A stretch of 64,000 nt of DNA, from assembly GCA_947468275.1 (NCBI GenBank), contig CANIKO010000017.1, positions 1 through 64,000 on the forward strand, in the 5' to 3' direction. The position numbers were made by a program, and so were the translations under genes. The DNA is from Bacteroidota bacterium. GTDB taxonomy: Bacteria > Bacteroidota > Bacteroidia > NS11-12g > UBA9320. Positions 1-64,000 of the stretch are shown here, in pieces. Numbering within the stretch: position 1 is the first letter of the stretch; each line of letters begins with the position of its first letter. Below the pieces are notes generated by a model, which worked only from the letters and a program-made list of their open reading frames with translations, did no database searches and was not told the origin of the DNA.

Positions 1-113
1 GTTCATTGAAATCAACTTATACAGTTGACTTGAATGTAGCTAATGGTGTATACATGGTGAAAGTAACTAATGGTGGATTAACCTCTACTCAAAAAGTAAC
101 TATCAACAAGTAA
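1..113 (+). CDS. C-terminal end of a T9SS type A cargo protein (partial)
   Basis: The reading frame is open from position 3 to a TAA at 111-113 and gives the last 36 residues of a protein cut by the window edge. The pattern (a Leu-Asn-Val strand, then NGVYMVKV, then a Gly-rich turn, ending KVTINK) is the final beta strands of a type A T9SS sorting domain. The whole protein is therefore probably secreted or anchored at the cell surface. What lies N-terminal cannot be said. A strong terminator follows 20 bases later. Confidence 0.75.
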   Translation, partial: SLKSTYTVDLNVANGVYMVKVTNGGLTSTQKVTINK

Positions 114-132
114 TAATAACATTGTAAATTTG

Positions 133-165
133 AAGCCTCCTTTGGAAACAAGGGAGGCTTTTTTT
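133..165 (+). terminator. Rho-independent terminator of the T9SS gene
   Basis: AAGCCTCC at 133-140 pairs perfectly with GGAGGCTT at 153-160. The stem can extend inward by one G-T and two A-T pairs, and a run of seven T ends at 165. It terminates the upstream T9SS gene. The run of T stops at the ATG of the next gene, and the 3' arm contains GGAGG 8 bases before that ATG. Confidence 0.85.
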
Positions 166-939
166 ATGAGTTATGTAATAACAGAAATACGCGACCGAAT
201 TGGTTATATCATCCTAAATAGGCTTGATAAAAGGAATGCTCTGAATTCTGAATTTGTCAATGAATTAAAGGGCAGCATTAAAAGTCTTGAAAATAATTTA
301 GAGGTTGGAGCAATCATCTTGAAATCTTCAGGGAATGTGTTTTGTGCTGGTGCTGATTTATCGTATTTACAGCAATTACAAAATTATACGTATGAAGAGA
401 ATTTAGCTGATAGCGAGAATCTTGCAGAGTTGTTTAAATTGATCTATTCTTTTCCTAAACCAGTTATTTCTTTGGTTGATGGAGCAGCAATTGCAGGTGG
501 ATGTGGTTTAGCTACCGTTTGTGATATTTGTTTTGCTAGTCCAAATTCTACCTTTGGATATACAGAGGCAAAAATTGGTTTTATTCCAGCTATTGTAATG
601 CTTTTTTTAAAGAAGAAAGTTGGAGAAACCGTCAGTAAAAAACTTTTGTTTACTGGTGAAGTTTTTACGGCCAGTAAAGCTTTCGAATATGGACTGATTA
701 CAGAGATAGTAGAAGCTAATATGATTAATGAATACACACATCAATGGGTTTTAAATATGATGGAAGCCTCCAGTGGCAATTCTATCAAAATGATCAAAGA
801 AATGTATAATTCGGTAGATAATTTAAAATTAGATGAAGCCATTGATTATGCTTGTAAAATGAATGCTACGGCTAGAGAAACAGAAGATTGCAAAAAAGGT
901 ATTTCATCTTTTTTAAATAAACAAAAGATTAGTTGGTAG
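166..939 (+). CDS. Enoyl-CoA hydratase/isomerase (crotonase) family protein
   Basis: A 257-residue crotonase-fold protein, the usual length for the family. Such enzymes hydrate or isomerise acyl-CoA thioesters in fatty-acid or branched-chain amino-acid breakdown. The two oxyanion-hole segments are visible (FCAGADLSYL and AIAGGCGLA), as is one acidic catalytic position, Glu134 in TEAKIGF. The second catalytic Glu of mitochondrial enoyl-CoA hydratase appears to be Lys159 by eye alignment, so the substrate and reaction are open; a methylglutaconyl-CoA hydratase-like role is possible. The TTG at 130 would translate through the upstream terminator, so I chose the ATG at 166. tatD follows after one base, so the two are probably cotranscribed. 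Confidence 0.85.
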   Translation: MSYVITEIRDRIGYIILNRLDKRNALNSEFVNELKGSIKSLENNLEVGAIILKSSGNVFCAGADLSYLQQLQNYTYEENLADSENLAELFKLIYSFPKPVISLVDGAAIAGGCGLATVCDICFASPNSTFGYTEAKIGFIPAIVMLFLKKKVGETVSKKLLFTGEVFTASKAFEYGLITEIVEANMINEYTHQWVLNMMEASSGNSIKMIKEMYNSVDNLKLDEAIDYACKMNATARETEDCKKGISSFLNKQKISW

Positions 940-940
940 T

Positions 941-1708
941 ATGATTTTTACTGATACCCATGCCCATGTTTATTCGTCTGAATTTTTAAATGAGACAGAA
1001 GATTGTTTTAAACGAACTTTAGTTAATGATGTAAAACGGGTTTTTGTTCCTAATGTTGATATTGAGTCAATAACCCCTTTAAAAGCTGTTTGCACAGCAT
1101 ATAAAGAAAATTATTTTCCTATGATGGGTCTTCATCCTTGCAGTGTTAAGGAGGGCTTTGAAAGTGACTTGCAAATTATTTACGATGAACTTATTTCTAC
1201 TAAGTATTATGCTGTAGGAGAAATAGGAATGGATTTGTATTGGGACAAAACTACTTTTAATATTCAACGAACGGCCTTTATAGAGCAATCCGGTTGGGCA
1301 ATAAAATTGGATTTGCCGGTTTCCATTCATTCCCGTGATTCTACACAGGAATTAATTGACATTATTAAGGAGGAAAAATTAACCAATTTGAGAGGCATAT
1401 TTCATTGTTTTACTGGTGATGAGGTTCAAGCAATAGAGTTGATAAATATGGGTTTTTATTTAGGAATAGGTGGGGTTATAACATATAAGAATTCTACTTT
1501 GCCGCAAGTTTTAAAATTCATTGGGTACGAAAAATTGGTTTTAGAAACAGATGCACCTTATTTGCCACCAACACCTCATCGGGGCAAACGGAATGAAACG
1601 AGTTATATTCCTTTAATTGCCGAAAAATTATCACAGATTTTTGAAGTATCTATTGATGAGATCGCTGAAATAACTACTAGTAATTCTAAAAAAGTATTTG
1701 GAATATAG
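941..1708 (+). CDS. tatD: TatD family metal-dependent deoxyribonuclease
   Basis: A 255-residue TIM-barrel hydrolase of the TatD/YcfH family (3'-5' DNase/RNase, cytosolic). The family's metal ligands are all present: His7 and His9 in the N-terminal DTHAH, the Glu of GEIGMD, the His of SIHSRDS, the His of IFHCFTG, and the Asp of LETDAPYLPP. Length is normal. The ATG lies one base after the stop of the crotonase gene, which implies a two-gene transcript. The family call is firm; the physiological role (DNA repair or turnover) is known only for relatives. Confidence 0.92.
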   Translation: MIFTDTHAHVYSSEFLNETEDCFKRTLVNDVKRVFVPNVDIESITPLKAVCTAYKENYFPMMGLHPCSVKEGFESDLQIIYDELISTKYYAVGEIGMDLYWDKTTFNIQRTAFIEQSGWAIKLDLPVSIHSRDSTQELIDIIKEEKLTNLRGIFHCFTGDEVQAIELINMGFYLGIGGVITYKNSTLPQVLKFIGYEKLVLETDAPYLPPTPHRGKRNETSYIPLIAEKLSQIFEVSIDEIAEITTSNSKKVFGI

Positions 1709-1762
1709 TTGATTTAGTAAAAGTGTATTAGAAAATTTGAGGTTCGTTATTTTTAAAATAAT

Positions 1763-3271
1763 TTATTTACGAAATAAATTCCTACAAGTTTTTTTTGTCT
1801 TGGCTGAAACGTGTGTAGTAATATTACAGATATATCGGATTGGTTTGTTTTCAATCGGGGCGCCCGGTAAAAAATGGCGACCTTTAAAAGCACTATAGGT
1901 TTCCTTATAATAAATACTATTAAATAAGGAATTTTTTAACGGAGCAATCCCGTCAATAATAATACTATCGCCACGGCTCACCGGATTTATGTATTCCCAA
2001 ACAATTTTATTTTTCTCATTAATTTCAAATATGCGCCCTTGCGGTCCACCACAAATTAAGGTATTGCCATTATACAAACGCTGAGTGCCTGATTGAAAGG
2101 GAGAGAAAAAGTTGGTAGGTATGGAATCCTTGTATGTCCATTTTGCAGTTTGCGGTCCATACGGTAAAGTTTGTACATAATTTCCTGGAGATGTAACTGG
2201 AACAGATATAATATCGATGGCCGAATAGGATGAATCTCTTCCGGTTCCGTTGTTAAAAATCATAATATCTCCTTCATCTTTAAAGCCTTTTGGAATCCAG
2301 TGAACACTGTGTTGTTTGAAAAGTTTCTGATTAAGAGCAGTTCCATTTTTATAGGCTTCTGGATTTCCCCAGCGATAAAGGAAGTCGCCGCCCTTGCCAT
2401 ATTTTCCTCCTGAATGAGAGGAAGCCTCCATAGTGGTTGTGCTGTGGTCAATAATCCAAATCTCACTTAAGCGATGAGAACTAATCACAATTTGATCTAA
2501 TTCTTTATTATAATCAATGGAATTAACATGAATCCAGTCACTGGGATTAAACTGTCCGTAATTGATATTAAGCAATTCAGGATGAGTGCTTAAGTTTGTA
2601 AAACCGGGTTTCATAGGATTATCTTCCTGAGCTACATGGTCCCATAGACTCCATTGCCAAACTATTTCTGCGTCATTTTTGCCTTTTGGTTTTATTTCAA
2701 TTATTCGTTCACTACACAAGCGTTTTCCAAAGATAGAACCTGGTAGGCGACCTTTTTCTGCTGCAGCTTGCTTGGTTATTCCGTGCCATGCAACAATTAA
2801 AATATGGCCATTATCCATGGGGAAAAAATCATGATGCTGAACCAATGAATCATTAGATATTTTATAAGTCCAGACTAATTTACTATTCCAATCAAATTTT
2901 TCAAGTATTCCGCCTTTTCCTCCATAATCGTAAAATGAATCATTGGCATGTCCGGCTCTTAATAGGCTGCCATCGGGCAATAAATAAGCGGAATACCCTG
3001 GATTATAATTGCTTTTCCAACTGTTGATTTGTCTGCCACATCTATCTATTAAATAGGTTGTTTTGCAATATAAAGGTGCAAAAAGTATGTAGCCTTGTTC
3101 GGTAAAGCCCGGGCTTGATTTTATTAACCCCACAGTTTTTTGCCCAAAGGCTATACCGGAATTTATAAAACCTAATAGAATACCAAGTTTAAAAACTTTG
3201 TAGAGAGCATTATTATAAATTCCAAAAATATGATGAAAGGATCTGTTTATTGATTTAATATTATTAATCAT
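1763..3271 (-). CDS. Secreted arylsulfotransferase (ASST)-like protein
   Basis: A 502-residue protein with an N-terminal basic and hydrophobic stretch ending in SGIAFGQ that looks like a signal peptide after a slightly long n-region. The body matches the ASST beta-propeller pattern: repeated blades of the type 'LLPDGSLLRAG', an HHDFFPMDNGHILIV segment, HVNSIDYN, SSHRLSEIWIID and KQHSVHWIPKG. In the E. coli enzyme, His residues in equivalent segments carry the sulphuryl group transferred between phenols. Whether this one transfers sulphate is inference; several Bacteroidota paralogues are uncharacterised. It is monocistronic and divergent from the cytochrome gene at 3487. It has no T9SS tail, so it is probably periplasmic. 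Confidence 0.75.
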   Translation of the reverse strand: MINNIKSINRSFHHIFGIYNNALYKVFKLGILLGFINSGIAFGQKTVGLIKSSPGFTEQGYILFAPLYCKTTYLIDRCGRQINSWKSNYNPGYSAYLLPDGSLLRAGHANDSFYDYGGKGGILEKFDWNSKLVWTYKISNDSLVQHHDFFPMDNGHILIVAWHGITKQAAAEKGRLPGSIFGKRLCSERIIEIKPKGKNDAEIVWQWSLWDHVAQEDNPMKPGFTNLSTHPELLNINYGQFNPSDWIHVNSIDYNKELDQIVISSHRLSEIWIIDHSTTTMEASSHSGGKYGKGGDFLYRWGNPEAYKNGTALNQKLFKQHSVHWIPKGFKDEGDIMIFNNGTGRDSSYSAIDIISVPVTSPGNYVQTLPYGPQTAKWTYKDSIPTNFFSPFQSGTQRLYNGNTLICGGPQGRIFEINEKNKIVWEYINPVSRGDSIIIDGIAPLKNSLFNSIYYKETYSAFKGRHFLPGAPIENKPIRYICNITTHVSAKTKKTCRNLFRK

Positions 3272-3486
3272 AGTAATCTGCTCTGCAAAATAAAGCTGAA
3301 TTTACCATCAAAGTGTTATTTTTAAATATTTTAATAACCCATGAATTGCAAATGACCGATGGTTTACAAATTGAATTTTATGGATAACTGAAATCTTTAA
3401 AACTCAAATTTAACTTCTAATAATTAAACCCTATTTATGTAATTTTACGTCCTCAAAAAAAAATGAACTTTTCTGTTTATTAAAGC

Positions 3487-4458
3487 ATGAATTCAGTATT
3501 AAAACTTTTATATATCGGCGGTATTCTTGTCTTTGCAAGTTGTGTTTCCAAAACTGAAAAACAGCCTGACATAAAGGTTAATTTACAAAATTTGCCGGAT
3601 ACTTCAAAAATTCCACATACCAAATTGGGAGTTGAAATTCGTTATGGTCTTCAGTTATTTATGCGAACTGCCTATTATCTGGGGCCTGAAGGTAAAGTGA
3701 GGCAACTGGCGGGCAATAAAATGAATTGCAAAAATTGTCACCTTGATGCTGGAATACGTCCTATGAGCAATAGCTTGAACGAATCCTACCTTAAATATCC
3801 TCAATATCGCCCCCGAGATGGCAAGGTTCTTACCATCGAGGATCGAATCAACAATTGCTTTGAGCGCCCTATGAATGGTAAAATGTTGCCCTACGAAAGC
3901 CGTGAAATGCGCGCCATGGTAGCTTACATGCGCTGGCTATGTGAAGGAAGGGTGGTTTCATTTAATGATGATACTTCGCATTTGGGGACTATAAAACTTA
4001 TCGCCCGAGCCGCAAGTATAGAAAATGGTGCTAAAATTTATAGTGAATTTTGTGTAAAATGCCATGGTGCTGATGGTCAAGGAGTTTTTACTGCTGACAA
4101 AGAAACTTATATTTATCCGCCGCTATGGGGAATGAATAGTTATGCGCAAGGTAGCAGCCTTCACCGAACCGTTACCGCAAGTCGTTTTGTAAAGTGGAGT
4201 ATGCCCTATACCGACCATAAATCGCCGCCAGTATTAACCGATGAAAATGTGTTTGATGTAGTTGCTTTTCTGAATTGCGATTCCATTCATCCACGGCCTA
4301 CTCGCGATTTAACCAAAGATTGCCCGGATATTGAATTTAAACCCATTGATTTTCCTGCAGGTCCCTATTTGGATCCCTATCCTGAATCTCAACATAGGCT
4401 AGGGCCATTTAAGCCTATCAAAGAATTTTATGAAAAACGCATTAAAACCAAGCCTTAA
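3487..4458 (+). CDS. Lipoprotein di-haem cytochrome c, thiosulfate dehydrogenase (TsdA)-like
   Basis: The 323-residue product begins with a lipoprotein signal (VFAS then Cys19) and has two c-type haem sites, C81-KN-C84-H85 and C189-VK-C192-H193. The first sits in MNCKNCHLDAG and is followed by NRINNCFERPMNGK, a layout shared with TsdA-type di-haem cytochromes, which oxidise thiosulfate to tetrathionate. The TsdA active site uses a Cys haem ligand; Cys in NNCFERP could serve that role, but this is by eye. It may equally be a generic electron carrier. The ChaN-like gene starts 20 bases after its stop, so the two probably share a transcript. Confidence 0.75.
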   Translation: MNSVLKLLYIGGILVFASCVSKTEKQPDIKVNLQNLPDTSKIPHTKLGVEIRYGLQLFMRTAYYLGPEGKVRQLAGNKMNCKNCHLDAGIRPMSNSLNESYLKYPQYRPRDGKVLTIEDRINNCFERPMNGKMLPYESREMRAMVAYMRWLCEGRVVSFNDDTSHLGTIKLIARAASIENGAKIYSEFCVKCHGADGQGVFTADKETYIYPPLWGMNSYAQGSSLHRTVTASRFVKWSMPYTDHKSPPVLTDENVFDVVAFLNCDSIHPRPTRDLTKDCPDIEFKPIDFPAGPYLDPYPESQHRLGPFKPIKEFYEKRIKTKP

Positions 4459-4477
4459 TCCATTTAAAATATCCTAC

Positions 4478-5413
4478 ATGAAGTTTTTAAAACCCTTATT
4501 TTTTTTAACCTTTATTGCCATTGGGTTTTACTCAATAGCTCAGATTTCAGAGACCAATTATAAAATTTATTCGGTTAAAGAAGGCAAGGAGGTTACCCTA
4601 AATGAGATTAAAGCGGATTTTGTAAATTATGATGTTTTATTTTTTGGGGAAGAACATAACGATTCGGTAACCCATTATCTCGAAAACAAAGTTTTTGAAT
4701 TGCTTTATAAAAACTACCCTAATATCACACTTAGTATGGAAATGTTTGACCGCGATGTGCAGTTGGTTATGAACGAATATTTGAACGGGGATATACGGGA
4801 GAAAAACTTTAAAAAAGATGCTCGGGTGTGGAGCAATTATCGTGATTATAGGCCCATGGTGGAGTTTGCAAAAACTAACAAACTAGATGTGATTTGTGCC
4901 AATGCTCCAAGTCGCTATACCAATTTGGCAGGACGCAAAGGGCAAAAAGCCCTAATGGCTTTGGGGAAAGATTCAAAAAAGTACTTTGCCCCATTGCCTT
5001 ATGATACTGCTAGTGGAAAATACTATGAAAAATTAATGGATCTTTCAGGTCATACAGCCGCACCGGCTGCTATCGATACAGGAGCCAAAAAAGCCCCTCC
5101 GGTTTTTAGCATGGGTGGATTTAATCTGGTAATGGGCCAATCGCTTTGGGATGCCACTATGGCCTATTCCATTTCCCAATATTTGAAACACAACAAAGGC
5201 AAAAAAGTAATGCAGGTAAACGGAAGATTTCATAGTGACGAGGGCTTTGCTGTGGTAACGCAACTTAAAAATTATAGCCCCAAACTAAAATCCTTAATTA
5301 TTTCAACAGGGAGTGATGATGCATTTCCAAACATTGATTGGAGCCAACATAAATTGCTTGGTGACTTCATTATTATAACCGATCCTAATGTTCCGAAAAC
5401 CTATAAGGATTAG
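4478..5413 (+). CDS. ChaN/Tiki-superfamily exported protein
   Basis: A 311-residue protein with a signal peptide ending SIAQ. It carries the superfamily signature: FFGEEHND near residue 50, SMEMFDRD, and NGRFHSDEG toward the C terminus. ChaN of Campylobacter is a haem-binding lipoprotein linked to iron uptake, while Tiki/TraB relatives include metalloproteases. An open frame reaches back to 4430 inside the cytochrome gene, but only the ATG at 4478 gives a clean signal peptide. Its position directly behind a di-haem cytochrome gene fits a haem-related role (inference). Confidence 0.75.
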   Translation: MKFLKPLFFLTFIAIGFYSIAQISETNYKIYSVKEGKEVTLNEIKADFVNYDVLFFGEEHNDSVTHYLENKVFELLYKNYPNITLSMEMFDRDVQLVMNEYLNGDIREKNFKKDARVWSNYRDYRPMVEFAKTNKLDVICANAPSRYTNLAGRKGQKALMALGKDSKKYFAPLPYDTASGKYYEKLMDLSGHTAAPAAIDTGAKKAPPVFSMGGFNLVMGQSLWDATMAYSISQYLKHNKGKKVMQVNGRFHSDEGFAVVTQLKNYSPKLKSLIISTGSDDAFPNIDWSQHKLLGDFIIITDPNVPKTYKD

Positions 5414-5478
5414 TATCATGAATGTACTTCCTGGAAATTCATAATTTGCTTATTCGCATTTTCAAACCATTACAATTT

Positions 5479-6405
5479 ATGTACAGCCAAAATATATCAA
5501 AATTAATATCCCGGTTATTAATAGCATTTGGCATTTTATTTATTAATCTGTTTTTGTTCACTTACTTGGCTCAGTTTGTGTGTATGGCGGTGTATCATAT
5601 CAATATTTCCGGTTTTATCGGAGCTGGTAATTTTGTAGGTGCAAAAGCCAATGAAATCAACGCTACCCGTTTGTTCTTTGCTATTTACTCTATTGGCACT
5701 TTTGTTTTTTCTTCTTTTGTTCTTGCCCTTATTTTTAAACAAAAACCTGCCGAATATTTAGGGCTTAAAAGTTTCCCAAAAGTAATTTATCTTGTAAGTG
5801 TTCCTGTTTTATTGTTGGTTTCACTTCCCCTGCTTTCATGGTTGGTAGAAATAAATAACCATTTGGTTTTTCCTAAGTTTCTGTCGGTCTTAGAAAAGCA
5901 ATTGAAAATAATGGAAGACCAAAATAACAAGCTATATGACTTGATGCTTGGTATGAATGGCTATAGCGATTTGTTTATCAATATTATAGTTATGGCTTTA
6001 ATTCCTGCAGTAGGTGAAGAGTTGTTTTGTCGAGGCGTTTTGCTGAATGTAGTGTATGATTATTCTGGTAAATTTTTTAGATCTGTGGTGGTGGTCGCAG
6101 TTATTTTCACCTTATTTCACATGCAGTTTTATAAATTTGTGCCTATGATGGTGCTGGCCGTTATTTTAGGTTTGTTTATTAATTGGACTCAAAGTATTTG
6201 GGCTTCTATATTATTTCACTTTTTGAACAATACAACAGCGGTATTGGGTAATTTTTATTATCAAAAGGGATTTAAGAATCTCTTAACCGACGACAAAGCT
6301 CACATGCCATTAATATTAATCTTTCTTAGTTTTTTTCTTGCCATAGGCCTTATTATTTGGCTAAATAAATTTTCAAAACAATCTTCACTTATTACACATG
6401 AATAA
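5479..6405 (+). CDS. CPBP family intramembrane metalloprotease
   Basis: A multi-spanning membrane protein of about 308 residues with the CPBP (Abi/CAAX protease) motifs: EELFCRG (EExxxR), FTLFHMQFYKF (FxxxH) and HFLNNT (HxxxN/D). Relatives include the Rce1 prenyl-CAAX protease; bacterial substrates are mostly unknown. An in-frame ATG at 5422 would add 19 residues; I prefer 5479 because the first membrane helix then follows a short basic start, but either is possible. It overlaps cdsA by eight bases, so it is translated with the membrane-lipid genes. Confidence 0.85.
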   Translation: MYSQNISKLISRLLIAFGILFINLFLFTYLAQFVCMAVYHINISGFIGAGNFVGAKANEINATRLFFAIYSIGTFVFSSFVLALIFKQKPAEYLGLKSFPKVIYLVSVPVLLLVSLPLLSWLVEINNHLVFPKFLSVLEKQLKIMEDQNNKLYDLMLGMNGYSDLFINIIVMALIPAVGEELFCRGVLLNVVYDYSGKFFRSVVVVAVIFTLFHMQFYKFVPMMVLAVILGLFINWTQSIWASILFHFLNNTTAVLGNFYYQKGFKNLLTDDKAHMPLILIFLSFFLAIGLIIWLNKFSKQSSLITHE

Positions 6406-7225
6406 TATAACACAAAGAGCCATTTCGGGAACCGTATTTGTAGCGATCATTGCTGGAAGTTTGCTGCTGGGAAGTTGGTCGGCCTTTTCATTATTTTTTA
6501 TACTTACCTTCCTTTGTTTATGGGAGTATAAAACGCTTTTACTCGATGAATTATCTGGGGTTCAAAAAACCTTATTTATCCTTTGCGGACTGTATTTATT
6601 CTCCGTGTTAAGCCTTTGGCAATTTATGTACATACGTCGTATTTATTATGGGTTAGGCCTATTATTGACAGTTCTCCTTTTTATAATTCAATTATTTCGT
6701 AAACATAAATCACCCTTTGATATGATTGGGCGCCAACTTACGGGATGGATTTATATTCCATTTTCATTAGGTTTGCTTTATGGTATAGGTTATCAAAAAT
6801 TTTTATACATAAATGATGAAATAGCCTATAACGGTAAATTTGTTTTAGCCATATTTATTTTAATTTGGGCCAATGATACTTTTGCCTATTTAACTGGGAG
6901 GTGGCTTGGGAAAACTCCATTATTTAGCCGTATATCTCCTAAAAAAACAATGGAAGGCTCTGTCGGAGGGGTTGTATTTACTATTGCTGCAGCTATAGGG
7001 ATATTTTACTGGCAGCATCAATTTACGATGCTTCAATATAGTATTTTGGCAGTCATTATTTCAATCGGAGCCACACTTGGCGATTTAATAGAATCTATGC
7101 TAAAAAGGAGTTTGGATATTAAAGATTCAGGAAATTTAATTCCCGGACATGGTGGAATATTAGATCGAATGGATGCCACATTAATTACAGCATGGTTGGT
7201 ATATTTTTATTGCCAACTTATTTAA
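6398..7225 (+). CDS. cdsA: Phosphatidate cytidylyltransferase
   Basis: CdsA converts phosphatidic acid and CTP to CDP-diacylglycerol, the precursor of all major phospholipids. The 275-residue protein is almost wholly membrane segments and carries the family signature near its C terminus (SPKKTMEGSVGG, then GDLIESMLKR, KDSGNLIPGHGG and DRMDA). Length is normal. The ATG lies inside the end of the CPBP gene, so the two are translationally coupled. psd, two genes downstream, uses the product of this pathway. Confidence 0.95.
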   Translation: MNNITQRAISGTVFVAIIAGSLLLGSWSAFSLFFILTFLCLWEYKTLLLDELSGVQKTLFILCGLYLFSVLSLWQFMYIRRIYYGLGLLLTVLLFIIQLFRKHKSPFDMIGRQLTGWIYIPFSLGLLYGIGYQKFLYINDEIAYNGKFVLAIFILIWANDTFAYLTGRWLGKTPLFSRISPKKTMEGSVGGVVFTIAAAIGIFYWQHQFTMLQYSILAVIISIGATLGDLIESMLKRSLDIKDSGNLIPGHGGILDRMDATLITAWLVYFYCQLI

Positions 7226-7318
7226 AATACTAGCTCATATTGGGTTGATTATAAAAATTGAATACTTGGTTTTTTAAGTTAAACTGTGAAATGTCATAAA
7301 CTAATCCTTTAAATCTTA

Positions 7319-7348
7319 TTGCCTTAACGTAAAATTGATTTAGTTTTG
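7319..7348 (+). promoter_or_regulatory. Predicted gdhA promoter, Bacteroidota type
   Basis: TTG at 7319-7321, a 19-base spacer and TAGTTTTG at 7341-7348 match the Bacteroidota sigma-ABfr consensus (TTTG, about 19, TAnnTTTG). The gdhA start codon follows 36 bases later. Confidence 0.7.
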
Positions 7349-7384
7349 CGGCTCTTTTTAAAAAGCTATTTTAGTAAATAAAAC

Positions 7385-8644
7385 ATGACTCATAACCAAC
7401 CAGAACACTTGAATCCATTGGATTCTATGAAAGAACGGTTTTCAAATGCGGCCAATATACTTGGTCTTGATCAAATGACTTACGATATGCTTATCAACCC
7501 TCAAAAAGTGGTGATAGTAAGTCTTCCGGTAATTTTAGATGATGGAAAATTAAAAGTATTTGAGGGAATACGTGTGGTGCACTCCGCTAGCATGGGGCCA
7601 AGCAAAGGCGGAATTCGTTACTCTATGAATGTTACACTTGATGAAGTTAAGGCATTGGCCGCTTGGATGACATGGAAATGTGCCGTAGTCGGAATTCCAT
7701 ATGGCGGAGCTAAAGGAGGAATAAAATGTGACCCGCGCAATATGAGTCAAGGTGAATTAGAGAGGCTTACTCGCTCTTATACTGCTGCTATGCAAGATGT
7801 ATTTGGTCCAGATAGAGACATACCAGCTCCCGATATGGGAACCAACCAGCAAACCATGGCATGGATAATGGATGAGTATTCAAAAATTAAAGGAATATCA
7901 AGTCCCGCAGTTGTAACCGGAAAGCCTTTAGTTTTAGGCGGATCATTAGGCCGAGTAGAGGCAACTGGTAGAGGGGTTATGGTAACTGCGAGAGGTGCAA
8001 TGGCAAAATTAAAGATAGATCCTCAAAGTAGCACTTGTGCAGTTCAGGGATTTGGAAATGTAGGTTCAATTTCAGCTAAATTGTTAGCTACCCAAGGTTT
8101 GAAAATCGTTGCTATATCTGATGTTACCGGAGGTTATTATAAAAAAGATGGTATCAATATTGAAGAAGCCATAGATTATGTCAATAAAAACAATGGTACT
8201 TTAGAAGGATTTAACGCAGATAAAATTACAAATGACGAATTATTAACGTTAAGTGTTGATGTATTAGTGCCTGCCGCTATGGAAGACCAAATCACCGATG
8301 ATAATGCACATGCTATTAAAGCAAAACTTATTGTTGAAGGTGCAAATGGCCCCATTGCTAGTAACGCTGATAAAATATTACATAATCATAAAGTTAATGT
8401 AGTTCCTGATATATTGGCTAATGCAGGTGGAGTTAGCGTATCCTATTTTGAATGGGTACAAAACCGCCTAGGTTACTATTGGACAGAAGAGCGTGTGAAT
8501 AGAAGAGCTGACCGAGTAATGAAACAAGCTTTTGACAATGTTTATCAAGCCTCACAAAAATATGATGTAAGCATGCGTACAGCTGCTTATATCGTAGCTA
8601 TTGATAAAGTGGCCAGTACTCAAAGATTAAGAGGGGTATTCTAA
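7385..8644 (+). CDS. gdhA: Glu/Leu/Phe/Val family glutamate dehydrogenase
   Basis: A 419-residue hexameric-type glutamate dehydrogenase that interconverts glutamate and 2-oxoglutarate plus ammonia. Visible landmarks are MGPSKGGIRY, the catalytic-lysine segment GGAKGGIKCDP, the catalytic aspartate segment PAPDMGT, and the nucleotide-binding GFGNVG in the C-terminal Rossmann domain. The length fits the NAD-linked catabolic class, but cofactor preference cannot be read safely. It has its own promoter at 7319-7348, and its stop codon shares one base with the start of psd, so psd is coupled to it. Confidence 0.95.
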   Translation: MTHNQPEHLNPLDSMKERFSNAANILGLDQMTYDMLINPQKVVIVSLPVILDDGKLKVFEGIRVVHSASMGPSKGGIRYSMNVTLDEVKALAAWMTWKCAVVGIPYGGAKGGIKCDPRNMSQGELERLTRSYTAAMQDVFGPDRDIPAPDMGTNQQTMAWIMDEYSKIKGISSPAVVTGKPLVLGGSLGRVEATGRGVMVTARGAMAKLKIDPQSSTCAVQGFGNVGSISAKLLATQGLKIVAISDVTGGYYKKDGINIEEAIDYVNKNNGTLEGFNADKITNDELLTLSVDVLVPAAMEDQITDDNAHAIKAKLIVEGANGPIASNADKILHNHKVNVVPDILANAGGVSVSYFEWVQNRLGYYWTEERVNRRADRVMKQAFDNVYQASQKYDVSMRTAAYIVAIDKVASTQRLRGVF

Positions 8645-9300
8645 TGTTTTTACACCGCGAAGGCTTTGCTACCATTTTAATTGCATCTATGGTATTGATA
8701 GGAATAAATTATCTTAGCGATAAGTTTATACCTTATGCATTGGTTAAAAATATTCTTGTGGTACTTTCACTCGTAGTATTTGTTATTATACTACAGTTTT
8801 TTAGAAACCCAACTCGACAACTAACTCAAGATCCCAATGCAATTATAGCTCCCGCCGATGGAAAGATAGTTGTTATTGAAAAAGTTTTTGAAAACGAATT
8901 TTTAAAAACGGAATGCATGCAGATTTCGATTTTTATGTCGCCCTTTAACGTGCATGTTAATCGCAATCCAGTAAGTGGTATCGTTCAATATTTTAAATAC
9001 CATAAAGGCAAGTATTTAGTAGCTTGGCATCCAAAGTCAAGTGAACTAAATGAACGAACTACTACCGTCATTGAAACTGAAAAAGGAGATAAAATTTTGT
9101 TTCGACAAATAGCAGGAGCTTTGGCCCGCCGCATTTGTTGGTATGTAAAAGAAGGACAGCCTGTAAAGCAAGGTCAAGAGATGGGATTTATAAAATTCGG
9201 TTCCCGTGTAGATGTTTTTATCCCGTTAAATGCTACGATTAACGTAAAAATAGGTGAAAAGACATCTGGCGGACAAACCATTATTGCAAAATTGAAATAG
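8644..9300 (+). CDS. psd: Phosphatidylserine decarboxylase proenzyme (short PSD-A type)
   Basis: Makes phosphatidylethanolamine from phosphatidylserine. The 218-residue protein has a TM hairpin at residues 10-50 followed by the PSD domain (IIAPADGKIV, ISIFMSPFNVHVNRNP). It ends with KFGSRVDVFIP, where self-cleavage between Gly and Ser creates the pyruvoyl group. The length and the FGSR variant are those of the short archaetidylserine/PSD-A subfamily. ATG overlaps the gdhA stop (TAATG), so expression is coupled to gdhA. Confidence 0.93.
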   Translation: MFLHREGFATILIASMVLIGINYLSDKFIPYALVKNILVVLSLVVFVIILQFFRNPTRQLTQDPNAIIAPADGKIVVIEKVFENEFLKTECMQISIFMSPFNVHVNRNPVSGIVQYFKYHKGKYLVAWHPKSSELNERTTTVIETEKGDKILFRQIAGALARRICWYVKEGQPVKQGQEMGFIKFGSRVDVFIPLNATINVKIGEKTSGGQTIIAKLK

Positions 9301-9315
9301 TTTAAATTATCTTTG
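9284..9315 (+). promoter_or_regulatory. Predicted promoter of the Cys/Lys-rich small protein
   Basis: TTG at 9284-9286, a 21-base spacer and TATCTTTG at 9308-9315. The -33 half lies inside the end of psd. The start codon at 9336 is 20 bases beyond the -7 box. Confidence 0.6.
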
Positions 9316-9335
9316 AATATTAAAATAAATAAGAC

Positions 9336-9590
9336 ATGAAAAAATTAGTATTAGTATTAGGATTGGTGATGGGTTCAATGCTTGCATCTGATGCCATAGC
9401 TGCAGTTAACTTTAAAGGAAACTCGATAGAGCATAACGATGGGGCTAAAAAAGACAGAAAAAAGAAAAACTGTAAAAAAGCATGTTGTAAAAGTGATGCG
9501 ACCGCTACCCCTAAAAAGAGCTGCTCTAAAGAAGGAGTATCTTGCTGCAAAAAGAAAACTACTACTGAAGCTCCGGCTCCGAGTAAGTAA
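9336..9590 (+). CDS. Small exported Cys/Lys-rich protein of unknown function
   Basis: An 84-residue product with a signal peptide (basic start, Leu/Val/Met core, cleavage near AIAA). The mature part is about 60 residues, rich in Lys and with seven Cys in two clusters, NCKKACC and SCSKEGVSCC, and ends in a Pro/Ala/Thr tail. I do not recognise a family. The CC clusters could bind metal (copper or zinc) or form disulphides; this is inference. It has its own promoter and a strong terminator, so it is an independent transcription unit. Confidence 0.75.
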   Translation: MKKLVLVLGLVMGSMLASDAIAAVNFKGNSIEHNDGAKKDRKKKNCKKACCKSDATATPKKSCSKEGVSCCKKKTTTEAPAPSK

Positions 9591-9610
9591 TTAAAAAATA
9601 TCCTAAAAAT

Positions 9611-9645
9611 AAAAAGGTCTGTTCAGTGATGATCAGACCTTTTTT
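9611..9645 (+). terminator. Rho-independent terminator
   Basis: AAAAAGGTCTG at 9611-9621 pairs perfectly with CAGACCTTTTT at 9635-9645 region (arm 9634-9644), followed by more T. It ends the small Cys/Lys-rich gene. Confidence 0.85.
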
Positions 9646-9702
9646 ATTTCATTTACTGCGTTTTTTGAGTTTTCATTCTATATTCGCTTTTTTAATTTTC
9701 AC

Positions 9703-10335
9703 ATGAAAACAATTTTCACTTGCGCTATTCTTAGTTTCATAATACTGATGGCGTGTAAAGATAAAAATCCTAAGCCACTTGTTGAAACAAAGGAAGAAAT
9801 TATTCAAATAAAAACTTCGTTTGGCGATATGTATATGTGGCTTAATAAAAAAACTTTAAAACACAGAGCTAATTATATTAAACTAGCAAATGATCAATTT
9901 TATGATAGCACTACATTTCATAGGTGTGTAAACAATTTTGTAATTCAAGGAGGCGACCCATTATCTAAAGATAAGATAACAACCAATGATGGAACAGGTG
10001 GTCCGGGTTACTTAATTGATGCTGAAATTGACACATCAAATTATAAGCATGATTATGGAGCAGTGGGCACTGCAAGGGATAATAATCCTGAAAAGAAATC
10101 AAATGGTTCACAATTTTATATAGTAACTCAAACTGGTGGTGCTCATTTTTTAGATAATAATTATACCGTGTTTGGGAAAATTATTAAAGGAATGGACGTG
10201 GCATTAACTATTGACAAACAACCAAAAAATTCTAGCGACCGACCGACTACCAATATTTACATGGATGTTAATCTGCTTTATAAAACCCATAAAGAAATTT
10301 CCGATGAATACGGCTTTAGCGATTTTGAATGGTAG
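9703..10335 (+). CDS. Cyclophilin-type peptidyl-prolyl isomerase, lipoprotein
   Basis: A 210-residue cyclophilin with a lipoprotein signal (ILMA then Cys18), so it works in the periplasm or on the outer membrane, where it would speed proline isomerisation during folding. Core motifs are FHRCVNNFVIQGGDP and GSQFYIVTQ, with HFLDNNYTVFGKI near the end. A TATATTCG box at 9679-9686 could be its -7 element. The last 20 bases overlap the end of the convergent membrane-protein gene. Confidence 0.9.
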   Translation: MKTIFTCAILSFIILMACKDKNPKPLVETKEEIIQIKTSFGDMYMWLNKKTLKHRANYIKLANDQFYDSTTFHRCVNNFVIQGGDPLSKDKITTNDGTGGPGYLIDAEIDTSNYKHDYGAVGTARDNNPEKKSNGSQFYIVTQTGGAHFLDNNYTVFGKIIKGMDVALTIDKQPKNSSDRPTTNIYMDVNLLYKTHKEISDEYGFSDFEW

Positions 10336-11662
10336 TGTTCTTAACCCTTTTTAATAGTTGAGCATAAAATAAGGAAGCAAAACATATTATTATTAATTCT
10401 ACCGGCAGGGCAAAGCGGCTTGCTCCCAATGGCCCTGTTAAAAATGCTATGTAGAAAACAAACATTGCTCCAGCCCACACCAATTGGTTTTTTCTTTGCA
10501 GCCATAAAAAGATAATAAAACCAAATGTTTTTAAAACATTGATAATGAAAATTAAAAAAAGTGAAATGGTAACCAATGGATGATCATTAAACATAGATTC
10601 TAATCGGTTTTTATCCGCACCCTTATGCAAAAAGCCGGAGGAATTTCCTTCTTCAATCCTAAAAAAATTATATAAATCAAACCTACCTGGGTCCAGAAAA
10701 AAATAAACGACCCCTTTGCAATGGTATAATAAATAGCCTCCGAGATGCGATAGCAAGGCCGATTTACAAACGCCATTTACTCTTTTGTAGTTTTCCTTAA
10801 ACTCTTGTTTGGTGTGCGGTATTATCATTAATGGCTCCAAAAGTTTTTCTGTTTTGGCTTGTCCAATGGCTTGGTTCAAATATAAATTGGTATTGTAATG
10901 CAACAAATTGATATACCCAATTGAGCTGTAATGAAACACCCCAGTAAGTTTTTTATTTTGAGCACTGATAACAAACCAGCTAAAAAATGGAAGAATTATA
11001 AAAATAGTTAACAGTTTTCGGTGTTTTTGTTTTACAAAAACAAATAAGCAAAACGTTGCAATGCCAAAGGAAGCGAAAAGAAAAATAGGTTTGGTAAGAG
11101 CTGCTAGAGTTGAAAATACGATTAACCATATGAGCCAATTGGAATTGCGGGTTTTTATAAAAATGGCAAACGATACTATGCAAATCATAATGAAGGATTG
11201 AAGCCACAAATCAGCCATAATAAATTGGCTGTATATAAATTGTGAAGGAGTGAGAAGTATAAAAATGGTTAAAAAAATAAAAGCCAAAGAAGGCTTCGCG
11301 ATAAGTTGTCTTAAAAGTATTAAAGCTAAATAAATATTAAATAGACCTAAAAACAGTTGCAGTAGATAAATGAAATTAAAATGAATATTGAGCGATCTGA
11401 AACCAAATAAAACAACAGGATAGAAAGGTGTTCGCTTGCTGTAGAGGCGATAATCCACTTCTCCGGATTGTGACCCTGAATAAAAGTTCTTATTAATTTC
11501 AAAGCTTTTACTACTGTTTATATATTCTTCCGAATCTCGCAATAATGCAGGTTGATGACTCAAAGAAAAAAATAAAGTGACATGATAAACGATAAGAAAT
11601 AGAACTAATAGTATTTTTATATGTTTTGAATCAGTCTCAAAAATGGAGGTTAATCCTTTCAT
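10316..11662 (-). CDS. Polytopic membrane protein, possible GT-C type glycosyltransferase
   Basis: A 448-residue protein with about ten predicted membrane helices. A first extracytoplasmic loop holds RDSEEYINSSKSF and then KRTPFYPVVL. Acidic residues in the first loop followed by an 'R-x-P-x-YP' entry to the next helix is the layout of GT-C enzymes (ArnT/PMT type) that use lipid-linked sugars. I would not assign a substrate, and the family call is tentative. Its 3' end overlaps the cyclophilin gene tail to tail. It is divergent from the T9SS cargo gene at 11750. Confidence 0.6.
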   Translation of the reverse strand: MKGLTSIFETDSKHIKILLVLFLIVYHVTLFFSLSHQPALLRDSEEYINSSKSFEINKNFYSGSQSGEVDYRLYSKRTPFYPVVLFGFRSLNIHFNFIYLLQLFLGLFNIYLALILLRQLIAKPSLAFIFLTIFILLTPSQFIYSQFIMADLWLQSFIMICIVSFAIFIKTRNSNWLIWLIVFSTLAALTKPIFLFASFGIATFCLFVFVKQKHRKLLTIFIILPFFSWFVISAQNKKLTGVFHYSSIGYINLLHYNTNLYLNQAIGQAKTEKLLEPLMIIPHTKQEFKENYKRVNGVCKSALLSHLGGYLLYHCKGVVYFFLDPGRFDLYNFFRIEEGNSSGFLHKGADKNRLESMFNDHPLVTISLFLIFIINVLKTFGFIIFLWLQRKNQLVWAGAMFVFYIAFLTGPLGASRFALPVELIIICFASLFYAQLLKRVKNTTIQNR

Positions 11663-11749
11663 AATTATTTTTTAGATATTGTAAATGATTTGATTGTAAA
11701 ATTAAAGGCAATATACCTATGTTTGTTTAGGTTTAATAATTTTATTGAA

Positions 11750-14308
11750 ATGCCTAATCCGCACAAAATTATAATTATATGGGTGTTAATGCTAATCACT
11801 TTAGTTGCAAAATCTCAAACTTTAATTAATTCTATAGGCATTCCAGTTACTGAAAACTTCAATTCATTAACTTCATCCAATACTGTAACATCCTGGGTTC
11901 AAAACTCAACACTAACAAGTTGGTATGCCTATGAAATGGACCCTTACAATAAACCAATAGATTATAGCGGAGATTCGGGGACTGGAACTATTGGAAGATT
12001 ATATAGTTATGGCAGAGCATTGCGTTCTGAAAGGGCCTTTGGCTCTTTATGTTCAAGCTCCAATGATTCCATCGTTTTTGGTTGGAGGTTGAAAAATATT
12101 ACTGGAGTAAGAATTGATTCGATCAAAATTTCATATACTGGCGAACAATGGCGGCGAACAGCTGGAACTGCTGCTAACAAACTTTTGTTTTTTTATAAAA
12201 TTGCATCAAGTATCGCCAGTATTGATTCAGTGATGATACGAAATTTAACCAGTTATGGATTTACCTATTTCCCAAATCTGGATTTTTCAAGTCCACAAAT
12301 AGGTACCACCACTTCTGCGCTTAATGGAAATGATGTTGCTAATTCAAAATACCTAAGTCAGACCATTGCAATATCAATTGCCGCTGGCGAAGAAATAATG
12401 CTGTTATGGTTAGATGATGATGAAGCTGGGAACGATCATGGACTAGCTATTGACAATATTTCAGTAACGTTATTAATCAACCCAGATAAAGTGCCTTTGG
12501 TTTCTATTGATGAAATAAAGCAATTGGATACCAGTGGGATAAATTTAAACCAATATAAAAAGGTTGAAATCAGAGGAATCGTTTATGGAATTAATTATGA
12601 AACTTCGGGTTTAAAATTTGTGATTCGAGATTCTAGTAATGGCATCGTAGTGTATTCGGTTTTCAAAAATTTTGGTTATAATGTGAATGAGGGAGACAGT
12701 CTTCATATCATTGGCAAAGTTTCGCAAAAAGGGGGATTGACAATGATTTTGGCGGATACTATTTTTAAAAAGTACAAGTCAAAAATGACTTTAAAAACCC
12801 CTTCTTCAATTAATTTTCCTGATGAAAAACATGAAGCCGATTTGGTTAAAATAACGAATCTTAAATTGTTCCAAAATATTACGAAATGGCCAAGAGATGG
12901 TTTTGTTAAATTTTTGAAAGGTACTGATACTATCTCCGTTTTTATTGATAAGGAAACGAATATTGATTCTATAGAAATACCACTTGCTCTCTCTTTTTCC
13001 ATCACTGGTTTTGTGTTTCAATCTTCCAAATCACCTAAACTGAACGATGGCTATTTTATAGTTCCTAGAGATTTAAAGGATGTTCAATTTGTCTTGCCTC
13101 CAACGGTTTCATTTGTAAAGAAGTACCTAGCTATTTTAGAAAATGACACCGCTAGTGTTGAACTCAAAATTTCTAATTCCAATGCCAATATAACGTCCGT
13201 CATTATTGATAAAAAAGGCGGAACGGCAAATTTTAATTCAGATTATATGGCCAATTTACCTTTAACCATAAACTTTCCATCCTTGTCTGATTTAAACCAA
13301 AGTTTAAAAATCCCCTTAGTAAATGATGTGTTTGATGAGCCCGATAAAACCTTGGAATTGGTTATAAAAACTATAAATAATGATGGGGGAATTTTAAGTG
13401 ATTCTATTATGACAATTTCAATTAAGGACAATGATAATCCTTTTTATCCTATAAAATTCGCCTCAAAAATTAACAGTCTTGGAATACCTGATTCCAATAA
13501 TGTGAAGGTGCAAGTTCAGGGAATTGTTTATGGCATAAATTATCGTCCAGCTGGTTTGCAATTCACAGTTCGGGATAGCACAGGTGGTATGGGGGTTTTT
13601 AATCCAGTAGGTAATTTTGGTTATGAGGTAATAGAAGGTGATGAAATTCTGGTTTCGGGAACCGTCAGTCATTTCAGAGGACTAACTCAATTAATTCTGA
13701 TTGATACCGTATTGAAAATTAATGGTAATCTGCTGCTGAAATCGCCGGTGGAGGTTTATCATCTCGATGAATTTTCAGAGTCAAATCTTGTAAAAATAAG
13801 AGGATTGAGCTGGGCGCAACCCAAGCCAGCAAAGTGGTTAGCTAATTCAACTTATAAATTTACGAATGCAAAAGATACCTTTCTGGTAAAAATAGATGGG
13901 GATATAAATCTGGCTGAAACCGCAACGCCAATGTATGAAATGTTAAATATTACAGGCATCGGCAGTCAGGTTTCCACCTTTTCAATCGGTCCTTTTTTAG
14001 ATGGATATTTGTTGTATCCCCGCTACAGTTCTGATATAGAAAAACAGGAAATACAGACAAGTTTACAAAAGATACAAACGAATTTTGCATCCGTTTACCC
14101 CAACCCCAGCAATGGAAACTTTGAAATAATTAGTCATAAACCGATTAACGCCATTGGTATAATTTCAGCTATGGGAGAAACTATTTTAAATTCAAAAATT
14201 CCAAACATGATTCAAAAATCATTGAACCTAAATCTACCTAAAGGCATTTATCTTTTAAAAATAGTTTCTGAAAATGACATTGTTTACAAACGGATAATGA
14301 TAAAATAA
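11750..14308 (+). CDS. T9SS cargo protein with duplicated OB-like domains and a Calx-beta domain
   Basis: An 852-residue secreted protein. A signal peptide ends near VAKSQ. An N-terminal beta-sandwich region (about 25-250) ends with AIDNISVTL. Then come two copies of a roughly 200-residue module with recurring KVEIRGIVYGINYETSGL / KVQVQGIVYGINYRPAGL, later FVIRDSS / FTVRDST and GYFIVPRDLKD / GYLLYPRYSSD. They resemble OB-fold DUF5689-type repeats. A Calx-beta-like domain (ending ISIKDND) separates them. A type A sorting domain closes the protein (VYPNPSNGNFEI ... KGIYLLKI). A TTG at 11690 also opens the frame; the ATG at 11750 gives the proper signal peptide. Function is unknown; a surface or extracellular nuclease-associated role is possible. 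Confidence 0.8.
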   Translation: MPNPHKIIIIWVLMLITLVAKSQTLINSIGIPVTENFNSLTSSNTVTSWVQNSTLTSWYAYEMDPYNKPIDYSGDSGTGTIGRLYSYGRALRSERAFGSLCSSSNDSIVFGWRLKNITGVRIDSIKISYTGEQWRRTAGTAANKLLFFYKIASSIASIDSVMIRNLTSYGFTYFPNLDFSSPQIGTTTSALNGNDVANSKYLSQTIAISIAAGEEIMLLWLDDDEAGNDHGLAIDNISVTLLINPDKVPLVSIDEIKQLDTSGINLNQYKKVEIRGIVYGINYETSGLKFVIRDSSNGIVVYSVFKNFGYNVNEGDSLHIIGKVSQKGGLTMILADTIFKKYKSKMTLKTPSSINFPDEKHEADLVKITNLKLFQNITKWPRDGFVKFLKGTDTISVFIDKETNIDSIEIPLALSFSITGFVFQSSKSPKLNDGYFIVPRDLKDVQFVLPPTVSFVKKYLAILENDTASVELKISNSNANITSVIIDKKGGTANFNSDYMANLPLTINFPSLSDLNQSLKIPLVNDVFDEPDKTLELVIKTINNDGGILSDSIMTISIKDNDNPFYPIKFASKINSLGIPDSNNVKVQVQGIVYGINYRPAGLQFTVRDSTGGMGVFNPVGNFGYEVIEGDEILVSGTVSHFRGLTQLILIDTVLKINGNLLLKSPVEVYHLDEFSESNLVKIRGLSWAQPKPAKWLANSTYKFTNAKDTFLVKIDGDINLAETATPMYEMLNITGIGSQVSTFSIGPFLDGYLLYPRYSSDIEKQEIQTSLQKIQTNFASVYPNPSNGNFEIISHKPINAIGIISAMGETILNSKIPNMIQKSLNLNLPKGIYLLKIVSENDIVYKRIMIK

Positions 14309-14321
14309 ATCCTTTTGTCAA

Positions 14322-14345
14322 CCTTTGTGCTTTAGTGCCTTGGTG
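14322..14345 (+). repeat. Degenerate 8-bp tandem triplet, CCTTTGTG-like
   Basis: Three consecutive 8-base units, CCTTTGTG, CTTTAGTG and CCTTGGTG, fill the gap between the T9SS cargo gene and the SRPBCC gene, 25 bases before the latter's ATG. They lie on the strand of both genes. I know of similar phrases in intergenic DNA of this phylum but no established function. Confidence 0.5.
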
Positions 14346-14370
14346 GCAAAATTGAATATCAAATAATAAA

Positions 14371-14751
14371 ATGAAAGACTACAAAAAATACTATCACATT
14401 CCAGCTACACCTGATGAGGTTTATGCAACCCTTACCAATCCCATTAGTTTGCAATTAATGACTGGCGAAAAGGCCGAAATGAGTACCGAACCCAATTCTG
14501 AATTTTCGCTATGGGATGGAAGTATTATTGGTAAAAACCTTGAATTTGAAGAAAATAAAAAAATTGTGCAGCAGTGGTATTTTGGTGATGAATCCTCAGA
14601 GTCTATTGTTACCATAAAACTTCACCCCGACAAAAGCGCAACCTCACTTGAATTAAAACATACCAATATTCCGGATGAAGATTATGATGACATTGTAGAA
14701 GGTTGGAACCAATCATATATGGCGGCACTTTATGAGTTTTTTGATGAATAA
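14371..14751 (+). CDS. SRPBCC (AHSA1/START-like) domain protein
   Basis: A 126-residue single-domain protein. It starts with a YYHIPATPDEVYATLTNP strand-helix typical of the Activator of Hsp90 ATPase homologue 1 (AHSA1) fold and ends with the long C-terminal helix GWNQSYMAALYEFF. Members bind hydrophobic ligands or clients in a deep cavity; no ligand can be inferred here. Cytosolic, as no signal peptide is seen. It meets the truncated haemoglobin gene tail to tail with no gap. Confidence 0.85.
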   Translation: MKDYKKYYHIPATPDEVYATLTNPISLQLMTGEKAEMSTEPNSEFSLWDGSIIGKNLEFEENKKIVQQWYFGDESSESIVTIKLHPDKSATSLELKHTNIPDEDYDDIVEGWNQSYMAALYEFFDE

Positions 14752-15126
14752 TTAAATACTATTCTTTCCGTCATTTCCAAATAATTTAGACTGAAATGTA
14801 TAACTCAAAAGTAAGGCTCGATGTATAGCAAGTTCTGCTTTTGGGCCTTTAAATAACTCTTTTACTGTGGTGGTCCAAAATTCAATCCAACGTTCAAAAT
14901 GCCTTGGTTCAAGGTGTAGATGTAAATGCTTATCGAATACATTTTCGGTATAACCGGGTTTATCAATTAATATAAAGGCCCAAAAATCTACAATTTTTGT
15001 CAAATGTGATTTAATGTCAAGATGTTTAAATTTATCTTTTGTAATGGAATCATCCAAAAGTTTATAATAAAATTTGGATACTAATAATTCAATATCGTCA
15101 TAGTTTTCAATGTCTTTTAAATCCAT
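14752..15126 (-). CDS. Group III truncated haemoglobin
   Basis: A 124-residue 2-over-2 globin. The segment FDKHLHLHLEPRHFERWIEFW is the hallmark of group III (GlbC/trHbP) globins and leads into the proximal-His helix. Group III globins bind O2 or NO; in Campylobacter the relative protects or modulates respiration under nitrosative stress. Length is normal for the group. Its start lies 37 bases from the tsaB start, divergently transcribed. Confidence 0.88.
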   Translation of the reverse strand: MDLKDIENYDDIELLVSKFYYKLLDDSITKDKFKHLDIKSHLTKIVDFWAFILIDKPGYTENVFDKHLHLHLEPRHFERWIEFWTTTVKELFKGPKAELAIHRALLLSYTFQSKLFGNDGKNSI

Positions 15127-15163
15127 ATTTCTAATACCTTTGTTACTTCAAAATTAATCAACA

Positions 15164-15844
15164 TTGGCCATCATTCTTTCCATAGAATCCAGCGGAACAA
15201 TTTGTTCAGTTGCTTTGCATCAAAATGGCGAACTTTTGGCATTGGTAGAAAGTGATGAACCTAATATTCATGGACAAAAGCTGGCGGTTTTTATAAAAGA
15301 GATAACCGACCTACAAAAAATTTCTATAAATAGTTTAGATGCCATCGCTGTGAGTGAAGGTCCTGGCAGTTACACCGGTTTGCGCATAGGTGTTTCCATT
15401 GCCAAAGGGTTGTGTTATGCTTCGAAAATACCTTTAATAGCCGTCGATACCTTACAATCTTTGGCGTATGCCATGCTTCAGCAAACAGAAATTTCATTTC
15501 CTGAAAATGCAGTGTTAATGCCAATGATTGATGCAAGACGAATGGAAGTTTACCTAGCAGGTTATGATTTAAAATTGGAAAGAACGGCAACTACTAAACC
15601 AGTTATTTTAGATGAAACTTTCTTTCATGCTCTCAACCAACCAACTTCTGTTTGCGGAAATGGTGCTTCAAAGATTGAATCTTCATTTTTCAATAAATAT
15701 TTAACTTTTGTTCCTGGTATTAATTTTTCAGCCAAACATCTAGGACATCTCGCTTTTCTGAAATTTGAAAGCCAACACTTTGAAGATATTGCTTATTTTG
15801 AACCTGTTTATTTAAAGGAATTTGCAGTTGTAATAAAACAATAA
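15164..15844 (+). CDS. tsaB: tRNA threonylcarbamoyladenosine biosynthesis protein TsaB
   Basis: TsaB is the scaffold partner of TsaD in making t6A37 in ANN-decoding tRNAs. The 226-residue protein shows the N-terminal ASKHA fold signature ILSIESSGTICSVAL and the strongly conserved GPGSYTGLRIG. The start is a TTG, and this is nearly forced: an in-frame TAA lies two codons upstream and no ATG or GTG precedes the first conserved strand. Length is normal. Confidence 0.93.
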   Translation: MAIILSIESSGTICSVALHQNGELLALVESDEPNIHGQKLAVFIKEITDLQKISINSLDAIAVSEGPGSYTGLRIGVSIAKGLCYASKIPLIAVDTLQSLAYAMLQQTEISFPENAVLMPMIDARRMEVYLAGYDLKLERTATTKPVILDETFFHALNQPTSVCGNGASKIESSFFNKYLTFVPGINFSAKHLGHLAFLKFESQHFEDIAYFEPVYLKEFAVVIKQ

Positions 15845-15887
15845 ATAACTTTTTTTTTAATTTTCTTTTTTTTTTGAACTGATTGAG

Positions 15888-15895
15888 TACCTTTG
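15888..15895 (+). promoter_or_regulatory. Predicted -7 element (TACCTTTG)
   Basis: A perfect TAnnTTTG match 52 bases before the DUF6089 gene. The -33 position falls in a T-rich tract (15861-15875) with no exact TTTG at the right distance. Confidence 0.45.
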
Positions 15896-15947
15896 ACTCT
15901 ACTATTATTACTATAAATATTATAATTTTTTCTTATTTCAGTATTGC

Positions 15948-16862
15948 ATGAGGCTAAGATATCTCTTTTTTGGATGCATTCTTACATTTTTAACTATCAA
16001 GAATTCCTATTCTCAGGAGAGATATGGATTTCATCACTATCAAGCGATTTTATACGTAGGTACTTCACATTTTTTTGGTGACTTGGGTGGGACTGATAAA
16101 AATGGTAGTCAATACACTCCTGCAGATTTAAATCTTGGAACTACAGGGTATTCAGTTGGTGCAGGGGTTATTAGGAAATTTAATAATCATTTTTCAATGC
16201 GAGCCAATCTTATAGAAGCCAAGGTAAGGGGTTCTGACGCCTACACAAATGATCCATTTAGAAAAAATAGAAATCTTAGTTTTAGGTCTAAGATAGAAGA
16301 ATTATCCGTTACTGCAGATGTCAATATTTTTACCATTAAAAAAAAACAAAAGAAGACTCAAAACCTATTGGCGTTTGTTGGTGTAGGTGTATTCAGGTTT
16401 AACCCACAAGCAAATTATAAAGGAAAATGGTATGATTTGCAACCACTTGGAACCGAAGGACAGGGTTTAATTGATAATAAACCAAAATATAATAAAACAA
16501 GTTATAATATCCCTTTTGGTTTGGGGTACAACTTTGATATTTCCTCTAGTCAGAAAATTGGACTAATCCTTACCATGCGCAAAACTTTCACCGATTATAT
16601 TGATGATGTGAGCACTAACTACTACGATAATAACAGGTTAACGGAGGCGAATGGCGAAATGTCTGGTATATTGGCTGACAGAAATCTAAATCGTAATTCA
16701 GGTGTTATAAAACAATCCAATTCCGGAAGAGGAAATCCAAAGATTAATGACAACTTTGCTTTTTTACAGTTTACCTATAGTTTTAGATTTTATGCCAGAA
16801 AAAGGGAAAGCATTTTTCCCATTGTGTTTTTTCCTAAAGATAAAAAATGTTATAAATGGTAA
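15948..16862 (+). CDS. DUF6089-like outer-membrane beta-barrel protein
   Basis: A 304-residue protein with a signal peptide ending NSYSQ. The opening GFHHYQAILYVGTSHFFGDLGG is the DUF6089 signature (TSHFxGDLGG). Alternating polar/hydrophobic strands continue to the end, and the terminal strand carries aromatic residues (FAFLQFTYSFRFYA), as in outer-membrane barrels. The family is widespread in Bacteroidota and its function is not established. Its promoter is likely the TACCTTTG at 15888. Confidence 0.8.
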   Translation: MRLRYLFFGCILTFLTIKNSYSQERYGFHHYQAILYVGTSHFFGDLGGTDKNGSQYTPADLNLGTTGYSVGAGVIRKFNNHFSMRANLIEAKVRGSDAYTNDPFRKNRNLSFRSKIEELSVTADVNIFTIKKKQKKTQNLLAFVGVGVFRFNPQANYKGKWYDLQPLGTEGQGLIDNKPKYNKTSYNIPFGLGYNFDISSSQKIGLILTMRKTFTDYIDDVSTNYYDNNRLTEANGEMSGILADRNLNRNSGVIKQSNSGRGNPKINDNFAFLQFTYSFRFYARKRESIFPIVFFPKDKKCYKW

Positions 16863-16903
16863 TTACGCAAAAACGATAAACTCTATCGACAGTAAAAAAG
16901 ATA

Positions 16904-17920
16904 TTAGTTTATGGATTTGCTAATAAAATCCTGATACACCATTTTCGATATGGTTCCTATTATTTTTGGTAGCTCCCGAGTGGAATATCCTTTGGTCATG
17001 ATGGTTAATAAATAGGGTTTGTTATTAATATATACCAAACCAGATTCATGCAACTGGCGGGAAGTTGAATCTCCCATTTCTCCAAATTTGTGGGCTACAA
17101 TTGTATTAACAGGAACGCCTTTGATCATTCCTAATTTAAAATCACATCCTTGAAGTAATTCTAAAGCAAATTCTGAATTATCTCTAGTTAGGTAACTTCC
17201 ATTAAATAATACTTTAAAAAAAACTGAGAAATTTTTAGCCGTAATCGTTGAATTTTTTTGGTAAAATGACGGGATATTTAAATCGGAAAATATCTGGCGA
17301 AAAACATTCAAATCAACATTTCTATTCAATAAATAAGTAGCATTATTATCAGAATATGAAATCATATATTTTAATAATTCGCGAATTGTATATTCTTTAC
17401 CGTGCAATATCTGTTTTGAACCAAATGTTTGATTTGGAATAGCACTATTAGGGGTATTAAAAACAATTTTTTTATTTAATAGAGCAGGGTTTTTCTCGGC
17501 CATTTTAAGATAAGTTATCATCCCTGGAACTTTTATTAATGATCCCGGATAAAAGCTTTCCGTGTCGTTAATACACATCCATTCGCCATGATCAAATTCT
17601 CTTATGTAGATCGATGCAGATATTAGCTTTTGGGAGTTTTTAAGTTGTTCGATATAGGTATTAAGCTGCGTTTTTAAATTAGAATAATTGGGCGACTCGG
17701 CCTCCTGTTCGGAATAAATCAAAGGTTTTATTAGGCGGTATCCTTCGAGGCGAGCCATTTTATTGCGAACAATTCCAGATTGGGCATTAATTTCAGAAAT
17801 GGTATTATCAGTAATTTGGTGGATTTTATGATGCAGATATTCATTAATAAAATATGTGCCAGCGCAACTTACTAATACTATTAAAGTAGTTAAAGAAAAG
17901 CTAAATCTTTTTACAAGCAT
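16904..17920 (-). CDS. Class A beta-lactamase-fold serine hydrolase, membrane-anchored
   Basis: A 338-residue protein. Residues 8-26 are a hydrophobic segment with a possible lipobox (VLVSC at 15-19), then comes a helical linker to about residue 95 and a penicillin-recognising domain. All three active-site motifs are visible: S127-LI-K130 (SxxK), S190-D191-N192 (SDN) and K278-F-G280 (in place of KTG). The general-base Glu of true class A enzymes (ExxLN) is not evident, so it may be a D,D-peptidase-like or other hydrolase rather than a resistance enzyme. It is monocistronic, with a 9-bp inverted repeat 26 bases upstream of its start. Confidence 0.8.
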   Translation of the reverse strand: MLVKRFSFSLTTLIVLVSCAGTYFINEYLHHKIHQITDNTISEINAQSGIVRNKMARLEGYRLIKPLIYSEQEAESPNYSNLKTQLNTYIEQLKNSQKLISASIYIREFDHGEWMCINDTESFYPGSLIKVPGMITYLKMAEKNPALLNKKIVFNTPNSAIPNQTFGSKQILHGKEYTIRELLKYMISYSDNNATYLLNRNVDLNVFRQIFSDLNIPSFYQKNSTITAKNFSVFFKVLFNGSYLTRDNSEFALELLQGCDFKLGMIKGVPVNTIVAHKFGEMGDSTSRQLHESGLVYINNKPYLLTIMTKGYSTRELPKIIGTISKMVYQDFISKSIN

Positions 17921-17945
17921 TCGGGACCTAACTGATTATTTATAT

Positions 17946-17970
17946 TTTAAAAGACGTACTATCTTTTAAA
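17946..17970. promoter_or_regulatory. Perfect 9-bp inverted repeat, possible operator
   Basis: TTTAAAAGA at 17946-17954 and TCTTTTAAA at 17962-17970 with a 7-base spacer. It lies just upstream of the start of the serine hydrolase gene on the minus strand. It could be a regulator-binding site, or the loop of a leader; no test is possible here. Confidence 0.4.
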
Positions 17971-18040
17971 TACGTTGCTTCAGATTGAAATATTTTCTGT
18001 TTTTTTAAAACTCAAATTAAACTCACTTTCTTAATCAAAT

Positions 18041-18955
18041 TTAAAATCCCATATCGGCCAAGGTTAAAAATAGTTTAACTCTTGCATCCACATCTTCATC
18101 CGTTAATTCTAGAAGTCGTTCAGTTCCAAATTTCTCAACACAAAAAGAGGCCATTGCACTTCCGTAAACCACGGCTTTTTTCATATTTTTAAACGATATT
18201 TCATTGCTTTTTGCCAAATAGCCCATAAAGCCTCCGGCAAAAGTATCTCCAGCACCTGTAGGGTCAAAAACATCCTCTAACGGCAATGCAGGGCAAAAGA
18301 ATAGGTCATTTTCATGAAACAATAACGCACCATGTTCTCCTTTTTTAATGACTAAATATTTTGGACCCATATTGCGAATGATGCGGCTAGCTTTTAATAA
18401 ACTGTATTCACCGCTTAGTTGTTGGGCTTCTTCATCATTAATTATTAAAAGATCTACCATTGTCATGGTTTTTCTTAAATCTTCCATGGCTATATCCATC
18501 CAGAAATTCATGGTATCCATAGCGATAAATTTTGGTCGGTTATTAAGTCTCTCAATAACTGTGCTTTGAACGCTTGGCAATAAATTTCCTAGCATTAATA
18601 TTTCACAATTTTGGTAGCTTTCAGGGATTATTGGGTCAAAGGTTCCCAGCACATTAAGTTCGGTTACCAAGGTGTCGCGGCTGTTCATGTCATTGTGATA
18701 TTTTCCGCTCCAAAAAAAAGATTTTTCTCCTTCTTTTATTTGCAAACCTTCGGTGTTTATTCCCTTTTTATTTAGTTTTGAAATGAATTCATCAGGAAAG
18801 TCATCTCCCACAACCGCAACTAAATTAATGTTTTTATGGAAAAACGAAGACGAAATGGAAATATAGGATGCGGCACCACCAACTATTTTATCTGTTTTTC
18901 CAAAAGGAGTTTCGATGGCATCAAAGGCCACACTACCAATAACTAAAAGACTCAT
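18041..18955 (-). CDS. PfkB family carbohydrate/nucleoside kinase
   Basis: A 304-residue ribokinase-fold enzyme. The N-terminal Gly-rich region (VGGAASYIS) and the C-terminal signature DPTGAGDTFAGG, with the catalytic Asp in GAGD, are clear. The family phosphorylates sugars or nucleosides such as adenosine; the substrate cannot be read here. Length is normal. It is divergent from mnmA with only 79 bases between starts, and the two predicted promoters nearly face each other. Confidence 0.9.
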   Translation of the reverse strand: MSLLVIGSVAFDAIETPFGKTDKIVGGAASYISISSSFFHKNINLVAVVGDDFPDEFISKLNKKGINTEGLQIKEGEKSFFWSGKYHNDMNSRDTLVTELNVLGTFDPIIPESYQNCEILMLGNLLPSVQSTVIERLNNRPKFIAMDTMNFWMDIAMEDLRKTMTMVDLLIINDEEAQQLSGEYSLLKASRIIRNMGPKYLVIKKGEHGALLFHENDLFFCPALPLEDVFDPTGAGDTFAGGFMGYLAKSNEISFKNMKKAVVYGSAMASFCVEKFGTERLLELTDEDVDARVKLFLTLADMGF

Positions 18956-18980
18956 GATTATGTATATTTTTTAAAGGCTG

Positions 18981-19012
18981 CAAAAGTAAGCCTTTAATTT
19001 TATCTAACTTTG
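18981..19012. promoter_or_regulatory. Divergent -7 boxes between the PfkB gene and mnmA
   Basis: On the minus strand TACTTTTG (complement of 18981-18988) points to the PfkB gene. On the plus strand TAACTTTG (19005-19012) points to mnmA. Each is followed by GCAGC, so the region is also an imperfect inverted repeat. The boxes are 16 bases apart, so the polymerase sites must overlap. Confidence 0.55.
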
Positions 19013-19034
19013 CAGCTATTTATAAAAAAAAACT

Positions 19035-20273
19035 ATGCCACGTGTTGTAGTCGGACTTTCCGGGGGAGTTGATTCATCAGTTGCAGCTTTGCTGTTAATG
19101 GAGCAGGGATACGATGTTATTGGTATGTTTATGAAAAACTGGCACGATGAAACAGTGGTCATTAATAATGAATGCCCTTGGGAAGAAGATAGTAAGGACG
19201 CATTGATGGTGGCTGAAAAATTGGGGATTCCTTTTCAAACAATTGACCTGAGCAAAGAATATAAGGAACGCATTGTGGATTATATGTTTGCCGAATATGA
19301 ATCGGGGCGAACCCCCAATCCTGATGTATTGTGCAATCGCGAAATTAAGTTTGATGTTTTTTTGAAAGCTGCTGAAAAACTGGGAGCTGATTTTGTAGCT
19401 ACCGGCCATTATTGCCAAAAAGGAGAAACCGAAACTAGCAACGGAAAGTCTTATCAGTTGTTGGCAGGAGCAGATAAAAACAAAGACCAAAGTTATTTTT
19501 TATGTCAAATAACTCAGGAGCAATTGACCAAAGCATTGTTTCCAATAGGTCACTTACAAAAACATGAAGTGAGAGAATTAGCGGCCAAAGCTGATTTAAT
19601 TACTGCTGAAAAAAGAGATTCACAAGGTCTGTGTTTTGTAGGGAAAATCAGTTTGCCTGAATTTTTACAACAACAACTTAAACAGAAGCAAGGGGAAATT
19701 ATAGAAATTGAAAGAAGTTTCGTGCCAATAAATGAGTCAGAAATTATCGAAGCACACCATTTGGTAACGGAAATTTTAAATACTCCAAATCTTCAGTTTT
19801 TCGATTCATTGGTTCAAGCCTTCAACACTTTGAGCGAGCCTGTGCATTACCAAAAAAATAATGGGAAAGTAGTTGGAACCCACAATGGCGCTCATTATTT
19901 TACTATTGGTCAGCGCAAAGGATTGCAAGTGGGTGGCAAGCCCGAACCCTTATTTGTTTTAGAAACCGATACCACAAAAAATATTATTTATACCGGCCAA
20001 GGTGATGACCATAAAGGATTGTATCGAAATTGTTTAAAAATGAATACCTCAGATATTAGCTGGATAGAACCCTATAAAGCCATTTCTGAAAACATGCTCT
20101 TACCAATAAAAGCTAGAGTGAGATACCGCCAACCTTTGCAGGATGCTATATTGATAAATGCAGGAAACTTCAATTATCTTTGGTTTGATAAACCTCAACG
20201 CGGTATTACCTCCGGCCAATTTGCAGCTTGGTATAAGGATAATGAGTTGCTTGGTAGTGGGGTGATTCTTTAG
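19035..20273 (+). CDS. mnmA: tRNA-specific 2-thiouridylase
   Basis: MnmA installs the 2-thio group on U34 of tRNA-Lys, -Glu and -Gln. The PP-loop ATPase motif [12 protein letters not shown] starts at residue 8. The catalytic pair are Cys100 (in [10 protein letters not shown]) and Cys200 (in DSQGLCFVG), and FTIGQRKGL marks the C-terminal domain. At 412 residues it is about 45 longer than E. coli MnmA. The extra length lies between about 222 and 275, after the second Cys, in a Gln/Glu/Ile-rich stretch. A small lipoprotein gene follows after 10 bases. Confidence 0.95.
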
Positions 20274-20283
20274 GTTTTAAATT

Positions 20284-20997
20284 ATGCAATATCTTTTTTA
20301 TGCACTGGTTTGTTTATTCTTTTGGAGTTGTAATAGCAATATTTCAAGGATGAAAGGTTGCGTTGATTGTTTAAACAAATTGAATGATAGTTCGAAATAC
20401 ATGGATTTATTATTTTCTATTGGTTTTGATGGTCGACCAACTTGTCTTAATACAGATTATGAAACATTGGAAAAAAGAATAGGTATAGATATAAATACCA
20501 ATTTCAAAGTATTGTCAATGAAGGATAGCTTCTTGAGTAAAATTGATACTGAAAGATTTTTTATTTGTTATAAGGAAAAAAGGGAATATCAAGGAAGTGT
20601 ATTTTTTACAAGCCCAGTTGTTATAATGGATAGTATTGAACATTTAACAATAATAAACAAGGATGCAGTAAAGCTCCTGCAATATATTTCGGTTAATCCT
20701 ATTGATAGTTCAGAAGCTGAGAGAATTCTGAAAAAATTCGGTTTCGAAATTTTAAAAGCAAAACAAATAATTACACCTTATTGGTTCAGTGGGCATGAAA
20801 ATTATGTACTTTTCAATTGTTTTGAAGGAGATAAAAGACTTATTTATTGTAGGGATACTTTACCAAAATATAGATTTGAGGAAAACCACCTTTTTAAGTT
20901 GAAAGAAAATTGGTATTTATATGATGATCCTAGGGTTAAATCTAAACGATATAAAAGAATTATTAAAAAAAAGCAGAAAAAATATAATTGGATTTAA
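20284..20997 (+). CDS. Putative lipoprotein of unknown function
   Basis: A 237-residue product with a lipoprotein signal (FFWS then Cys16). The rest is rich in Lys, Asp and aromatics, with no recognised domain. It has a conspicuous CVDC pair near residues 26-29 and a very basic C terminus (KRYKRIIKKKQKK). The gene begins 10 bases after mnmA, so it may be read from the mnmA promoter, although a functional link is not implied. No family could be named. Confidence 0.7.
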   Translation: MQYLFYALVCLFFWSCNSNISRMKGCVDCLNKLNDSSKYMDLLFSIGFDGRPTCLNTDYETLEKRIGIDINTNFKVLSMKDSFLSKIDTERFFICYKEKREYQGSVFFTSPVVIMDSIEHLTIINKDAVKLLQYISVNPIDSSEAERILKKFGFEILKAKQIITPYWFSGHENYVLFNCFEGDKRLIYCRDTLPKYRFEENHLFKLKENWYLYDDPRVKSKRYKRIIKKKQKKYNWI

Positions 20998-21012
20998 AAT
21001 TTCTTAATTCTA

Positions 21013-21148
21013 TCAAATATTCACTAGTCCTTCCACCCCATACAATGGCACATTAGTAAACCAACTTTCTTTTTTTATCGGTTGGTGTCCCAACAAACGA
21101 AACTTGATTAAAAATTTTAAACAGGTGTTTAAGTGTTACTTTGGTCAA
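21013..21148 (-). pseudogene. Frameshifted small reading frame
   Basis: From a TTG at 21148 the minus strand reads TKVTLKHLFKIFNQVSFVG then TPTDKK. At a run of seven A it would continue in the next frame as ESWFTNVPLYGVEGLVNI, with a stop at 21013-21015. One base less in the A7 run restores a single frame of about 45 codons. Both halves have coding-like composition. It may be a decayed gene, a phase-variable small gene, or a sequencing error in the homopolymer. The family is not recognised. Confidence 0.35.
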
Positions 21149-21246
21149 TAGAATTTATTAATTACTTTGAAAATAAAATTGAATGGCTATCATCCAATCC
21201 GGGTGTTTGGGATAAAGCATTTAAACCGTATATGAATAAAAAATGA
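21133..21246 (+). CDS. Possible 37-codon ORF or gene remnant just before a terminator
   Basis: GTG at 21133, directly after an in-frame TAA, opens a 37-codon frame. It includes INYFENKIEWLSSNPGVWDK and ends at TGA 21246, 11 bases before a perfect terminator hairpin. Composition (Trp, Glu, Asn, Pro in a plausible order) looks coding. It overlaps the minus-strand remnant by 16 bases, so at most one of the two is likely intact. It may be the 3' remnant of a lost gene whose terminator survives. Confidence 0.3.
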   Translation: MLLWSIEFINYFENKIEWLSSNPGVWDKAFKPYMNKK

Positions 21247-21256
21247 TTGAAATTGT

Positions 21257-21298
21257 AAGTCTAATTATCTAGAATTTTATAGATAATTAGACTTTTTC
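21257..21298 (+). terminator. Terminator-like perfect 15-bp hairpin
   Basis: AAGTCTAATTATCTA at 21257-21271 pairs with TAGATAATTAGACTT at 21280-21294, followed by TTT. The 8-base loop is AT-rich. It is oriented to end a plus-strand transcript, although the only plus-strand frame just before it is the 37-codon ORF. The rest of the gap (20998-21376) holds the remnants listed separately. Confidence 0.7.
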
Positions 21299-21376
21299 AA
21301 ATGAAAAAATGTGAATCACAACACTTTTATGACCCAAAGTGAAATTAGAGATTATTATGATATAGCTTAATATTTA

Positions 21377-22084
21377 TCAATTCCCTATCAAAAAAATACA
21401 AGGCTCTTTATTTACTTTCACTTCTTTAATATTCCAATTAGCCACTTCTTTGGTTGCTATTTGCTCATATTCATTGGTAATATTAACGGCAACACACAGT
21501 TTTGTTTGGGGCTTTAAAATAGTTAGTAGCTGTTCCAGTAGTTTCTCATTACGATAAGGAGTTTCCATAAAAATTTGGGTTTGCCCGGTGCTTAAAAGCA
21601 GTTGCTCTATGGCTTTTATCTTTTTTATTCTTAACGGTTGTTCCACCGGCAGGTAGCCATGAAATGTAAAATTTTGACCATTAAAGCCGGAAGCCATCAA
21701 TGCCATATAAATGCTGGAAGGGCCACTTAATGGAATTACTTTAATCTTGTTTTTATGTGCAAAAAACACAGCTCGGTTTCCGGGATCTGCTACACAGGGT
21801 ATCCCAGCATCACTAAGTAATCCTAACATTTCTCCTTGCAGGCAGTTTTTAAAAAATGGCGTTAAATCTTCCTTATCCTTGCTATGTTCATTTAATAAAT
21901 GAAAAATAAAATCATTTTGTGATAAAGGATGCTCGATGGTTTTAAGAAATGCTCTTGCCGATTTTTCTGATTCGACAATAAACTCCTTTATTGAATAAAT
22001 TTGATTTAATTGATTGACAGAAATATCGTTTTTATTTCCACTACCAAGAAAGTTTGGGATTAGGTAAAAGTTGCCTTTTGACAT
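21377..22084 (-). CDS. RsmI-like SAM-dependent (tetrapyrrole methylase fold) methyltransferase
   Basis: A 235-residue protein of the RsmI/YraL family. Motifs are LLSDAGIPCVADPGN and LSGPSSIYMALMASGFN, followed by FTFHGYLPV. RsmI 2'-O-methylates C1402 of 16S rRNA. This protein is about 50 residues shorter than E. coli RsmI and its N terminus lacks the usual 'LYVVATPIGN' strand (it has LIPNFLGS instead). It belongs to the divergent Bacteroidota subgroup whose substrate is less certain. Its start is divergent from the S9 peptidase. Confidence 0.82.
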   Translation of the reverse strand: MSKGNFYLIPNFLGSGNKNDISVNQLNQIYSIKEFIVESEKSARAFLKTIEHPLSQNDFIFHLLNEHSKDKEDLTPFFKNCLQGEMLGLLSDAGIPCVADPGNRAVFFAHKNKIKVIPLSGPSSIYMALMASGFNGQNFTFHGYLPVEQPLRIKKIKAIEQLLLSTGQTQIFMETPYRNEKLLEQLLTILKPQTKLCVAVNITNEYEQIATKEVANWNIKEVKVNKEPCIFLIGN

Positions 22085-22096
22085 GAGTTCAAAGGT

Positions 22097-22126
22097 ATAA
22101 TTTGATAATTTGATAATTTGATAATT
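22097..22126. repeat. 8-bp tandem repeat (ATAATTTG x 3.75)
   Basis: Three full copies of ATAATTTG and a partial fourth lie 13 bases upstream of the RsmI-like start codon (on its strand CAAATTAT). Tandem arrays of this size can slip and change promoter spacing; whether it matters here is unknown. Confidence 0.7.
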
Positions 22127-22162
22127 ATTTCAACCCATCAATTAATAAACTACACTTTAGCA

Positions 22163-22211
22163 ATTAACAAATCGAAGATTCTTCCTTAACTAAAATTAAA
22201 AATAGATATTA
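22163..22211 (+). repeat. Dispersed intergenic repeat, copy 1
   Basis: Contains CAAATCGAAGATTC (22168-22181) and then an AT-rich tail that aligns without gaps to the copy at 27989-28037. About 22 of the 30 bases after the exact 14-mer also match. It ends about 50 bases before the S9 peptidase ATG. Confidence 0.55.
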
Positions 22212-22261
22212 GACTAAAAGATAAATCAACAATTTAACCTCTACCTTTGTATAGTATTTTT

Positions 22262-24376
22262 ATGAAACCTCCAGAATCTATATCCGATACCAATACCCAG
22301 CACGCCTCACAGAATGATATTCAGTTGCCAAACGATTTTAAAAATCCTCCGGAAGCTAAAAAAATTGAAACCCTTTTAGAAAAACATGGCGATAAGCGAA
22401 TAGATAATTACTATTGGTTAAACGATCGCGAGGATCCGGAAGTAATTCAGTACTTGGAAGCCGAAAATAAATATACGAAGGAAACTCTCAAGCATACCGA
22501 AGATTTTCAAAAAAGGCTGTATGATGAAATGATAGGCCGGATAAAACAAACTGATGAATCTGTGCCATATAAATCGAATGGATTTTGGTACTATACCCGT
22601 TTTGAAGAAAAGAAGGAATATCCTATTTATTGCCGCAAAAAGGATTTATTAGATAATGCCGAAGAATTGCTTTTGGATGTGAATGTATTGGCTGAAGGAA
22701 ATGCCTATATGGATGTTGCCGGAATGAGTATTAGTGCTGATAATAAAATTCTAGCTTATGGTACAGATACACTGAGCCGGCGGATTTATACTATTTATTT
22801 CAAAAATTTAGAAACAGGAGAACTTCTTAATGATACTATCGAAAATACAACTGGTGGATGCAGTTGGGCTGCCGATAATGAGCATGTTTTTTACTCTGTA
22901 AAAGATGAGCAAACCTTGCGTTCATTTCAAATTTATAGAAGAAAATTAGGTATTAAAGATTCAGATTTGGTATTTGAAGAAAAGGATGAAACCTTTAACG
23001 CATTTGTTTATAAAAGCAAATCAAAAAAATATTTGATAATAGGCAGCGATAGCACCCTAACCAGTGAATACCGAATATTAGAAGCCGATAACCCCAAAGG
23101 TGAGTTTAGGATTTTTGAACCTCGTAATCGTGGCCACGAATACGGTATTGCTCATTTTGAAGATAAATTTTATGTAACCTCGAACCATAATGCTCAAAAT
23201 TTTAAGTTGATGGTAACCCCTGAATCCAAAACAGGAATGAAAAACTGGAAGGAAGTAATAGCACATCGGCCTGAAACTTTATTAGAGGGGGTTGATTTGT
23301 TCACAAACTATATGGTTGTGGAAGAGCGAACCAATGGGTTAATCCAAATGCGGGTAATAAACCAAACTGATCAAACCGAACATTATCTTGATTTTGGGGA
23401 AGAAGCATATAGCGCTGGTTCTTCCGTCAATCCTGACTTTGATACTGAATGGATGCGTTTTAGTTATACCTCCCTTACCACTCCAAGCAGTGTTTATGAT
23501 TATAATTTAAAAACCCATGAAAAAAAGTTATTAAAACAACAAGAGGTTGTGGGTGGCTATAATTCAGAAGAATATAAAACCGAAAGGCATTATGCCTTGG
23601 CTGCTGACGGAACAAAAGTTCCTATTTCTTTGGTTTATAAAAAGAGTTTTTCGAAAAGTTCTGGAAATCCACTGTTGCTTTATGGCTATGGCTCTTACGG
23701 CGCCACAATGGATGTGTATTTCAGTTCGGTGAGGTTAAGTTTGCTCGATCGGGGATTTACGTTTGCAATAGCACATATTCGTGGTGGTCAGGAAATGGGA
23801 CGACAATGGTATGAAGATGGCAAACTACTTAATAAGAAAAATACCTTTACTGATTTTATAGATTGTGCTCAATATTTAATAAATGAAAAGTATACCAGCC
23901 CCGTTCATTTGTATGCTATGGGCGGCAGTGCTGGAGGATTATTGATGGGAGCCGTAGTAAATTTAAGTCCACAACTTTGGCATGGTATTGTGGCACAGGT
24001 TCCTTTTGTGGATGTGGTTACTACCATGCTAGATGATACAATTCCTCTAACCACAGGTGAATATGACGAATGGGGAAATCCGCATGAAAAACATTTCTAT
24101 GATTATATAAAAACGTATAGTCCTTATGACAATATAGATGCTAAAGAGTATCCCACTATGCTTGTAACCACAGGCCTTCATGATAGTCAGGTGCAATATT
24201 GGGAACCCGCTAAATGGGTAGCCAAACTGCGTGAATTGAAAACAGATAAAAATAAAATATTGCTGTTTACCAATATGGAAGCTGGTCATGGTGGAGCCTC
24301 AGGGCGTTTTGAAAGATTTAAAGAAGTGGCTTTGGAATATGCATTTTTATTAGATTTAGAAGGAATAGGAATATAA
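22262..24376 (+). CDS. Prolyl oligopeptidase family S9A protease (oligopeptidase B-like)
   Basis: A 704-residue enzyme of S9A type with a beta-propeller (about 75-420) and a C-terminal alpha/beta hydrolase domain. The nucleophile sits in MGGSAGGLLMG, the acid in TGLHDSQVQYWEP and the His in EAGHGGASGR. Oligopeptidase B cleaves short peptides after basic residues. The opening segment GDKRIDNYYWLNDREDPEV is diagnostic. No signal peptide is seen, so it is cytosolic. A TTG frame begins at 22247, but I take the ATG at 22262. TACCTTTG at 22242-22249 fits a -7 box, which would leave only a very short leader. An MFS gene follows after one base. Confidence 0.93.
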   Translation: MKPPESISDTNTQHASQNDIQLPNDFKNPPEAKKIETLLEKHGDKRIDNYYWLNDREDPEVIQYLEAENKYTKETLKHTEDFQKRLYDEMIGRIKQTDESVPYKSNGFWYYTRFEEKKEYPIYCRKKDLLDNAEELLLDVNVLAEGNAYMDVAGMSISADNKILAYGTDTLSRRIYTIYFKNLETGELLNDTIENTTGGCSWAADNEHVFYSVKDEQTLRSFQIYRRKLGIKDSDLVFEEKDETFNAFVYKSKSKKYLIIGSDSTLTSEYRILEADNPKGEFRIFEPRNRGHEYGIAHFEDKFYVTSNHNAQNFKLMVTPESKTGMKNWKEVIAHRPETLLEGVDLFTNYMVVEERTNGLIQMRVINQTDQTEHYLDFGEEAYSAGSSVNPDFDTEWMRFSYTSLTTPSSVYDYNLKTHEKKLLKQQEVVGGYNSEEYKTERHYALAADGTKVPISLVYKKSFSKSSGNPLLLYGYGSYGATMDVYFSSVRLSLLDRGFTFAIAHIRGGQEMGRQWYEDGKLLNKKNTFTDFIDCAQYLINEKYTSPVHLYAMGGSAGGLLMGAVVNLSPQLWHGIVAQVPFVDVVTTMLDDTIPLTTGEYDEWGNPHEKHFYDYIKTYSPYDNIDAKEYPTMLVTTGLHDSQVQYWEPAKWVAKLRELKTDKNKILLFTNMEAGHGGASGRFERFKEVALEYAFLLDLEGIGI

Positions 24377-24377
24377 A

Positions 24378-25553
24378 ATGAAAAAACCTGCATTAAGTAT
24401 AATATTCCTTACCATTTTTATTGATTTACTTGGTTTTGGGTTGGTTATTCCGATTCTTCCAGCGTTAGTTAACAAAACATTTGGTTACGCTGAAATAATT
24501 GGGGGTGCTGTAATGGCAATTTATAGTTTAATGCAATTTTTCTTCAGTTCATTTTGGGGGAATTTGAGTGACAAATATGGCCGAAAACCGATACTTATGA
24601 GTAGTTCTGCATTTACTGCTGCGGCTTATATCATTTTTGCATTTACAACAAATATTTGGTTGTTAATTTTTTCGAGAGCCTTAGCCGGATTTGGTTCGGC
24701 TAATATTTCGGCTGCTACGGCCTACATTGCTGATATTACTACGAAAGAAAACAGGGCCAAATCCATGGGGATCATAGGAGCCGCTTTTGGATTAGGATTT
24801 ATTTTTGGCCCGCCAATTGGTGGAATATTGATGAATAAATTCAACAGTCTTATGCCGGTTGGATTGCTGGCTGCAGGTTTGTGTTTGTCTAATCTCTTTT
24901 TAATTTATTTTATTTTGCCCGAAAGTTTAAAAGAAAAAGGAAAAGGAACACGACCCGGCTTTGTTCAAAGTAATATTATTGCATTTAAAGAATTGCAGAC
25001 TCCTTTCATTGGTAGAATATTATGGCTAAACTTTTTATTTGTTGCTGCATTTAGTATGATGCAGGTAACGTGTCCATTACTTTGGGATGATATTTACGGA
25101 CTGTCAAAAAAAGAAATAGGATGGATTTTTGCTTTTCTGGGTTTAATTGCGGTTATAATACAGGGAGGTTTATTGGGCAAGTTAACCCGTTCATTTCAAG
25201 AAAAAACTTTAATTTATTCTGGTTGGTTATTAATGGCCATAGGGCTTGGTTTTCTTCCCTATTTATCCAATGATAATTTTTGGGTTCCTACATTAATTTT
25301 AATGGGAATGATAGCTTTTGCCAATGCCTGTATAACCCCCGTATTTACAGCCATGGTTAGTAAAAAAACCGACTCTGAACATCAGGGAAGAATAATGGGA
25401 ACAGTTCAAAGTTTTAGTGCTTTGGGGCGAATAATAGGTCCAATAATTGGTGGCGGTTTATATCAAATAATGAAACAACTTCCCTATGTTACCGGTGGCA
25501 CAATAATGATTGTTAGCCTATTTTGGCTTACCGGTTTATTTAAACAGAGATAG
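24378..25553 (+). CDS. MFS transporter, TetA-like drug:proton antiporter family
   Basis: A 391-residue, 12-helix major facilitator protein. The opening IIFLTIFIDLLGFGLVIPILP and the loop 2-3 motif A (GNLSDKYGRKPILM) are those of the TetA/multidrug DHA1 group. The duplicated six-helix halves are separated by a charged loop around 190-205. The substrate cannot be predicted. It begins one base after the S9 peptidase and is probably cotranscribed with it. Confidence 0.88.
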   Translation: MKKPALSIIFLTIFIDLLGFGLVIPILPALVNKTFGYAEIIGGAVMAIYSLMQFFFSSFWGNLSDKYGRKPILMSSSAFTAAAYIIFAFTTNIWLLIFSRALAGFGSANISAATAYIADITTKENRAKSMGIIGAAFGLGFIFGPPIGGILMNKFNSLMPVGLLAAGLCLSNLFLIYFILPESLKEKGKGTRPGFVQSNIIAFKELQTPFIGRILWLNFLFVAAFSMMQVTCPLLWDDIYGLSKKEIGWIFAFLGLIAVIIQGGLLGKLTRSFQEKTLIYSGWLLMAIGLGFLPYLSNDNFWVPTLILMGMIAFANACITPVFTAMVSKKTDSEHQGRIMGTVQSFSALGRIIGPIIGGGLYQIMKQLPYVTGGTIMIVSLFWLTGLFKQR

Positions 25554-25568
25554 TTCGGCAAACCAACC

Positions 25569-25928
25569 TCACTCCGCTCTTTTAACTAATAAATAATAAT
25601 CTCCGGCTAGTTTACGATAGCCGTATTCATAACAAAAATAATAGGTATTGCCAGTTTTGGTGTTCAATAAATGCGTGAAGTGCTCAAAACTAAAGCCTTG
25701 TGAAGTTAGTTTTTTTGTGGGCACTGTCGTTTTACCTTCATCTGTTGTTATAAGTTCCTGAAGAATGCGACGGTTTTTGCGAAGCGTATTATTTATGTTT
25801 CGCATTAAAGCCGTAGTGTCGCTGTTTAGTTTATTGTTATAATTATTCCGACAAGCATCACTGCAAAATTTTTTATCTGCTCGGCCTAAAATTTTTGTTT
25901 CACAATCAAGACAATATTTAGCTTCCAT
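25569..25928 (-). CDS. Small protein with N-terminal zinc-ribbon
   Basis: A 119-residue protein with C6-x2-C9-x12-C22-x3-C26, a probable zinc site in KFCSDACRNNYNNK that recalls FPG/MYM-type fingers. A basic helix follows (NINNTLRKNRRILQEL) and then a beta-rich C-terminal part ending YGYRKLAGDYYLLVKR. Nucleic-acid binding is a reasonable guess but not shown. The intergenic DNA toward ssb (25929-26132) carries a CATCTTTG near-match to a -7 box at 26074-26081. Confidence 0.75.
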   Translation of the reverse strand: MEAKYCLDCETKILGRADKKFCSDACRNNYNNKLNSDTTALMRNINNTLRKNRRILQELITTDEGKTTVPTKKLTSQGFSFEHFTHLLNTKTGNTYYFCYEYGYRKLAGDYYLLVKRAE

Positions 25929-26132
25929 AGAATTAGTTAAATGCCCTTATAGTAAAGCACTAAACAAATATAATATAAACATTTATTTCCGACAACAAGC
26001 GGTTACAAATAGTTGTAAAAGACTGTAAATAATTTATAACCGAATCGGCCAAAAAAGCCGCAACATCTTTGTACTGCCTTTCGAGATAGAAGGGATTAAC
26101 AAAAAACAGTTTAACCATTTAATTAAAAAATT

Positions 26133-26516
26133 ATGAACACATTAAGAAATTCTGTACGCCTTTATGGCAACGTTGGAAAAGAACCTGAAGTAAGAACTTT
26201 TGACAATGGAAACAAAGTAGCCAACTTTTCGTTAGCCACTTCTGAAAAACGAAAAGATCAAACTGGAAATTTGGTAGAAGAAACCACTTGGCACAATTTG
26301 GTTGTTTGGGGTAAATCGGTTGACATTATTGAGAAATATGTAAACAAAGGCGACCGTTTATCTATTGAAGGTCGCCTAACCAATCGCAGTTATGAAGCAA
26401 AGGATGGCACTACAAAATACATTACCGAAATAGTGGTTAATGATTTCTTATTAGCCGGTTCACCTAAAAATAAATCTGCCGAAATTGGAAGCGTTGAAGA
26501 AAATTTGCCTTTCTAA
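26133..26516 (+). CDS. ssb: Single-stranded DNA-binding protein
   Basis: A 127-residue SSB with the OB-fold start NSVRLYGNVGKEPEVR and the strand WHNLVVWGKSVDIIEKYVNKG. It keeps the acidic, aromatic tail tip (EENLPF) that recruits replication and repair partners, but the linker is very short. A compact SSB may be a paralogue next to a longer housekeeping copy elsewhere. It is monocistronic, with a strong terminator behind it. Confidence 0.93.
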   Translation: MNTLRNSVRLYGNVGKEPEVRTFDNGNKVANFSLATSEKRKDQTGNLVEETTWHNLVVWGKSVDIIEKYVNKGDRLSIEGRLTNRSYEAKDGTTKYITEIVVNDFLLAGSPKNKSAEIGSVEENLPF

Positions 26517-26537
26517 TATTTTGAAATTTATAATATT

Positions 26538-26575
26538 AATCCTGACAGATTTTAAATAATCTGTCAGGATTTTTT
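26538..26575 (+). terminator. Rho-independent terminator of ssb
   Basis: AATCCTGACAGATT at 26538-26551 pairs with AATCTGTCAGGATT at 26558-26571 (14 bp, loop of six) followed by T. It also lies at the 3' end of the convergent gene and may serve both strands. Confidence 0.88.
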
Positions 26576-26582
26576 ACTTTTA

Positions 26583-27470
26583 TTATCTTTCCTCAATCCA
26601 ATTATCATCGCTTCTATCCACTTTGGAGGTGAGCAAAACTTCCCCATTTGCTATTAATTTGATAGTGTAATATTCGTCGGTATATACTGTGTAGTCAAAT
26701 TCAAAATTAATTTTATGAACGCCAGATTTTTCAGAAGGCTTGTAATATAACTCTCTTACCAAAATTCCCTGAGCGTCAAACATAGCTATATGAACTTTGG
26801 TAGTTTCAAAAAAATTGAACTCAAACATTCCACCAATAGTTTCAGTCTTTTTAGGTTGTACATAATTAGCATATCCTTGTTGTAATGATTTTGCATCAGG
26901 AACCGGTTTGCCAATAATTTTAGCCACTTTGGTTATCAACTTTAATCGACTCACCGAATCATATCCGTTTATTTCCAAAAGACTTTTTTCTTTATCGGCC
27001 ACACACCAAACCGCTTGTTGACCCACTCCATCATTGTATTTATTTTCATTAACAAACCGAGCAATTTCTATTAATTTTGGATTTCGGTTTGCTTTAAAAA
27101 TATACTTTAACCCTTTACGACCAGCGGCATCATGGGGTTCAATGCACATTCCGTAAGGTTCAATATTTTTTGTTCCCCTCGATTTTATTTTAACAATCAT
27201 ATTGCCGGTTATTATCATAGTTTGGTAATTGGAATCTTGTGGTTCCATCAAATCTCCCGATTCTATTTTTAAAGCAATTGGTTTATTGGTTAAACTTATG
27301 ATGGTTAAAACTACCGGATTTAAATAATGAACAGAGCCTTCATTGTATTGTCCTGAAACGGTAATCAGTTGCTGCTTCAAAGCATCTTTTAGTGAAACTG
27401 TTTCTTGATTTTGAGAAAAGGCGGAACCACCTAAAGACAGAATAAAAAAGAAGAAAATTAGAGGTTTCAT
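26583..27470 (-). CDS. Exported protein of unknown function
   Basis: About 295 residues with a strong signal peptide (MKPLIFFFFILSLGGSAFSQ). The frame opens at 27542, but only the ATG at 27470 gives a proper signal. The C-terminal third is an all-beta segment (HIAMFDAQGILVRELYYKPS then HKINFEFD), which looks like the 'FlgD-like' fold that T9SS tails resemble, though it is not a canonical sorting domain. A central part mentions cysteine-poor, charged repeats and no catalytic motif. Function unknown. Confidence 0.7.
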   Translation of the reverse strand: MKPLIFFFFILSLGGSAFSQNQETVSLKDALKQQLITVSGQYNEGSVHYLNPVVLTIISLTNKPIALKIESGDLMEPQDSNYQTMIITGNMIVKIKSRGTKNIEPYGMCIEPHDAAGRKGLKYIFKANRNPKLIEIARFVNENKYNDGVGQQAVWCVADKEKSLLEINGYDSVSRLKLITKVAKIIGKPVPDAKSLQQGYANYVQPKKTETIGGMFEFNFFETTKVHIAMFDAQGILVRELYYKPSEKSGVHKINFEFDYTVYTDEYYTIKLIANGEVLLTSKVDRSDDNWIEER

Positions 27471-27550
27471 AGCTTTATATTTAACGGTTGATAAAGACAA
27501 TAAATTTTCTAAACTTTGAAAATAATTATTGCTTAATCCCAATACATACT

Positions 27551-27988
27551 TTGAAAGCCAATAATGTAAATTTCAGTTTAATTCTCATCCTGTTGTTTTT
27601 GTTATCATGCAAGGTAAACACAGCAAATCCTGGTAAGTTGCCTCAAAAAAATATACCAATTGGTTCTTATGGCGGATTTACAGGAATGAATGAAAAGCAT
27701 ATTTATCTGCGAAACGGGCAGGTTTTTAAATCCCAAAAAATGCCGAATGAATCTCCTAAAATTACCTTTGAAAAACAAATTTCTAAAAAGCAAGCCCGGC
27801 AGATGTTTAAAACTATTAATAAAATGAAATTTACCGAAGAAGCCTTTGCCGAACCCGGAAATATTAATACCTATATCCAACGAAACCGATGGCTGCGAAA
27901 AGACGATTATTACCAATGGGATTATCAATTGGATTCATCTGATAGAAATTTTAAACTTATTACAAAACTGCTCAACTTTGCTAATTAA
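27551..27988 (+). CDS. Small lipoprotein of unknown function
   Basis: The frame is open from 27488 but has no ATG before its lipobox. The TTG at 27551 gives a textbook lipoprotein signal (basic start, Leu/Ile core, LLFLLS then Cys). The mature 125 residues are Lys/Asn-rich with no known domain; the segment YGGFTGMNEKHIYLRNGQVF is the most ordered. It is divergent from the exported protein to the left. Start choice is moderately certain. Confidence 0.6.
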   Translation: MKANNVNFSLILILLFLLSCKVNTANPGKLPQKNIPIGSYGGFTGMNEKHIYLRNGQVFKSQKMPNESPKITFEKQISKKQARQMFKTINKMKFTEEAFAEPGNINTYIQRNRWLRKDDYYQWDYQLDSSDRNFKLITKLLNFAN

Positions 27989-28037
27989 AATTACAAATCG
28001 AAGATTCGATACTAGCTATAATTAAAAATAAATATAA
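27989..28037 (+). repeat. Dispersed intergenic repeat, copy 2
   Basis: The exact 14-mer CAAATCGAAGATTC at 27994-28007 and its AT-rich tail match copy 1 at 22163-22211 in the same orientation. It ends 12 bases before the ATG of the SDR gene. Confidence 0.55.
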
Positions 28038-28049
28038 AATAATTATCAT

Positions 28050-29498
28050 ATGAAAATATTACTTACCGGCGCCAATGGATATATAGGAATGCGGCTTTTG
28101 CCGGTGCTTGTGGAAGCCGGACATGAGGTGACTTGTGTGGTAAGAGAAAGCCGCCGGTTGCAGCTAAATGCAGATTTATTAAAGAAAATAAGCATCGTTG
28201 ATTTCGATTTTCTTGAACCAGAAAAGGTTGAAAGTCAGTTTGCCAGGAAGCAGTTTGATGTAGCGTATTATCTTATCCATTCGCTGAAGGATACATTTGT
28301 TTCCCTTGAAAATCTTGAAAAATCATCCGCTGAATGTTTTATTAAAGTTGCCAAAATAACGGGGGTAAAACAAATAATTTACTTAGGTGGAATAAGCAAT
28401 GCCAGTGCGTTATCCACTCATCTCAATGCTCGAAAAATCGTAAAAGACACTCTTCAAAATTCAGGAATACCGTATACCATTTTTGAGGCCGGGGTTATTG
28501 TTGGTTCGGGGAGTGCATCGTTTGAAATTATTCGCGATTTGGTTGAAAAATTACCCGTTATGCTCACCCCGCTTTGGATAAACTCCAAGTGCCAGCCTAT
28601 TGCCATTCGCAATGTGATAAACTATCTGCGCGATTCTATAATGAATGAAAAAACATTTAACAGAACTTTTGAAATTGGTGGTCCGGATGTGCTGTCCTAT
28701 AAAGAAATGATGCTTCAGTTTGCAGAAGTGCGGGGGTATAATAGGTATATTTTTTCCATTCCTTTGCTCACGCCAAAGATGTCGTCCTACTGGCTGTATT
28801 TTGTAACGTCTACTAATTTTACAATTGCCCGGCAGTTGGTGGAAAGCTTGAAAAATGATGTAGTTTGTAAAGACAATTCCATTCGGGATATCCTTCCTCA
28901 GGAATTGTTTTCGTATAAAGAAGCTATAAAAATGGCCTTTCAAATGATAAAGCAAAATATGGTAGTTTCATCCTGGAAAGATGCTTCTTCCAGTTCGCTG
29001 CATCATTTGGATATTAACGATTATGTGGAAGTGCCTACTCACGGTTGTTTTAGAGATAGAAAATGGATAGATATAGAGCCGGATAAAATAGAAGAAGTAA
29101 CCAATCGTTTTTTTGGAATAGGCGGAAGTCACGGATGGTATTATGGCGATTTATTATGGAGAATGAGAGGTGGAATTGATAAATTATTTGGAGGAGTTGG
29201 CTCACTAAGAGGCCGACGAAATGAAGACGACTTGAAACCCGGCGATGCCGTTGATTTTTGGAGAGTGATACTGGCCGACCGAAAAAATCATCGTTTATTA
29301 TTGTTTGCCGAAATGAAAATACCGGGCGAAGCTTGGCTTGAATTTGAAATAGTGAATACACCCACTCATGCCATATTAAAACAAACGGCCACATTTAGAC
29401 CCAAAGGAATTTTAGGCCGTAACTATTGGTACTCCATGCTTCCCTTTCATTTTTTTATATTTAAAAATATGATTAAAAAAATTGCGGGAAAAGGTTAG
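28050..29498 (+). CDS. SDR-type NAD(P)-binding protein with C-terminal DUF2867
   Basis: A 482-residue two-domain protein. Residues 1-310 are an atypical short-chain dehydrogenase with TGANGYIGMRLLPVLVEAGH at the nucleotide site, YLIHSL and the IYLGGIS strand. Residues 320-480 match DUF2867 (HGWYYGDLLWRMRGGIDKLFGG, then FRPKGILGRNYWY). The fusion is common in this phylum and its reaction is unknown; the classic YxxxK pair is not obvious. Cytosolic or membrane-peripheral. Confidence 0.85.
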   Translation: MKILLTGANGYIGMRLLPVLVEAGHEVTCVVRESRRLQLNADLLKKISIVDFDFLEPEKVESQFARKQFDVAYYLIHSLKDTFVSLENLEKSSAECFIKVAKITGVKQIIYLGGISNASALSTHLNARKIVKDTLQNSGIPYTIFEAGVIVGSGSASFEIIRDLVEKLPVMLTPLWINSKCQPIAIRNVINYLRDSIMNEKTFNRTFEIGGPDVLSYKEMMLQFAEVRGYNRYIFSIPLLTPKMSSYWLYFVTSTNFTIARQLVESLKNDVVCKDNSIRDILPQELFSYKEAIKMAFQMIKQNMVVSSWKDASSSSLHHLDINDYVEVPTHGCFRDRKWIDIEPDKIEEVTNRFFGIGGSHGWYYGDLLWRMRGGIDKLFGGVGSLRGRRNEDDLKPGDAVDFWRVILADRKNHRLLLFAEMKIPGEAWLEFEIVNTPTHAILKQTATFRPKGILGRNYWYSMLPFHFFIFKNMIKKIAGKG

Positions 29499-29577
29499 GT
29501 ATGTATCTTTGCTTACATTGGTGATGACTTAATTTATAAGGGAATATTATATCTCCGTTTGATGATTTGTAAAATAT

Positions 29578-29703
29578 TTATACCTTGCCAACAGAAAAAG
29601 TATGAAGGTTATAATACATTATATAATAGTTATAGCCAATGCCGCCACCATAAAAATCCATCATAAGGGTATCATTTTTTGTGAAGATGTCACCGACATA
29701 TAA
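29578..29703 (-). pseudogene. Remnant reading frame (about 41 codons)
   Basis: Between an in-frame TAA at 29704-29706 and a TAA at 29578-29580 the minus strand encodes YVGDIFTKNDTLMMDFYGGG followed by IGYNYYIMYYNLHTFSVGKV. The composition is coding-like and beta-barrel-like, but the frame has no upstream continuation. I take it as a decayed 3' end of a lost gene. The rest of the 29499-29741 gap shows nothing else. Confidence 0.35.
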
Positions 29704-29741
29704 TTAAGTATTAAATTGCAGTAAATTAAAAAGAATTAAAA

Positions 29742-30545
29742 ATGCGAATTGCTTTCTTGCTAAGTCTTATTCTAATATTATTGGTTTCACAGACCACTTT
29801 GTTTGGACAATGTATTTCTAAGCCTCAAGCCAATTTTAGTTTAAGAGACACATGCGGAAATGACACTGTAAAATTTTTAAATTCATCCCAAGGTGGGGAA
29901 ACCTATATTTGGAAGTTTTGTGACGGAGATACATCGATAGATAGATTTCCAAAACATTATTTTGGTGACCATATCCATGCAAAACCATGTGGAGCTACTT
30001 TAATTGTTCTGGATTCTAATGAATGTTTAGATACCATATTTAAATGGGTAATCTGGTATGCTAATCCAAATTCTGATTTTACTTACACCTATAGTGGTAA
30101 AAATTGGAGTTTTTTGGCGAACCCATCGGGTATAAAATATCGTTGGTTTTTTGGAGATAGAGATAGTGCTAATACTAGAAATGCGAGCCATACTTATAAG
30201 GATACTTTATCTTCACACAAGGTATGCCTTGAAGTGACTAATGCGGCAGGTTGTATTTCTCAAACCTGCATTCAAACCAAAACTGTTGAAATTTCTACTT
30301 TAACTAAACCACAGGGATTTAAGATTTATCCTAACCCAAATTCAGGAAGTTTTGAGATAGAATTAGAAGTGGCTAAAACAGACAACCATATTGAAATTAT
30401 AAATCAAATTGGACAAACCGTTTATAGGGCAGAATTCAATCAAAGTCCACAGAGACTTGATTTAAATTTATCTAAAGGGATTTATTTGGTTAAAGTAATT
30501 GGCATAAGGGAGATTCTAATTCATAGAATGTTAGTAAACAAGTAA
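29742..30545 (+). CDS. PKD-domain T9SS type A cargo protein
   Basis: A 267-residue secreted protein. A signal peptide ends TLFGQ, then two PKD-like beta-sandwich units follow, the second clear (YRWFFGDRDSANTRNASHTY, then VCLEVTNAAGC), and a type A sorting domain (IYPNPNSGSFEI ... LSKGIYLVKV) ends it. The Cys in each PKD unit are paired within the unit. It is likely anchored at the surface; binding partner unknown. Confidence 0.85.
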   Translation: MRIAFLLSLILILLVSQTTLFGQCISKPQANFSLRDTCGNDTVKFLNSSQGGETYIWKFCDGDTSIDRFPKHYFGDHIHAKPCGATLIVLDSNECLDTIFKWVIWYANPNSDFTYTYSGKNWSFLANPSGIKYRWFFGDRDSANTRNASHTYKDTLSSHKVCLEVTNAAGCISQTCIQTKTVEISTLTKPQGFKIYPNPNSGSFEIELEVAKTDNHIEIINQIGQTVYRAEFNQSPQRLDLNLSKGIYLVKVIGIREILIHRMLVNK

Positions 30546-30610
30546 TGGCTCTCGCTTGCACATCCGCTGTCGCATCGCCTTTTGGCGTGTGATTACCCCC
30601 CCCAGCCTCT
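30546..30610. other. GC-rich patch with a C8 run
   Basis: A 65-base stretch clearly richer in G+C than its surroundings. It contains a CGCC-TTTT-GGCG hairpin at about 30577-30588 and eight C at 30596-30603. It sits between the PKD gene and the toxin-antitoxin promoter and may be a scrap of transferred or mobile DNA. No gene is seen in it. Confidence 0.4.
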
Positions 30611-30658
30611 GACCAATAATGACATTAAATAATTTTAGATGGCCGTTTTATAGAATTG

Positions 30659-30680
30659 AAACAAAGTAATATCTTTGTTT
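30659..30680. promoter_or_regulatory. Palindromic operator overlapping the -7 box of the toxin-antitoxin operon
   Basis: AAACAAAG (30659-30666), a 6-base centre, and CTTTGTTT (30673-30680) form a perfect inverted repeat. TATCTTTG (30670-30677), a perfect -7 element, lies inside it. The antitoxin ATG starts two bases after the palindrome. This is a typical place for an antitoxin to repress its own promoter. Confidence 0.6.
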
Positions 30681-30681
30681 A

Positions 30682-30906
30682 ATGAAATATGTACTAGAAA
30701 TTAACGAACAAAGCATAAAAGGCAAAGCCACCCTTGAAGCTATCAAAAATATGGGAGTAAATCTTGAAAGATTGAATTCGGATACAATTTCATCAGAAAA
30801 ATTAGGAATGCCGGGTTATATAGTGACTCAAGATCAAATGAGGACTTGGCTTAATGATTCGGAAAAAAGCGGCGAGATAGACTTTAGTTCTATTGCCGAG
30901 GTATGA
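30682..30906 (+). CDS. Putative antitoxin of a ParE/RelE-type module
   Basis: A 74-residue protein whose last four bases overlap the toxin start (ATGA), the usual antitoxin-toxin order. The N-terminal half (LEINEQSIKGKATLEAIKNMG) and the acidic tail (EKSGEIDFSSIAEV) fit an antitoxin with a flexible, charged C terminus. I do not see a clear HTH or RHH. The assignment rests on gene order, size, overlap and the operator. The -7 box is so near the ATG that the mRNA would be leaderless or nearly so. Confidence 0.65.
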   Translation: MKYVLEINEQSIKGKATLEAIKNMGVNLERLNSDTISSEKLGMPGYIVTQDQMRTWLNDSEKSGEIDFSSIAEV

Positions 30907-31190
30907 AGTTATTAATAAATGTAGAGGCAGCCAAGTCAATTAAGGCTGTTATGCAGTTTATTGAATCACAAAACACTAATGGAAGCGGTAATAGGTGGTT
31001 TTATAAACTGCAACGCTATTTATTAGAGATAATCGAAGTAAGCCAATCATTGCCTTTATGCAAATACCCTCCTTTTAGGGAAAAAAAATTACACTGTATT
31101 ATTTACAAAGACTGGGTGGTTGCTTTTAAGAATGAAAAGGACAAATGTGTAATTATGGCTTTTGTTTACGGAACCAATTTGAATTATTAA
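30903..31190 (+). CDS. ParE/RelE-type toxin
   Basis: A 95-residue protein with the fold pattern of the ParE/RelE superfamily: helical N-terminal half (SIKAVMQFIESQNTNGSGNR), then REKKLHCIIYKDWVVAFKNE and the closing CVIMAFVYGTN strand. RelE toxins cut ribosome-bound mRNA; ParE toxins poison gyrase. Which target applies cannot be told. The ATG lies within the antitoxin stop. Its own stop codon overlaps the end of the convergent hydrolase gene by four bases. Confidence 0.72.
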   Translation: MKLLINVEAAKSIKAVMQFIESQNTNGSGNRWFYKLQRYLLEIIEVSQSLPLCKYPPFREKKLHCIIYKDWVVAFKNEKDKCVIMAFVYGTNLNY

Positions 31191-31873
31191 AAAAAATCTC
31201 TTAAATCAGCCGCCAGTTTTTTAACATCCGATTTTTCAAAAGGATGCGGTGTATTGGGGTAAACCTGAAACTGAGCATTTGGCAAAGCTTTAAAAATTGC
31301 AATTGTTTCATCCAATGATACCATGGCATCCCGGTCGCCCAGAGCAATCCGTATGGGGTGGTTTATTTCCAATACATATTCCGGTTCCAGATATTGATTA
31401 AGTCCCAAATCACTCATCAAAAAAGCAATGGATTTTACAAGGTTTTTCCACTCTTGTGTGTGTATGGATTTTAAATGCTCCACATATTTAGGGATTTTTT
31501 GTTCCATTTTTTCAGGATTAAGCAGGGAGGTTTCCTTATCGGCTATTTCAGCTGTCCAGTGCCATTTGGTTTCCAAAGTATACAGGCTGTTAACCCGTTT
31601 AGGAAAATGCATACATAAATACAAACCGATATAACCGCCCAGGCTATGGCCAAAAATATTTACAGGTTCTGTAATTCCCAATTCCTCCAATTGAAAGAGC
31701 AACGCCTCGGCCATTAAAGGAACCGTGAGGGCATCTGCAGAATAAGGCGTTAAACTATGCCCGGCCAAATCTATAGCCGTAGCTTGAATGTTAGAGATTT
31801 TTAATTCTTCAATTAAATTATCAAACTGAGCCTTATGGCCCAAAGCTCCTGGAAGTAATATGAGAGGATTTAT
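31187..31873 (-). CDS. Alpha/beta hydrolase without a standard start codon
   Basis: The conserved first strand and oxyanion turn of an alpha/beta hydrolase (LILLPGALGHKAQFD) are encoded directly after the TAA of the upstream glycosyltransferase gene and in the same frame. No ATG, GTG or TTG precedes them: the first codon is ATA at 31873. A TTG at 31843 would remove this strand. The nucleophile elbow is GHSLGG, the acid is in LGDRDAM and the His in PNTPHPFEKSD. At 228 residues the length is normal. The enzyme is probably an esterase or thioesterase; substrate unknown. An 8-T run sits at the junction. Confidence 0.75.
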   Translation of the reverse strand: MNPLILLPGALGHKAQFDNLIEELKISNIQATAIDLAGHSLTPYSADALTVPLMAEALLFQLEELGITEPVNIFGHSLGGYIGLYLCMHFPKRVNSLYTLETKWHWTAEIADKETSLLNPEKMEQKIPKYVEHLKSIHTQEWKNLVKSIAFLMSDLGLNQYLEPEYVLEINHPIRIALGDRDAMVSLDETIAIFKALPNAQFQVYPNTPHPFEKSDVKKLAADLRDFF

Positions 31874-33814
31874 TTAAAAAAAATTAAACCAAAGTATTTC
31901 CAAATCTTTTCCAATTGAATAATTGCGGGCATATTGGTAGTTCAGGTTATTTATCATTTCGGGGTCGTCAATTGAAGCTTTCAAAATTTGAGTCGGATGA
32001 TAAATGCCATCATTAATGGAAGGAAGCAAGTTGTTTTCGGGTGATGGAGCATACCCAACCCATGATTTTTTAGAGGTAAATACTTCTATAACCGAATGCC
32101 ATTTTTTTAATCTTTTTTTTACAAACAAAAACCAGACAGGGCTTAGTAAAATAAGGATTAAAGAAGAAGCAATATCAAACAATCGTTTTTTTCTAAGGGT
32201 TGACGAATCGGTTAATCGAAGCGTGATTTCTTCGGTAAAAAATTCGCCGGAACTATTTTTGGAATGGCTTCCAATAATGAACGAACTGGCTTCGGGAGCA
32301 ATTTTATAATGAACTTTTTTAGGTCCAAGTTTCACCATCCAATTGAGTATGGCTTTGGCTGAAATATCCATACTGCAAAAAACTATTTCTTCGGCTTTAA
32401 ATACATTTACAATCTCTTCCAATTTATCAATTGTGCCCAACACATTTTTATCGCCATCTCGTTTTTCGGTAAGCACAAAGCCAATAAAATCAATATCTTT
32501 GGTTGATTTGTTAAGCATTTCATAAATACGGTTCGATTCTTCAAATCCACCTACAATAATCAATTTATTAGAGGCTGTATTGGCAAGGCTAAATTTACCC
32601 AAACTAAAATAATTGGCTAGCAATCTGGTAAAGGTCATTTCAATAACCGCCCAAAGCGAACCTAAAATTATCAGTCCTCTCGAAAACCTTAAATTTTCGG
32701 GAAACAAACCGTAAACAGCCAGTATTGCTATGGTAGCTATCACAATTCCTCGAACAATACTTTTTAATAAAAATGGCCGCTGATATCCCTGACTAAAAAA
32801 AGTAATGGCCACCCAAAAAGCAATGTAATAGGGCACATGAATAGTCATCAATTCTTTGGGGTAATGCTTAATAAATTTGATGTGCTCCTCCCAGTATGAT
32901 TTAAGAAAATACATTCCTGCAAAAAGCAAAATCATGTCCAGCATCGGGAGCCACCAACGGCTAAAAAATCTATAAACCAAAGCCGCAAAAGCTCTTAAAT
33001 AAATAAAGGTATTGATTAAAAAAATAAGCAGGCTAGATTTGCTTCCTTTGTAGTGTTTGCGGGCAAAAATAACCATGGCCTGATAAAATATCTTTACATA
33101 ATTGGCACTTCCTTTTTTAGTGCTTTCGCCTTTGTAATGAATTATGGAAGTTTCGGGGAAATAGTAATTTTTATACCCCCCTTTAATAATTCGGTAGGAT
33201 AGATCAATATCTTCGCCATACATAAAAAAAGCCTCATCCAGCAAACCTACTTTTTCTAAAGCTTTGCGGCGCATAAACATGTAAGCACCGGCCAAAACCT
33301 CCACTTCATTGGTTTTATTTTCAGGCAAAAATCCCAAATGATACCGACCAAATTTTTTGGATTTGGGAAGAACTTTATTTAACCCAAACATTTTATAAAG
33401 GGCTACAGCTGGTGTTGGCAATCCACGTTTAGATTCCGGCAAAAAATTGCCGCTTCCATCTACCATTCTCACGCCCAAAGCTCCGGCATTGGGATGGCTA
33501 TCCATAAAAGCGATACACTTTGTAAAACTGTCTTCTTCCACCACCGTATCAGGATTTAAGAGAAGGACATATTCGCCTTTTGAAGCCTTGATGGCTTGAT
33601 TATTGGCTACCGAAAAACCTGTATTTTCCGAATTAGCAATCAGTTTGACCCAATCAAATTTTTGGTCAACCATTTCCACGCTGCCATCTACCGAGTTGTT
33701 ATCAACGACCCAAACTTCACCATCAATTCCTATCATTGCCTTTTGAACCGCTTTAAGGCATTGCTCCAAAAAGTATTTTACATTGTAGTTGACAATAATG
33801 ACTGATAGTTTCAC
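31874..33814 (-). CDS. GT2 glycosyltransferase fused to a degenerate sugar-transferase
   Basis: A 646-residue fusion. Residues 1-260 are a GT2 domain (VIIVNYNVKYFLEQCLKA, VVDNNSVDGS, LLLNPDTVV, FMYGEDIDLSYR), which transfers sugars from nucleotide donors. From about 270 come four or five membrane helices and a Rossmann-like CoA-binding-type domain (KLIIVGGFEESNRIY), then RKKRLFDIASSLILILLSPV, the membrane hairpin of polyprenyl-phosphate sugar-1-P transferases. The catalytic core that normally follows is missing: only the closing segment (INNLNYQYARNYSIGKDLEI) remains. It probably acts in surface polysaccharide synthesis, with the second half perhaps structural. The hydrolase gene follows without a gap. 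Confidence 0.82.
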   Translation of the reverse strand: MKLSVIIVNYNVKYFLEQCLKAVQKAMIGIDGEVWVVDNNSVDGSVEMVDQKFDWVKLIANSENTGFSVANNQAIKASKGEYVLLLNPDTVVEEDSFTKCIAFMDSHPNAGALGVRMVDGSGNFLPESKRGLPTPAVALYKMFGLNKVLPKSKKFGRYHLGFLPENKTNEVEVLAGAYMFMRRKALEKVGLLDEAFFMYGEDIDLSYRIIKGGYKNYYFPETSIIHYKGESTKKGSANYVKIFYQAMVIFARKHYKGSKSSLLIFLINTFIYLRAFAALVYRFFSRWWLPMLDMILLFAGMYFLKSYWEEHIKFIKHYPKELMTIHVPYYIAFWVAITFFSQGYQRPFLLKSIVRGIVIATIAILAVYGLFPENLRFSRGLIILGSLWAVIEMTFTRLLANYFSLGKFSLANTASNKLIIVGGFEESNRIYEMLNKSTKDIDFIGFVLTEKRDGDKNVLGTIDKLEEIVNVFKAEEIVFCSMDISAKAILNWMVKLGPKKVHYKIAPEASSFIIGSHSKNSSGEFFTEEITLRLTDSSTLRKKRLFDIASSLILILLSPVWFLFVKKRLKKWHSVIEVFTSKKSWVGYAPSPENNLLPSINDGIYHPTQILKASIDDPEMINNLNYQYARNYSIGKDLEILWFNFF

Positions 33815-33936
33815 AAATAGAAATCGTGGTTGGCTTGCAAAACTATAAAATAGTATGGATTAGAAAGTATATTAATTGAAAACCTTTGATTCTATTGCTT
33901 TTTTTTGATAAAATATTCAACAAATTGTCATCCTAA

Positions 33937-33968
33937 TTTTGTATAAATTAAATAAAAGGCTATATTTG
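33937..33968 (+). promoter_or_regulatory. Predicted promoter of rimP-nusA-infB
   Basis: TTTTG at 33937-33941, a 19-base spacer and TATATTTG at 33961-33968 are a full match to the Bacteroidota consensus. Transcription should start near 33975. Confidence 0.8.
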
Positions 33969-33987
33969 CAGCGCAATAGAGGAAGTT

Positions 33988-34013
33988 AAAGAGGGGATAG
34001 ATTCCCCTTTTTT
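33988..34013 (+). terminator. Leader hairpin with T-run before rimP (possible attenuator)
   Basis: AAAGAGGGGA at 33988-33997 pairs with TCCCCTTTTT at 34003-34012, with a 5-base loop and further T. It lies between the predicted start of transcription and the rimP ATG (34022), inside the leader. A premature terminator here would control the operon that encodes NusA itself. Confidence 0.6.
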
Positions 34014-34021
34014 GTTGAAAT

Positions 34022-34483
34022 ATGGTTAATCTAATATCAAAATTAAAAGAATGGTCAACTGATTACCTTAAAGGGTCAGATGAATTTTTAGTGGATATTG
34101 AAAATAGGCCTGGGTCCAACAAATACAGAGTGGTGGTGGATGGAATTGAAAGCATTACAATCAAGCGATGTGCAATGTTGAGCCGTTATTTGTCAAAGCA
34201 AATGGATGAGGATGAAAGCTTGGACGAGGATGACTATTTTACATTTGAAGTGTCATCACCAGGAGCCGATAGGCCTTTGAAATTGCCAAAGCAATATTTT
34301 AAACATATTGGAAGACAGCTTGAGGTTGAAACTTCGGATGGAGAAAAACTTACAGGGAGTTTGGTAAGTGTAGATGAAGTGAAAATTAGTATTGAAGCAG
34401 AGGTTTCTAAAAAAGAAACCGCTATTAAAGATATTGATTTTAAATATATTAAAGAAGCAAACGTTATTATTTCATTTAAATAA
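34022..34483 (+). CDS. rimP: Ribosome maturation factor RimP
   Basis: RimP is needed for late assembly of the 30S subunit. The 153-residue protein shows the N-terminal domain (YRVVVDGIESITIKRCAMLS) and the highly conserved FTFEVSSPGADRPLKLPKQY junction, then a C-terminal Sm-like beta domain. Length is normal. First gene of the rimP-nusA-infB operon, followed by nusA after 12 bases. Confidence 0.95.
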   Translation: MVNLISKLKEWSTDYLKGSDEFLVDIENRPGSNKYRVVVDGIESITIKRCAMLSRYLSKQMDEDESLDEDDYFTFEVSSPGADRPLKLPKQYFKHIGRQLEVETSDGEKLTGSLVSVDEVKISIEAEVSKKETAIKDIDFKYIKEANVIISFK

Positions 34484-34495
34484 AGAATAAAAAAG

Positions 34496-35734
34496 ATGAG
34501 TTTAGGAATTGGATTAGTTGAATCGTTTTCGGAGTTCAAGGAATTTAAGAACATTGACCGTGCTACCATGATTCGCGTTATGGAAGACGTATTTCGTAGT
34601 ATGTTAAAAAGACGCTATGGTGATGATAGCAATTTTGATGTAATTGTGAACGACAAAACGGGGGATGTGGAAATTTACCAACGCCGCCTTATTGTGGATG
34701 AGGGAGAAGTAGAAAACGATATTTCGGAAATATCATTGTCGGAAGCCCAAAAGATGGAGCCTGATTTTGAGTTAAATGAAGAAACTTATGAGGAAGTAAC
34801 GATGGAAGCCTTCGGTCGCAGATCTATACTTGCGGCTCGTCAAACCTTGATTTCAAGAATTCTTGAACTTGAGAAAGACGAAGTTTATAAAAAGTATAAA
34901 GATCGTGTAGGTGAAATTGTTACCGGAGAAGTTTACCAAATTTGGAAGAAGGAATTGATGGTATTAGATGATGAGGGGAATGAATTGATTTTACCAAAAG
35001 GTGAAATGATACCTCGTGACTTTTATAAAAAAGGAGATACGCTTAAAGCAATTGTTTTACGTGTAGAAATGAATAATGCATTACCAAAAATAGTTTTATC
35101 ACGCACAGCCCCTATTTTCCTCGAAAGATTATTTGAATTGGAAGTGCCTGAAATATTAGATGGTTTAATTACTATTAAAAAAGTGGTACGTGAACCAGGA
35201 GAACGAGCCAAAGTTGCTGTAGAAAGTTACGATGATAGAATTGATCCGGTGGGTGCATGTGTGGGTATGAAGGGTTCAAGAATTCATGGTATAGTGAGAG
35301 AATTGCGCAATGAAAATATTGATGTAATAAATTACACAACCAACACTCAATTGTTTATAACAAGGGCTTTAAACCCTGCAAAAGTATCTTCGATTAACAT
35401 TGATGAAACTACCAAGCGTGTAGCAGTTTACTTGCCATCAGATCAGGTTTCATTAGCCATAGGAAAAGGTGGTTTTAATATAAAACTAGCAGGTAAACTT
35501 GCCGGATACGAAATAGATGTTTATCGTGAAGATTCAGAAGATGAATACGATGTGGATCTTGAAGAATTTAACGATGAAATAGATGAATGGATAATTGAAG
35601 AATTAAAAGCAATTGGGTTAGATACAGCCAAGAGTGTTTTATCAACTTCAAACGAAGATTTGGTGCGTAGAACTGAACTGGAAGAAGAAACAATAGTTGA
35701 AATTAAGAAAATATTGGAAGCTGAGTTTAGTTAA
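34496..35734 (+). CDS. nusA: Transcription termination/antitermination protein NusA
   Basis: The 412-residue protein has the N-terminal RNAP-binding domain (1-130), an S1 domain that starts near GEIVTGEVYQIWKKE, and tandem KH domains (VGACVGMKGSRIHGIVREL; SLAIGKGGFNIKLAGKLAG). A short acidic C-terminal region ends in a helical repeat (TAKSVLSTSNEDLVRRTELEE). It lacks the two full acidic repeats of E. coli NusA, as is usual in this phylum. NusA slows RNA polymerase and promotes or blocks termination; the leader hairpin upstream of rimP may be its own target. Confidence 0.96.
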   Translation: MSLGIGLVESFSEFKEFKNIDRATMIRVMEDVFRSMLKRRYGDDSNFDVIVNDKTGDVEIYQRRLIVDEGEVENDISEISLSEAQKMEPDFELNEETYEEVTMEAFGRRSILAARQTLISRILELEKDEVYKKYKDRVGEIVTGEVYQIWKKELMVLDDEGNELILPKGEMIPRDFYKKGDTLKAIVLRVEMNNALPKIVLSRTAPIFLERLFELEVPEILDGLITIKKVVREPGERAKVAVESYDDRIDPVGACVGMKGSRIHGIVRELRNENIDVINYTTNTQLFITRALNPAKVSSINIDETTKRVAVYLPSDQVSLAIGKGGFNIKLAGKLAGYEIDVYREDSEDEYDVDLEEFNDEIDEWIIEELKAIGLDTAKSVLSTSNEDLVRRTELEEETIVEIKKILEAEFS

Positions 35735-35735
35735 G

Positions 35736-35806
35736 GGTTATTAAGTTATTTAGTTAATTAAAAACAATGAAATACCATTAACTCAATAACCAATAACTTA
35801 ATAACC
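35736..35806. repeat. Inverted repeat in the nusA-infB spacer
   Basis: GGTTATTAAGTTATT at 35736-35750 is the exact reverse complement of 35792-35806. The right arm also contains two near-direct copies of AACTYAATAACC. The stem would form in the operon mRNA. It may reduce read-through to infB or be a small repetitive element. Confidence 0.6.
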
Positions 35807-35839
35807 AAAATAGAATCATGAACACGAATAAATTAAACT

Positions 35840-35874
35840 GAAGGACTATGGCCATATAGGGAAATGCGTCCTTC
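35840..35874 (+). promoter_or_regulatory. Second stem-loop in the infB leader
   Basis: GAAGGAC (35840-35846) pairs with GTCCTTC (35868-35874), enclosing the small palindrome ATGGCCAT. It lies 45 bases before the infB ATG. The whole 185-base spacer is much longer than the other gaps in the operon. Confidence 0.4.
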
Positions 35875-35919
35875 TGTAAGTTTTTAAATTAGGAATATTA
35901 AAAAGGGACAGAACAGAAG

Positions 35920-38805
35920 ATGCCAGAAGAAAAATCATACAGGTTAGCCAAAGTAGCTGGAGAGCTTGGGGTAGGTGTACATACAATAGTAGAACACTTG
36001 CAAAAGAAAGGTGTGAAGTTGGAAGACACCAAACCCAATGCAAAAATTGACCAGGCTGCATACCAAATCCTTCTGCAGGATTTCCAATCTGATAAAAAAA
36101 CAAAAGATCAGTCGAAAACCATCGAGGTTCAGATGAAGCGCGACAGGGAACAACATATTGAAAATGTTCCTGCAAAACTGAAACCTTCGGCTGATGATGC
36201 AGAAGAAGATACTTTTTTTGTAAAAGATCTGGGTTCTACCAAAAAACCAATTTCAAGTAAGGAAGAAAAACCGCACGAGGTTATAGAAGAAAAACCCGCT
36301 GAACCAATAACAGAAAGACCAAAAGTAGAAGGTCTAAAAATATTGGGTAAGATTGATTTATCTAAAAAATCAAAACCGGCAGAACCAGTTGCAATCAAGG
36401 AAGAAAAACCTGAGATTATAGTTGAAGAAAAACCAATCGTTAAGGTTGAAGAAAAGCCTGAAATAATTACTGAAGTTGTAGCCGAAGAAATTCAAGTTGT
36501 AGTAGAGCCACCAATAATTAACGAATTAAAGCCGAAGGTTGAAGAGATTGTTATTGAGGAAGTTGTCCTAGAAAAAATTGAACCAAAATTAGAACCAAAA
36601 TCAGAACCAATTGTTGAAATCATCGATGAATTAGATGACGAAGATAAGGTTATAAAAGCAAATGCCCCTAAGTTAAAAGGACTGTCTGTAATGGGCAAAA
36701 TTGTGATACCCGATCCTATTGTTAGGAAAAAGGTAATTAACGAAGATGCTCAAAAGAAAAAACGCAAACGGAAATTAACTGCAGAAAAGATTGATACCAA
36801 AGCGGTTGGAAATCAGTTTGTAAAAAAACCTGAACTTAAACCTGACTTTAAACCAGCGGCCCCAGGTACTCGCGCTAAAAAAGATGAAGTAAGCGGCAAA
36901 CAGGTTCAGGAGCAAATGAAACAAACCTTTGCTAAAATTGGTACTCAAAAAAGCAATTCGCAAGGTGGAAAAATAAGACAAAAAGCGCGAAAAGATCGTA
37001 AATCCAAGTTCCTTGCACATCAGGAACAGCAGGAAATAAGACGCGAAATTCAAAGTAAAACTATTCAGGTTACTGAATATGTTACTGCAAATGAATTAGC
37101 ATCCTTAATGAATGTGAAAGTGAATGATATCATCACCACTTGTTTTTCATTGGGTATGATGATTTCTATAAATCAGCGATTGGATGGAGAAATTATAAAC
37201 TTATTAGCAGAAAATTTTGGCTATGAAGTAGAATTTGTTTCAGCCGATGTCCAAGAAGATATTGTTGAAGAAATCGATGATCCGAAAGATCTTTTGGAAC
37301 GACCTCCAATTGTAACTATAATGGGTCACGTGGATCATGGAAAAACATCTTTATTGGATTACATACGTAGTACCAATGTGATAGCAGGTGAAGCCGGTGG
37401 CATAACACAGCACGTTGCTGCATATGAGGTAACAATGGCCGATGGAAAGAACATAACATTTGTAGATACCCCCGGTCACGAAGCCTTTACAGCAATGCGT
37501 GCAAGGGGAGCAAAAACTACCGATATCGTAATCGTTGTAATTGCAGCTGATGATAGTGTAATGCCTCAAACAAAGGAGGCCATTGCGCATGCTCAGGCGG
37601 CTCAAGTTCCAATTATATTTGCTTATAATAAAATTGATAAAGATGGCGCAAATGCTGATAAAATTAGAGAGCAATTATCAGCCATGAGCATTTTGGTTGA
37701 AGAATGGGGTGGTAAATATCAAAGTCAAGAAATTTCGGCCAAAAAAGGAATTAATATTGATAAACTTCTCGAAAAAGTAATACTAGAATCGGAATTACTT
37801 GAATTAAAGGCCAATCCTAATAAACGCGCCAAAGGAACAGTAATGGAAACTCATCTTGACAAAGGTAAAGGTGTTGTCGCAACACTTTTAGTACAAGAGG
37901 GAACTCTAAAAGTTGGTGATTTTGTGTTAGGAGGAAGTCATTATGGTAGAGTTAGAGCTTTACTGAATGAAAGAGGACAGCGAATAACGAGTGCAGGTCC
38001 ATCCACGCCGGTTAGTGTTCTTGGTTTTCAGGGAGCACCGCAAGCAGGAGACATTTTCAATGTATTTGAAGAAGAACAAAGTGCTAAAGACATTGCCAAC
38101 AAACGCACTCAACTTCAGCGTGAACAAGGTATCAGAGCATCTAAGCATATAACTTTAGAAGAAATAGGACGCCGTTTGGCAGTAGGTTCTTTCAAAGAAT
38201 TGAAGCTGATAGTAAAAGGCGATGTGGACGGATCAGTAGAAGCCTTGAGCGATTCGTTATTGAAATTGTCGAAAGATGAAGTACAGGTAAGTGTAATTCA
38301 TAAAGGAGTTGGGCAAATTACAGAATCTGATGTATTGTTAGCTTCGGCTTCCGATGCAATTATAATTGGATTCCAAGTAAGGCCGGCGCAAAGTGCCAAA
38401 AAATTAGCCGAGGATGAGGAAATAGAAATCAAGACCTATTCGGTAATTTACCATGCTATTGAAGAAATCAAAGCGGCCATTGAAGGTATGCTTGCACCTG
38501 AATTTGTAGAAGAAATTACTGCCAATATTGAAGTTCGTGATGTGTTTAAAATAACTAAAGTAGGAACAGTAGCAGGGGCTTACGTACTTGATGGAAAAGT
38601 AGAAAGAAGCAATAAAGTAAGGATTATTCGTGATGGTGTTGTTGTTCATGAAGGTGACATTGACACTTTGAAACGTTTTAAAGACGATATGAAAGAGGTT
38701 ACTAAAGGTTACGAATGTGGAGTTCAGATTAAAAATTATAACGACCTCAGAATTGGTGATATTTTAGAAACCTTTAAGAAGGTAGAAGTTAAACGAAAAG
38801 GGTAA
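35920..38805 (+). CDS. infB: Translation initiation factor IF-2
   Basis: IF-2 is the GTPase that brings initiator tRNA to the 30S subunit. The 961-residue protein has an IF2 N-terminal domain ([20 protein letters not shown]), then a very long Glu/Lys/Pro-rich linker (about 60-400), a second N domain near 385 and the G domain with G1 GHVDHGKT at 469-476, G3 DTPGHEA and G4 NKID. Two C-terminal beta-barrel domains follow. The linker carries several EEKP repeats, low complexity but usual for the family. It is last in the rimP operon. Confidence 0.96.
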
Positions 38806-38988
38806 TTTTTTTTTAAAAAAGCAATTTTCAATTAGCTAAAAGCAAGGGGCAAAGCTAAAATAGCTTCTTAAATTTAATGACTTTTGAATTTGTATTTTTT
38901 TGCATTTTCTTTTTTTGATAAATTTCACTACACTATTCTGTAATTCAATAACTCACCACCCAAATAAGCAATAATCATCGCAGCTAAA

Positions 38989-40020
38989 ATCGACATACGA
39001 ACCCTATCATCAGAGCAACTTCAAAAAGAAATAATTTCTTTGGGAGAGCCTGTTTTTAAAGCTAAACAAATATTTGAATGGCTTTGGAAAAAAAGTGCTT
39101 TCAGTTTTGAGGAGATGACCAATCTTTCAAAACCATTGCGTGAAAAGCTTATAGAAAAATTTGAAATAAAAGCTGTAAAAATATTAACCCAACAAAAAAG
39201 TAAAGACGGTACAATAAAATTAGCCTTTAAGCTTTGGGATGATAATATTATAGAAGGAGTGCTGATACCCACTGCTACCAGAATGACAGCCTGCGTAAGT
39301 AGTCAAGTGGGGTGTAGCCTAAGTTGTAAATTTTGCGCTACGGGTTTTTTAGAAAGACAACGAAATCTTGACCCCGCTGAAATTTATGATCAGGTAGTAT
39401 TAATAGGGCAGTTGGCAATAAAAAACTATAATATCCCTTTAAGTAATATTGTCTTTATGGGAATGGGCGAACCTTTACTTAATTATGCCAATGTAATGAA
39501 GGGTATAGAATATATTACAAAACCCGAAGGCTTGGGAATGAGTCCGCAACGAATAACAGTGAGCACTGCTGGAGTAACCAAAATGATAAAACGATTGGGC
39601 GATGAAAATGTAAAATTTAATTTAGCCCTATCACTGCATGCTGCAAATAACGAACGCCGCAGTTCAATAATGCCTATAAATGATACCAATAATTTAGAAA
39701 TGCTGGTGGAAGCTTTAAATTATTTTCATGATAAAACAGGTACACGGGTAACGCTTGAATATTGCGTAATAAATGATACCAACGACCATGAAGAAGAAGC
39801 CATGGAACTGGCCCAATTTGCCAAAAAGGTAAAATGCAAAATCAATCTTATTGAATATAACCCAATACAAATGGCAGATTTTAAAGCATCCTCTGCCGAA
39901 AAGATTGAAAAATTTGCTAAAATATTGGAACAGCAAAAGCTAATTGTAAATATTCGCCGCAGCCGTGGCAAGGATATAGATGCAGCTTGCGGGCAATTGG
40001 CTAATAAAGAAAAGGTATGA
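38989..40020 (+). CDS. rlmN: Dual-specificity rRNA/tRNA m2A methyltransferase RlmN (non-AUG start)
   Basis: A radical-SAM enzyme that methylates A2503 of 23S rRNA and A37 of some tRNAs. The cluster motif C-x3-C-x2-C is in GCSLSCKFCATGF, and the C-terminal segment RRSRGKDIDAACGQL holds the second catalytic Cys. The first standard start (TTG 39040) would begin at LGEPVFKAKQIFEWLWKK. The preceding 17 codons, from ATC at 38989 (DIRTLSSEQLQKEIIS), clearly match the family N terminus, and an in-frame TAA lies eight codons further up. So translation seems to begin at a non-AUG codon such as ATC 38989. Infrequent-start or sequencing error should be considered. Confidence 0.9.
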   Translation: MDIRTLSSEQLQKEIISLGEPVFKAKQIFEWLWKKSAFSFEEMTNLSKPLREKLIEKFEIKAVKILTQQKSKDGTIKLAFKLWDDNIIEGVLIPTATRMTACVSSQVGCSLSCKFCATGFLERQRNLDPAEIYDQVVLIGQLAIKNYNIPLSNIVFMGMGEPLLNYANVMKGIEYITKPEGLGMSPQRITVSTAGVTKMIKRLGDENVKFNLALSLHAANNERRSSIMPINDTNNLEMLVEALNYFHDKTGTRVTLEYCVINDTNDHEEEAMELAQFAKKVKCKINLIEYNPIQMADFKASSAEKIEKFAKILEQQKLIVNIRRSRGKDIDAACGQLANKEKV

Positions 40021-40083
40021 GAAAAAAATAAGAATCGTGAGTTTTAAACGCCTTATATCAAATTAATTTAAACTTAACCCTCC

Positions 40084-40971
40084 ATGACCAGTCGCTTATT
40101 ATACTACCTCTTTATAAAGCCACTCACTTATTTGCCATTAGGTATACTTTATGGGATTTCAGATTTTTTATATTTAGTGCTTTATAAATTAGTAAAATAT
40201 CGCCAAAAGGTAGTTAGAGCGAATTTGGTGAATTCGTTTCCTGAAAAATCAAAGGCTGAAATTGATTCAATAGAACAGGCCTTTTACAGCCATTTTTTTG
40301 ATTTAATCGTTGAAAGTGTAAGGTTGTTCGGTAGCTCAGAAGCTGAATTGAAAATGCGCAATAAAATTATGAATCCAGAGGTTATGAATGCATTATTTGA
40401 TGAAGGGAAAAGCATAATATTAGTTGGTGGACACTATAATAATTGGGAAACTGGCGCTGCAATATTAAGTGCCCAGGTTAAGCATCATATTGTTGGTATT
40501 TATGCTCCATTAAGTAATCAATTTTTTAATACTGAGATTTTGAAAAGCCGTGAAAGGTTTGGAATGGAAATGTTATCAAAAAAAATAGTAAAAGCCGGTT
40601 TTGAGCATAATAAAGAAAAACTTACTGCCACTATTTTTGCCACCGACCAATCGCCAACCTATAGCAAAAGTGTGCATTGGACTATGTTTTTAAATCAACC
40701 AACGGCGGTGCTTGTAGGTTCTGAAGTTTTTGCGAAGGAATATGATTATCCAGTAGTTTTTATGTATGTAACCAAAGTGAAACGTGGCTACTATGAAATG
40801 GAGGCAAAGCTATTGGAGAAAAATCCTACCCAAACTCACGCAGGTGAAATTACTGAAAAGCACACTCGTTGGCTGGAACAGATGATACAAGAAACCCCGC
40901 AATATTGGCTTTGGACGCACAAGCGTTGGAAACGTAAAATGAAAGACGGGGATGAATTCTATAAGTCTTAA
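40084..40971 (+). CDS. LpxL/HtrB-type lysophospholipid (lipid A) acyltransferase
   Basis: A 295-residue enzyme with an N-terminal membrane anchor and the Hx4-5E catalytic motif GGHYNNWE near residue 120, followed by TDQSP and the C-terminal WLWTHKRWKRK typical of late acyltransferases. These enzymes add secondary acyl chains to lipid A precursors at the inner membrane. Bacteroidota commonly carry one or a few such genes, and lipid A versus other acceptors (for instance ornithine lipid) cannot be distinguished by eye. Follows rlmN after a 63-base gap. Confidence 0.88.
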   Translation: MTSRLLYYLFIKPLTYLPLGILYGISDFLYLVLYKLVKYRQKVVRANLVNSFPEKSKAEIDSIEQAFYSHFFDLIVESVRLFGSSEAELKMRNKIMNPEVMNALFDEGKSIILVGGHYNNWETGAAILSAQVKHHIVGIYAPLSNQFFNTEILKSRERFGMEMLSKKIVKAGFEHNKEKLTATIFATDQSPTYSKSVHWTMFLNQPTAVLVGSEVFAKEYDYPVVFMYVTKVKRGYYEMEAKLLEKNPTQTHAGEITEKHTRWLEQMIQETPQYWLWTHKRWKRKMKDGDEFYKS

Positions 40972-41064
40972 AAAATATTTTGTTTAGCTATTTTTAGTTG
41001 AAATTTATTTTTTAAAATAGGAGCTTAAAATTCAAAAATCCGAAAAAAATCAAATTTTAGCTTT

Positions 41065-41072
41065 TACCTTTG
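41065..41072 (+). promoter_or_regulatory. Predicted -7 element upstream of the TPR-CHAT gene
   Basis: TACCTTTG is a perfect -7 match, 53 bases before the start codon. No exact TTTG is found at the expected -33 distance. It sits directly before the inverted repeat at 41073-41110. Confidence 0.45.
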
Positions 41073-41110
41073 ATAGTTAATTAGCATCAATGTGCTGATT
41101 TTTTAACTAT
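41073..41110 (+). other. Stem-loop in the leader of the TPR-CHAT gene
   Basis: ATAGTTAA (41073-41080) pairs with TTAACTAT (41103-41110). An inner pair TTAGCA/TGCTGA extends the structure. It would form near the 5' end of the mRNA. It could stabilise the transcript or bind a regulator. Confidence 0.5.
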
Positions 41111-41125
41111 AATCTAGACTAAAGT

Positions 41126-44100
41126 ATGAAAATTATATTAAAGGGTTGCCTAGTAATTCTGTTATATGCAGGATTGATAATATCGGTAAATGCTCAAAAT
41201 TTCAAACCTTCTAATTTCGTATTAATCCAAAAGGCCGACAGTTTGGTCGCAATTTATGAACTTACTTCTGATACCGTCAGTCGTGATGCGGCCTTAAATA
41301 TTTATCTAGATATGGTTAAGGATGAAAAAAGAGAAGTTCGTCCTGATACCGCAACTCTTATTCATTGCGAATTTAAGATAGGTTATATAGATATGAAATG
41401 GGGTGAATATAAATGGGGAATGGAAGCTTTTGAGCGAATGCTGAAGTATGTGAAAAGACCTGCCGATCAAGAAATTATAAGTAAAGCTATGCCTTATTTA
41501 GGCTATTGTTATCGAGAAACACGATTGGAAAATTTCACCTTCGACTTACCTGAATTTGACAAAACAGAACGTCTTGAATTTTATTTTCCGATTAGTAATG
41601 TTTTTCCAAAAAACAATGACACAATTATAGTTAAAATAAATTTTGGAACTTATGACGGTATTGGCCTTGGAACCATCGGAACAGTGCGAGGGGTGAAAAC
41701 TGATTTAGTAAGCGGTCATAATAATATAATTCTAGGTAATTGTGAAGTTACAGATATAGCCGAAAGTCAGGCTATACTAAAGATTTATGATTTTCAGGGT
41801 AAAGATTCTCTTCACCTTATTTATAAGGATGACATGGTAAAATTACCTATTCAGTTTCCTAAGAGATTTCATGATTTGGTTACCAATTGCCTTACTTATA
41901 ATATTGGTTTTTACAATATTGACGGATATGATTTTTATGATTATCGCCAATGGTATATGCATGGAAGCGATTCCATATTTGATGATATTGTATTGGCTAT
42001 GGAATATGATATTCATAAAGGGTACGATAAATTTAAGGAAAGTGAAATTGAAGTTTTAAGGAAAGTATGCAAATCGGGCCGGTTTAAAGACAAAACCCTA
42101 TTAGAAGCTTTAAAAATTTCAACTAGAAAAGATATTAATGATTTTTTGAATTATGCGTCATTTTATGCCTCATCATTTTATGGACGGATTTCACTCATTG
42201 TTAGTTATGCTGATTGGGTGCTAGATAATACTCCAGTAAGTTATGGCGAATTTTTTGATGCAATTGAAAATGCTTCTAACGATCAGGATTTACAAGGTAT
42301 TGCAGCACTTTATAAGGAAGAGGCTATGAGGAATGATTTTTTTACTTATTTGGGCAATGATGAAGAGGCTTTAGTAGACAATAATCAGGATAACAGGGCA
42401 TTTGCGCTAAACCGAAGCCATCGCAAAGTGGCCCAATATATGAACTCGGAACAGCAGGTTGGATGGAGTTATTTTTTTAAAGCTCGAATGCATGATACTC
42501 GCCAAGAATCAGATTCGGTAATTGAAGCTTATACTCAAGGTGTTGAATACCTTAAAAAAAGCAAAGATATTAAAGGCGAAGGATACTGTATAGGTAATCT
42601 TGCCGCAAAATATTATGACCTTTTGGATTACAAAAAGGCACTGGAATACTATAAAAAAAGTTATGTATTAAAAACTAAAATCAATACCGATGACTCATCT
42701 AATTATTTTAAGGGAATAGCAATTGCACTCCATGGAATTGGAGATTCCTACTATGCATTAAATGAATTTGATTCCGCTTTGACAGTCTATATCAAGGCAA
42801 CTAATTATTATAATAGTGCAAATTCGGTTGAAGGCAGATCACGATCATTAAGTGCATATAAATACATTGCCAAAATATTAAAAAAACAAGGAAAATACCT
42901 TGAGGCATTTAAAGCATATGAAACTCAACAAAAGAAATACAATCAATTGGGAGATCAAAAAAATGTGGCTGAAACGTTTGATGATTTGGCAGATGTACTT
43001 TTCAGTTTAAATGATTATGAGAAATCTGCTGATTATTACAATAAAGCTTGCAAAATGAAATTAAGCTGGGACAATAAGGCAGGGGCCGGATATTCGATGT
43101 CTAATGTTGGTCAGGCGCTATATAATTTGGGCGAATATGACAGAGCTATTGCTGCGCATGATAGCGCAGTTAAATATAGAAATGAAGCAGGTGACCAATC
43201 GGGAGTGGCCTATTCATTGGGGCAAATTGGTTCACTATATAAAGAAAATGGTGAGTATGTAAAAGCAGCCGATTATTACGACCGAGCTTATGAAATCTAT
43301 AAAAAATTGGAAGATAAAACGAGTTTGGCAGGAATGGCTAATAAAAGAGGAGGGTTGGAACAAAAGATAATGAATTATAGTCAGGCCTATAATTACTATA
43401 AAGAAGCATTACTGCTGTATTCAGAACTCAATGATAAAATTGAACTAGGGAATATGTATTACAATATATCTGCCATTTTTTCGAAACAAAATAAATTCAC
43501 AGCAGCTCTCCTTTTCTTGGATACAGCTCTAATAATCCAAAAAGAAACTGGCGATCAAAGTGGTCAAATGTACACATTAAACTATATTGGAAATCTTACA
43601 GAAGTTCAGTTTAAGGATAATAAAAAGGCCATGGAATTCTACAAGCAATCACTTCAAATTGCGAAATCCACAGGCAGCCCATACAACATAGCAGTTTGCC
43701 AGACTTCTATAGGAAACCTTTATGCAACTATGGGTATGTATTCCAAATCCAAACCTTATTTGGATAGTTGCTACCAGATATATGTAAAAATTAAAGACCG
43801 ACTCCAACAAACCTATAGTTTAGTAAATATTGGTTATCATTATACAAGCATAGGGAACTTTGTTGAATCAGAGAAGTTTTTTAAGGAAGCATTAAAAGTA
43901 TCCGAAGAAATAAAAAATAACAGTGCCATTGCTAACTCACTTTCGGCCTTGGGAAGTATTGGAAGGGTAACAGGACAATTCCAAAAATCATTAGGTTATT
44001 TAGCTCAAAGTGCTGAATTATATAAAAAGGCTGATAATCCTTGGGGAATAGCTAGCAATTATATTGAAATGGGAAACCTTTATAACGAACAATCAAAATA

Positions 44101-46255
44101 CAGTATGGCTGTGGGCTATTATCTTAAAGCCGATAGCTTTTATCGCTCAATAAAAAGCGAATATTTTAGAAGTACACCGCTTAATAATGCGGGAACAATA
44201 TTTTATCACCAAGGTAATTATGACAGTTCACTCAGTTACTTTTTCCCTACATTGGAAATACTAAAAAAAATAGAACCTGAGGGTGATTTCATAAACTTGG
44301 TAACCGTAAATATTGGTGAAGTATATGTGATGAAAAAAGAATATAACGAAGCCGAAAAATGGCTAAATCTTGGGCTTGAAAATTCAATGAAACGTGAAGA
44401 TAAAAGAAATCAAGGAATAGCCCTGAGAATAATAGCAAAATATAATATTGGTCGTCAGAAATATAAAGAAGCGGAAATTCAAGCCTTTAAAGCATATGAA
44501 ATAGTTGGGGATTCGGGTGAAATAGAGAATGCAACCGATATATACAATCAAATAGGTAGGATAAAATATGAACTCAAAGAATATAAAACCGCCATTGAAT
44601 GGTATAATAAAACTATTAAAAAGTCAGAACCTATTGGTTTTATGAAGTACTTGTATGAGGCATACTATTATAGTGCATTGGCCAACAATGCCTTAAATCA
44701 AAAAGATACAGCATTGAGGCAGCTAAAACGAGCCATAGCGGTTATGGAAAAAATAAGCAGTCAAATAACTGGTGGATCTGAGGCTAGAAAAATGTTTACA
44801 ATGGGCGATTTACAACAAAAAATGTATGAAACTATAGTCGAATGGCTTTTGGCACAAGGTAAGATAGAAGAAGCAATAACCTACCTTGAAAGAGGGAATA
44901 ATGAAGCTTTGAATTCTAAATTTAAGCAACTCAAGGGTGAAGATAGAGGTGCTACAAGCGAAACTAATAAAGCTTTGGCCGAAGCTGAAGAAAAGCAAAA
45001 AGCCCTAGAGAAACTTAATGCTGAAATTGTAAAGGAAAAATCAAAACCAATAGAATTGCAAAAAACAGAATTAATTAAAGAACTCGAAGCTATTCAAAAA
45101 GTTGGCCAAAAGGAATATAAAAACTTTGTACAGGATTTAGTAAAAAACAATCCCAAAATTCAGGTTTATATTAGTAATAGCGTAAACCCTGACGATTTTA
45201 GAGCTGAGAAAAAAAATATTTCCTCAGATATGGCAGTTTTGCTTTATCTAATGGCTGAAAAAAACCTTTATATTTTTTGCGCCACCAAAGACTCGGTATT
45301 TGCAAAAGTTGTAAATATTGAAAGTAAGGTGTTAAGTAAAAAAATAATGATGATGTACAATTTAGTGCGTAATCCATCTTTTGCACCAACTACCACGCGT
45401 CGCGGAAGCAGAGTAGTAAATACCCCTAAAGTTGAAAATCCTGAAAAAGTATTAAATGAAACAAGTAAGGAATTGTATGAGTTGCTAATTGGGTCTGTTA
45501 AAAAAGAAATCGGAGGCAAAACGCGATTAGCAATAATACCAAACGGCGATTTGTATTATTTACCTTTTCATGCACTTATTGCCAAGGAGGAAGATAAACA
45601 AGTAACCTATCTAATAGATGAATTTACCGTTTTTTACAGTAATCGTCTTAAATTTTTAGGAAGCTCACAAGCAATAGATTTAGCTAATTTTCACATCATT
45701 GCTGTGGGAAATGCTGATAAAAGTTTGCCCGCAGCCGAAGTTGAAGTGAACGATATTAAAACCTTATTCCCAAACTCAATGATTTTAAAAGGTAAGGACG
45801 CCACCAAGGAACAGCTGTTCGCTCAGTCTGGTAATTTTAATGTGATGCATCTTGCCACCCATGGAATTCTGGATTATAATAATTTTGATAGTTCTTACCT
45901 TGTTATGGCAAACAATGGTAGGTTTACTCTAAACGATATTGGCGATCTTAATAATATAGATCAATATACATTGGTGGCTCTTTCGGCTTGTGAAACCGCA
46001 GTTAAAAATGATTTGGTAGAAGGCTGGCCTCAAACTACAGCATCGGCTTTTTTAACAGCAGGGGTAGAAACTGTAATTGCCTCACTTTGGCAAGTAGATG
46101 ATAAAGCTACAAGCCTGTTAATGAAAAAGTTTTATGAAAATGTGTCAACTATGAATAAAGTAGAATCCCTTCACAAAGCACAGGTTGACTTGAGTAAAAT
46201 ACAGGGATTTAGCCATCCGTATTACTGGGCTCCGTTTGCCTATTACGGTAAATAG
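41126..46255 (+). CDS. Exported TPR-CHAT (caspase-like) protease
   Basis: A 1709-residue protein. A signal peptide (Leu/Ile-rich core, ending SVNAQ) directs it out of the cytosol. Residues 30-420 form an unassigned N-terminal region. About 430-1240 is a chain of TPR units (for example GYCIGNLAAKYYDLLDYKKA, VAYSLGQIGSLYKENGEYVK). A coiled coil near 1285-1345 follows, then a CHAT domain to the C terminus. The catalytic dyad is present: His1579 in LATHG and Cys1622 in LVALSACET. TPR-CHAT proteins are typically cytosolic partners of defence or signalling systems; an exported one is unusual. No T9SS tail and no partner gene stand next to it. Its target is unknown. Confidence 0.85.
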   Translation: MKIILKGCLVILLYAGLIISVNAQNFKPSNFVLIQKADSLVAIYELTSDTVSRDAALNIYLDMVKDEKREVRPDTATLIHCEFKIGYIDMKWGEYKWGMEAFERMLKYVKRPADQEIISKAMPYLGYCYRETRLENFTFDLPEFDKTERLEFYFPISNVFPKNNDTIIVKINFGTYDGIGLGTIGTVRGVKTDLVSGHNNIILGNCEVTDIAESQAILKIYDFQGKDSLHLIYKDDMVKLPIQFPKRFHDLVTNCLTYNIGFYNIDGYDFYDYRQWYMHGSDSIFDDIVLAMEYDIHKGYDKFKESEIEVLRKVCKSGRFKDKTLLEALKISTRKDINDFLNYASFYASSFYGRISLIVSYADWVLDNTPVSYGEFFDAIENASNDQDLQGIAALYKEEAMRNDFFTYLGNDEEALVDNNQDNRAFALNRSHRKVAQYMNSEQQVGWSYFFKARMHDTRQESDSVIEAYTQGVEYLKKSKDIKGEGYCIGNLAAKYYDLLDYKKALEYYKKSYVLKTKINTDDSSNYFKGIAIALHGIGDSYYALNEFDSALTVYIKATNYYNSANSVEGRSRSLSAYKYIAKILKKQGKYLEAFKAYETQQKKYNQLGDQKNVAETFDDLADVLFSLNDYEKSADYYNKACKMKLSWDNKAGAGYSMSNVGQALYNLGEYDRAIAAHDSAVKYRNEAGDQSGVAYSLGQIGSLYKENGEYVKAADYYDRAYEIYKKLEDKTSLAGMANKRGGLEQKIMNYSQAYNYYKEALLLYSELNDKIELGNMYYNISAIFSKQNKFTAALLFLDTALIIQKETGDQSGQMYTLNYIGNLTEVQFKDNKKAMEFYKQSLQIAKSTGSPYNIAVCQTSIGNLYATMGMYSKSKPYLDSCYQIYVKIKDRLQQTYSLVNIGYHYTSIGNFVESEKFFKEALKVSEEIKNNSAIANSLSALGSIGRVTGQFQKSLGYLAQSAELYKKADNPWGIASNYIEMGNLYNEQSKYSMAVGYYLKADSFYRSIKSEYFRSTPLNNAGTIFYHQGNYDSSLSYFFPTLEILKKIEPEGDFINLVTVNIGEVYVMKKEYNEAEKWLNLGLENSMKREDKRNQGIALRIIAKYNIGRQKYKEAEIQAFKAYEIVGDSGEIENATDIYNQIGRIKYELKEYKTAIEWYNKTIKKSEPIGFMKYLYEAYYYSALANNALNQKDTALRQLKRAIAVMEKISSQITGGSEARKMFTMGDLQQKMYETIVEWLLAQGKIEEAITYLERGNNEALNSKFKQLKGEDRGATSETNKALAEAEEKQKALEKLNAEIVKEKSKPIELQKTELIKELEAIQKVGQKEYKNFVQDLVKNNPKIQVYISNSVNPDDFRAEKKNISSDMAVLLYLMAEKNLYIFCATKDSVFAKVVNIESKVLSKKIMMMYNLVRNPSFAPTTTRRGSRVVNTPKVENPEKVLNETSKELYELLIGSVKKEIGGKTRLAIIPNGDLYYLPFHALIAKEEDKQVTYLIDEFTVFYSNRLKFLGSSQAIDLANFHIIAVGNADKSLPAAEVEVNDIKTLFPNSMILKGKDATKEQLFAQSGNFNVMHLATHGILDYNNFDSSYLVMANNGRFTLNDIGDLNNIDQYTLVALSACETAVKNDLVEGWPQTTASAFLTAGVETVIASLWQVDDKATSLLMKKFYENVSTMNKVESLHKAQVDLSKIQGFSHPYYWAPFAYYGK

Positions 46256-46275
46256 CAAAATCTGGAAAAATTAAG

Positions 46276-46321
46276 AAACCCTGCATAAAGTTAGTTTTTC
46301 ACAAACTCTAAGCAGGGTTTT
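46276..46321. terminator. Bidirectional terminator between the TPR-CHAT and csp genes
   Basis: AAACCCTGC at 46276-46284 pairs with GCAGGGTTT at 46312-46320, with an inner TTAGTTT/AAACTCTAA stem and T-runs on both sides. It separates two convergent genes. Confidence 0.75.
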
Positions 46322-46370
46322 AAGCCATCCATATTATTGAATTCCCTATAGGGTAGGGATATAAATAATC

Positions 46371-46562
46371 TTAAGCTCTTTTTACGTTTACGGCAGAAGG
46401 ACCTTTTTTACCTACTTCTACATCATAGGTTACTTGATCGTCTTGAGAAATTTGGTCGATAAGACCGGTTACGTGTACAAAAACCTCTTGGCCATTGTCA
46501 TTGTTTTTGATAAAGCCATAGCCTTTTGACGCGTTAAAAAATTTTACTGTTCCTGTGTTCAT
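46371..46562 (-). CDS. Cold-shock domain protein (CspA family)
   Basis: A 63-residue OB-fold nucleic-acid chaperone. Both RNA-binding motifs are clear, KGYGFI (RNP1) and VFVHVT (RNP2), and the start NTGTVKFFNASKGYGFI is canonical. Length matches Bacteroidota family members. Its promoter is predicted at 46600-46632, leaving a short leader of about 30 bases, so the long cold-sensing leader of E. coli cspA is not evident here. Confidence 0.95.
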   Translation of the reverse strand: MNTGTVKFFNASKGYGFIKNNDNGQEVFVHVTGLIDQISQDDQVTYDVEVGKKGPSAVNVKRA

Positions 46563-46599
46563 TGGTTAAAAAATTAAATGTATGTAAATATTAATGTCA

Positions 46600-46632
46600 C
46601 AAAATTACATTTTATAAATTCCTTTATCACAA
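46600..46632 (-). promoter_or_regulatory. Predicted csp promoter
   Basis: On the minus strand TTG (complement of 46630-46632), a 22-base spacer and TAATTTTG (complement of 46600-46607). The start codon is 37 bases downstream. Confidence 0.6.
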
Positions 46633-46725
46633 TATTTTTTAAATTTTGGTAATTAGTGACTCGAAAAATGGAATAAATACCCATAAAAATTATAAACTTA
46701 TAAAGCTCAATAATTAATACAAACT

Positions 46726-47217
46726 TTATCGGTCAAAAATGTAGATGCCATTACTTGTATAATTTGTTTTCCTTATGCATGATTTACCATTGAATTTAAG
46801 TTCTCTTAAAGGCATATCACAATTACATGAATTTTGGCCTTTTGGATTGTTAATAATTTCAAAGTAATCTGCAAATAGTGTATCTGCTTTCAGTTTTGGT
46901 AAATGCAAATAGAATGTCTTTATCTCTTTAACAGAAGAAAGATAAACTATATCTGAAACTCTTGAAGATATAAAAGACATTGAATCCTTGTGTTGTGGAT
47001 TTTTCCATATATAACCAGTAAAAAAGGTTTCTATTCCATTTAATTTATAAGAGAATAAACTGTCATAAGCCACAAATGAATCACCAGACATTGTTTTTAG
47101 AATATTTGGATTCTTAAAAGAAAAATACAAAGGTTTCTGCAACGGCAAATCAGCTAATGGGGCAGTGTCCGTGCAACTAAAACCTAATAAAACGACAAAA
47201 ATAAATAAATTTCTCAT
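46726..47217 (-). CDS. Putative lipoprotein of unknown function
   Basis: A 163-residue product with a clear lipobox (VLLGFS then Cys15). The mature part is beta-rich with many Ser and aromatics. Near the C terminus NSCNCDMP and GKSCIRK give three Cys that could pair or bind a ligand. No family recognised. It is monocistronic on the minus strand between csp and yidD. Confidence 0.65.
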   Translation of the reverse strand: MRNLFIFVVLLGFSCTDTAPLADLPLQKPLYFSFKNPNILKTMSGDSFVAYDSLFSYKLNGIETFFTGYIWKNPQHKDSMSFISSRVSDIVYLSSVKEIKTFYLHLPKLKADTLFADYFEIINNPKGQNSCNCDMPLRELKFNGKSCIRKTNYTSNGIYIFDR

Positions 47218-47399
47218 GGTTGATTAAGGGATTAAATTATAAACCATTTGATTCGCATACTTATAATTTCTATCATTACCCTTTAAGCTTGTTGCTTGTC
47301 GCATAAGTTAATTTTTATTTAAAACTAACTATTAAAAAATCAAAAAGAAAATATTTTTTTGAGGTTATCTGCCACCCACTATAATGGTTTTTAAATAAT

Positions 47400-47639
47400 C
47401 TATGGAACCGGATCGTGGCCGTGGCCACCCCAAGGATTGCAACTTAATATCCGTTTGGCAGCCAGCCAGCTTCCTTTAAATATTCCATATTTAATAAGGG
47501 CTTCTTTGGCATATTGCGAACAAGTAGGTGTATAGCGACAGGCCGAAGGTAGCCATGGAGAAATGGCTTTTTGATAAAACCATATCAATCCTAAAAAAGG
47601 ATAGGCCAAAAGTTTAAGAAATCTTCTTACAAAACTCAT
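47400..47639 (-). CDS. yidD: Membrane protein insertion efficiency factor YidD
   Basis: A 79-residue amphipathic protein that assists YidC-dependent insertion. The family core is exact: [20 protein letters not shown], then [18 protein letters not shown] and [12 protein letters not shown]. Its start lies inside the end of rnpA (26-base overlap), as in the usual rpmH-rnpA-yidD cluster. Confidence 0.97.
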
Positions 47640-48006
47640 TTAATAAAAACTTAATCTTGATATCGATGTCTTGGTATTCAGGAATTGCAGCCGCATTATA
47701 CATCAAGCAACAAATGTACTGCCGACCGGGTGTTAAATTAATGAAATTATAAAATTCAGGTTTTTGCAATCGGTAGCTTTCGCGCATCAAGCGCTTAATA
47801 CGATTGCGATCATGAGCCTTTTTTACTTTTTTGGCAGGTACTGAAAAAAGAATTTGGGCTGGTACATTCTCAGATAAGGAATGCTCTAAAAAAATAAACG
47901 AGAGGGGAAATTTTGAAATAAATTCTCCCTCTCGTTTAAAGATTTTATCAATCAGCTTTTTGCTAGTTAACCGTTCATTTTTGGATAACGTGTATAACCC
48001 TGCCAT
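47614..48006 (-). CDS. rnpA: Ribonuclease P protein component
   Basis: A 130-residue basic protein that, with the RNA, removes 5' leaders from pre-tRNA. The signature [19 protein letters not shown] (RNR motif) is unmistakable. It overlaps yidD by 26 bases and lies 20 bases behind rpmH. Confidence 0.97.
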
Positions 48007-48026
48007 CAGCCAATGGCTATTAAATT

Positions 48027-48188
48027 CTATTGAAATTTATGACGTCCTTCGTCGGAAACTGAAAGCTTATGACGGCCTTTTGCACGACGTGCGGCAATTA
48101 TTTTGCGGCCGTTTTTGCTAGCCATGCGTAATCTGAAACCGTGTTTGTTTCTTCTTTTTCTATTGGATGGTTGAAAGGTCCTCTTCAT
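48027..48188 (-). CDS. rpmH: 50S ribosomal protein L34
   Basis: A 53-residue protein that starts [20 protein letters not shown] and has the conserved [18 protein letters not shown]. It is the head of the rpmH-rnpA-yidD operon and lies in its normal order. In many Bacteroidota this cluster is not next to dnaA; no origin features (DnaA boxes, dnaA, dnaN) are seen nearby here. Confidence 0.97.
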
Positions 48189-48214
48189 GTGACGTTATTT
48201 TTTTAAAAGGAGTG

Positions 48215-48245
48215 CAAAATTATATAATTTTACTTTAAAACCAAA
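48215..48245 (-). promoter_or_regulatory. Predicted promoter of rpmH-rnpA-yidD
   Basis: On the minus strand TTTG (complement of 48242-48245), exactly 19 bases, then TAATTTTG (complement of 48215-48222). A full match to the Bacteroidota consensus, 26 bases before the rpmH start. Confidence 0.8.
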
Positions 48246-48365
48246 GGCATTTTTAAGAATTATTTCTAAAGCTATATTATTTGTTGAAAAAGATAGTGGC
48301 AGAATAATTCCCCTGCAATTTATTTTCCTAAAACGTCTAATTTAGCAGTTTCAAATTTACTTTAC

Positions 48366-49331
48366 ATGAGCAAAGAAACTGTGCTGATAATTGGCTCTTG
48401 CGGGCAGGTAGGCACCGAACTTACAGAATCCCTCCGCAATTTATATGGAACCGCAAATGTTGTAGCTTCCGATATTAGAAAACCTGAATCTGCTTTTTGG
48501 CAAGAAGGTCCGTTCGAAATAATGGATGTGCTAGATACAGCTAAAATAGCTGAGGTACTTAAAAAATACCAACCTACACAAATTTATCATTTGGCCGCAT
48601 TACTTTCGGCAACTGCCGAGAAAAATCCAAAATTAGGTTGGCGACTGAACATGGACGGTTTGTTTTATGTTTTCGATGCCGCTTTAGAATTTGGGGTTAA
48701 ACGTTTGTTTTGGCCAAGTTCCATAGCCGTTTTTGGCCCTAATACTCCAAAATTAAATACACCCCAACATTGCATTATGGACCCTAATACGGTTTATGGA
48801 ATTACCAAACAAACTGGCGAGCGGTATTGTGAATATTACCAAAAGCGCTATGGTTTAGATGTGAGAAGTATTCGTTATCCAGGTTTAATTGGCTATAAAG
48901 CAGATGCCGGTGGAGGAACTACGGATTACGCAGTAGAAATATTTCATGAAGCATTAAAACATGGAAAGTATGAGTGTTTTTTAAAAGATAACACAAGTTT
49001 ACCTATGCTTTATATGCCCGACGCAATTAAAGCAACATTAGATATAACCCACGCCGCAGCTGAAGATGTAAAAATTCGTTCTTCCTATAATATCTCCGGG
49101 TTTAGTTTTACTCCTGAAAGTTTAGCTGAAAAAATAAAGAAACACATTCCGAATTTTGAAATAACCTATAGGCCCGATCCTCGCCAAGTCATTGCCGATA
49201 GCTGGCCACAAAGTATTGAAGACATTGAGGCAAGAAAAGATTGGGGTTGGAAAAATGATTATGATTTAGATGCAATGGTAGCCGATATGATTAAAAATTT
49301 GGCACCACGATATAAATCTCAAGGGATTTAA
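48366..49331 (+). CDS. SDR-type L-threonine 3-dehydrogenase
   Basis: A 321-residue extended SDR. The NAD site IIGSCGQVGTEL, the LAALLSA strand, SSIAVFGPNTPK and the catalytic YGITK (YxxxK) match the UDP-galactose-epimerase-like threonine dehydrogenases described from Flavobacterium and Cytophaga. It would oxidise threonine to 2-amino-3-oxobutyrate, the first step of threonine breakdown to glycine. RDxRxVIADSWPQSIED-like residues near the C terminus are typical of the group. Other epimerases are less likely. Confidence 0.85.
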   Translation: MSKETVLIIGSCGQVGTELTESLRNLYGTANVVASDIRKPESAFWQEGPFEIMDVLDTAKIAEVLKKYQPTQIYHLAALLSATAEKNPKLGWRLNMDGLFYVFDAALEFGVKRLFWPSSIAVFGPNTPKLNTPQHCIMDPNTVYGITKQTGERYCEYYQKRYGLDVRSIRYPGLIGYKADAGGGTTDYAVEIFHEALKHGKYECFLKDNTSLPMLYMPDAIKATLDITHAAAEDVKIRSSYNISGFSFTPESLAEKIKKHIPNFEITYRPDPRQVIADSWPQSIEDIEARKDWGWKNDYDLDAMVADMIKNLAPRYKSQGI

Positions 49332-49377
49332 ATTTGGCCTTAATTTTGCAAACCTTTCAATAAAATTATTTCAAATT

Positions 49378-50118
49378 ATGAAAAGTATAAAATTATCAGT
49401 TGTTATTCTAAATGCATTATTTCTATTTTCTTGCGGCAACACAGGTAAAATATTATCTACAGCCAATGATGTTTATAAAACTTTGAACAATGGTATAACT
49501 CAAGATGAGGCGGCCAATGGATTGAAAGAAGCTTTAAAAAATGGAGCCGGAGCTAGTACTGATTTTTTATCCAAAGCGGATGGTTTTTTTAAAAATTCTA
49601 CCTACAAAATTCTGTTTCCCCCTGAGGCGCAAAAATTAGAAAAGACCTTGAGAGATGCAGGTTTAGGGGATATGTGTGATAGAGCAATTGTTAGTATTAA
49701 TCGCGGGGCAGAAATGGCAGTAGCCGAGGCTAAACCTGTATTTGTGAATGCAATTACCACAATGACCATAAATGATGCTATTAACATAGTATCCGGAGGA
49801 AACGGAGCGGGAACCGCTTATTTAAAAAGGACCACAAGTAATGAACTAACAACTAAATTTAGCCCGATAATAAAACAATCACTCGACAGGGTTGGGGCTA
49901 CAAAATACTGGAAAGATGCAATAACGACTTATAACAAAATTCCAATAGTTCAAAAAATTAATCCTGATTTGAATGGGTTTGTAACTAGTAAATCAATGGA
50001 AGCTCTTTTTAGCCAAATAGAATTGGAAGAAAACAAGATCCGGCAAGATCCATTAAAGCGAACTTCTGATTTATTAAAAAAAGTTTTTAGTTACGCCGAC
50101 CAGCAAAAAACCAAATAG
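49378..50118 (+). CDS. DUF4197 lipoprotein
   Basis: A 246-residue helical protein with a lipobox (LFLFS then Cys19) followed by the DUF4197 region: AANGLKEALKNGAGASTDFL, then FPPEAQKLEKTLRDAGLGDM and NRGAEMAVAEAKPVFVNAI. The family is widespread in Gram-negative bacteria and has no known function. TAATTTTG at 49341-49348 is a candidate -7 box, 30 bases before its ATG. Confidence 0.9.
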   Translation: MKSIKLSVVILNALFLFSCGNTGKILSTANDVYKTLNNGITQDEAANGLKEALKNGAGASTDFLSKADGFFKNSTYKILFPPEAQKLEKTLRDAGLGDMCDRAIVSINRGAEMAVAEAKPVFVNAITTMTINDAINIVSGGNGAGTAYLKRTTSNELTTKFSPIIKQSLDRVGATKYWKDAITTYNKIPIVQKINPDLNGFVTSKSMEALFSQIELEENKIRQDPLKRTSDLLKKVFSYADQQKTK

Positions 50119-50228
50119 ACTGTTAATTAATACATTTTAATGTCATTATTCAAGCAACTTTTAGAGGGTTTGAGTTGTCTGATTAACTAAATAGTTATTC
50201 AAAAACTTTATATTCGCCACCTAGCGCT

Positions 50229-53200
50229 TTGCAAAAAACTTTTAATCTTATATTATTTTTTTTGGTGGCTGTTCCTTTTGCAAAGGCTCAACCAAAAGCA
50301 GCTTTTTATGCCAGCCCGAATAAAGGCTGTTCACCGGCTACAATTAAATACATTAATCAAAGTGCCGGCACAGGTTTAACATATTTTTGGGACTTGGGGA
50401 ACGGTAATACCAGTACAATTAAAGATCCACAGGCTATTTATTATACGCCGGGATTATATACTATAAAACTTGTCGTAACCGATGTTAAAGGAAAAAAGGA
50501 TAGTATTGCACGAACCAAGTATGCGGAAGTTTTTAAAAACCCTATCGCAAATTTTGATGCTACCTCACGCACTGGATGTACTCCTTTTGATCCGGGACTA
50601 ACCGATAAAAGCACACGAGGAAGTGCTATGATAACGCAGTGGACTTGGGATTATGGTAACGGAATGGTTTCCACAAGTCAAACTCCTTATTATGCCTACA
50701 CCTCCGAAGGAGTTTATACGGTTTCGTTATTAGTAAAAGATGCCAATGGATGTCAAAGTGATGTTATAAAAAAGCAATATATCACCGCTAATTCTACCCC
50801 ACAGCCAATATTTATTGCTGATAAAACGAGTGCTTGTACTAAGCCTCTTACCGTGAATTTTACCAATAAATCTACAGGATTAAAAACCGGAGACCAGTTT
50901 GAATGGGATTTTGGAGATGGCACAAATTCAACAGATAAAAACCCTAAAAAAACCTATACAGATACCGGAAGTTTTACCGTGGTTTTAACTGTAAAGTCCG
51001 CTAATGGATGCAATACAAGCAGTAAGCTTAGCAATTATATAAATATTATAAAACCTAAACCTTCATTTAATGCATACCCAAATCCTGCATGCGAAAATAG
51101 TGAAATTACTTTTTTTAATACCTCAAAACCGGCAAGTTTTAGCTATTTGTGTAATTGGGATTTGGGCGATGGTAATACTGCAAAAGGAACCAAAGCTACC
51201 AATAAATATAAATCAAAGGGAACTTACACTATAAAACTAACCATAAGCTTATCAGATGGTTCATGCAAAGAAACGATAACTGTGCCTGATGCAATTACTA
51301 TTTTAGCCAAGCCAATTGCTAAGTTTACAATAAGCGATACATTAATGTGTAAGCCTGGACTTATAGATACTTTGATTGATAAATCTGTTGGAGGAACGAT
51401 GCGAAATTGGTATTTGAATGATTCCTTTATCTCTAGTAACAGGGGAGTGATTATAAACATTAAAAAGAAAGGGTATTCCAAGATAACATTGGTTTCAGGT
51501 AATGGTTCTTGTTATGACACTTTAGTAAATAACACGGCTATTTATGCCGATACTATTAAGCCGGATATAATTATTGATCCCAAAAGAGGATGCAAACCTT
51601 TAAATGTGAATTTTACAGATGCAACTCAAACAAAACTTCAGATAACCTCTCGTATTTGGGATTTAGGCGATGGTAATTCTGATTATAGGGAATCCTTTAG
51701 TTATACTTACACAAGTGCAGGAACATACATTGTTAACTTAACAGTGACCACCAAGCCGGGCTGCAGTTTCTCAACTGTTGATACTGTAAAAGTTGGTTTA
51801 CGACCTGATATTTCCTTTACTTTTCCAAAAACATCTTTATGCAATTTGGATTATTTGGACATAAAAACAGCTAAAAATAATAATGGGTTAAAAATAGATG
51901 AATGGTTATGGTTTTTAGATTCTAATTTTATTGATTCAACAAAAATACTGCATCGCAAAATACGAGTAAAACCCGATACATATAATGTGAAATTAGTTGC
52001 CGGAAATAATGGATGTTATGATACTTTGGTGATAAAGGATATTCTGAGAATAATGCCACCACTTGTTTCTTATATTATGATATTTGATTCATGTAAAGGG
52101 TTTCCTTACACATTTATTAATACATCAGATAGTGCTGATAAAATTGGATGGGTAATGAGTAATAATAGTACAATTTTAAATAAGGATACTTTAATTGTGT
52201 CAAATATTGCAGGTCCTTGGCCACAGCTATTATGGGGCAAAAACACAAAATCAGGATGTGTAGATTCACTTCCAATTATTGTTAATCCTATATTTAGGTC
52301 GGCTAGTTTCTCCTATTCAGGGGGATTGTGTTCCCCAGCTAATTTAACATTAAATAATAATTCAAGTGGTTATGATAAGTTTTTTTGGAACTGGGGAGAT
52401 GGGACAAAAGAAGCAAATGATAACACATCCATTTCCAAAACGTTTTTGAATGCCGGAAGTTATAAAGTGACATTAAAAGCTAAAACTAATGATGGATGCC
52501 AAGATTCTTTCTCTCAGGTTATTAAAGTTACGGGTCCTCAGGTTTTAATAGATGTAAGTCCAAAATCGGGTTGTGGCCCTATAATATTAACTCTTATAAA
52601 TAAAACTTCAGACACTTCTTTAAAAAATAAATTTTGGCAAATAAGTGGATTGGCACCAATTGCAGTTACAGCCGATACCATGTATTATACCTTGAAAAAG
52701 CCCGGACCATTGAAAGGTGGAAATTATGCTGTAACCCTTTCAATGCAAGATAAAAATGGGTGCAAGGGAATTGGCTCGGATACTGTAAAAGTTATTGGTT
52801 TAAGCTATCATTTTCAAGTTTTATCAATGGCTACCTGCTCGTATCCTAAACTTACCATACGACCCATTTTTCATGAATCAAGTCTGGATGAAAAGAAACT
52901 TAACTTTTTTTGGGATATAGGTGACGGTAGGAAATTTACGGGTTCACCTATAGATTTTTGGTACAAAACTCCGGGAGTTTACAAACTTAGCCTTAAGGTG
53001 GTAGATGAAAATAGTTGTGTAACAGAGCTGGATACATTAATTCAAAATAACCAAAAGTCAATTACTGCAAGTCTTTTGGCGGATAAACTAGAAGCTAATT
53101 GCCCGCCTTTGCGGGTTAATTTTGTTTCTAAATCGCAAAGCAAGTTTGGAAAAATTGAAAAGTACTTTTGGGATTTTGGAGATGGTTCTTTTTCAACTTT

Positions 53201-55454
53201 AGCAAATCCTTCTCACGTTTATATTATTGCCGGCAAGTTTTCGGTAACCCTTACTGTTATTGATGAACTGGGCTGTCAGGATAAAATCACATTTAAAGAT
53301 TTAATATTAATTGACGGCCCAATTGGTACCTATAAATTTGATAAAAAAGCCGGATGTACTCCGCTGTTTGTAAATTTTGACGCCATCATTTCTAACACCT
53401 CTAAACTGGAATGGGACATGGGGGATGGTGAAATAATTCAAGACACAACTAAGACGGGGCATACCTATACGCGAGTTGGGAAGTATATTCCGCTATTGGT
53501 TTTGGCTGATAGTTTTGGGTGTAAATATACCTTACCACCTATTGATACTATTAATGTTTTCCCAATCCCAATTCCTCAATTCAATTTTACTTCACCTTGC
53601 ATAAAGCAACCTGTTTATTTCACCAATACCACCAATCCTTTAAAGGGAACTATTAAAAAATGTGAATGGAATTTTGGGGATGGAGATACCTCGTTGCGAT
53701 TTGAACCAAGCCATATTTTTAAAACCAAAGGCAAGTATGATGTAACATTGAAGGTTTGGAATACTGACAGTTGCGAAGCGCAAATAACAAAACAAGTAGT
53801 TATTAAAAATACAGCTGCTGCTTTTAAACCCGGAAAAGATTTTTACTGCACAGGCCAAATACCTTCTTTAATAAACACTTCTCAATCAGATACTACTTTT
53901 AAATTATACAATTGGTTTTTGAATGATTCATTAATCTCCATTAATAAAACACCAAGTCTACCGAAACTATCATCGGGACTATACAAAATCACATTGGCTA
54001 TTAAAGATAATTTTGGATGTGAGGACACCATTACTCAAAAAAATGGGTTGTTAATAAGTGATACTCTTCCCCCTATTCCTCCATTTATTTACAGAGTTTC
54101 GGTTGAAAATGATTATGATGTGATATTAGATTTTTCAAGCTATCGTGGTTTTGATTTTAAAGAGTATGGCATATATAGTGGCAACAAAAAAATTATAATT
54201 TTATCTAATATTAGCGATACCTCTCAAATAATTAATTCGCTCAATACGCTTCACAATGTGTATTGTTATAAAGTAACAGCTACCAACCTTTGCGGATATG
54301 AGTCGGATATCAATTTGGCTTTGGAGCATTGCACCGTGGAAGCCGCTGCATCTGGTGCTTTTAAACGAGTGGATTTGTTATGGAATGCCTACAAAGGTTG
54401 GCCGGTAAGTAAATATGAAATATTTAGAGAAGACATTGGCCAAAAAGGAAAATATGATTATTTGGCTACTGTTGCTGGTAATCAGTTAAACTATACCGAT
54501 ACCAATGTGTATTGTAAAATTATACATTTTTATAAAATAAAAGCTTTTGAAAACGGAGGCTATAATCAAATTTCATGGAGTGATACCACAGCAGCTAAAC
54601 CATTGTTTTCCAATTCAGTTCCACCAAATAATACCATTAGAGCCACAGTAGATTTTGATAAAGAAATAACTATTGAATGGACCGGAAGCGGTTCGCCACG
54701 AATACCAATTCAGGAATATGTGCTTGAAAAATCGGAAGATGGCAATAATTACAAATGGTATCAAAGTTTTAAACCTGATGAATTTGCCTTTACCGATAAA
54801 AAAGTTTTGGTAGATGATAAATCCTATTTTTATAGAACCTACGCTATAGATACCTGCAAACTGTTGAGCCCGATTACAAATTTTGCTAAAACTATTTTGC
54901 TCCATGCTGATACCACGGTTACCGAACGACCCTTTGTAACTTGGAGCAGCTATCAAGGCTGGACCGAAGGTGTAAATGAATACGAAGTACAACGTAAAAA
55001 AGCCGATGGAACTTTTACCACTGTTGGTATTACTTCAGCAAATGATTCAATGTTGGTGGATAATGTTACTGACCTAAATGGATATCCATATTACTGCTAC
55101 AGAGTAATTGGTTATAAAAATATGATTAATGGCAAAAAGCAAATTTTCAGTATTTCAAACGAAGATTGTGCGCCTGTGAGGTCGAGAATTTTTGCGGCCA
55201 ATGCCTTTACAATAAACGGTGATAACCTGAATGAAACCTTTGATATTAAAGGGCTTTATATCCGTGATTATAATATAAAAATATTTAATCGCTGGGGCGA
55301 TAAAGTATTTGAAAGCAGTGATATGAATGTGGATTGGGACGGATACTATGATGGCAAAATTAGTCAAATGGACGCCTATATCTGGATAATAAAAGCAGTA
55401 GGTGTAGATGATGTGAGCTGGCCGATGACAGGAACAGTGACTATTATTAGATAA
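50229..55454 (+). CDS. Giant PKD-repeat surface protein with gliding-motility (T9SS type B) C terminus
   Basis: A 1741-residue secreted protein. It starts at a TTG (50229), no ATG being available, with a signal peptide ending FAKAQ. About a dozen PKD-type domains fill residues 20-1280; many show the core 'W-D-F/L-G-D/N-G' (YFWDLGNGNT, FEWDFGDGTN, YFWDFGDGSF, CEWNFGDGDT), and each has one or two Cys. Fibronectin-III-like domains follow (1290-1640). The CHU_C tail (AFTINGDNLNETFDIKGL, then NIKIFNRWGDKVFES) is the type B sorting signal. Probably a cell-surface adhesin or filament. TATATTCG at 50211-50218 may be the -7 box, giving a very short leader. Confidence 0.85.
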   Translation: MQKTFNLILFFLVAVPFAKAQPKAAFYASPNKGCSPATIKYINQSAGTGLTYFWDLGNGNTSTIKDPQAIYYTPGLYTIKLVVTDVKGKKDSIARTKYAEVFKNPIANFDATSRTGCTPFDPGLTDKSTRGSAMITQWTWDYGNGMVSTSQTPYYAYTSEGVYTVSLLVKDANGCQSDVIKKQYITANSTPQPIFIADKTSACTKPLTVNFTNKSTGLKTGDQFEWDFGDGTNSTDKNPKKTYTDTGSFTVVLTVKSANGCNTSSKLSNYINIIKPKPSFNAYPNPACENSEITFFNTSKPASFSYLCNWDLGDGNTAKGTKATNKYKSKGTYTIKLTISLSDGSCKETITVPDAITILAKPIAKFTISDTLMCKPGLIDTLIDKSVGGTMRNWYLNDSFISSNRGVIINIKKKGYSKITLVSGNGSCYDTLVNNTAIYADTIKPDIIIDPKRGCKPLNVNFTDATQTKLQITSRIWDLGDGNSDYRESFSYTYTSAGTYIVNLTVTTKPGCSFSTVDTVKVGLRPDISFTFPKTSLCNLDYLDIKTAKNNNGLKIDEWLWFLDSNFIDSTKILHRKIRVKPDTYNVKLVAGNNGCYDTLVIKDILRIMPPLVSYIMIFDSCKGFPYTFINTSDSADKIGWVMSNNSTILNKDTLIVSNIAGPWPQLLWGKNTKSGCVDSLPIIVNPIFRSASFSYSGGLCSPANLTLNNNSSGYDKFFWNWGDGTKEANDNTSISKTFLNAGSYKVTLKAKTNDGCQDSFSQVIKVTGPQVLIDVSPKSGCGPIILTLINKTSDTSLKNKFWQISGLAPIAVTADTMYYTLKKPGPLKGGNYAVTLSMQDKNGCKGIGSDTVKVIGLSYHFQVLSMATCSYPKLTIRPIFHESSLDEKKLNFFWDIGDGRKFTGSPIDFWYKTPGVYKLSLKVVDENSCVTELDTLIQNNQKSITASLLADKLEANCPPLRVNFVSKSQSKFGKIEKYFWDFGDGSFSTLANPSHVYIIAGKFSVTLTVIDELGCQDKITFKDLILIDGPIGTYKFDKKAGCTPLFVNFDAIISNTSKLEWDMGDGEIIQDTTKTGHTYTRVGKYIPLLVLADSFGCKYTLPPIDTINVFPIPIPQFNFTSPCIKQPVYFTNTTNPLKGTIKKCEWNFGDGDTSLRFEPSHIFKTKGKYDVTLKVWNTDSCEAQITKQVVIKNTAAAFKPGKDFYCTGQIPSLINTSQSDTTFKLYNWFLNDSLISINKTPSLPKLSSGLYKITLAIKDNFGCEDTITQKNGLLISDTLPPIPPFIYRVSVENDYDVILDFSSYRGFDFKEYGIYSGNKKIIILSNISDTSQIINSLNTLHNVYCYKVTATNLCGYESDINLALEHCTVEAAASGAFKRVDLLWNAYKGWPVSKYEIFREDIGQKGKYDYLATVAGNQLNYTDTNVYCKIIHFYKIKAFENGGYNQISWSDTTAAKPLFSNSVPPNNTIRATVDFDKEITIEWTGSGSPRIPIQEYVLEKSEDGNNYKWYQSFKPDEFAFTDKKVLVDDKSYFYRTYAIDTCKLLSPITNFAKTILLHADTTVTERPFVTWSSYQGWTEGVNEYEVQRKKADGTFTTVGITSANDSMLVDNVTDLNGYPYYCYRVIGYKNMINGKKQIFSISNEDCAPVRSRIFAANAFTINGDNLNETFDIKGLYIRDYNIKIFNRWGDKVFESSDMNVDWDGYYDGKISQMDAYIWIIKAVGVDDVSWPMTGTVTIIR

Positions 55455-55457
55455 TCC

Positions 55458-56177
55458 TTAATCAAACATCAATTCAGCCTGAGCAATACTTTCAGGTTTC
55501 CCCACATCCAAAAATTTACAATTGCCTTGGTCAAAACCTTTAATAATGTAGGTTTTTGATAATTCAAGATAGACATCCACCATCGAAAATTTGCCGGTTT
55601 GAGTGATATGCTTAAAAATTTCAGGAGAAATAATATGTAATCCGCTAAAAGCTTTTCGGGTAAGATTAGAGTTGGGCCGAGTAATAATTTTTTGGTTGGT
55701 TTTTATATTTTCCCAGCCGCTTAATAGGTTGTTTTCATCAAACAAAAAGTAACGGGAAGTGTCACGGTTGCTGACGGCCAAAGTTGCCAGAGCTTTGTTC
55801 AATTTGTGGTATTCCAAAAGTTTCTCTAAATCTAAATCTGTTAAAATATCTGCGTTAAGCAAAATAAAAGGTTCATCCGAATCTTGAAAAAACCAGGCTG
55901 CTTTTTTTAACCCTCCGCCGGTTTCAAGTGGTTCATCTGTTTCATCGCTTATTATAATTTTCGTCCCCCAGCCACTATTATTACTAATAGATTCTATAAT
56001 TTGGGAAGCAAAATGATGAACATTAATCATGATTTCAGTAATACCGAACGATTTTAAATATTCTACATTTCGTTGCAATAAGGATTTGCCATTAACTTCG
56101 GCCAAAGCTTTTGGGTGATTATTCGTAAAAGGTTTGAGCCGTGTACCAAGCCCGGCTGCCAAAATCATTGCTTTCAT
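55458..56177 (-). CDS. Sugar-1-phosphate nucleotidyltransferase, MurU-like
   Basis: A 239-residue nucleotidyltransferase with the donor-binding loop AAGLGTRLKPFTNNHPKALAE-type start (GLGTRL...PKAL) and the metal site LLNADILTD. MurU makes UDP-MurNAc from MurNAc-1-phosphate in cell-wall recycling. The gene lies next to an AmgK-like kinase (56269-57720), its usual partner, which raises confidence. Other NDP-sugar synthases of similar size cannot be excluded. It lies 91 bases after the kinase gene on the same strand. Confidence 0.8.
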   Translation of the reverse strand: MKAMILAAGLGTRLKPFTNNHPKALAEVNGKSLLQRNVEYLKSFGITEIMINVHHFASQIIESISNNSGWGTKIIISDETDEPLETGGGLKKAAWFFQDSDEPFILLNADILTDLDLEKLLEYHKLNKALATLAVSNRDTSRYFLFDENNLLSGWENIKTNQKIITRPNSNLTRKAFSGLHIISPEIFKHITQTGKFSMVDVYLELSKTYIIKGFDQGNCKFLDVGKPESIAQAELMFD

Positions 56178-56268
56178 AAGTAACTTTCTATTTTTTAATT
56201 TTAAGCCTTATGGAATACCCCTGAAAATCTTATCTGACTGGTGTACATTTTTGTATATGGGTATTTCA

Positions 56269-57720
56269 TTAAAACCCGCGTTTTTCTTTAATGCCTTGTT
56301 CAATATGGTTTATTTCAACTTTCACATTAAACTTATTTCGTAAATGACGAGCCAAAGCATCAGCGGCATATACACTGCGATGCTGCCCACCAGTGCAGCC
56401 AAAATTTATCATTAGCGAAGAAAAACCACGTTTTAAATAGTCGGAAACTGAAATATCAACTAAATTATAAACATTATTCATAAACCCGGGCATCTCTGTT
56501 TTTTGCTCCAAAAAATCTTTTACAGCTTTATCTCTACCTGTTTGAACTTTAAATTCTTCCAGCCTTCCGGGATTTAAAATCCCCCGGCAATCAAATACAA
56601 AACCACCGCCATTATCTGATTCATCACTTGGATAACCCGTTTTTTTATATGAAAAGCTATTAATTTTTATAATTAATGGCGTTTGGTCATTAGCTTTAAT
56701 ATTGGTAAACCTGCTAACCATTTCATCACTTACTATTATGGTTAAAAGCCTTTCAAATTCAGGAACAGAAATCCCAACCATTTTATGCTTTAAAAAATTA
56801 TGAAGGTTTTGAAGGGCCAAAGGAATACTATCCAAAAAATGGGCTTTCCTCTCAAAAATTCCCCGGAAACCATAAGCCCCTAAAACTTGCAAAAGCCTTA
56901 TTAAAACGTAGCCATTATATTGACTCACAAATCTGTTTCTATCTATCGGGCTTCCAAGTGTTTCGTCCACACAACCCATATAATAATCCAGCAAACTATC
57001 TTTCCATTTATCGCTCAACTCCGCTTTAGCCTGCCACAGAAATGAAGCCACATCGTATTGTAAAGCCCCTTTCATCCCACCCTGATAATCTATAAAAAAC
57101 ACAGTATCATTTTGCACCATTACATTTCGGCTTTGAAAATCGCGGTACATGAAAAATTTATAATCTACTCTTGAAAGATAATTGCTTAAGGCATCAAAGT
57201 CTTCAATCAACTTTTCCTTGTCATAAGGGATTTTTAAAGTATCTAAAAAATAATATTTAAAGTAAAGTAAATCTGAAAGAATAGCCTGCTTTCCAAATTC
57301 TTTGGAAGTGATACAGTGGTCATAATCCAAACCTTTATCACCTAGTATTTGTAGCTTTGCTAAGTTTTTTAATGATTGCTTTAATAAATCATAAACCTCT
57401 TCGGTTTTACCTTTTTCTTCAATTACATTTAGCAAAGAAGCATCTCCAAAATCCGATTGCAGATAAATAGTTTTGTCGTTATTTATTGCAAAAATTTCAG
57501 GAACCGGAAAATTTAAAGCTTTGAAATGTTTTGAAAAATAACAAAATGTTTCATTCTCCTTTTGGTTTGAATTTACAGTAGCTATTACCGATTCTGATTC
57601 AGCTTCAATCCTAAAATACTGTCGGTCGCTGCCACTTTGTGGCAATCGTGAAATATTTAAAGGTTTATTATTAAAGCAGGAAACATAAAGTTTAGATATT
57701 TCATCGGTTATTTCCTGCAT
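56269..57720 (-). CDS. AmgK-like aminoglycoside-phosphotransferase-fold kinase fused to a RapZ C-terminal domain
   Basis: A 483-residue fusion. Residues 1-330 are an APH-fold kinase: the catalytic loop is YRDFQSRN with Asp194, and the metal site is FIDYQGG. AmgK phosphorylates the anomeric carbon of MurNAc or GlcNAc, feeding MurU. Residues about 345-480 match the RapZ C-terminal domain (INFGCTGGQHRSV, His447), which in E. coli binds glucosamine-6-phosphate and the small RNA GlmZ. Here there is no RapZ N-terminal ATPase. The fused domain may sense an amino-sugar metabolite and set kinase activity (inference). Confidence 0.82.
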   Translation of the reverse strand: MQEITDEISKLYVSCFNNKPLNISRLPQSGSDRQYFRIEAESESVIATVNSNQKENETFCYFSKHFKALNFPVPEIFAINNDKTIYLQSDFGDASLLNVIEEKGKTEEVYDLLKQSLKNLAKLQILGDKGLDYDHCITSKEFGKQAILSDLLYFKYYFLDTLKIPYDKEKLIEDFDALSNYLSRVDYKFFMYRDFQSRNVMVQNDTVFFIDYQGGMKGALQYDVASFLWQAKAELSDKWKDSLLDYYMGCVDETLGSPIDRNRFVSQYNGYVLIRLLQVLGAYGFRGIFERKAHFLDSIPLALQNLHNFLKHKMVGISVPEFERLLTIIVSDEMVSRFTNIKANDQTPLIIKINSFSYKKTGYPSDESDNGGGFVFDCRGILNPGRLEEFKVQTGRDKAVKDFLEQKTEMPGFMNNVYNLVDISVSDYLKRGFSSLMINFGCTGGQHRSVYAADALARHLRNKFNVKVEINHIEQGIKEKRGF

Positions 57721-57865
57721 ACGGTTTTTTTAAGAAAAACTTGGCGGGCTCAAAGTTACAGTGTTCGAACTCTATTGCAAAGGATTTGGAGGAAATCATT
57801 GATTTTTATTCTTTAGTTTTTAATAAATAGCCGTATTTTTTTAGTTATGGTATTTAGGTGTTAAA

Positions 57866-57993
57866 ATGTCCTTTGGATTCTTAAATTTAGAAGACACCCC
57901 TTCGGTAAGGGAAAAGAAATTCCAATTCCGGTTTTTTATGACCGCAGTTATAAAAGTGCAATTTTATTAGGGCGAAGAAAAGAAAATAAATGA
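57866..57993 (+). pseudogene. Frameshifted small reading frame
   Basis: ATG at 57866 opens MSFGFLNLEDTP. In the next frame over, FGKGKEIPIPVFYDRSYKSA then ILLGRRKENK runs to a TGA at 57991-57993. The two halves overlap in sequence and each reads coding-like, so a small frameshift probably split a gene of about 42 codons. The family is not recognised. It may be a dead scrap of a larger gene. Confidence 0.35.
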
Positions 57994-58113
57994 TTGAAAA
58001 GAGATAAACATTGGGGGTTTTTAGGTATTAGGCCAAAAGTTAGTTGTAAACTGTCTTGCAAGAGAATTAACTGCCAAGGGCGGAGAGTAATAAAATCATT
58101 TTAATAAAATTTA

Positions 58114-58129
58114 TAGTACCCTGGTACTA
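58114..58129. promoter_or_regulatory. Dyad TAGTACCCTGGTACTA, candidate operator of the sensor operon
   Basis: A perfect palindrome (TAGTACC-CT-GGTACTA), 130 bases before the first gene of the kinase-regulator operon. A second copy with 12 of 16 bases identical lies at 60591-60606, and a third, weaker one at 60569-60584. Confidence 0.5.
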
Positions 58130-58259
58130 GATAACACTTGTTTTTGGTTCAGTTTTATCATAAGACTTTCCTATTTTTATTTTTTCGTAAGAAAATAAAT
58201 AAAAAGCAAAGCCGACATTTAATATAATTTATAATTGTGGAAATTATAAATATAAATTT

Positions 58260-58571
58260 ATGTCATTTACAGGAACCGAAATTCACACTATTAGCCTGCT
58301 TGATGCAGCCGATTTAACAGCCAATTACAGAACCAATCACCCCGGGGCAATCAAGGCATTTTATTACAGCAAAGCCGCTATTTCAGCCATTTTAGCACAA
58401 GAAGATTGTGTAGGTATTCGCATTTATTACGGGGAGGATGATGAAGATAATCCAAAATTAGTAATATGCGGTGTATTAGCCAATGAAGACGATATCGATG
58501 ATGGATTATTGGCTGAGTTTGGCCTGCCTTGCCCCACACAATGTGGAAGCTCCAACGCATTAAATTCTTGA
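58260..58571 (+). CDS. Small acidic protein of unknown function
   Basis: A 103-residue cytosolic protein. A segment GIRIYYGEDDEDNPKLVICG and an acidic stretch (ANEDDIDDGLLAEFG) precede a C-terminal CPTQCG pair. I know such proteins from Bacteroidota only as hypotheticals. It is first in an operon with a multi-TM protein, a histidine kinase and a response regulator (stop overlaps the next start, TGATG), so it may belong to the signalling unit. Confidence 0.65.
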   Translation: MSFTGTEIHTISLLDAADLTANYRTNHPGAIKAFYYSKAAISAILAQEDCVGIRIYYGEDDEDNPKLVICGVLANEDDIDDGLLAEFGLPCPTQCGSSNALNS

Positions 58572-59200
58572 TGGTATTTAATATAATAAGCGTTTCATCC
58601 ATTTTATTCCCCCTTATTGCCGGGCTTTACTTTTATTACAGAATTGGAGAGCTACAAACTTATTTTTTATGGTTTATAGGTTTTTCATGTGTATTTGAAA
58701 TTGCGTCGAGTGTGCTGGCATACAATGGTATTCAAAATCATTGGGTATTCAGGCTGTTTTTGGTTTGTGATTTTTTGTTTTTTGCATGGTTTTTTTACCA
58801 ACGTCACAAGTATCCTAAATGGTTGCTCATATTTACCTATATAATCTCGGGTTTTATTGTGTTCGATTATTTCAATACTCTTTTGTTGCATGTATCACTT
58901 TATCACTCCAATTTGTTTTTTCTTTCTGTGTTCCTTTATTTTATTGTGCTTAGCTACTATGTTTTAATAACTTTGCTCGACGAATATAGTCCTACCCTCA
59001 ATCCCATTTTTTGGATAGCATCGGCCCGTTTATTTTATTATACCTGCATTTTTGTTATCTATGTTTCTTCAAGTTTTCCTATTTTTAGTTCCAATAGTTC
59101 CCATTCGGTTGATACATTTGCCATTATTAATGGAGTAGGGAATATCGTGTGTAATATATTGTTTGGCGTTAGTTTTTTATGCAAACGGGTTCAGGTATAG
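58571..59200 (+). CDS. Polytopic membrane protein, probable sensor partner of the kinase
   Basis: A 209-residue protein with about seven predicted membrane helices. The frame opens at 58529, but the ATG at 58571 overlaps the previous stop (TGATG) and is preferred. There is no catalytic motif. Its position between the acidic protein and a kinase that has only one membrane helix suggests a split receptor: this protein senses, the kinase signals (inference). It overlaps the kinase start by 22 bases. Confidence 0.65.
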   Translation: MVFNIISVSSILFPLIAGLYFYYRIGELQTYFLWFIGFSCVFEIASSVLAYNGIQNHWVFRLFLVCDFLFFAWFFYQRHKYPKWLLIFTYIISGFIVFDYFNTLLLHVSLYHSNLFFLSVFLYFIVLSYYVLITLLDEYSPTLNPIFWIASARLFYYTCIFVIYVSSSFPIFSSNSSHSVDTFAIINGVGNIVCNILFGVSFLCKRVQV

Positions 59201-59919
59201 ATTTAATTTTTACGTTCACTATTATTCTTATAGTAATAGTGCTTATGGTATTTGTAATTTTTATTATAGCCAACAAAAAACTAAAAGAACAAAAACAAAA
59301 TGCCATAAACAACCTGATAATGGGCGAACAAAACGAGCGGGGCCGTATAGCTCGCGATTTGCACGATACAATGGCTGTTGCAATTTTTGAAATCATACAT
59401 CTTATTGATGATATTGATTTGGAAAAGCCCGAAAAGATAAAAACAAAAAGAGAAGAGGCCAAGGAAAAATTAAGAATTGCCAGCCAAACCATCAGAGATA
59501 TTGCCCATGATATAATGCCTAAAACACTCAACGATCATGGCTTGGTATATACCCTTCAAAAATTAGCAGATAACCCACCTCAGGGAATAACCATCCACTT
59601 TGCCGATAATACCAATAGTCACCAATTTGAACCCTTAATTAATAACCATCTGTACAGTATAACTTTGGAACTGATACAAAATACAATAAAGCACAGCGGG
59701 GGTCATCAGGCCACTCTCGATCTTTTTTATAACAAGCCACTTAATCAATTGCATTATACCTATTACGATGATGGGCATGGGTTTAATAAACAACCGAGCA
59801 AGGATGGCCTGGGGCTTCAAAATATAATAACCCGGGCTGCCATTATTAATGGAGTAACAACAATACAAGGTGATAAAAATTTTTATTTAAATATAATAAT
59901 AAAACTAAAATCCCATTGA
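59179..59919 (+). CDS. Sensor histidine kinase, HisKA_3 (NarX-type)
   Basis: A 246-residue kinase with one N-terminal membrane helix (8-30), a coiled linker, the HisKA_3 phospho-acceptor His62 in RIARDLHDTM, and a HATPase_c domain with the N box ELIQNTIKHSGG and G boxes DDGHGFN and GLGLQNI. It has no sensor domain, so the input probably comes from the 7-helix protein encoded just upstream. It passes phosphate to the overlapping response regulator. Confidence 0.93.
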   Translation: MQTGSGIDLIFTFTIILIVIVLMVFVIFIIANKKLKEQKQNAINNLIMGEQNERGRIARDLHDTMAVAIFEIIHLIDDIDLEKPEKIKTKREEAKEKLRIASQTIRDIAHDIMPKTLNDHGLVYTLQKLADNPPQGITIHFADNTNSHQFEPLINNHLYSITLELIQNTIKHSGGHQATLDLFYNKPLNQLHYTYYDDGHGFNKQPSKDGLGLQNIITRAAIINGVTTIQGDKNFYLNIIIKLKSH

Positions 59920-60593
59920 GCCAATTAACCAACATATTAGTGGTAGATGACCATGCTGTAGTAAGGCAGGGAATAATAAATGTATTACTTAGCATAGAGA
60001 CTATAACACAGTGCGATGAAGCCGAAAACGGAAACCAAGCCCTTATTAAACTAGATGAAGGGCATTATGATATAGTATTTTTGGATATACAGATGAGTGG
60101 GATGGATGGGATAGAAACAGCACGCCATATAAAAATGCGCTATAAAAACACTAAAGTAATTATGTGTTCGGCCTTTAAGGAAAAAGGGCAAATAATAGCT
60201 CTAATGCAACTGGGGGTAGAAGGCTATATACTGAAAAGTGCCGATAAGCATGAAATTAATAAAGCCCTTACCCATATTGCATTAAACAATAGATACCTGA
60301 GCCCCGAAGTAGATGAAATATGGCAAAGCCATAAAACGGCTATAGCCCAATTAAAGGATAAAAGGAAACCAACCCCTATAATATTTACTGCCCGTGAAAA
60401 AGAGATTATCAAACTACTGTGCAAGGGTGATAGTGCAAAGCAAATTGCCGATAGATTATCTGTTTCCTACAACACCATAAAAAACCATCGGAGTAATATT
60501 ATGAAAAAAATGGAAGCGCATAACATGGTTGATATGATGAATTATGTTCGCGAAAATGCCGTTATTGTGAGTACTCTGGTATCATTTTTATAG
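59916..60593 (+). CDS. NarL/LuxR-family response regulator
   Basis: A 225-residue two-domain regulator. The receiver has the acidic pair VVDDH (Asp11, Asp12), phospho-acceptor Asp57 in VFLDIQMSG and a Lys in YILKSADK. The GerE/LuxR-type HTH runs from TAREKEIIKLLCKGDSAKQI to TIKNHRSNIMKKM. Start is a TTG at 59916 that overlaps the kinase stop by four bases; no better start exists. NarL-type regulators bind 2-fold sites, which fits the dyads at 58114, 60569 and 60591. Confidence 0.93.
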   Translation: MSQLTNILVVDDHAVVRQGIINVLLSIETITQCDEAENGNQALIKLDEGHYDIVFLDIQMSGMDGIETARHIKMRYKNTKVIMCSAFKEKGQIIALMQLGVEGYILKSADKHEINKALTHIALNNRYLSPEVDEIWQSHKTAIAQLKDKRKPTPIIFTAREKEIIKLLCKGDSAKQIADRLSVSYNTIKNHRSNIMKKMEAHNMVDMMNYVRENAVIVSTLVSFL

Positions 60594-60612
60594 TACCACA
60601 GCACTATTTTTG
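60569..60612 (+). promoter_or_regulatory. Two phased dyads and a -7 box before the adhesin gene
   Basis: GAGTACTCTGGTATCA (60569-60584) and TAGTACCACAGCACTA (60591-60606) each match the 58114 dyad in 12 of 16 positions. Their starts are 22 bases apart, two helical turns, so they lie on one face of the DNA. TATTTTTG (60605-60612), a -7 match, begins in the second. The adhesin ATG follows 65 bases later. Confidence 0.5.
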
Positions 60613-60677
60613 GGCTAAATGTTAGGTTATACGGTTTAATTGATTTTAAGTTTGAGAAACATTAATTAAAAAAAAAC

Positions 60678-62606
60678 ATGAAAACACTCAACAAAAATCT
60701 AGTAAAAAGTCTAGCGATTAGCTTCTTCTTACTGTTTTCCTTCGTAAAACTAAATGCTCAAAGCACACTCGATCAAAACAATCTTGGACCGGTAACCGGT
60801 AATGCATTGTATGGTGTTGGAGCAGGAGGCAATGGCATCAATACTGGATTATTCAGGATTATACCAGCGGCTACCGGAATAAATAATACTTTTATTGGAA
60901 TAGGAGCAGGTGCTATTAATGCAATAGGATATAATAATACCTTTATAGGAATTTCTACCGGTGCTACTAATAATGCAGGCTATGATAATACGATTGTAGG
61001 AACTGGATCAGGAGTTAGTAACACCAATGGTTTTGAGAATACATTTCTAGGAAGTAATTCTGGTATTAGTAATGTGGGAGGGGATAAAAACACTTTTACA
61101 GGATTTGGAAGCGGTGCTGCAGCCGATGGAGACGACAATACAGTTAATGGATACAAGAGTGGATTTAATTTAAGCGGTAGTGATAATACATTTATTGGGT
61201 CACATAGTGGTTATAACACTAGCGGCTGGGGCAATGTGTTTAATGGTTATTTTAGTGGATACAGCAATAATGCAGGCCAGGATAATACATTTATTGGAAA
61301 TGGCAGTGGTTTTACGAATGACGATGCACAAGAAAATGTTTTTGTGGGACTTTTTTCTGGATACGCAAATGATCATGGCGAGAAGAATGCTTTTATTGGT
61401 AGTATGTCTGGGTATAATTCAACAGGTGATTATAATGCATTTATGGGACAGGAGGCAGGTACAAATATAGTAACAGGGGATAATAATGTAATTGTTGGTG
61501 CTTATGCAGGCAGTTCATATTTAAATAGTGCATCAAGTGGAATGGTACTTTTAGGAACTAATGCCGATGCTTCAAGTTCGGCCACGGGTGTAACATTTAC
61601 GAATGCAGGTGCTATAGGTAAAGATGCAGAGGTTGATGAAGATAATGTTATTAGTATAGGTCAAATTGGTACACCAACACGTGTATGTATTGGATATGAA
61701 GGTGTCAACACATATTCTTTACCCAACGCAGCAACAGATATGTTTTATGTTAATGGAGATTGTTACGCATCTGGTGTTAAACTTCTCTCTGACGCCACAT
61801 TAAAGACCAATATAAAAACCATCTGGAATGGTCTTGAGTATATCAAAAAACTAAATCCTGTTTCCTATGATTTCAAACAAAATACTATATTCAATCTCCC
61901 TTCTGAAATGCAATACGGATTTATAGCTCAGGAATTGCAGAAGATTTTACCAAATGTTGTAAGTGGCAATGACAAGGGTATACATACTGTTAATTATATT
62001 GCCATAATTCCTGTTCTCACTAAAGCTATCCAAGAGCAGCAAGCAATTATTGACCAAAACAAATTAGAAAATGCTAAATTAAATGAAACGGTTAAAACGA
62101 TTGAAAAAAAACTATTGGATTTGGCGAAATCATTTGAAAGTAAAAATGGAGAAATAGAAGTTTTGGAAACTAAGTTAAACAATCAGGCAAAATTAGTAGA
62201 AGATAAAATTAACGAACTTAACAGGAGTCTTACTAATCTTAATTCATGCTGTGAAATAAATAGACTTAATAAAACTAATTCTGACATTAATACTATAAAT
62301 CCAACCAATACTAAAAATATTTCTACTATTACATTAAATAATATTGCAAGGTTGGATCAAAACAAACCAAATCCTTTTACTAATGAAACCTTTATTGATT
62401 ATTATATCCCAACCGGCTCCGAAGTATCCAAAATTGAAATATTTGACCAAATGGGCAAAAAAGTATTTACCTTTAATATCTTAAATTTTGGGGAAGGCCG
62501 CCTAGTAATTAAAAACGGTGGCTTGGCTTCTGGTATTTATAACTATAACTTAATTATTGGAAATAAAATTATTGATAATTATAAAATGCAAATTTTAAGT
62601 AATTAG
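60678..62606 (+). CDS. T9SS adhesin with solenoid repeats and S74 intramolecular chaperone
   Basis: A 642-residue protein with a signal peptide ending KLNAQ. Residues 60-270 hold about twelve 16-17-residue repeats around 'NTFIGxxSG' (NTFIGISTGATNNAGYD, NTFIGSHSGYNTSGWG and so on), a trimeric beta-solenoid pattern. Residues 360-460 are a peptidase S74 (endosialidase chaperone) domain with SDATLKTNI, then YGFIAQEL and VNYIAIIPVLTKAI. A coiled coil (460-530) leads to a type A sorting domain (KPNPFTNETFIDYYIP). S74 domains cut themselves off the fibre they fold, so the T9SS tail may be lost with it. It is 84 bases after the regulator gene. Confidence 0.88.
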   Translation: MKTLNKNLVKSLAISFFLLFSFVKLNAQSTLDQNNLGPVTGNALYGVGAGGNGINTGLFRIIPAATGINNTFIGIGAGAINAIGYNNTFIGISTGATNNAGYDNTIVGTGSGVSNTNGFENTFLGSNSGISNVGGDKNTFTGFGSGAAADGDDNTVNGYKSGFNLSGSDNTFIGSHSGYNTSGWGNVFNGYFSGYSNNAGQDNTFIGNGSGFTNDDAQENVFVGLFSGYANDHGEKNAFIGSMSGYNSTGDYNAFMGQEAGTNIVTGDNNVIVGAYAGSSYLNSASSGMVLLGTNADASSSATGVTFTNAGAIGKDAEVDEDNVISIGQIGTPTRVCIGYEGVNTYSLPNAATDMFYVNGDCYASGVKLLSDATLKTNIKTIWNGLEYIKKLNPVSYDFKQNTIFNLPSEMQYGFIAQELQKILPNVVSGNDKGIHTVNYIAIIPVLTKAIQEQQAIIDQNKLENAKLNETVKTIEKKLLDLAKSFESKNGEIEVLETKLNNQAKLVEDKINELNRSLTNLNSCCEINRLNKTNSDINTINPTNTKNISTITLNNIARLDQNKPNPFTNETFIDYYIPTGSEVSKIEIFDQMGKKVFTFNILNFGEGRLVIKNGGLASGIYNYNLIIGNKIIDNYKMQILSN

Positions 62607-62625
62607 TCATTTTTTACTTACTTAT

Positions 62626-62666
62626 AAATAAATAGGTTACCTGAATAAAGGGTAACCTATTTATTT
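62626..62666. terminator. Strong 16-bp hairpin terminator
   Basis: AAATAAATAGGTTACC (62626-62641) pairs perfectly with GGTAACCTATTTATTT (62651-62666). It ends the adhesin transcript; the AT-rich outer stem can act in both directions. Confidence 0.75.
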
Positions 62667-62771
62667 AAAGTACTTATGTAAAAGAAATAAATTTATTTTT
62701 TGTAACCTTTTGCAATTTTAAGGTCTAACAATAAAGAATCACACAAACTGAGTAAAATTAAGATTAGTGTC

Positions 62772-64000
62772 ATGGTACCAAATAGAAGATATACTTTAGT
62801 GATTTATATCCTTTTGCTTTTGTCATTTAATTGCAAAGCTCAGAAATACGAATGGGTTAATTTTATTGAAGGTCAAAATAATGAAGAAGCTGTCTCTATG
62901 AGTGTAGACCCCTCTGGTAACCAATATTCTACCTTTGATTATGTTAATGATATAAAATTTGGAAGTGTTTATTTGAAAGATTCAACCAATCGTCCAAATG
63001 TTTTGGTTTTAAAACAAAATACTTATGGGAAAATAATTTGGTACAGTACAATCAAAGTGTCAACTAAACAAAGTTGGGTTCAGGGATTGGCTTCACGGTT
63101 TAATAGCACAGGCAATCTTATAATATTTGTGGTCAGTCCGGTTGATATAGTAATAGGGACTGATACAATCAAAAGAAAGGGTACGGTTGATTATGCCTTA
63201 TATATTGTAGAATTTGACAAGAATGGAAAAATGGTAAGCGGTAAAAATTTAATTGAGGGATCTATGGACCTTACTGCTAACAACCTTTTTAATGTTTCCA
63301 ACAGGTTTGCTTCCGACCAAAATGATAATGTATATTTTAGTCATATCTTTAAAGGACAGATAAAAATATATGACTCTAAAGGAGTAACAAATTATGGTTC
63401 ATCTTCTTCTATTAGCAGGAATATTATTTTTAAATTTTCCAATTCGGGTCAAAAATTTGAATGGGCAAATGAATTACCATATAAGGCTGCCAGCGCAATT
63501 TGGATAAATAGCCTTAAAGTGGATATTCACGAAAATTTATATGCTGCTGCATATTGGGGCGGGGGTTCAACCAGCACTGTATCATTCAAAGGAAAAACAC
63601 TCAGTAACCCGCAAGGAGGTACCGGTGCTATTTTTATATGGGATAAGAACGGGAAAGACAAAAACTGGTTTTATATTCAGGCCTCAGGTAAAAGCAGTAC
63701 GATAACAGATATTGCTGTACATGACAGTAATTCAATTTTTGTATCAGGTGCTTACCTTGGTGATTCGGCAAAGTTTGATACTATGTGGAAGCGAAATAAA
63801 AAATATGGAGGCTACTATTTTTTTGCCCTATATAATATTAAAGGAAATGTAAAATGGGTAAAAACAGAGGATACAAGTTATTCTTCAAGCATTAATTATT
63901 TTAATGCCTATGGTTCAATGATTAATTATATAGATAAATTTTTTTATCGTTCATTATGGGAAACCACACGTAGTGGCAATCCTATAATTTTTGACGGACA
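62772..64000 (+). CDS. Exported beta-propeller-like protein (partial, runs off the window)
   Basis: From ATG 62772 the frame stays open for 409 codons to the window edge. A signal peptide ends NCKAQ. The body shows repeated blades of about 60-70 residues that start with phrases like 'SMSVDPSGNQYSTF', 'FASDQNDNVYFSH' and 'KVDIHENLYAAAYW', the pattern of SBBP-type beta-propellers, and many such proteins end in a T9SS domain beyond this edge. Function unknown; a surface-binding role is likely. Confidence 0.75.
   Translation, partial: MVPNRRYTLVIYILLLLSFNCKAQKYEWVNFIEGQNNEEAVSMSVDPSGNQYSTFDYVNDIKFGSVYLKDSTNRPNVLVLKQNTYGKIIWYSTIKVSTKQSWVQGLASRFNSTGNLIIFVVSPVDIVIGTDTIKRKGTVDYALYIVEFDKNGKMVSGKNLIEGSMDLTANNLFNVSNRFASDQNDNVYFSHIFKGQIKIYDSKGVTNYGSSSSISRNIIFKFSNSGQKFEWANELPYKAASAIWINSLKVDIHENLYAAAYWGGGSTSTVSFKGKTLSNPQGGTGAIFIWDKNGKDKNWFYIQASGKSSTITDIAVHDSNSIFVSGAYLGDSAKFDTMWKRNKKYGGYYFFALYNIKGNVKWVKTEDTSYSSSINYFNAYGSMINYIDKFFYRSLWETTRSGNPIIFDG

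Follow-up and report, generated by a model that had tools for sequence, protein, structure and literature searches.

What would a caspase-type protease do outside the bacterial cytoplasm? The question is raised by a single gene in the 64,000-nucleotide stretch of a Bacteroidota contig analysed here (the window), which occupies positions 41126..46255 of the plus strand and encodes a protein of 1709 residues. The open reading frame described in the sequence-only reading of this DNA holds up: it starts with ATG, contains no internal stop and has full-length, 1712-aa relatives in two other genomes of the genus (67% identical in G002, 66% in G001). The dN/dS ratio between these two relatives is 0.068 over the whole protein and 0.025 over its C-terminal CHAT domain, with synonymous sites near saturation. 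The gene is real and under constraint. CHAT is the most constrained region in this comparison and the N-terminal hairpins are among the fastest-evolving, a gradient that suits a fixed engine joined to a changing sensor.

Much of the chain is a very long TPR array, as had been claimed earlier. TPR_12 of Pfam matches ten stretches, and a consensus scan counted 16 units from residue 486 to residue 1264 (42581..44917, plus strand like all features of this gene), most of them spaced at 40 residues; 100 shuffles gave a mean of 3.4 units and a maximum of 8. A coiled coil proposed to follow the array is weakly supported, as two long helices at residues 1281-1340 (44966..45145) that appear only in a low-confidence model (pLDDT ∼33-58). 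The CHAT domain (PF12770) spans residues 1445-1708 (45458..46249) with an E-value of 2.1e-53 and 182.1 bits against a curated cut-off of 24, and is the only CHAT match in the 3.3-Mb genome that carries it. Peptidase_C14 (PF00656) is absent from the 15 Pfam families that match the window protein at E up to 0.1.

The His1579/Cys1622 dyad assigned in the sequence-only reading is borne out by alignment. His1579 (codon 45860..45862) lies within MHLATHG and Cys1622 (codon 45989..45991) within LSACETA, and in a phmmer alignment to the solved TPR-CHAT (E ∼0.005) the two residues fall, by counting, on H585 and C627 of PDB entry 7x8a, which form the dyad of that enzyme (PMC9729208). Dyad motifs are present in seven of seven CHAT forms that share the N-terminal domain described below and in nine of nine related Peptidase_C14 forms that reach them, two further C14 pieces ending before the motifs. 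Six later CHAT-type proteins that reach the motifs contain ATHG in every case and SAC[EQK]T in five (the exception is G502), and a strict dyad pattern is found in 46 of 60 CHAT proteins sampled from the phylum. The caspase-like protease of the window protein thus appears to be intact, as judged from these motifs. AlphaFold2 modelling of the CHAT domain from three sequences (pLDDT 36.2) was too poor for use.

The window protein begins with MKIILKGCLVILLYAGLIISVNA and continues after the predicted cut with QNFKP, giving a positive start, a hydrophobic core, a small-residue cut and then Gln. The proposed signal peptide is supported by a home-made and crude rule, which assigns it to residues 1-23 (41126..41194) with the cut between VNA and QN; the following residue, Q24, is invariant in 11 of 11 rows of an N-terminal profile, A1. 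Gln at +1 after a signal peptidase I cut is the Q-rule of Bacteroidetes (PMC5837995). Signal peptides were called in 17 of 19 N-domain proteins, by a rule that also makes calls in 256 of 3000 shuffled N-termini, 9 of 240 internal stretches and 17 of the 41 long frames in the window, some of which look cytosolic.

Export is widespread among relatives in the broader sense. CHAT is present in 148 of 296 genomes of the phylum, and 60 of the proteins were hand-picked from the matches listed, about one per genus and with a bias to high scores. A Q-rule signal peptide, scored in the CHAT-bearing frame as a hydrophobic stretch with a small residue and then Gln behind it, occurs in 41 of these 60 TPR-CHATs versus 5 of 256 stretches taken from the interior of these proteins, and a hydrophobic N-terminal segment in 52 of 60 versus 8 of 256. 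Scoring the longest frame, which is the wrong one at some GC-rich loci, gave 42/60 and 40/60 and was not used. TPR-CHAT proteins of this phylum are therefore, by prediction, exported as a rule, and the premise of the sequence-only reading, that CHAT proteases are cytosolic and an exported one exceptional, does not hold here. Its interpretation survives in the export signal, the dyad and the unassigned N-terminus, without that premise. At its cut the window protein shows no lipobox, and Pfam at E up to 0.1 detects neither of the T9SS tail domains, Por_Secre_tail and CHU_C; it is therefore most simply read as a soluble protein of the periplasm, and on its sequence features the periplasm is its most likely location.

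The region behind the signal peptide had been described as unassigned, and it remains so: no Pfam family has its best stretch in the window protein before residue 501. Residues 24-145 (41195..41560) form a helical, TPR-like segment, as indicated by profile cross-hits and by a model that is confident only in the first ∼70 residues. Residues 149-374 (41570..42247), hereafter the N-domain core, gave no Pfam match even at E up to 5. The two beta-rich segments reported there are only weakly supported, since strands at ∼149-243 were modelled and match no Pfam family, but with a pLDDT of ∼29-58; the AlphaFold2 model of the N-region as a whole, from four sequences (pLDDT 46.6), is too poor for a claim about its fold. 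A search of PDB sequences with the N-domain profile returned a single match at chance level (E 1.3), and a plasmid search with the N-region returned none. A Pfam search of 17 N-domain members gave just weak matches, each confined to one member, and these, with FlgT_C (0.059) among them, were rejected. Rfam found nothing in the 64-kb window at gathering scores.

A family-wide search with the N-terminal region gave matches in other genera on proteins of ∼1370 aa. These relatives in sister genera carry a predicted signal peptide, the N-domain and TPRs, with Peptidase_C14 in place of CHAT, and the homology of the N-domain between the two kinds of protein is detected by single-sequence BLAST with a best E-value of 5e-15 over residues 153-372. 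The domain is rare. A core profile of residues 149-374 (A3, 17 rows) matches 18 of 108 genomes of the order, 8 of 80 in family f35 and 3 of 27 in family f30, and only 6 of 395 genomes across the phylum; five of these six matches are strong, the window's own among them, and G115 is one of the six at E 2e-4. A3 replaced profile A1, whose matches in 45 of the 395 phylum genomes mostly look like TPR cross-hits, lying in profile columns ∼1-160 and on other, mostly shorter frames.

CHAT-type N-domain members are found in the window's genus (G000, G001, G002, two contig pieces in G005 and a broken copy in G004), in f35 and in f30. Those of f35 are 1837-1873 aa long, apart from a 1530-aa piece at the start of a contig; those of f30 have 1614 and 1623 aa, with one piece in addition. 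C14-type members come from four genera of the window's family other than its own and from four genera of family f52. Partial N-domains without a recognised protease were also seen, after WG repeats in a 433-aa protein (G358, L101:7322-8623) and in ORFs of 388 aa (G036, L102:1010-2176) and 240 aa (G567, L188:3013-3735). The proposed family is defined by a single chain that joins a clan CD protease to TPRs, the N-domain and a predicted signal peptide, and the window protein has all four. The new element is thus a rare N-domain that is shared by predicted exported TPR-CHAT and exported TPR-C14 proteins, and within one bacterial family sister genera place different caspase-fold proteases behind the same predicted exported front.

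The CHAT-domain tree, built on 69 rows after 9 of 78 had been dropped for short spans, places the 13 N-domain CHATs in one clade with support of 100/100. In an N-domain tree of 27 rows, a single branch parts CHAT from C14 forms with 87/90 support and in 90% of bootstraps, a moderate level that, together with several long branches, calls for caution; holding the C14 rows together was not rejected (p-AU 0.275). With one such branch, a single exchange of the protease end suffices.

The gene has not been kept throughout its genus. In G004 it is broken: tblastn recovers it as three pieces, each in a different frame and two of them interrupted by stops (L029:6194-11315, G004:C20), and its CHAT half is still ∼80-85% identical; either decay or an assembly error would account for this. 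The N-domain was not found in G003 and G006, two of the seven genomes of the genus (G006 is 77% complete). Since one of five carriers is broken and two of seven genomes have no match, the N-domain gene appears to be dispensable in the genus.

The genomic surroundings were then compared among relatives. In the window, the gene lies between a lipid A acyltransferase gene (295 aa) and an ORF of 163 aa that matches no Pfam family. There is no constant partner in the genus: G001 and G002 do not share the same upstream block, and none of four loci has an adjacent CHAT, C14, subtilase or trypsin protease. The search for a conserved neighbour suggested by the sequence-only reading therefore failed in the window's own genus and succeeded elsewhere in the same bacterial family, where all seven C14 loci of genera g8, g9 and g10 (L031, L033-L038) share a divergent block encoding a 156-aa protein without a Pfam match, an ECF sigma factor and a PKD-CHU_C protein (Pfam run on one locus' copies), with a giant protein beyond it. 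A SprF-like label for a 430-aa neighbour was dropped, its Pfam domains being PKD and CHU_C. The window itself encodes, at 50229-55454 (plus strand), a giant 1741-aa surface protein with CHU_C and many PKD domains, and a 1756-aa relative of this protein adjoins a C14-type gene in G357 (L099:2241-7511).

The more telling neighbour in relatives, which the sequence-only reading had not foreseen, is a second exported protease. A CHAT, C14, subtilase or trypsin protease with an export signal is adjacent at 12 of 27 loci and in 9 of 14 assessable genera, and none of the four kinds is adjacent in genera g1 (the window's), g8, g9, g10 and g159. In f35, a TPR-CHAT of 816-841 aa lies upstream at all six loci with sequence there (G221, G480, G413, G531, G547, G565), directly adjoining except in G413 and G531, where it is one gene away; its N-terminus is a signal peptide by eye, of the lipoprotein type in G413 and G531. 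At both complete f30 loci (G279, G582), a C14 caspase gene with a weak DUF4384 match overlaps the end of the N-domain gene and is followed by an M48-TPR gene, both products having signal peptides. At three of three f30 loci (L093:6107-7126, L189:2240-3250, L190:1-460), the gene upstream, in divergent orientation, encodes an exported N-acetylmuramoyl-L-alanine amidase; one of the three is a cut piece that scores under the Pfam cut-off. In three f52 genera, the gene just upstream encodes a subtilase with an export signal, whose T9SS tail match passes the cut-off in two of the genera and falls short of it in the third. In G009, two trypsin-ankyrin genes lie upstream, the nearer 2 bp away and with a signal peptide, the farther truncated by the contig end. 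Tandem pairs of CHAT genes that lack the N-domain, with ∼3.3 kb between the two, were also seen in several f24 genomes (for example G311:C12:21707-25875, G188:C23:32375-36541, G287:C1:876718-880889, G118:C8:5946-10101, G323:C11:487297-491698).

Counted over all loci, proteases of the four kinds make up 12 of 43 adjacent same-strand genes versus 1 of 178 others, the one being the second trypsin of G009. Three pieces of broken N-domain genes were removed before this count; with them the figures are 14/45 versus 2/179. The Fisher p of 8e-9 is not to be leaned on, because the protease classes were chosen after the loci had been seen and loci of the same genus are not independent. On another contig of the window's own genome, a gene for an exported trypsin-like protease (490 aa) is directly followed by one for an exported C14-DUF4384 caspase (670 aa; the two, themselves an exported protease pair, span L182:6999-10523, equal to G000:C4:115999-119523), and this caspase is 27% identical to the C14 partner in f30. 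That it serves as an unlinked partner of the window protein is a guess.

Csx29, the protease of the type III-E CRISPR Craspase (PDB 7x8a and others), resembles the window protein in having a TPR array followed by CHAT with an aligned dyad. Csx29 is described as having eight TPRs, a three-helix N-terminal domain and Cas7-11 as its partner (PMC10028731), whereas the window protein has 1709 aa, a predicted signal peptide, the new N-domain and at least 16 TPR units by scan. Craspase is a cytosolic RNA-guided complex that is not exported, and no gene for Cas7-11 or another large effector adjoins the window gene at its locus. The exported TPR-CHATs of Bacteroidota share the signal peptide, TPRs and CHAT with the window protein, but are usually encoded in frames of ∼850-1170 aa and fall outside the N-domain CHAT clade. 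They are presumably annotated only as CHAT domain proteins. Prokaryotic metacaspases have a caspase-fold dyad as well, and their protease, C14, is found behind the same N-domain in sister genera; the window protein carries CHAT without a C14 match. For metacaspases, TPR partners, possible signal peptides and operons with several metacaspases have been reported (PMC3501461). Trypsin-nuclease and caspase-nuclease (canu) loci have in common with the present loci the idea that a co-encoded protease activates its neighbour, but the text of PMC12799240 mentions no signal peptide or periplasm, whereas the partners of N-domain relatives are exported proteases. Two CHAT proteins, one of them thought to be transmembrane, are encoded in a T6SS region of B. 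fragilis (PMC11854122). No literature on the N-domain protease family was found in open-access sources, which is weak evidence of absence.

Our favoured explanation, which we hold with belief and doubt in equal measure, is that the window protein is an envelope caspase-fold protease in which the N-domain and TPRs sense, CHAT stays latent until triggered, and activation is relayed with a second exported protease. The protein would be exported by Sec to the cell envelope, most likely the periplasm, where the N-domain and the long TPR array would form the sensing and docking part. CHAT would be kept inactive until a ligand or partner alters the array, and the activated domain would then cut a specific envelope protein. 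We infer the latency because Csx29 works in this way, a change in its TPR array reordering the His and Cys of an otherwise inactive protease (PMC10028731, PMC9729208). A relay is hinted at because relatives' genes often adjoin a second exported protease; where the two are co-encoded, one protease would activate the other, and the window member, which has no adjacent partner, would use an unlinked one. We counted in favour of this explanation the export signals, the dyads, the shared N-domain, the CHAT clade, the neighbouring proteases, the constraint on CHAT and the trypsin/C14 pair of the window's own genome, and against it the five genera without an adjacent protease, the dispensable gene, the protease classes chosen post hoc, the crude signal-peptide rule and the moderate support of the CHAT/C14 branch.

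Two other accounts also place the protein in the envelope. It could be a cell-death or defence effector on the envelope side, an extracytoplasmic counterpart of the gasdermin- and CRISPR-linked CHATs, in which envelope damage or attack leads the protease to activate a lytic protein. This is unlikely, though well worth keeping in mind: known bacterial CHAT and caspase homologues act in defence (PMC9729208, PMC12799240) and the divergent amidase genes of f30 are in keeping with it, but no defence genes were recognised beside the window gene (PADLOC reported a generic TPR and weak matches only), no gasdermin was seen at the locus, where the 163-aa flanking ORF has no Pfam match, and the neighbours in the genus look like housekeeping genes by eye. 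Somewhat less probable still is a housekeeping protease for periplasmic processing or quality control, whose TPRs would dock misfolded or precursor proteins. Export, purifying selection and the spread of exported TPR-CHATs through the phylum are all as expected of such an enzyme, which should nevertheless be more widely retained than a patchy N-domain (18/108 genomes of the order) and a broken G004 copy suggest.

Action on the surface or outside the cell, after crossing of the outer membrane, is improbable. Surface proteins of T9SS type are common in these genomes, the CHU_C protein at 50229-55454 of the window among them, and the f52 subtilases have T9SS tail matches, but the window protein has neither such a tail domain nor a lipobox. 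We give very little credence to a pseudoprotease scaffold without cutting activity: the dyad is retained in all seven CHAT forms, and the strongest constraint of the protein falls on CHAT. Scarcely any is due to a cytosolic protease whose N-terminus merely resembles a signal peptide. The home-made rule does make false calls, but the Gln at the cut is invariant across A1, and the Q-rule pattern is far more frequent at the N-termini of the phylum's TPR-CHATs (41/60) than inside them (5/256). The sequence-only reading had named three findings that would speak against it, namely a missing signal peptide, loss of the dyad in close homologues and homologues that always lack export; none of them was made, signal peptides being called in 17 of 19 N-domain proteins and dyads kept in 7/7 CHAT and 9/9 C14 forms.

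In the open-access literature covered, the bacterial CHAT and caspase homologues whose role has been worked out are defence enzymes of the cytosol; in contrast, most of the sampled TPR-CHATs of this phylum carry predicted export signals. The small family delineated here combines one new domain with either of two kinds of protease, time and again with a second exported protease nearby, and raises the question of caspase-type proteolytic switches outside the bacterial cytoplasm and of their targets. We tentatively propose, as a possibility more open to doubt than the favoured explanation of the window protein, that the family forms an extracytoplasmic caspase-type cascade, in which a sensor of N-domain and TPRs, with CHAT or C14 as its protease, is wired to an exported CHAT, C14, subtilase or trypsin. 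If true, such a cascade would be an envelope analogue of initiator/executioner pairs.
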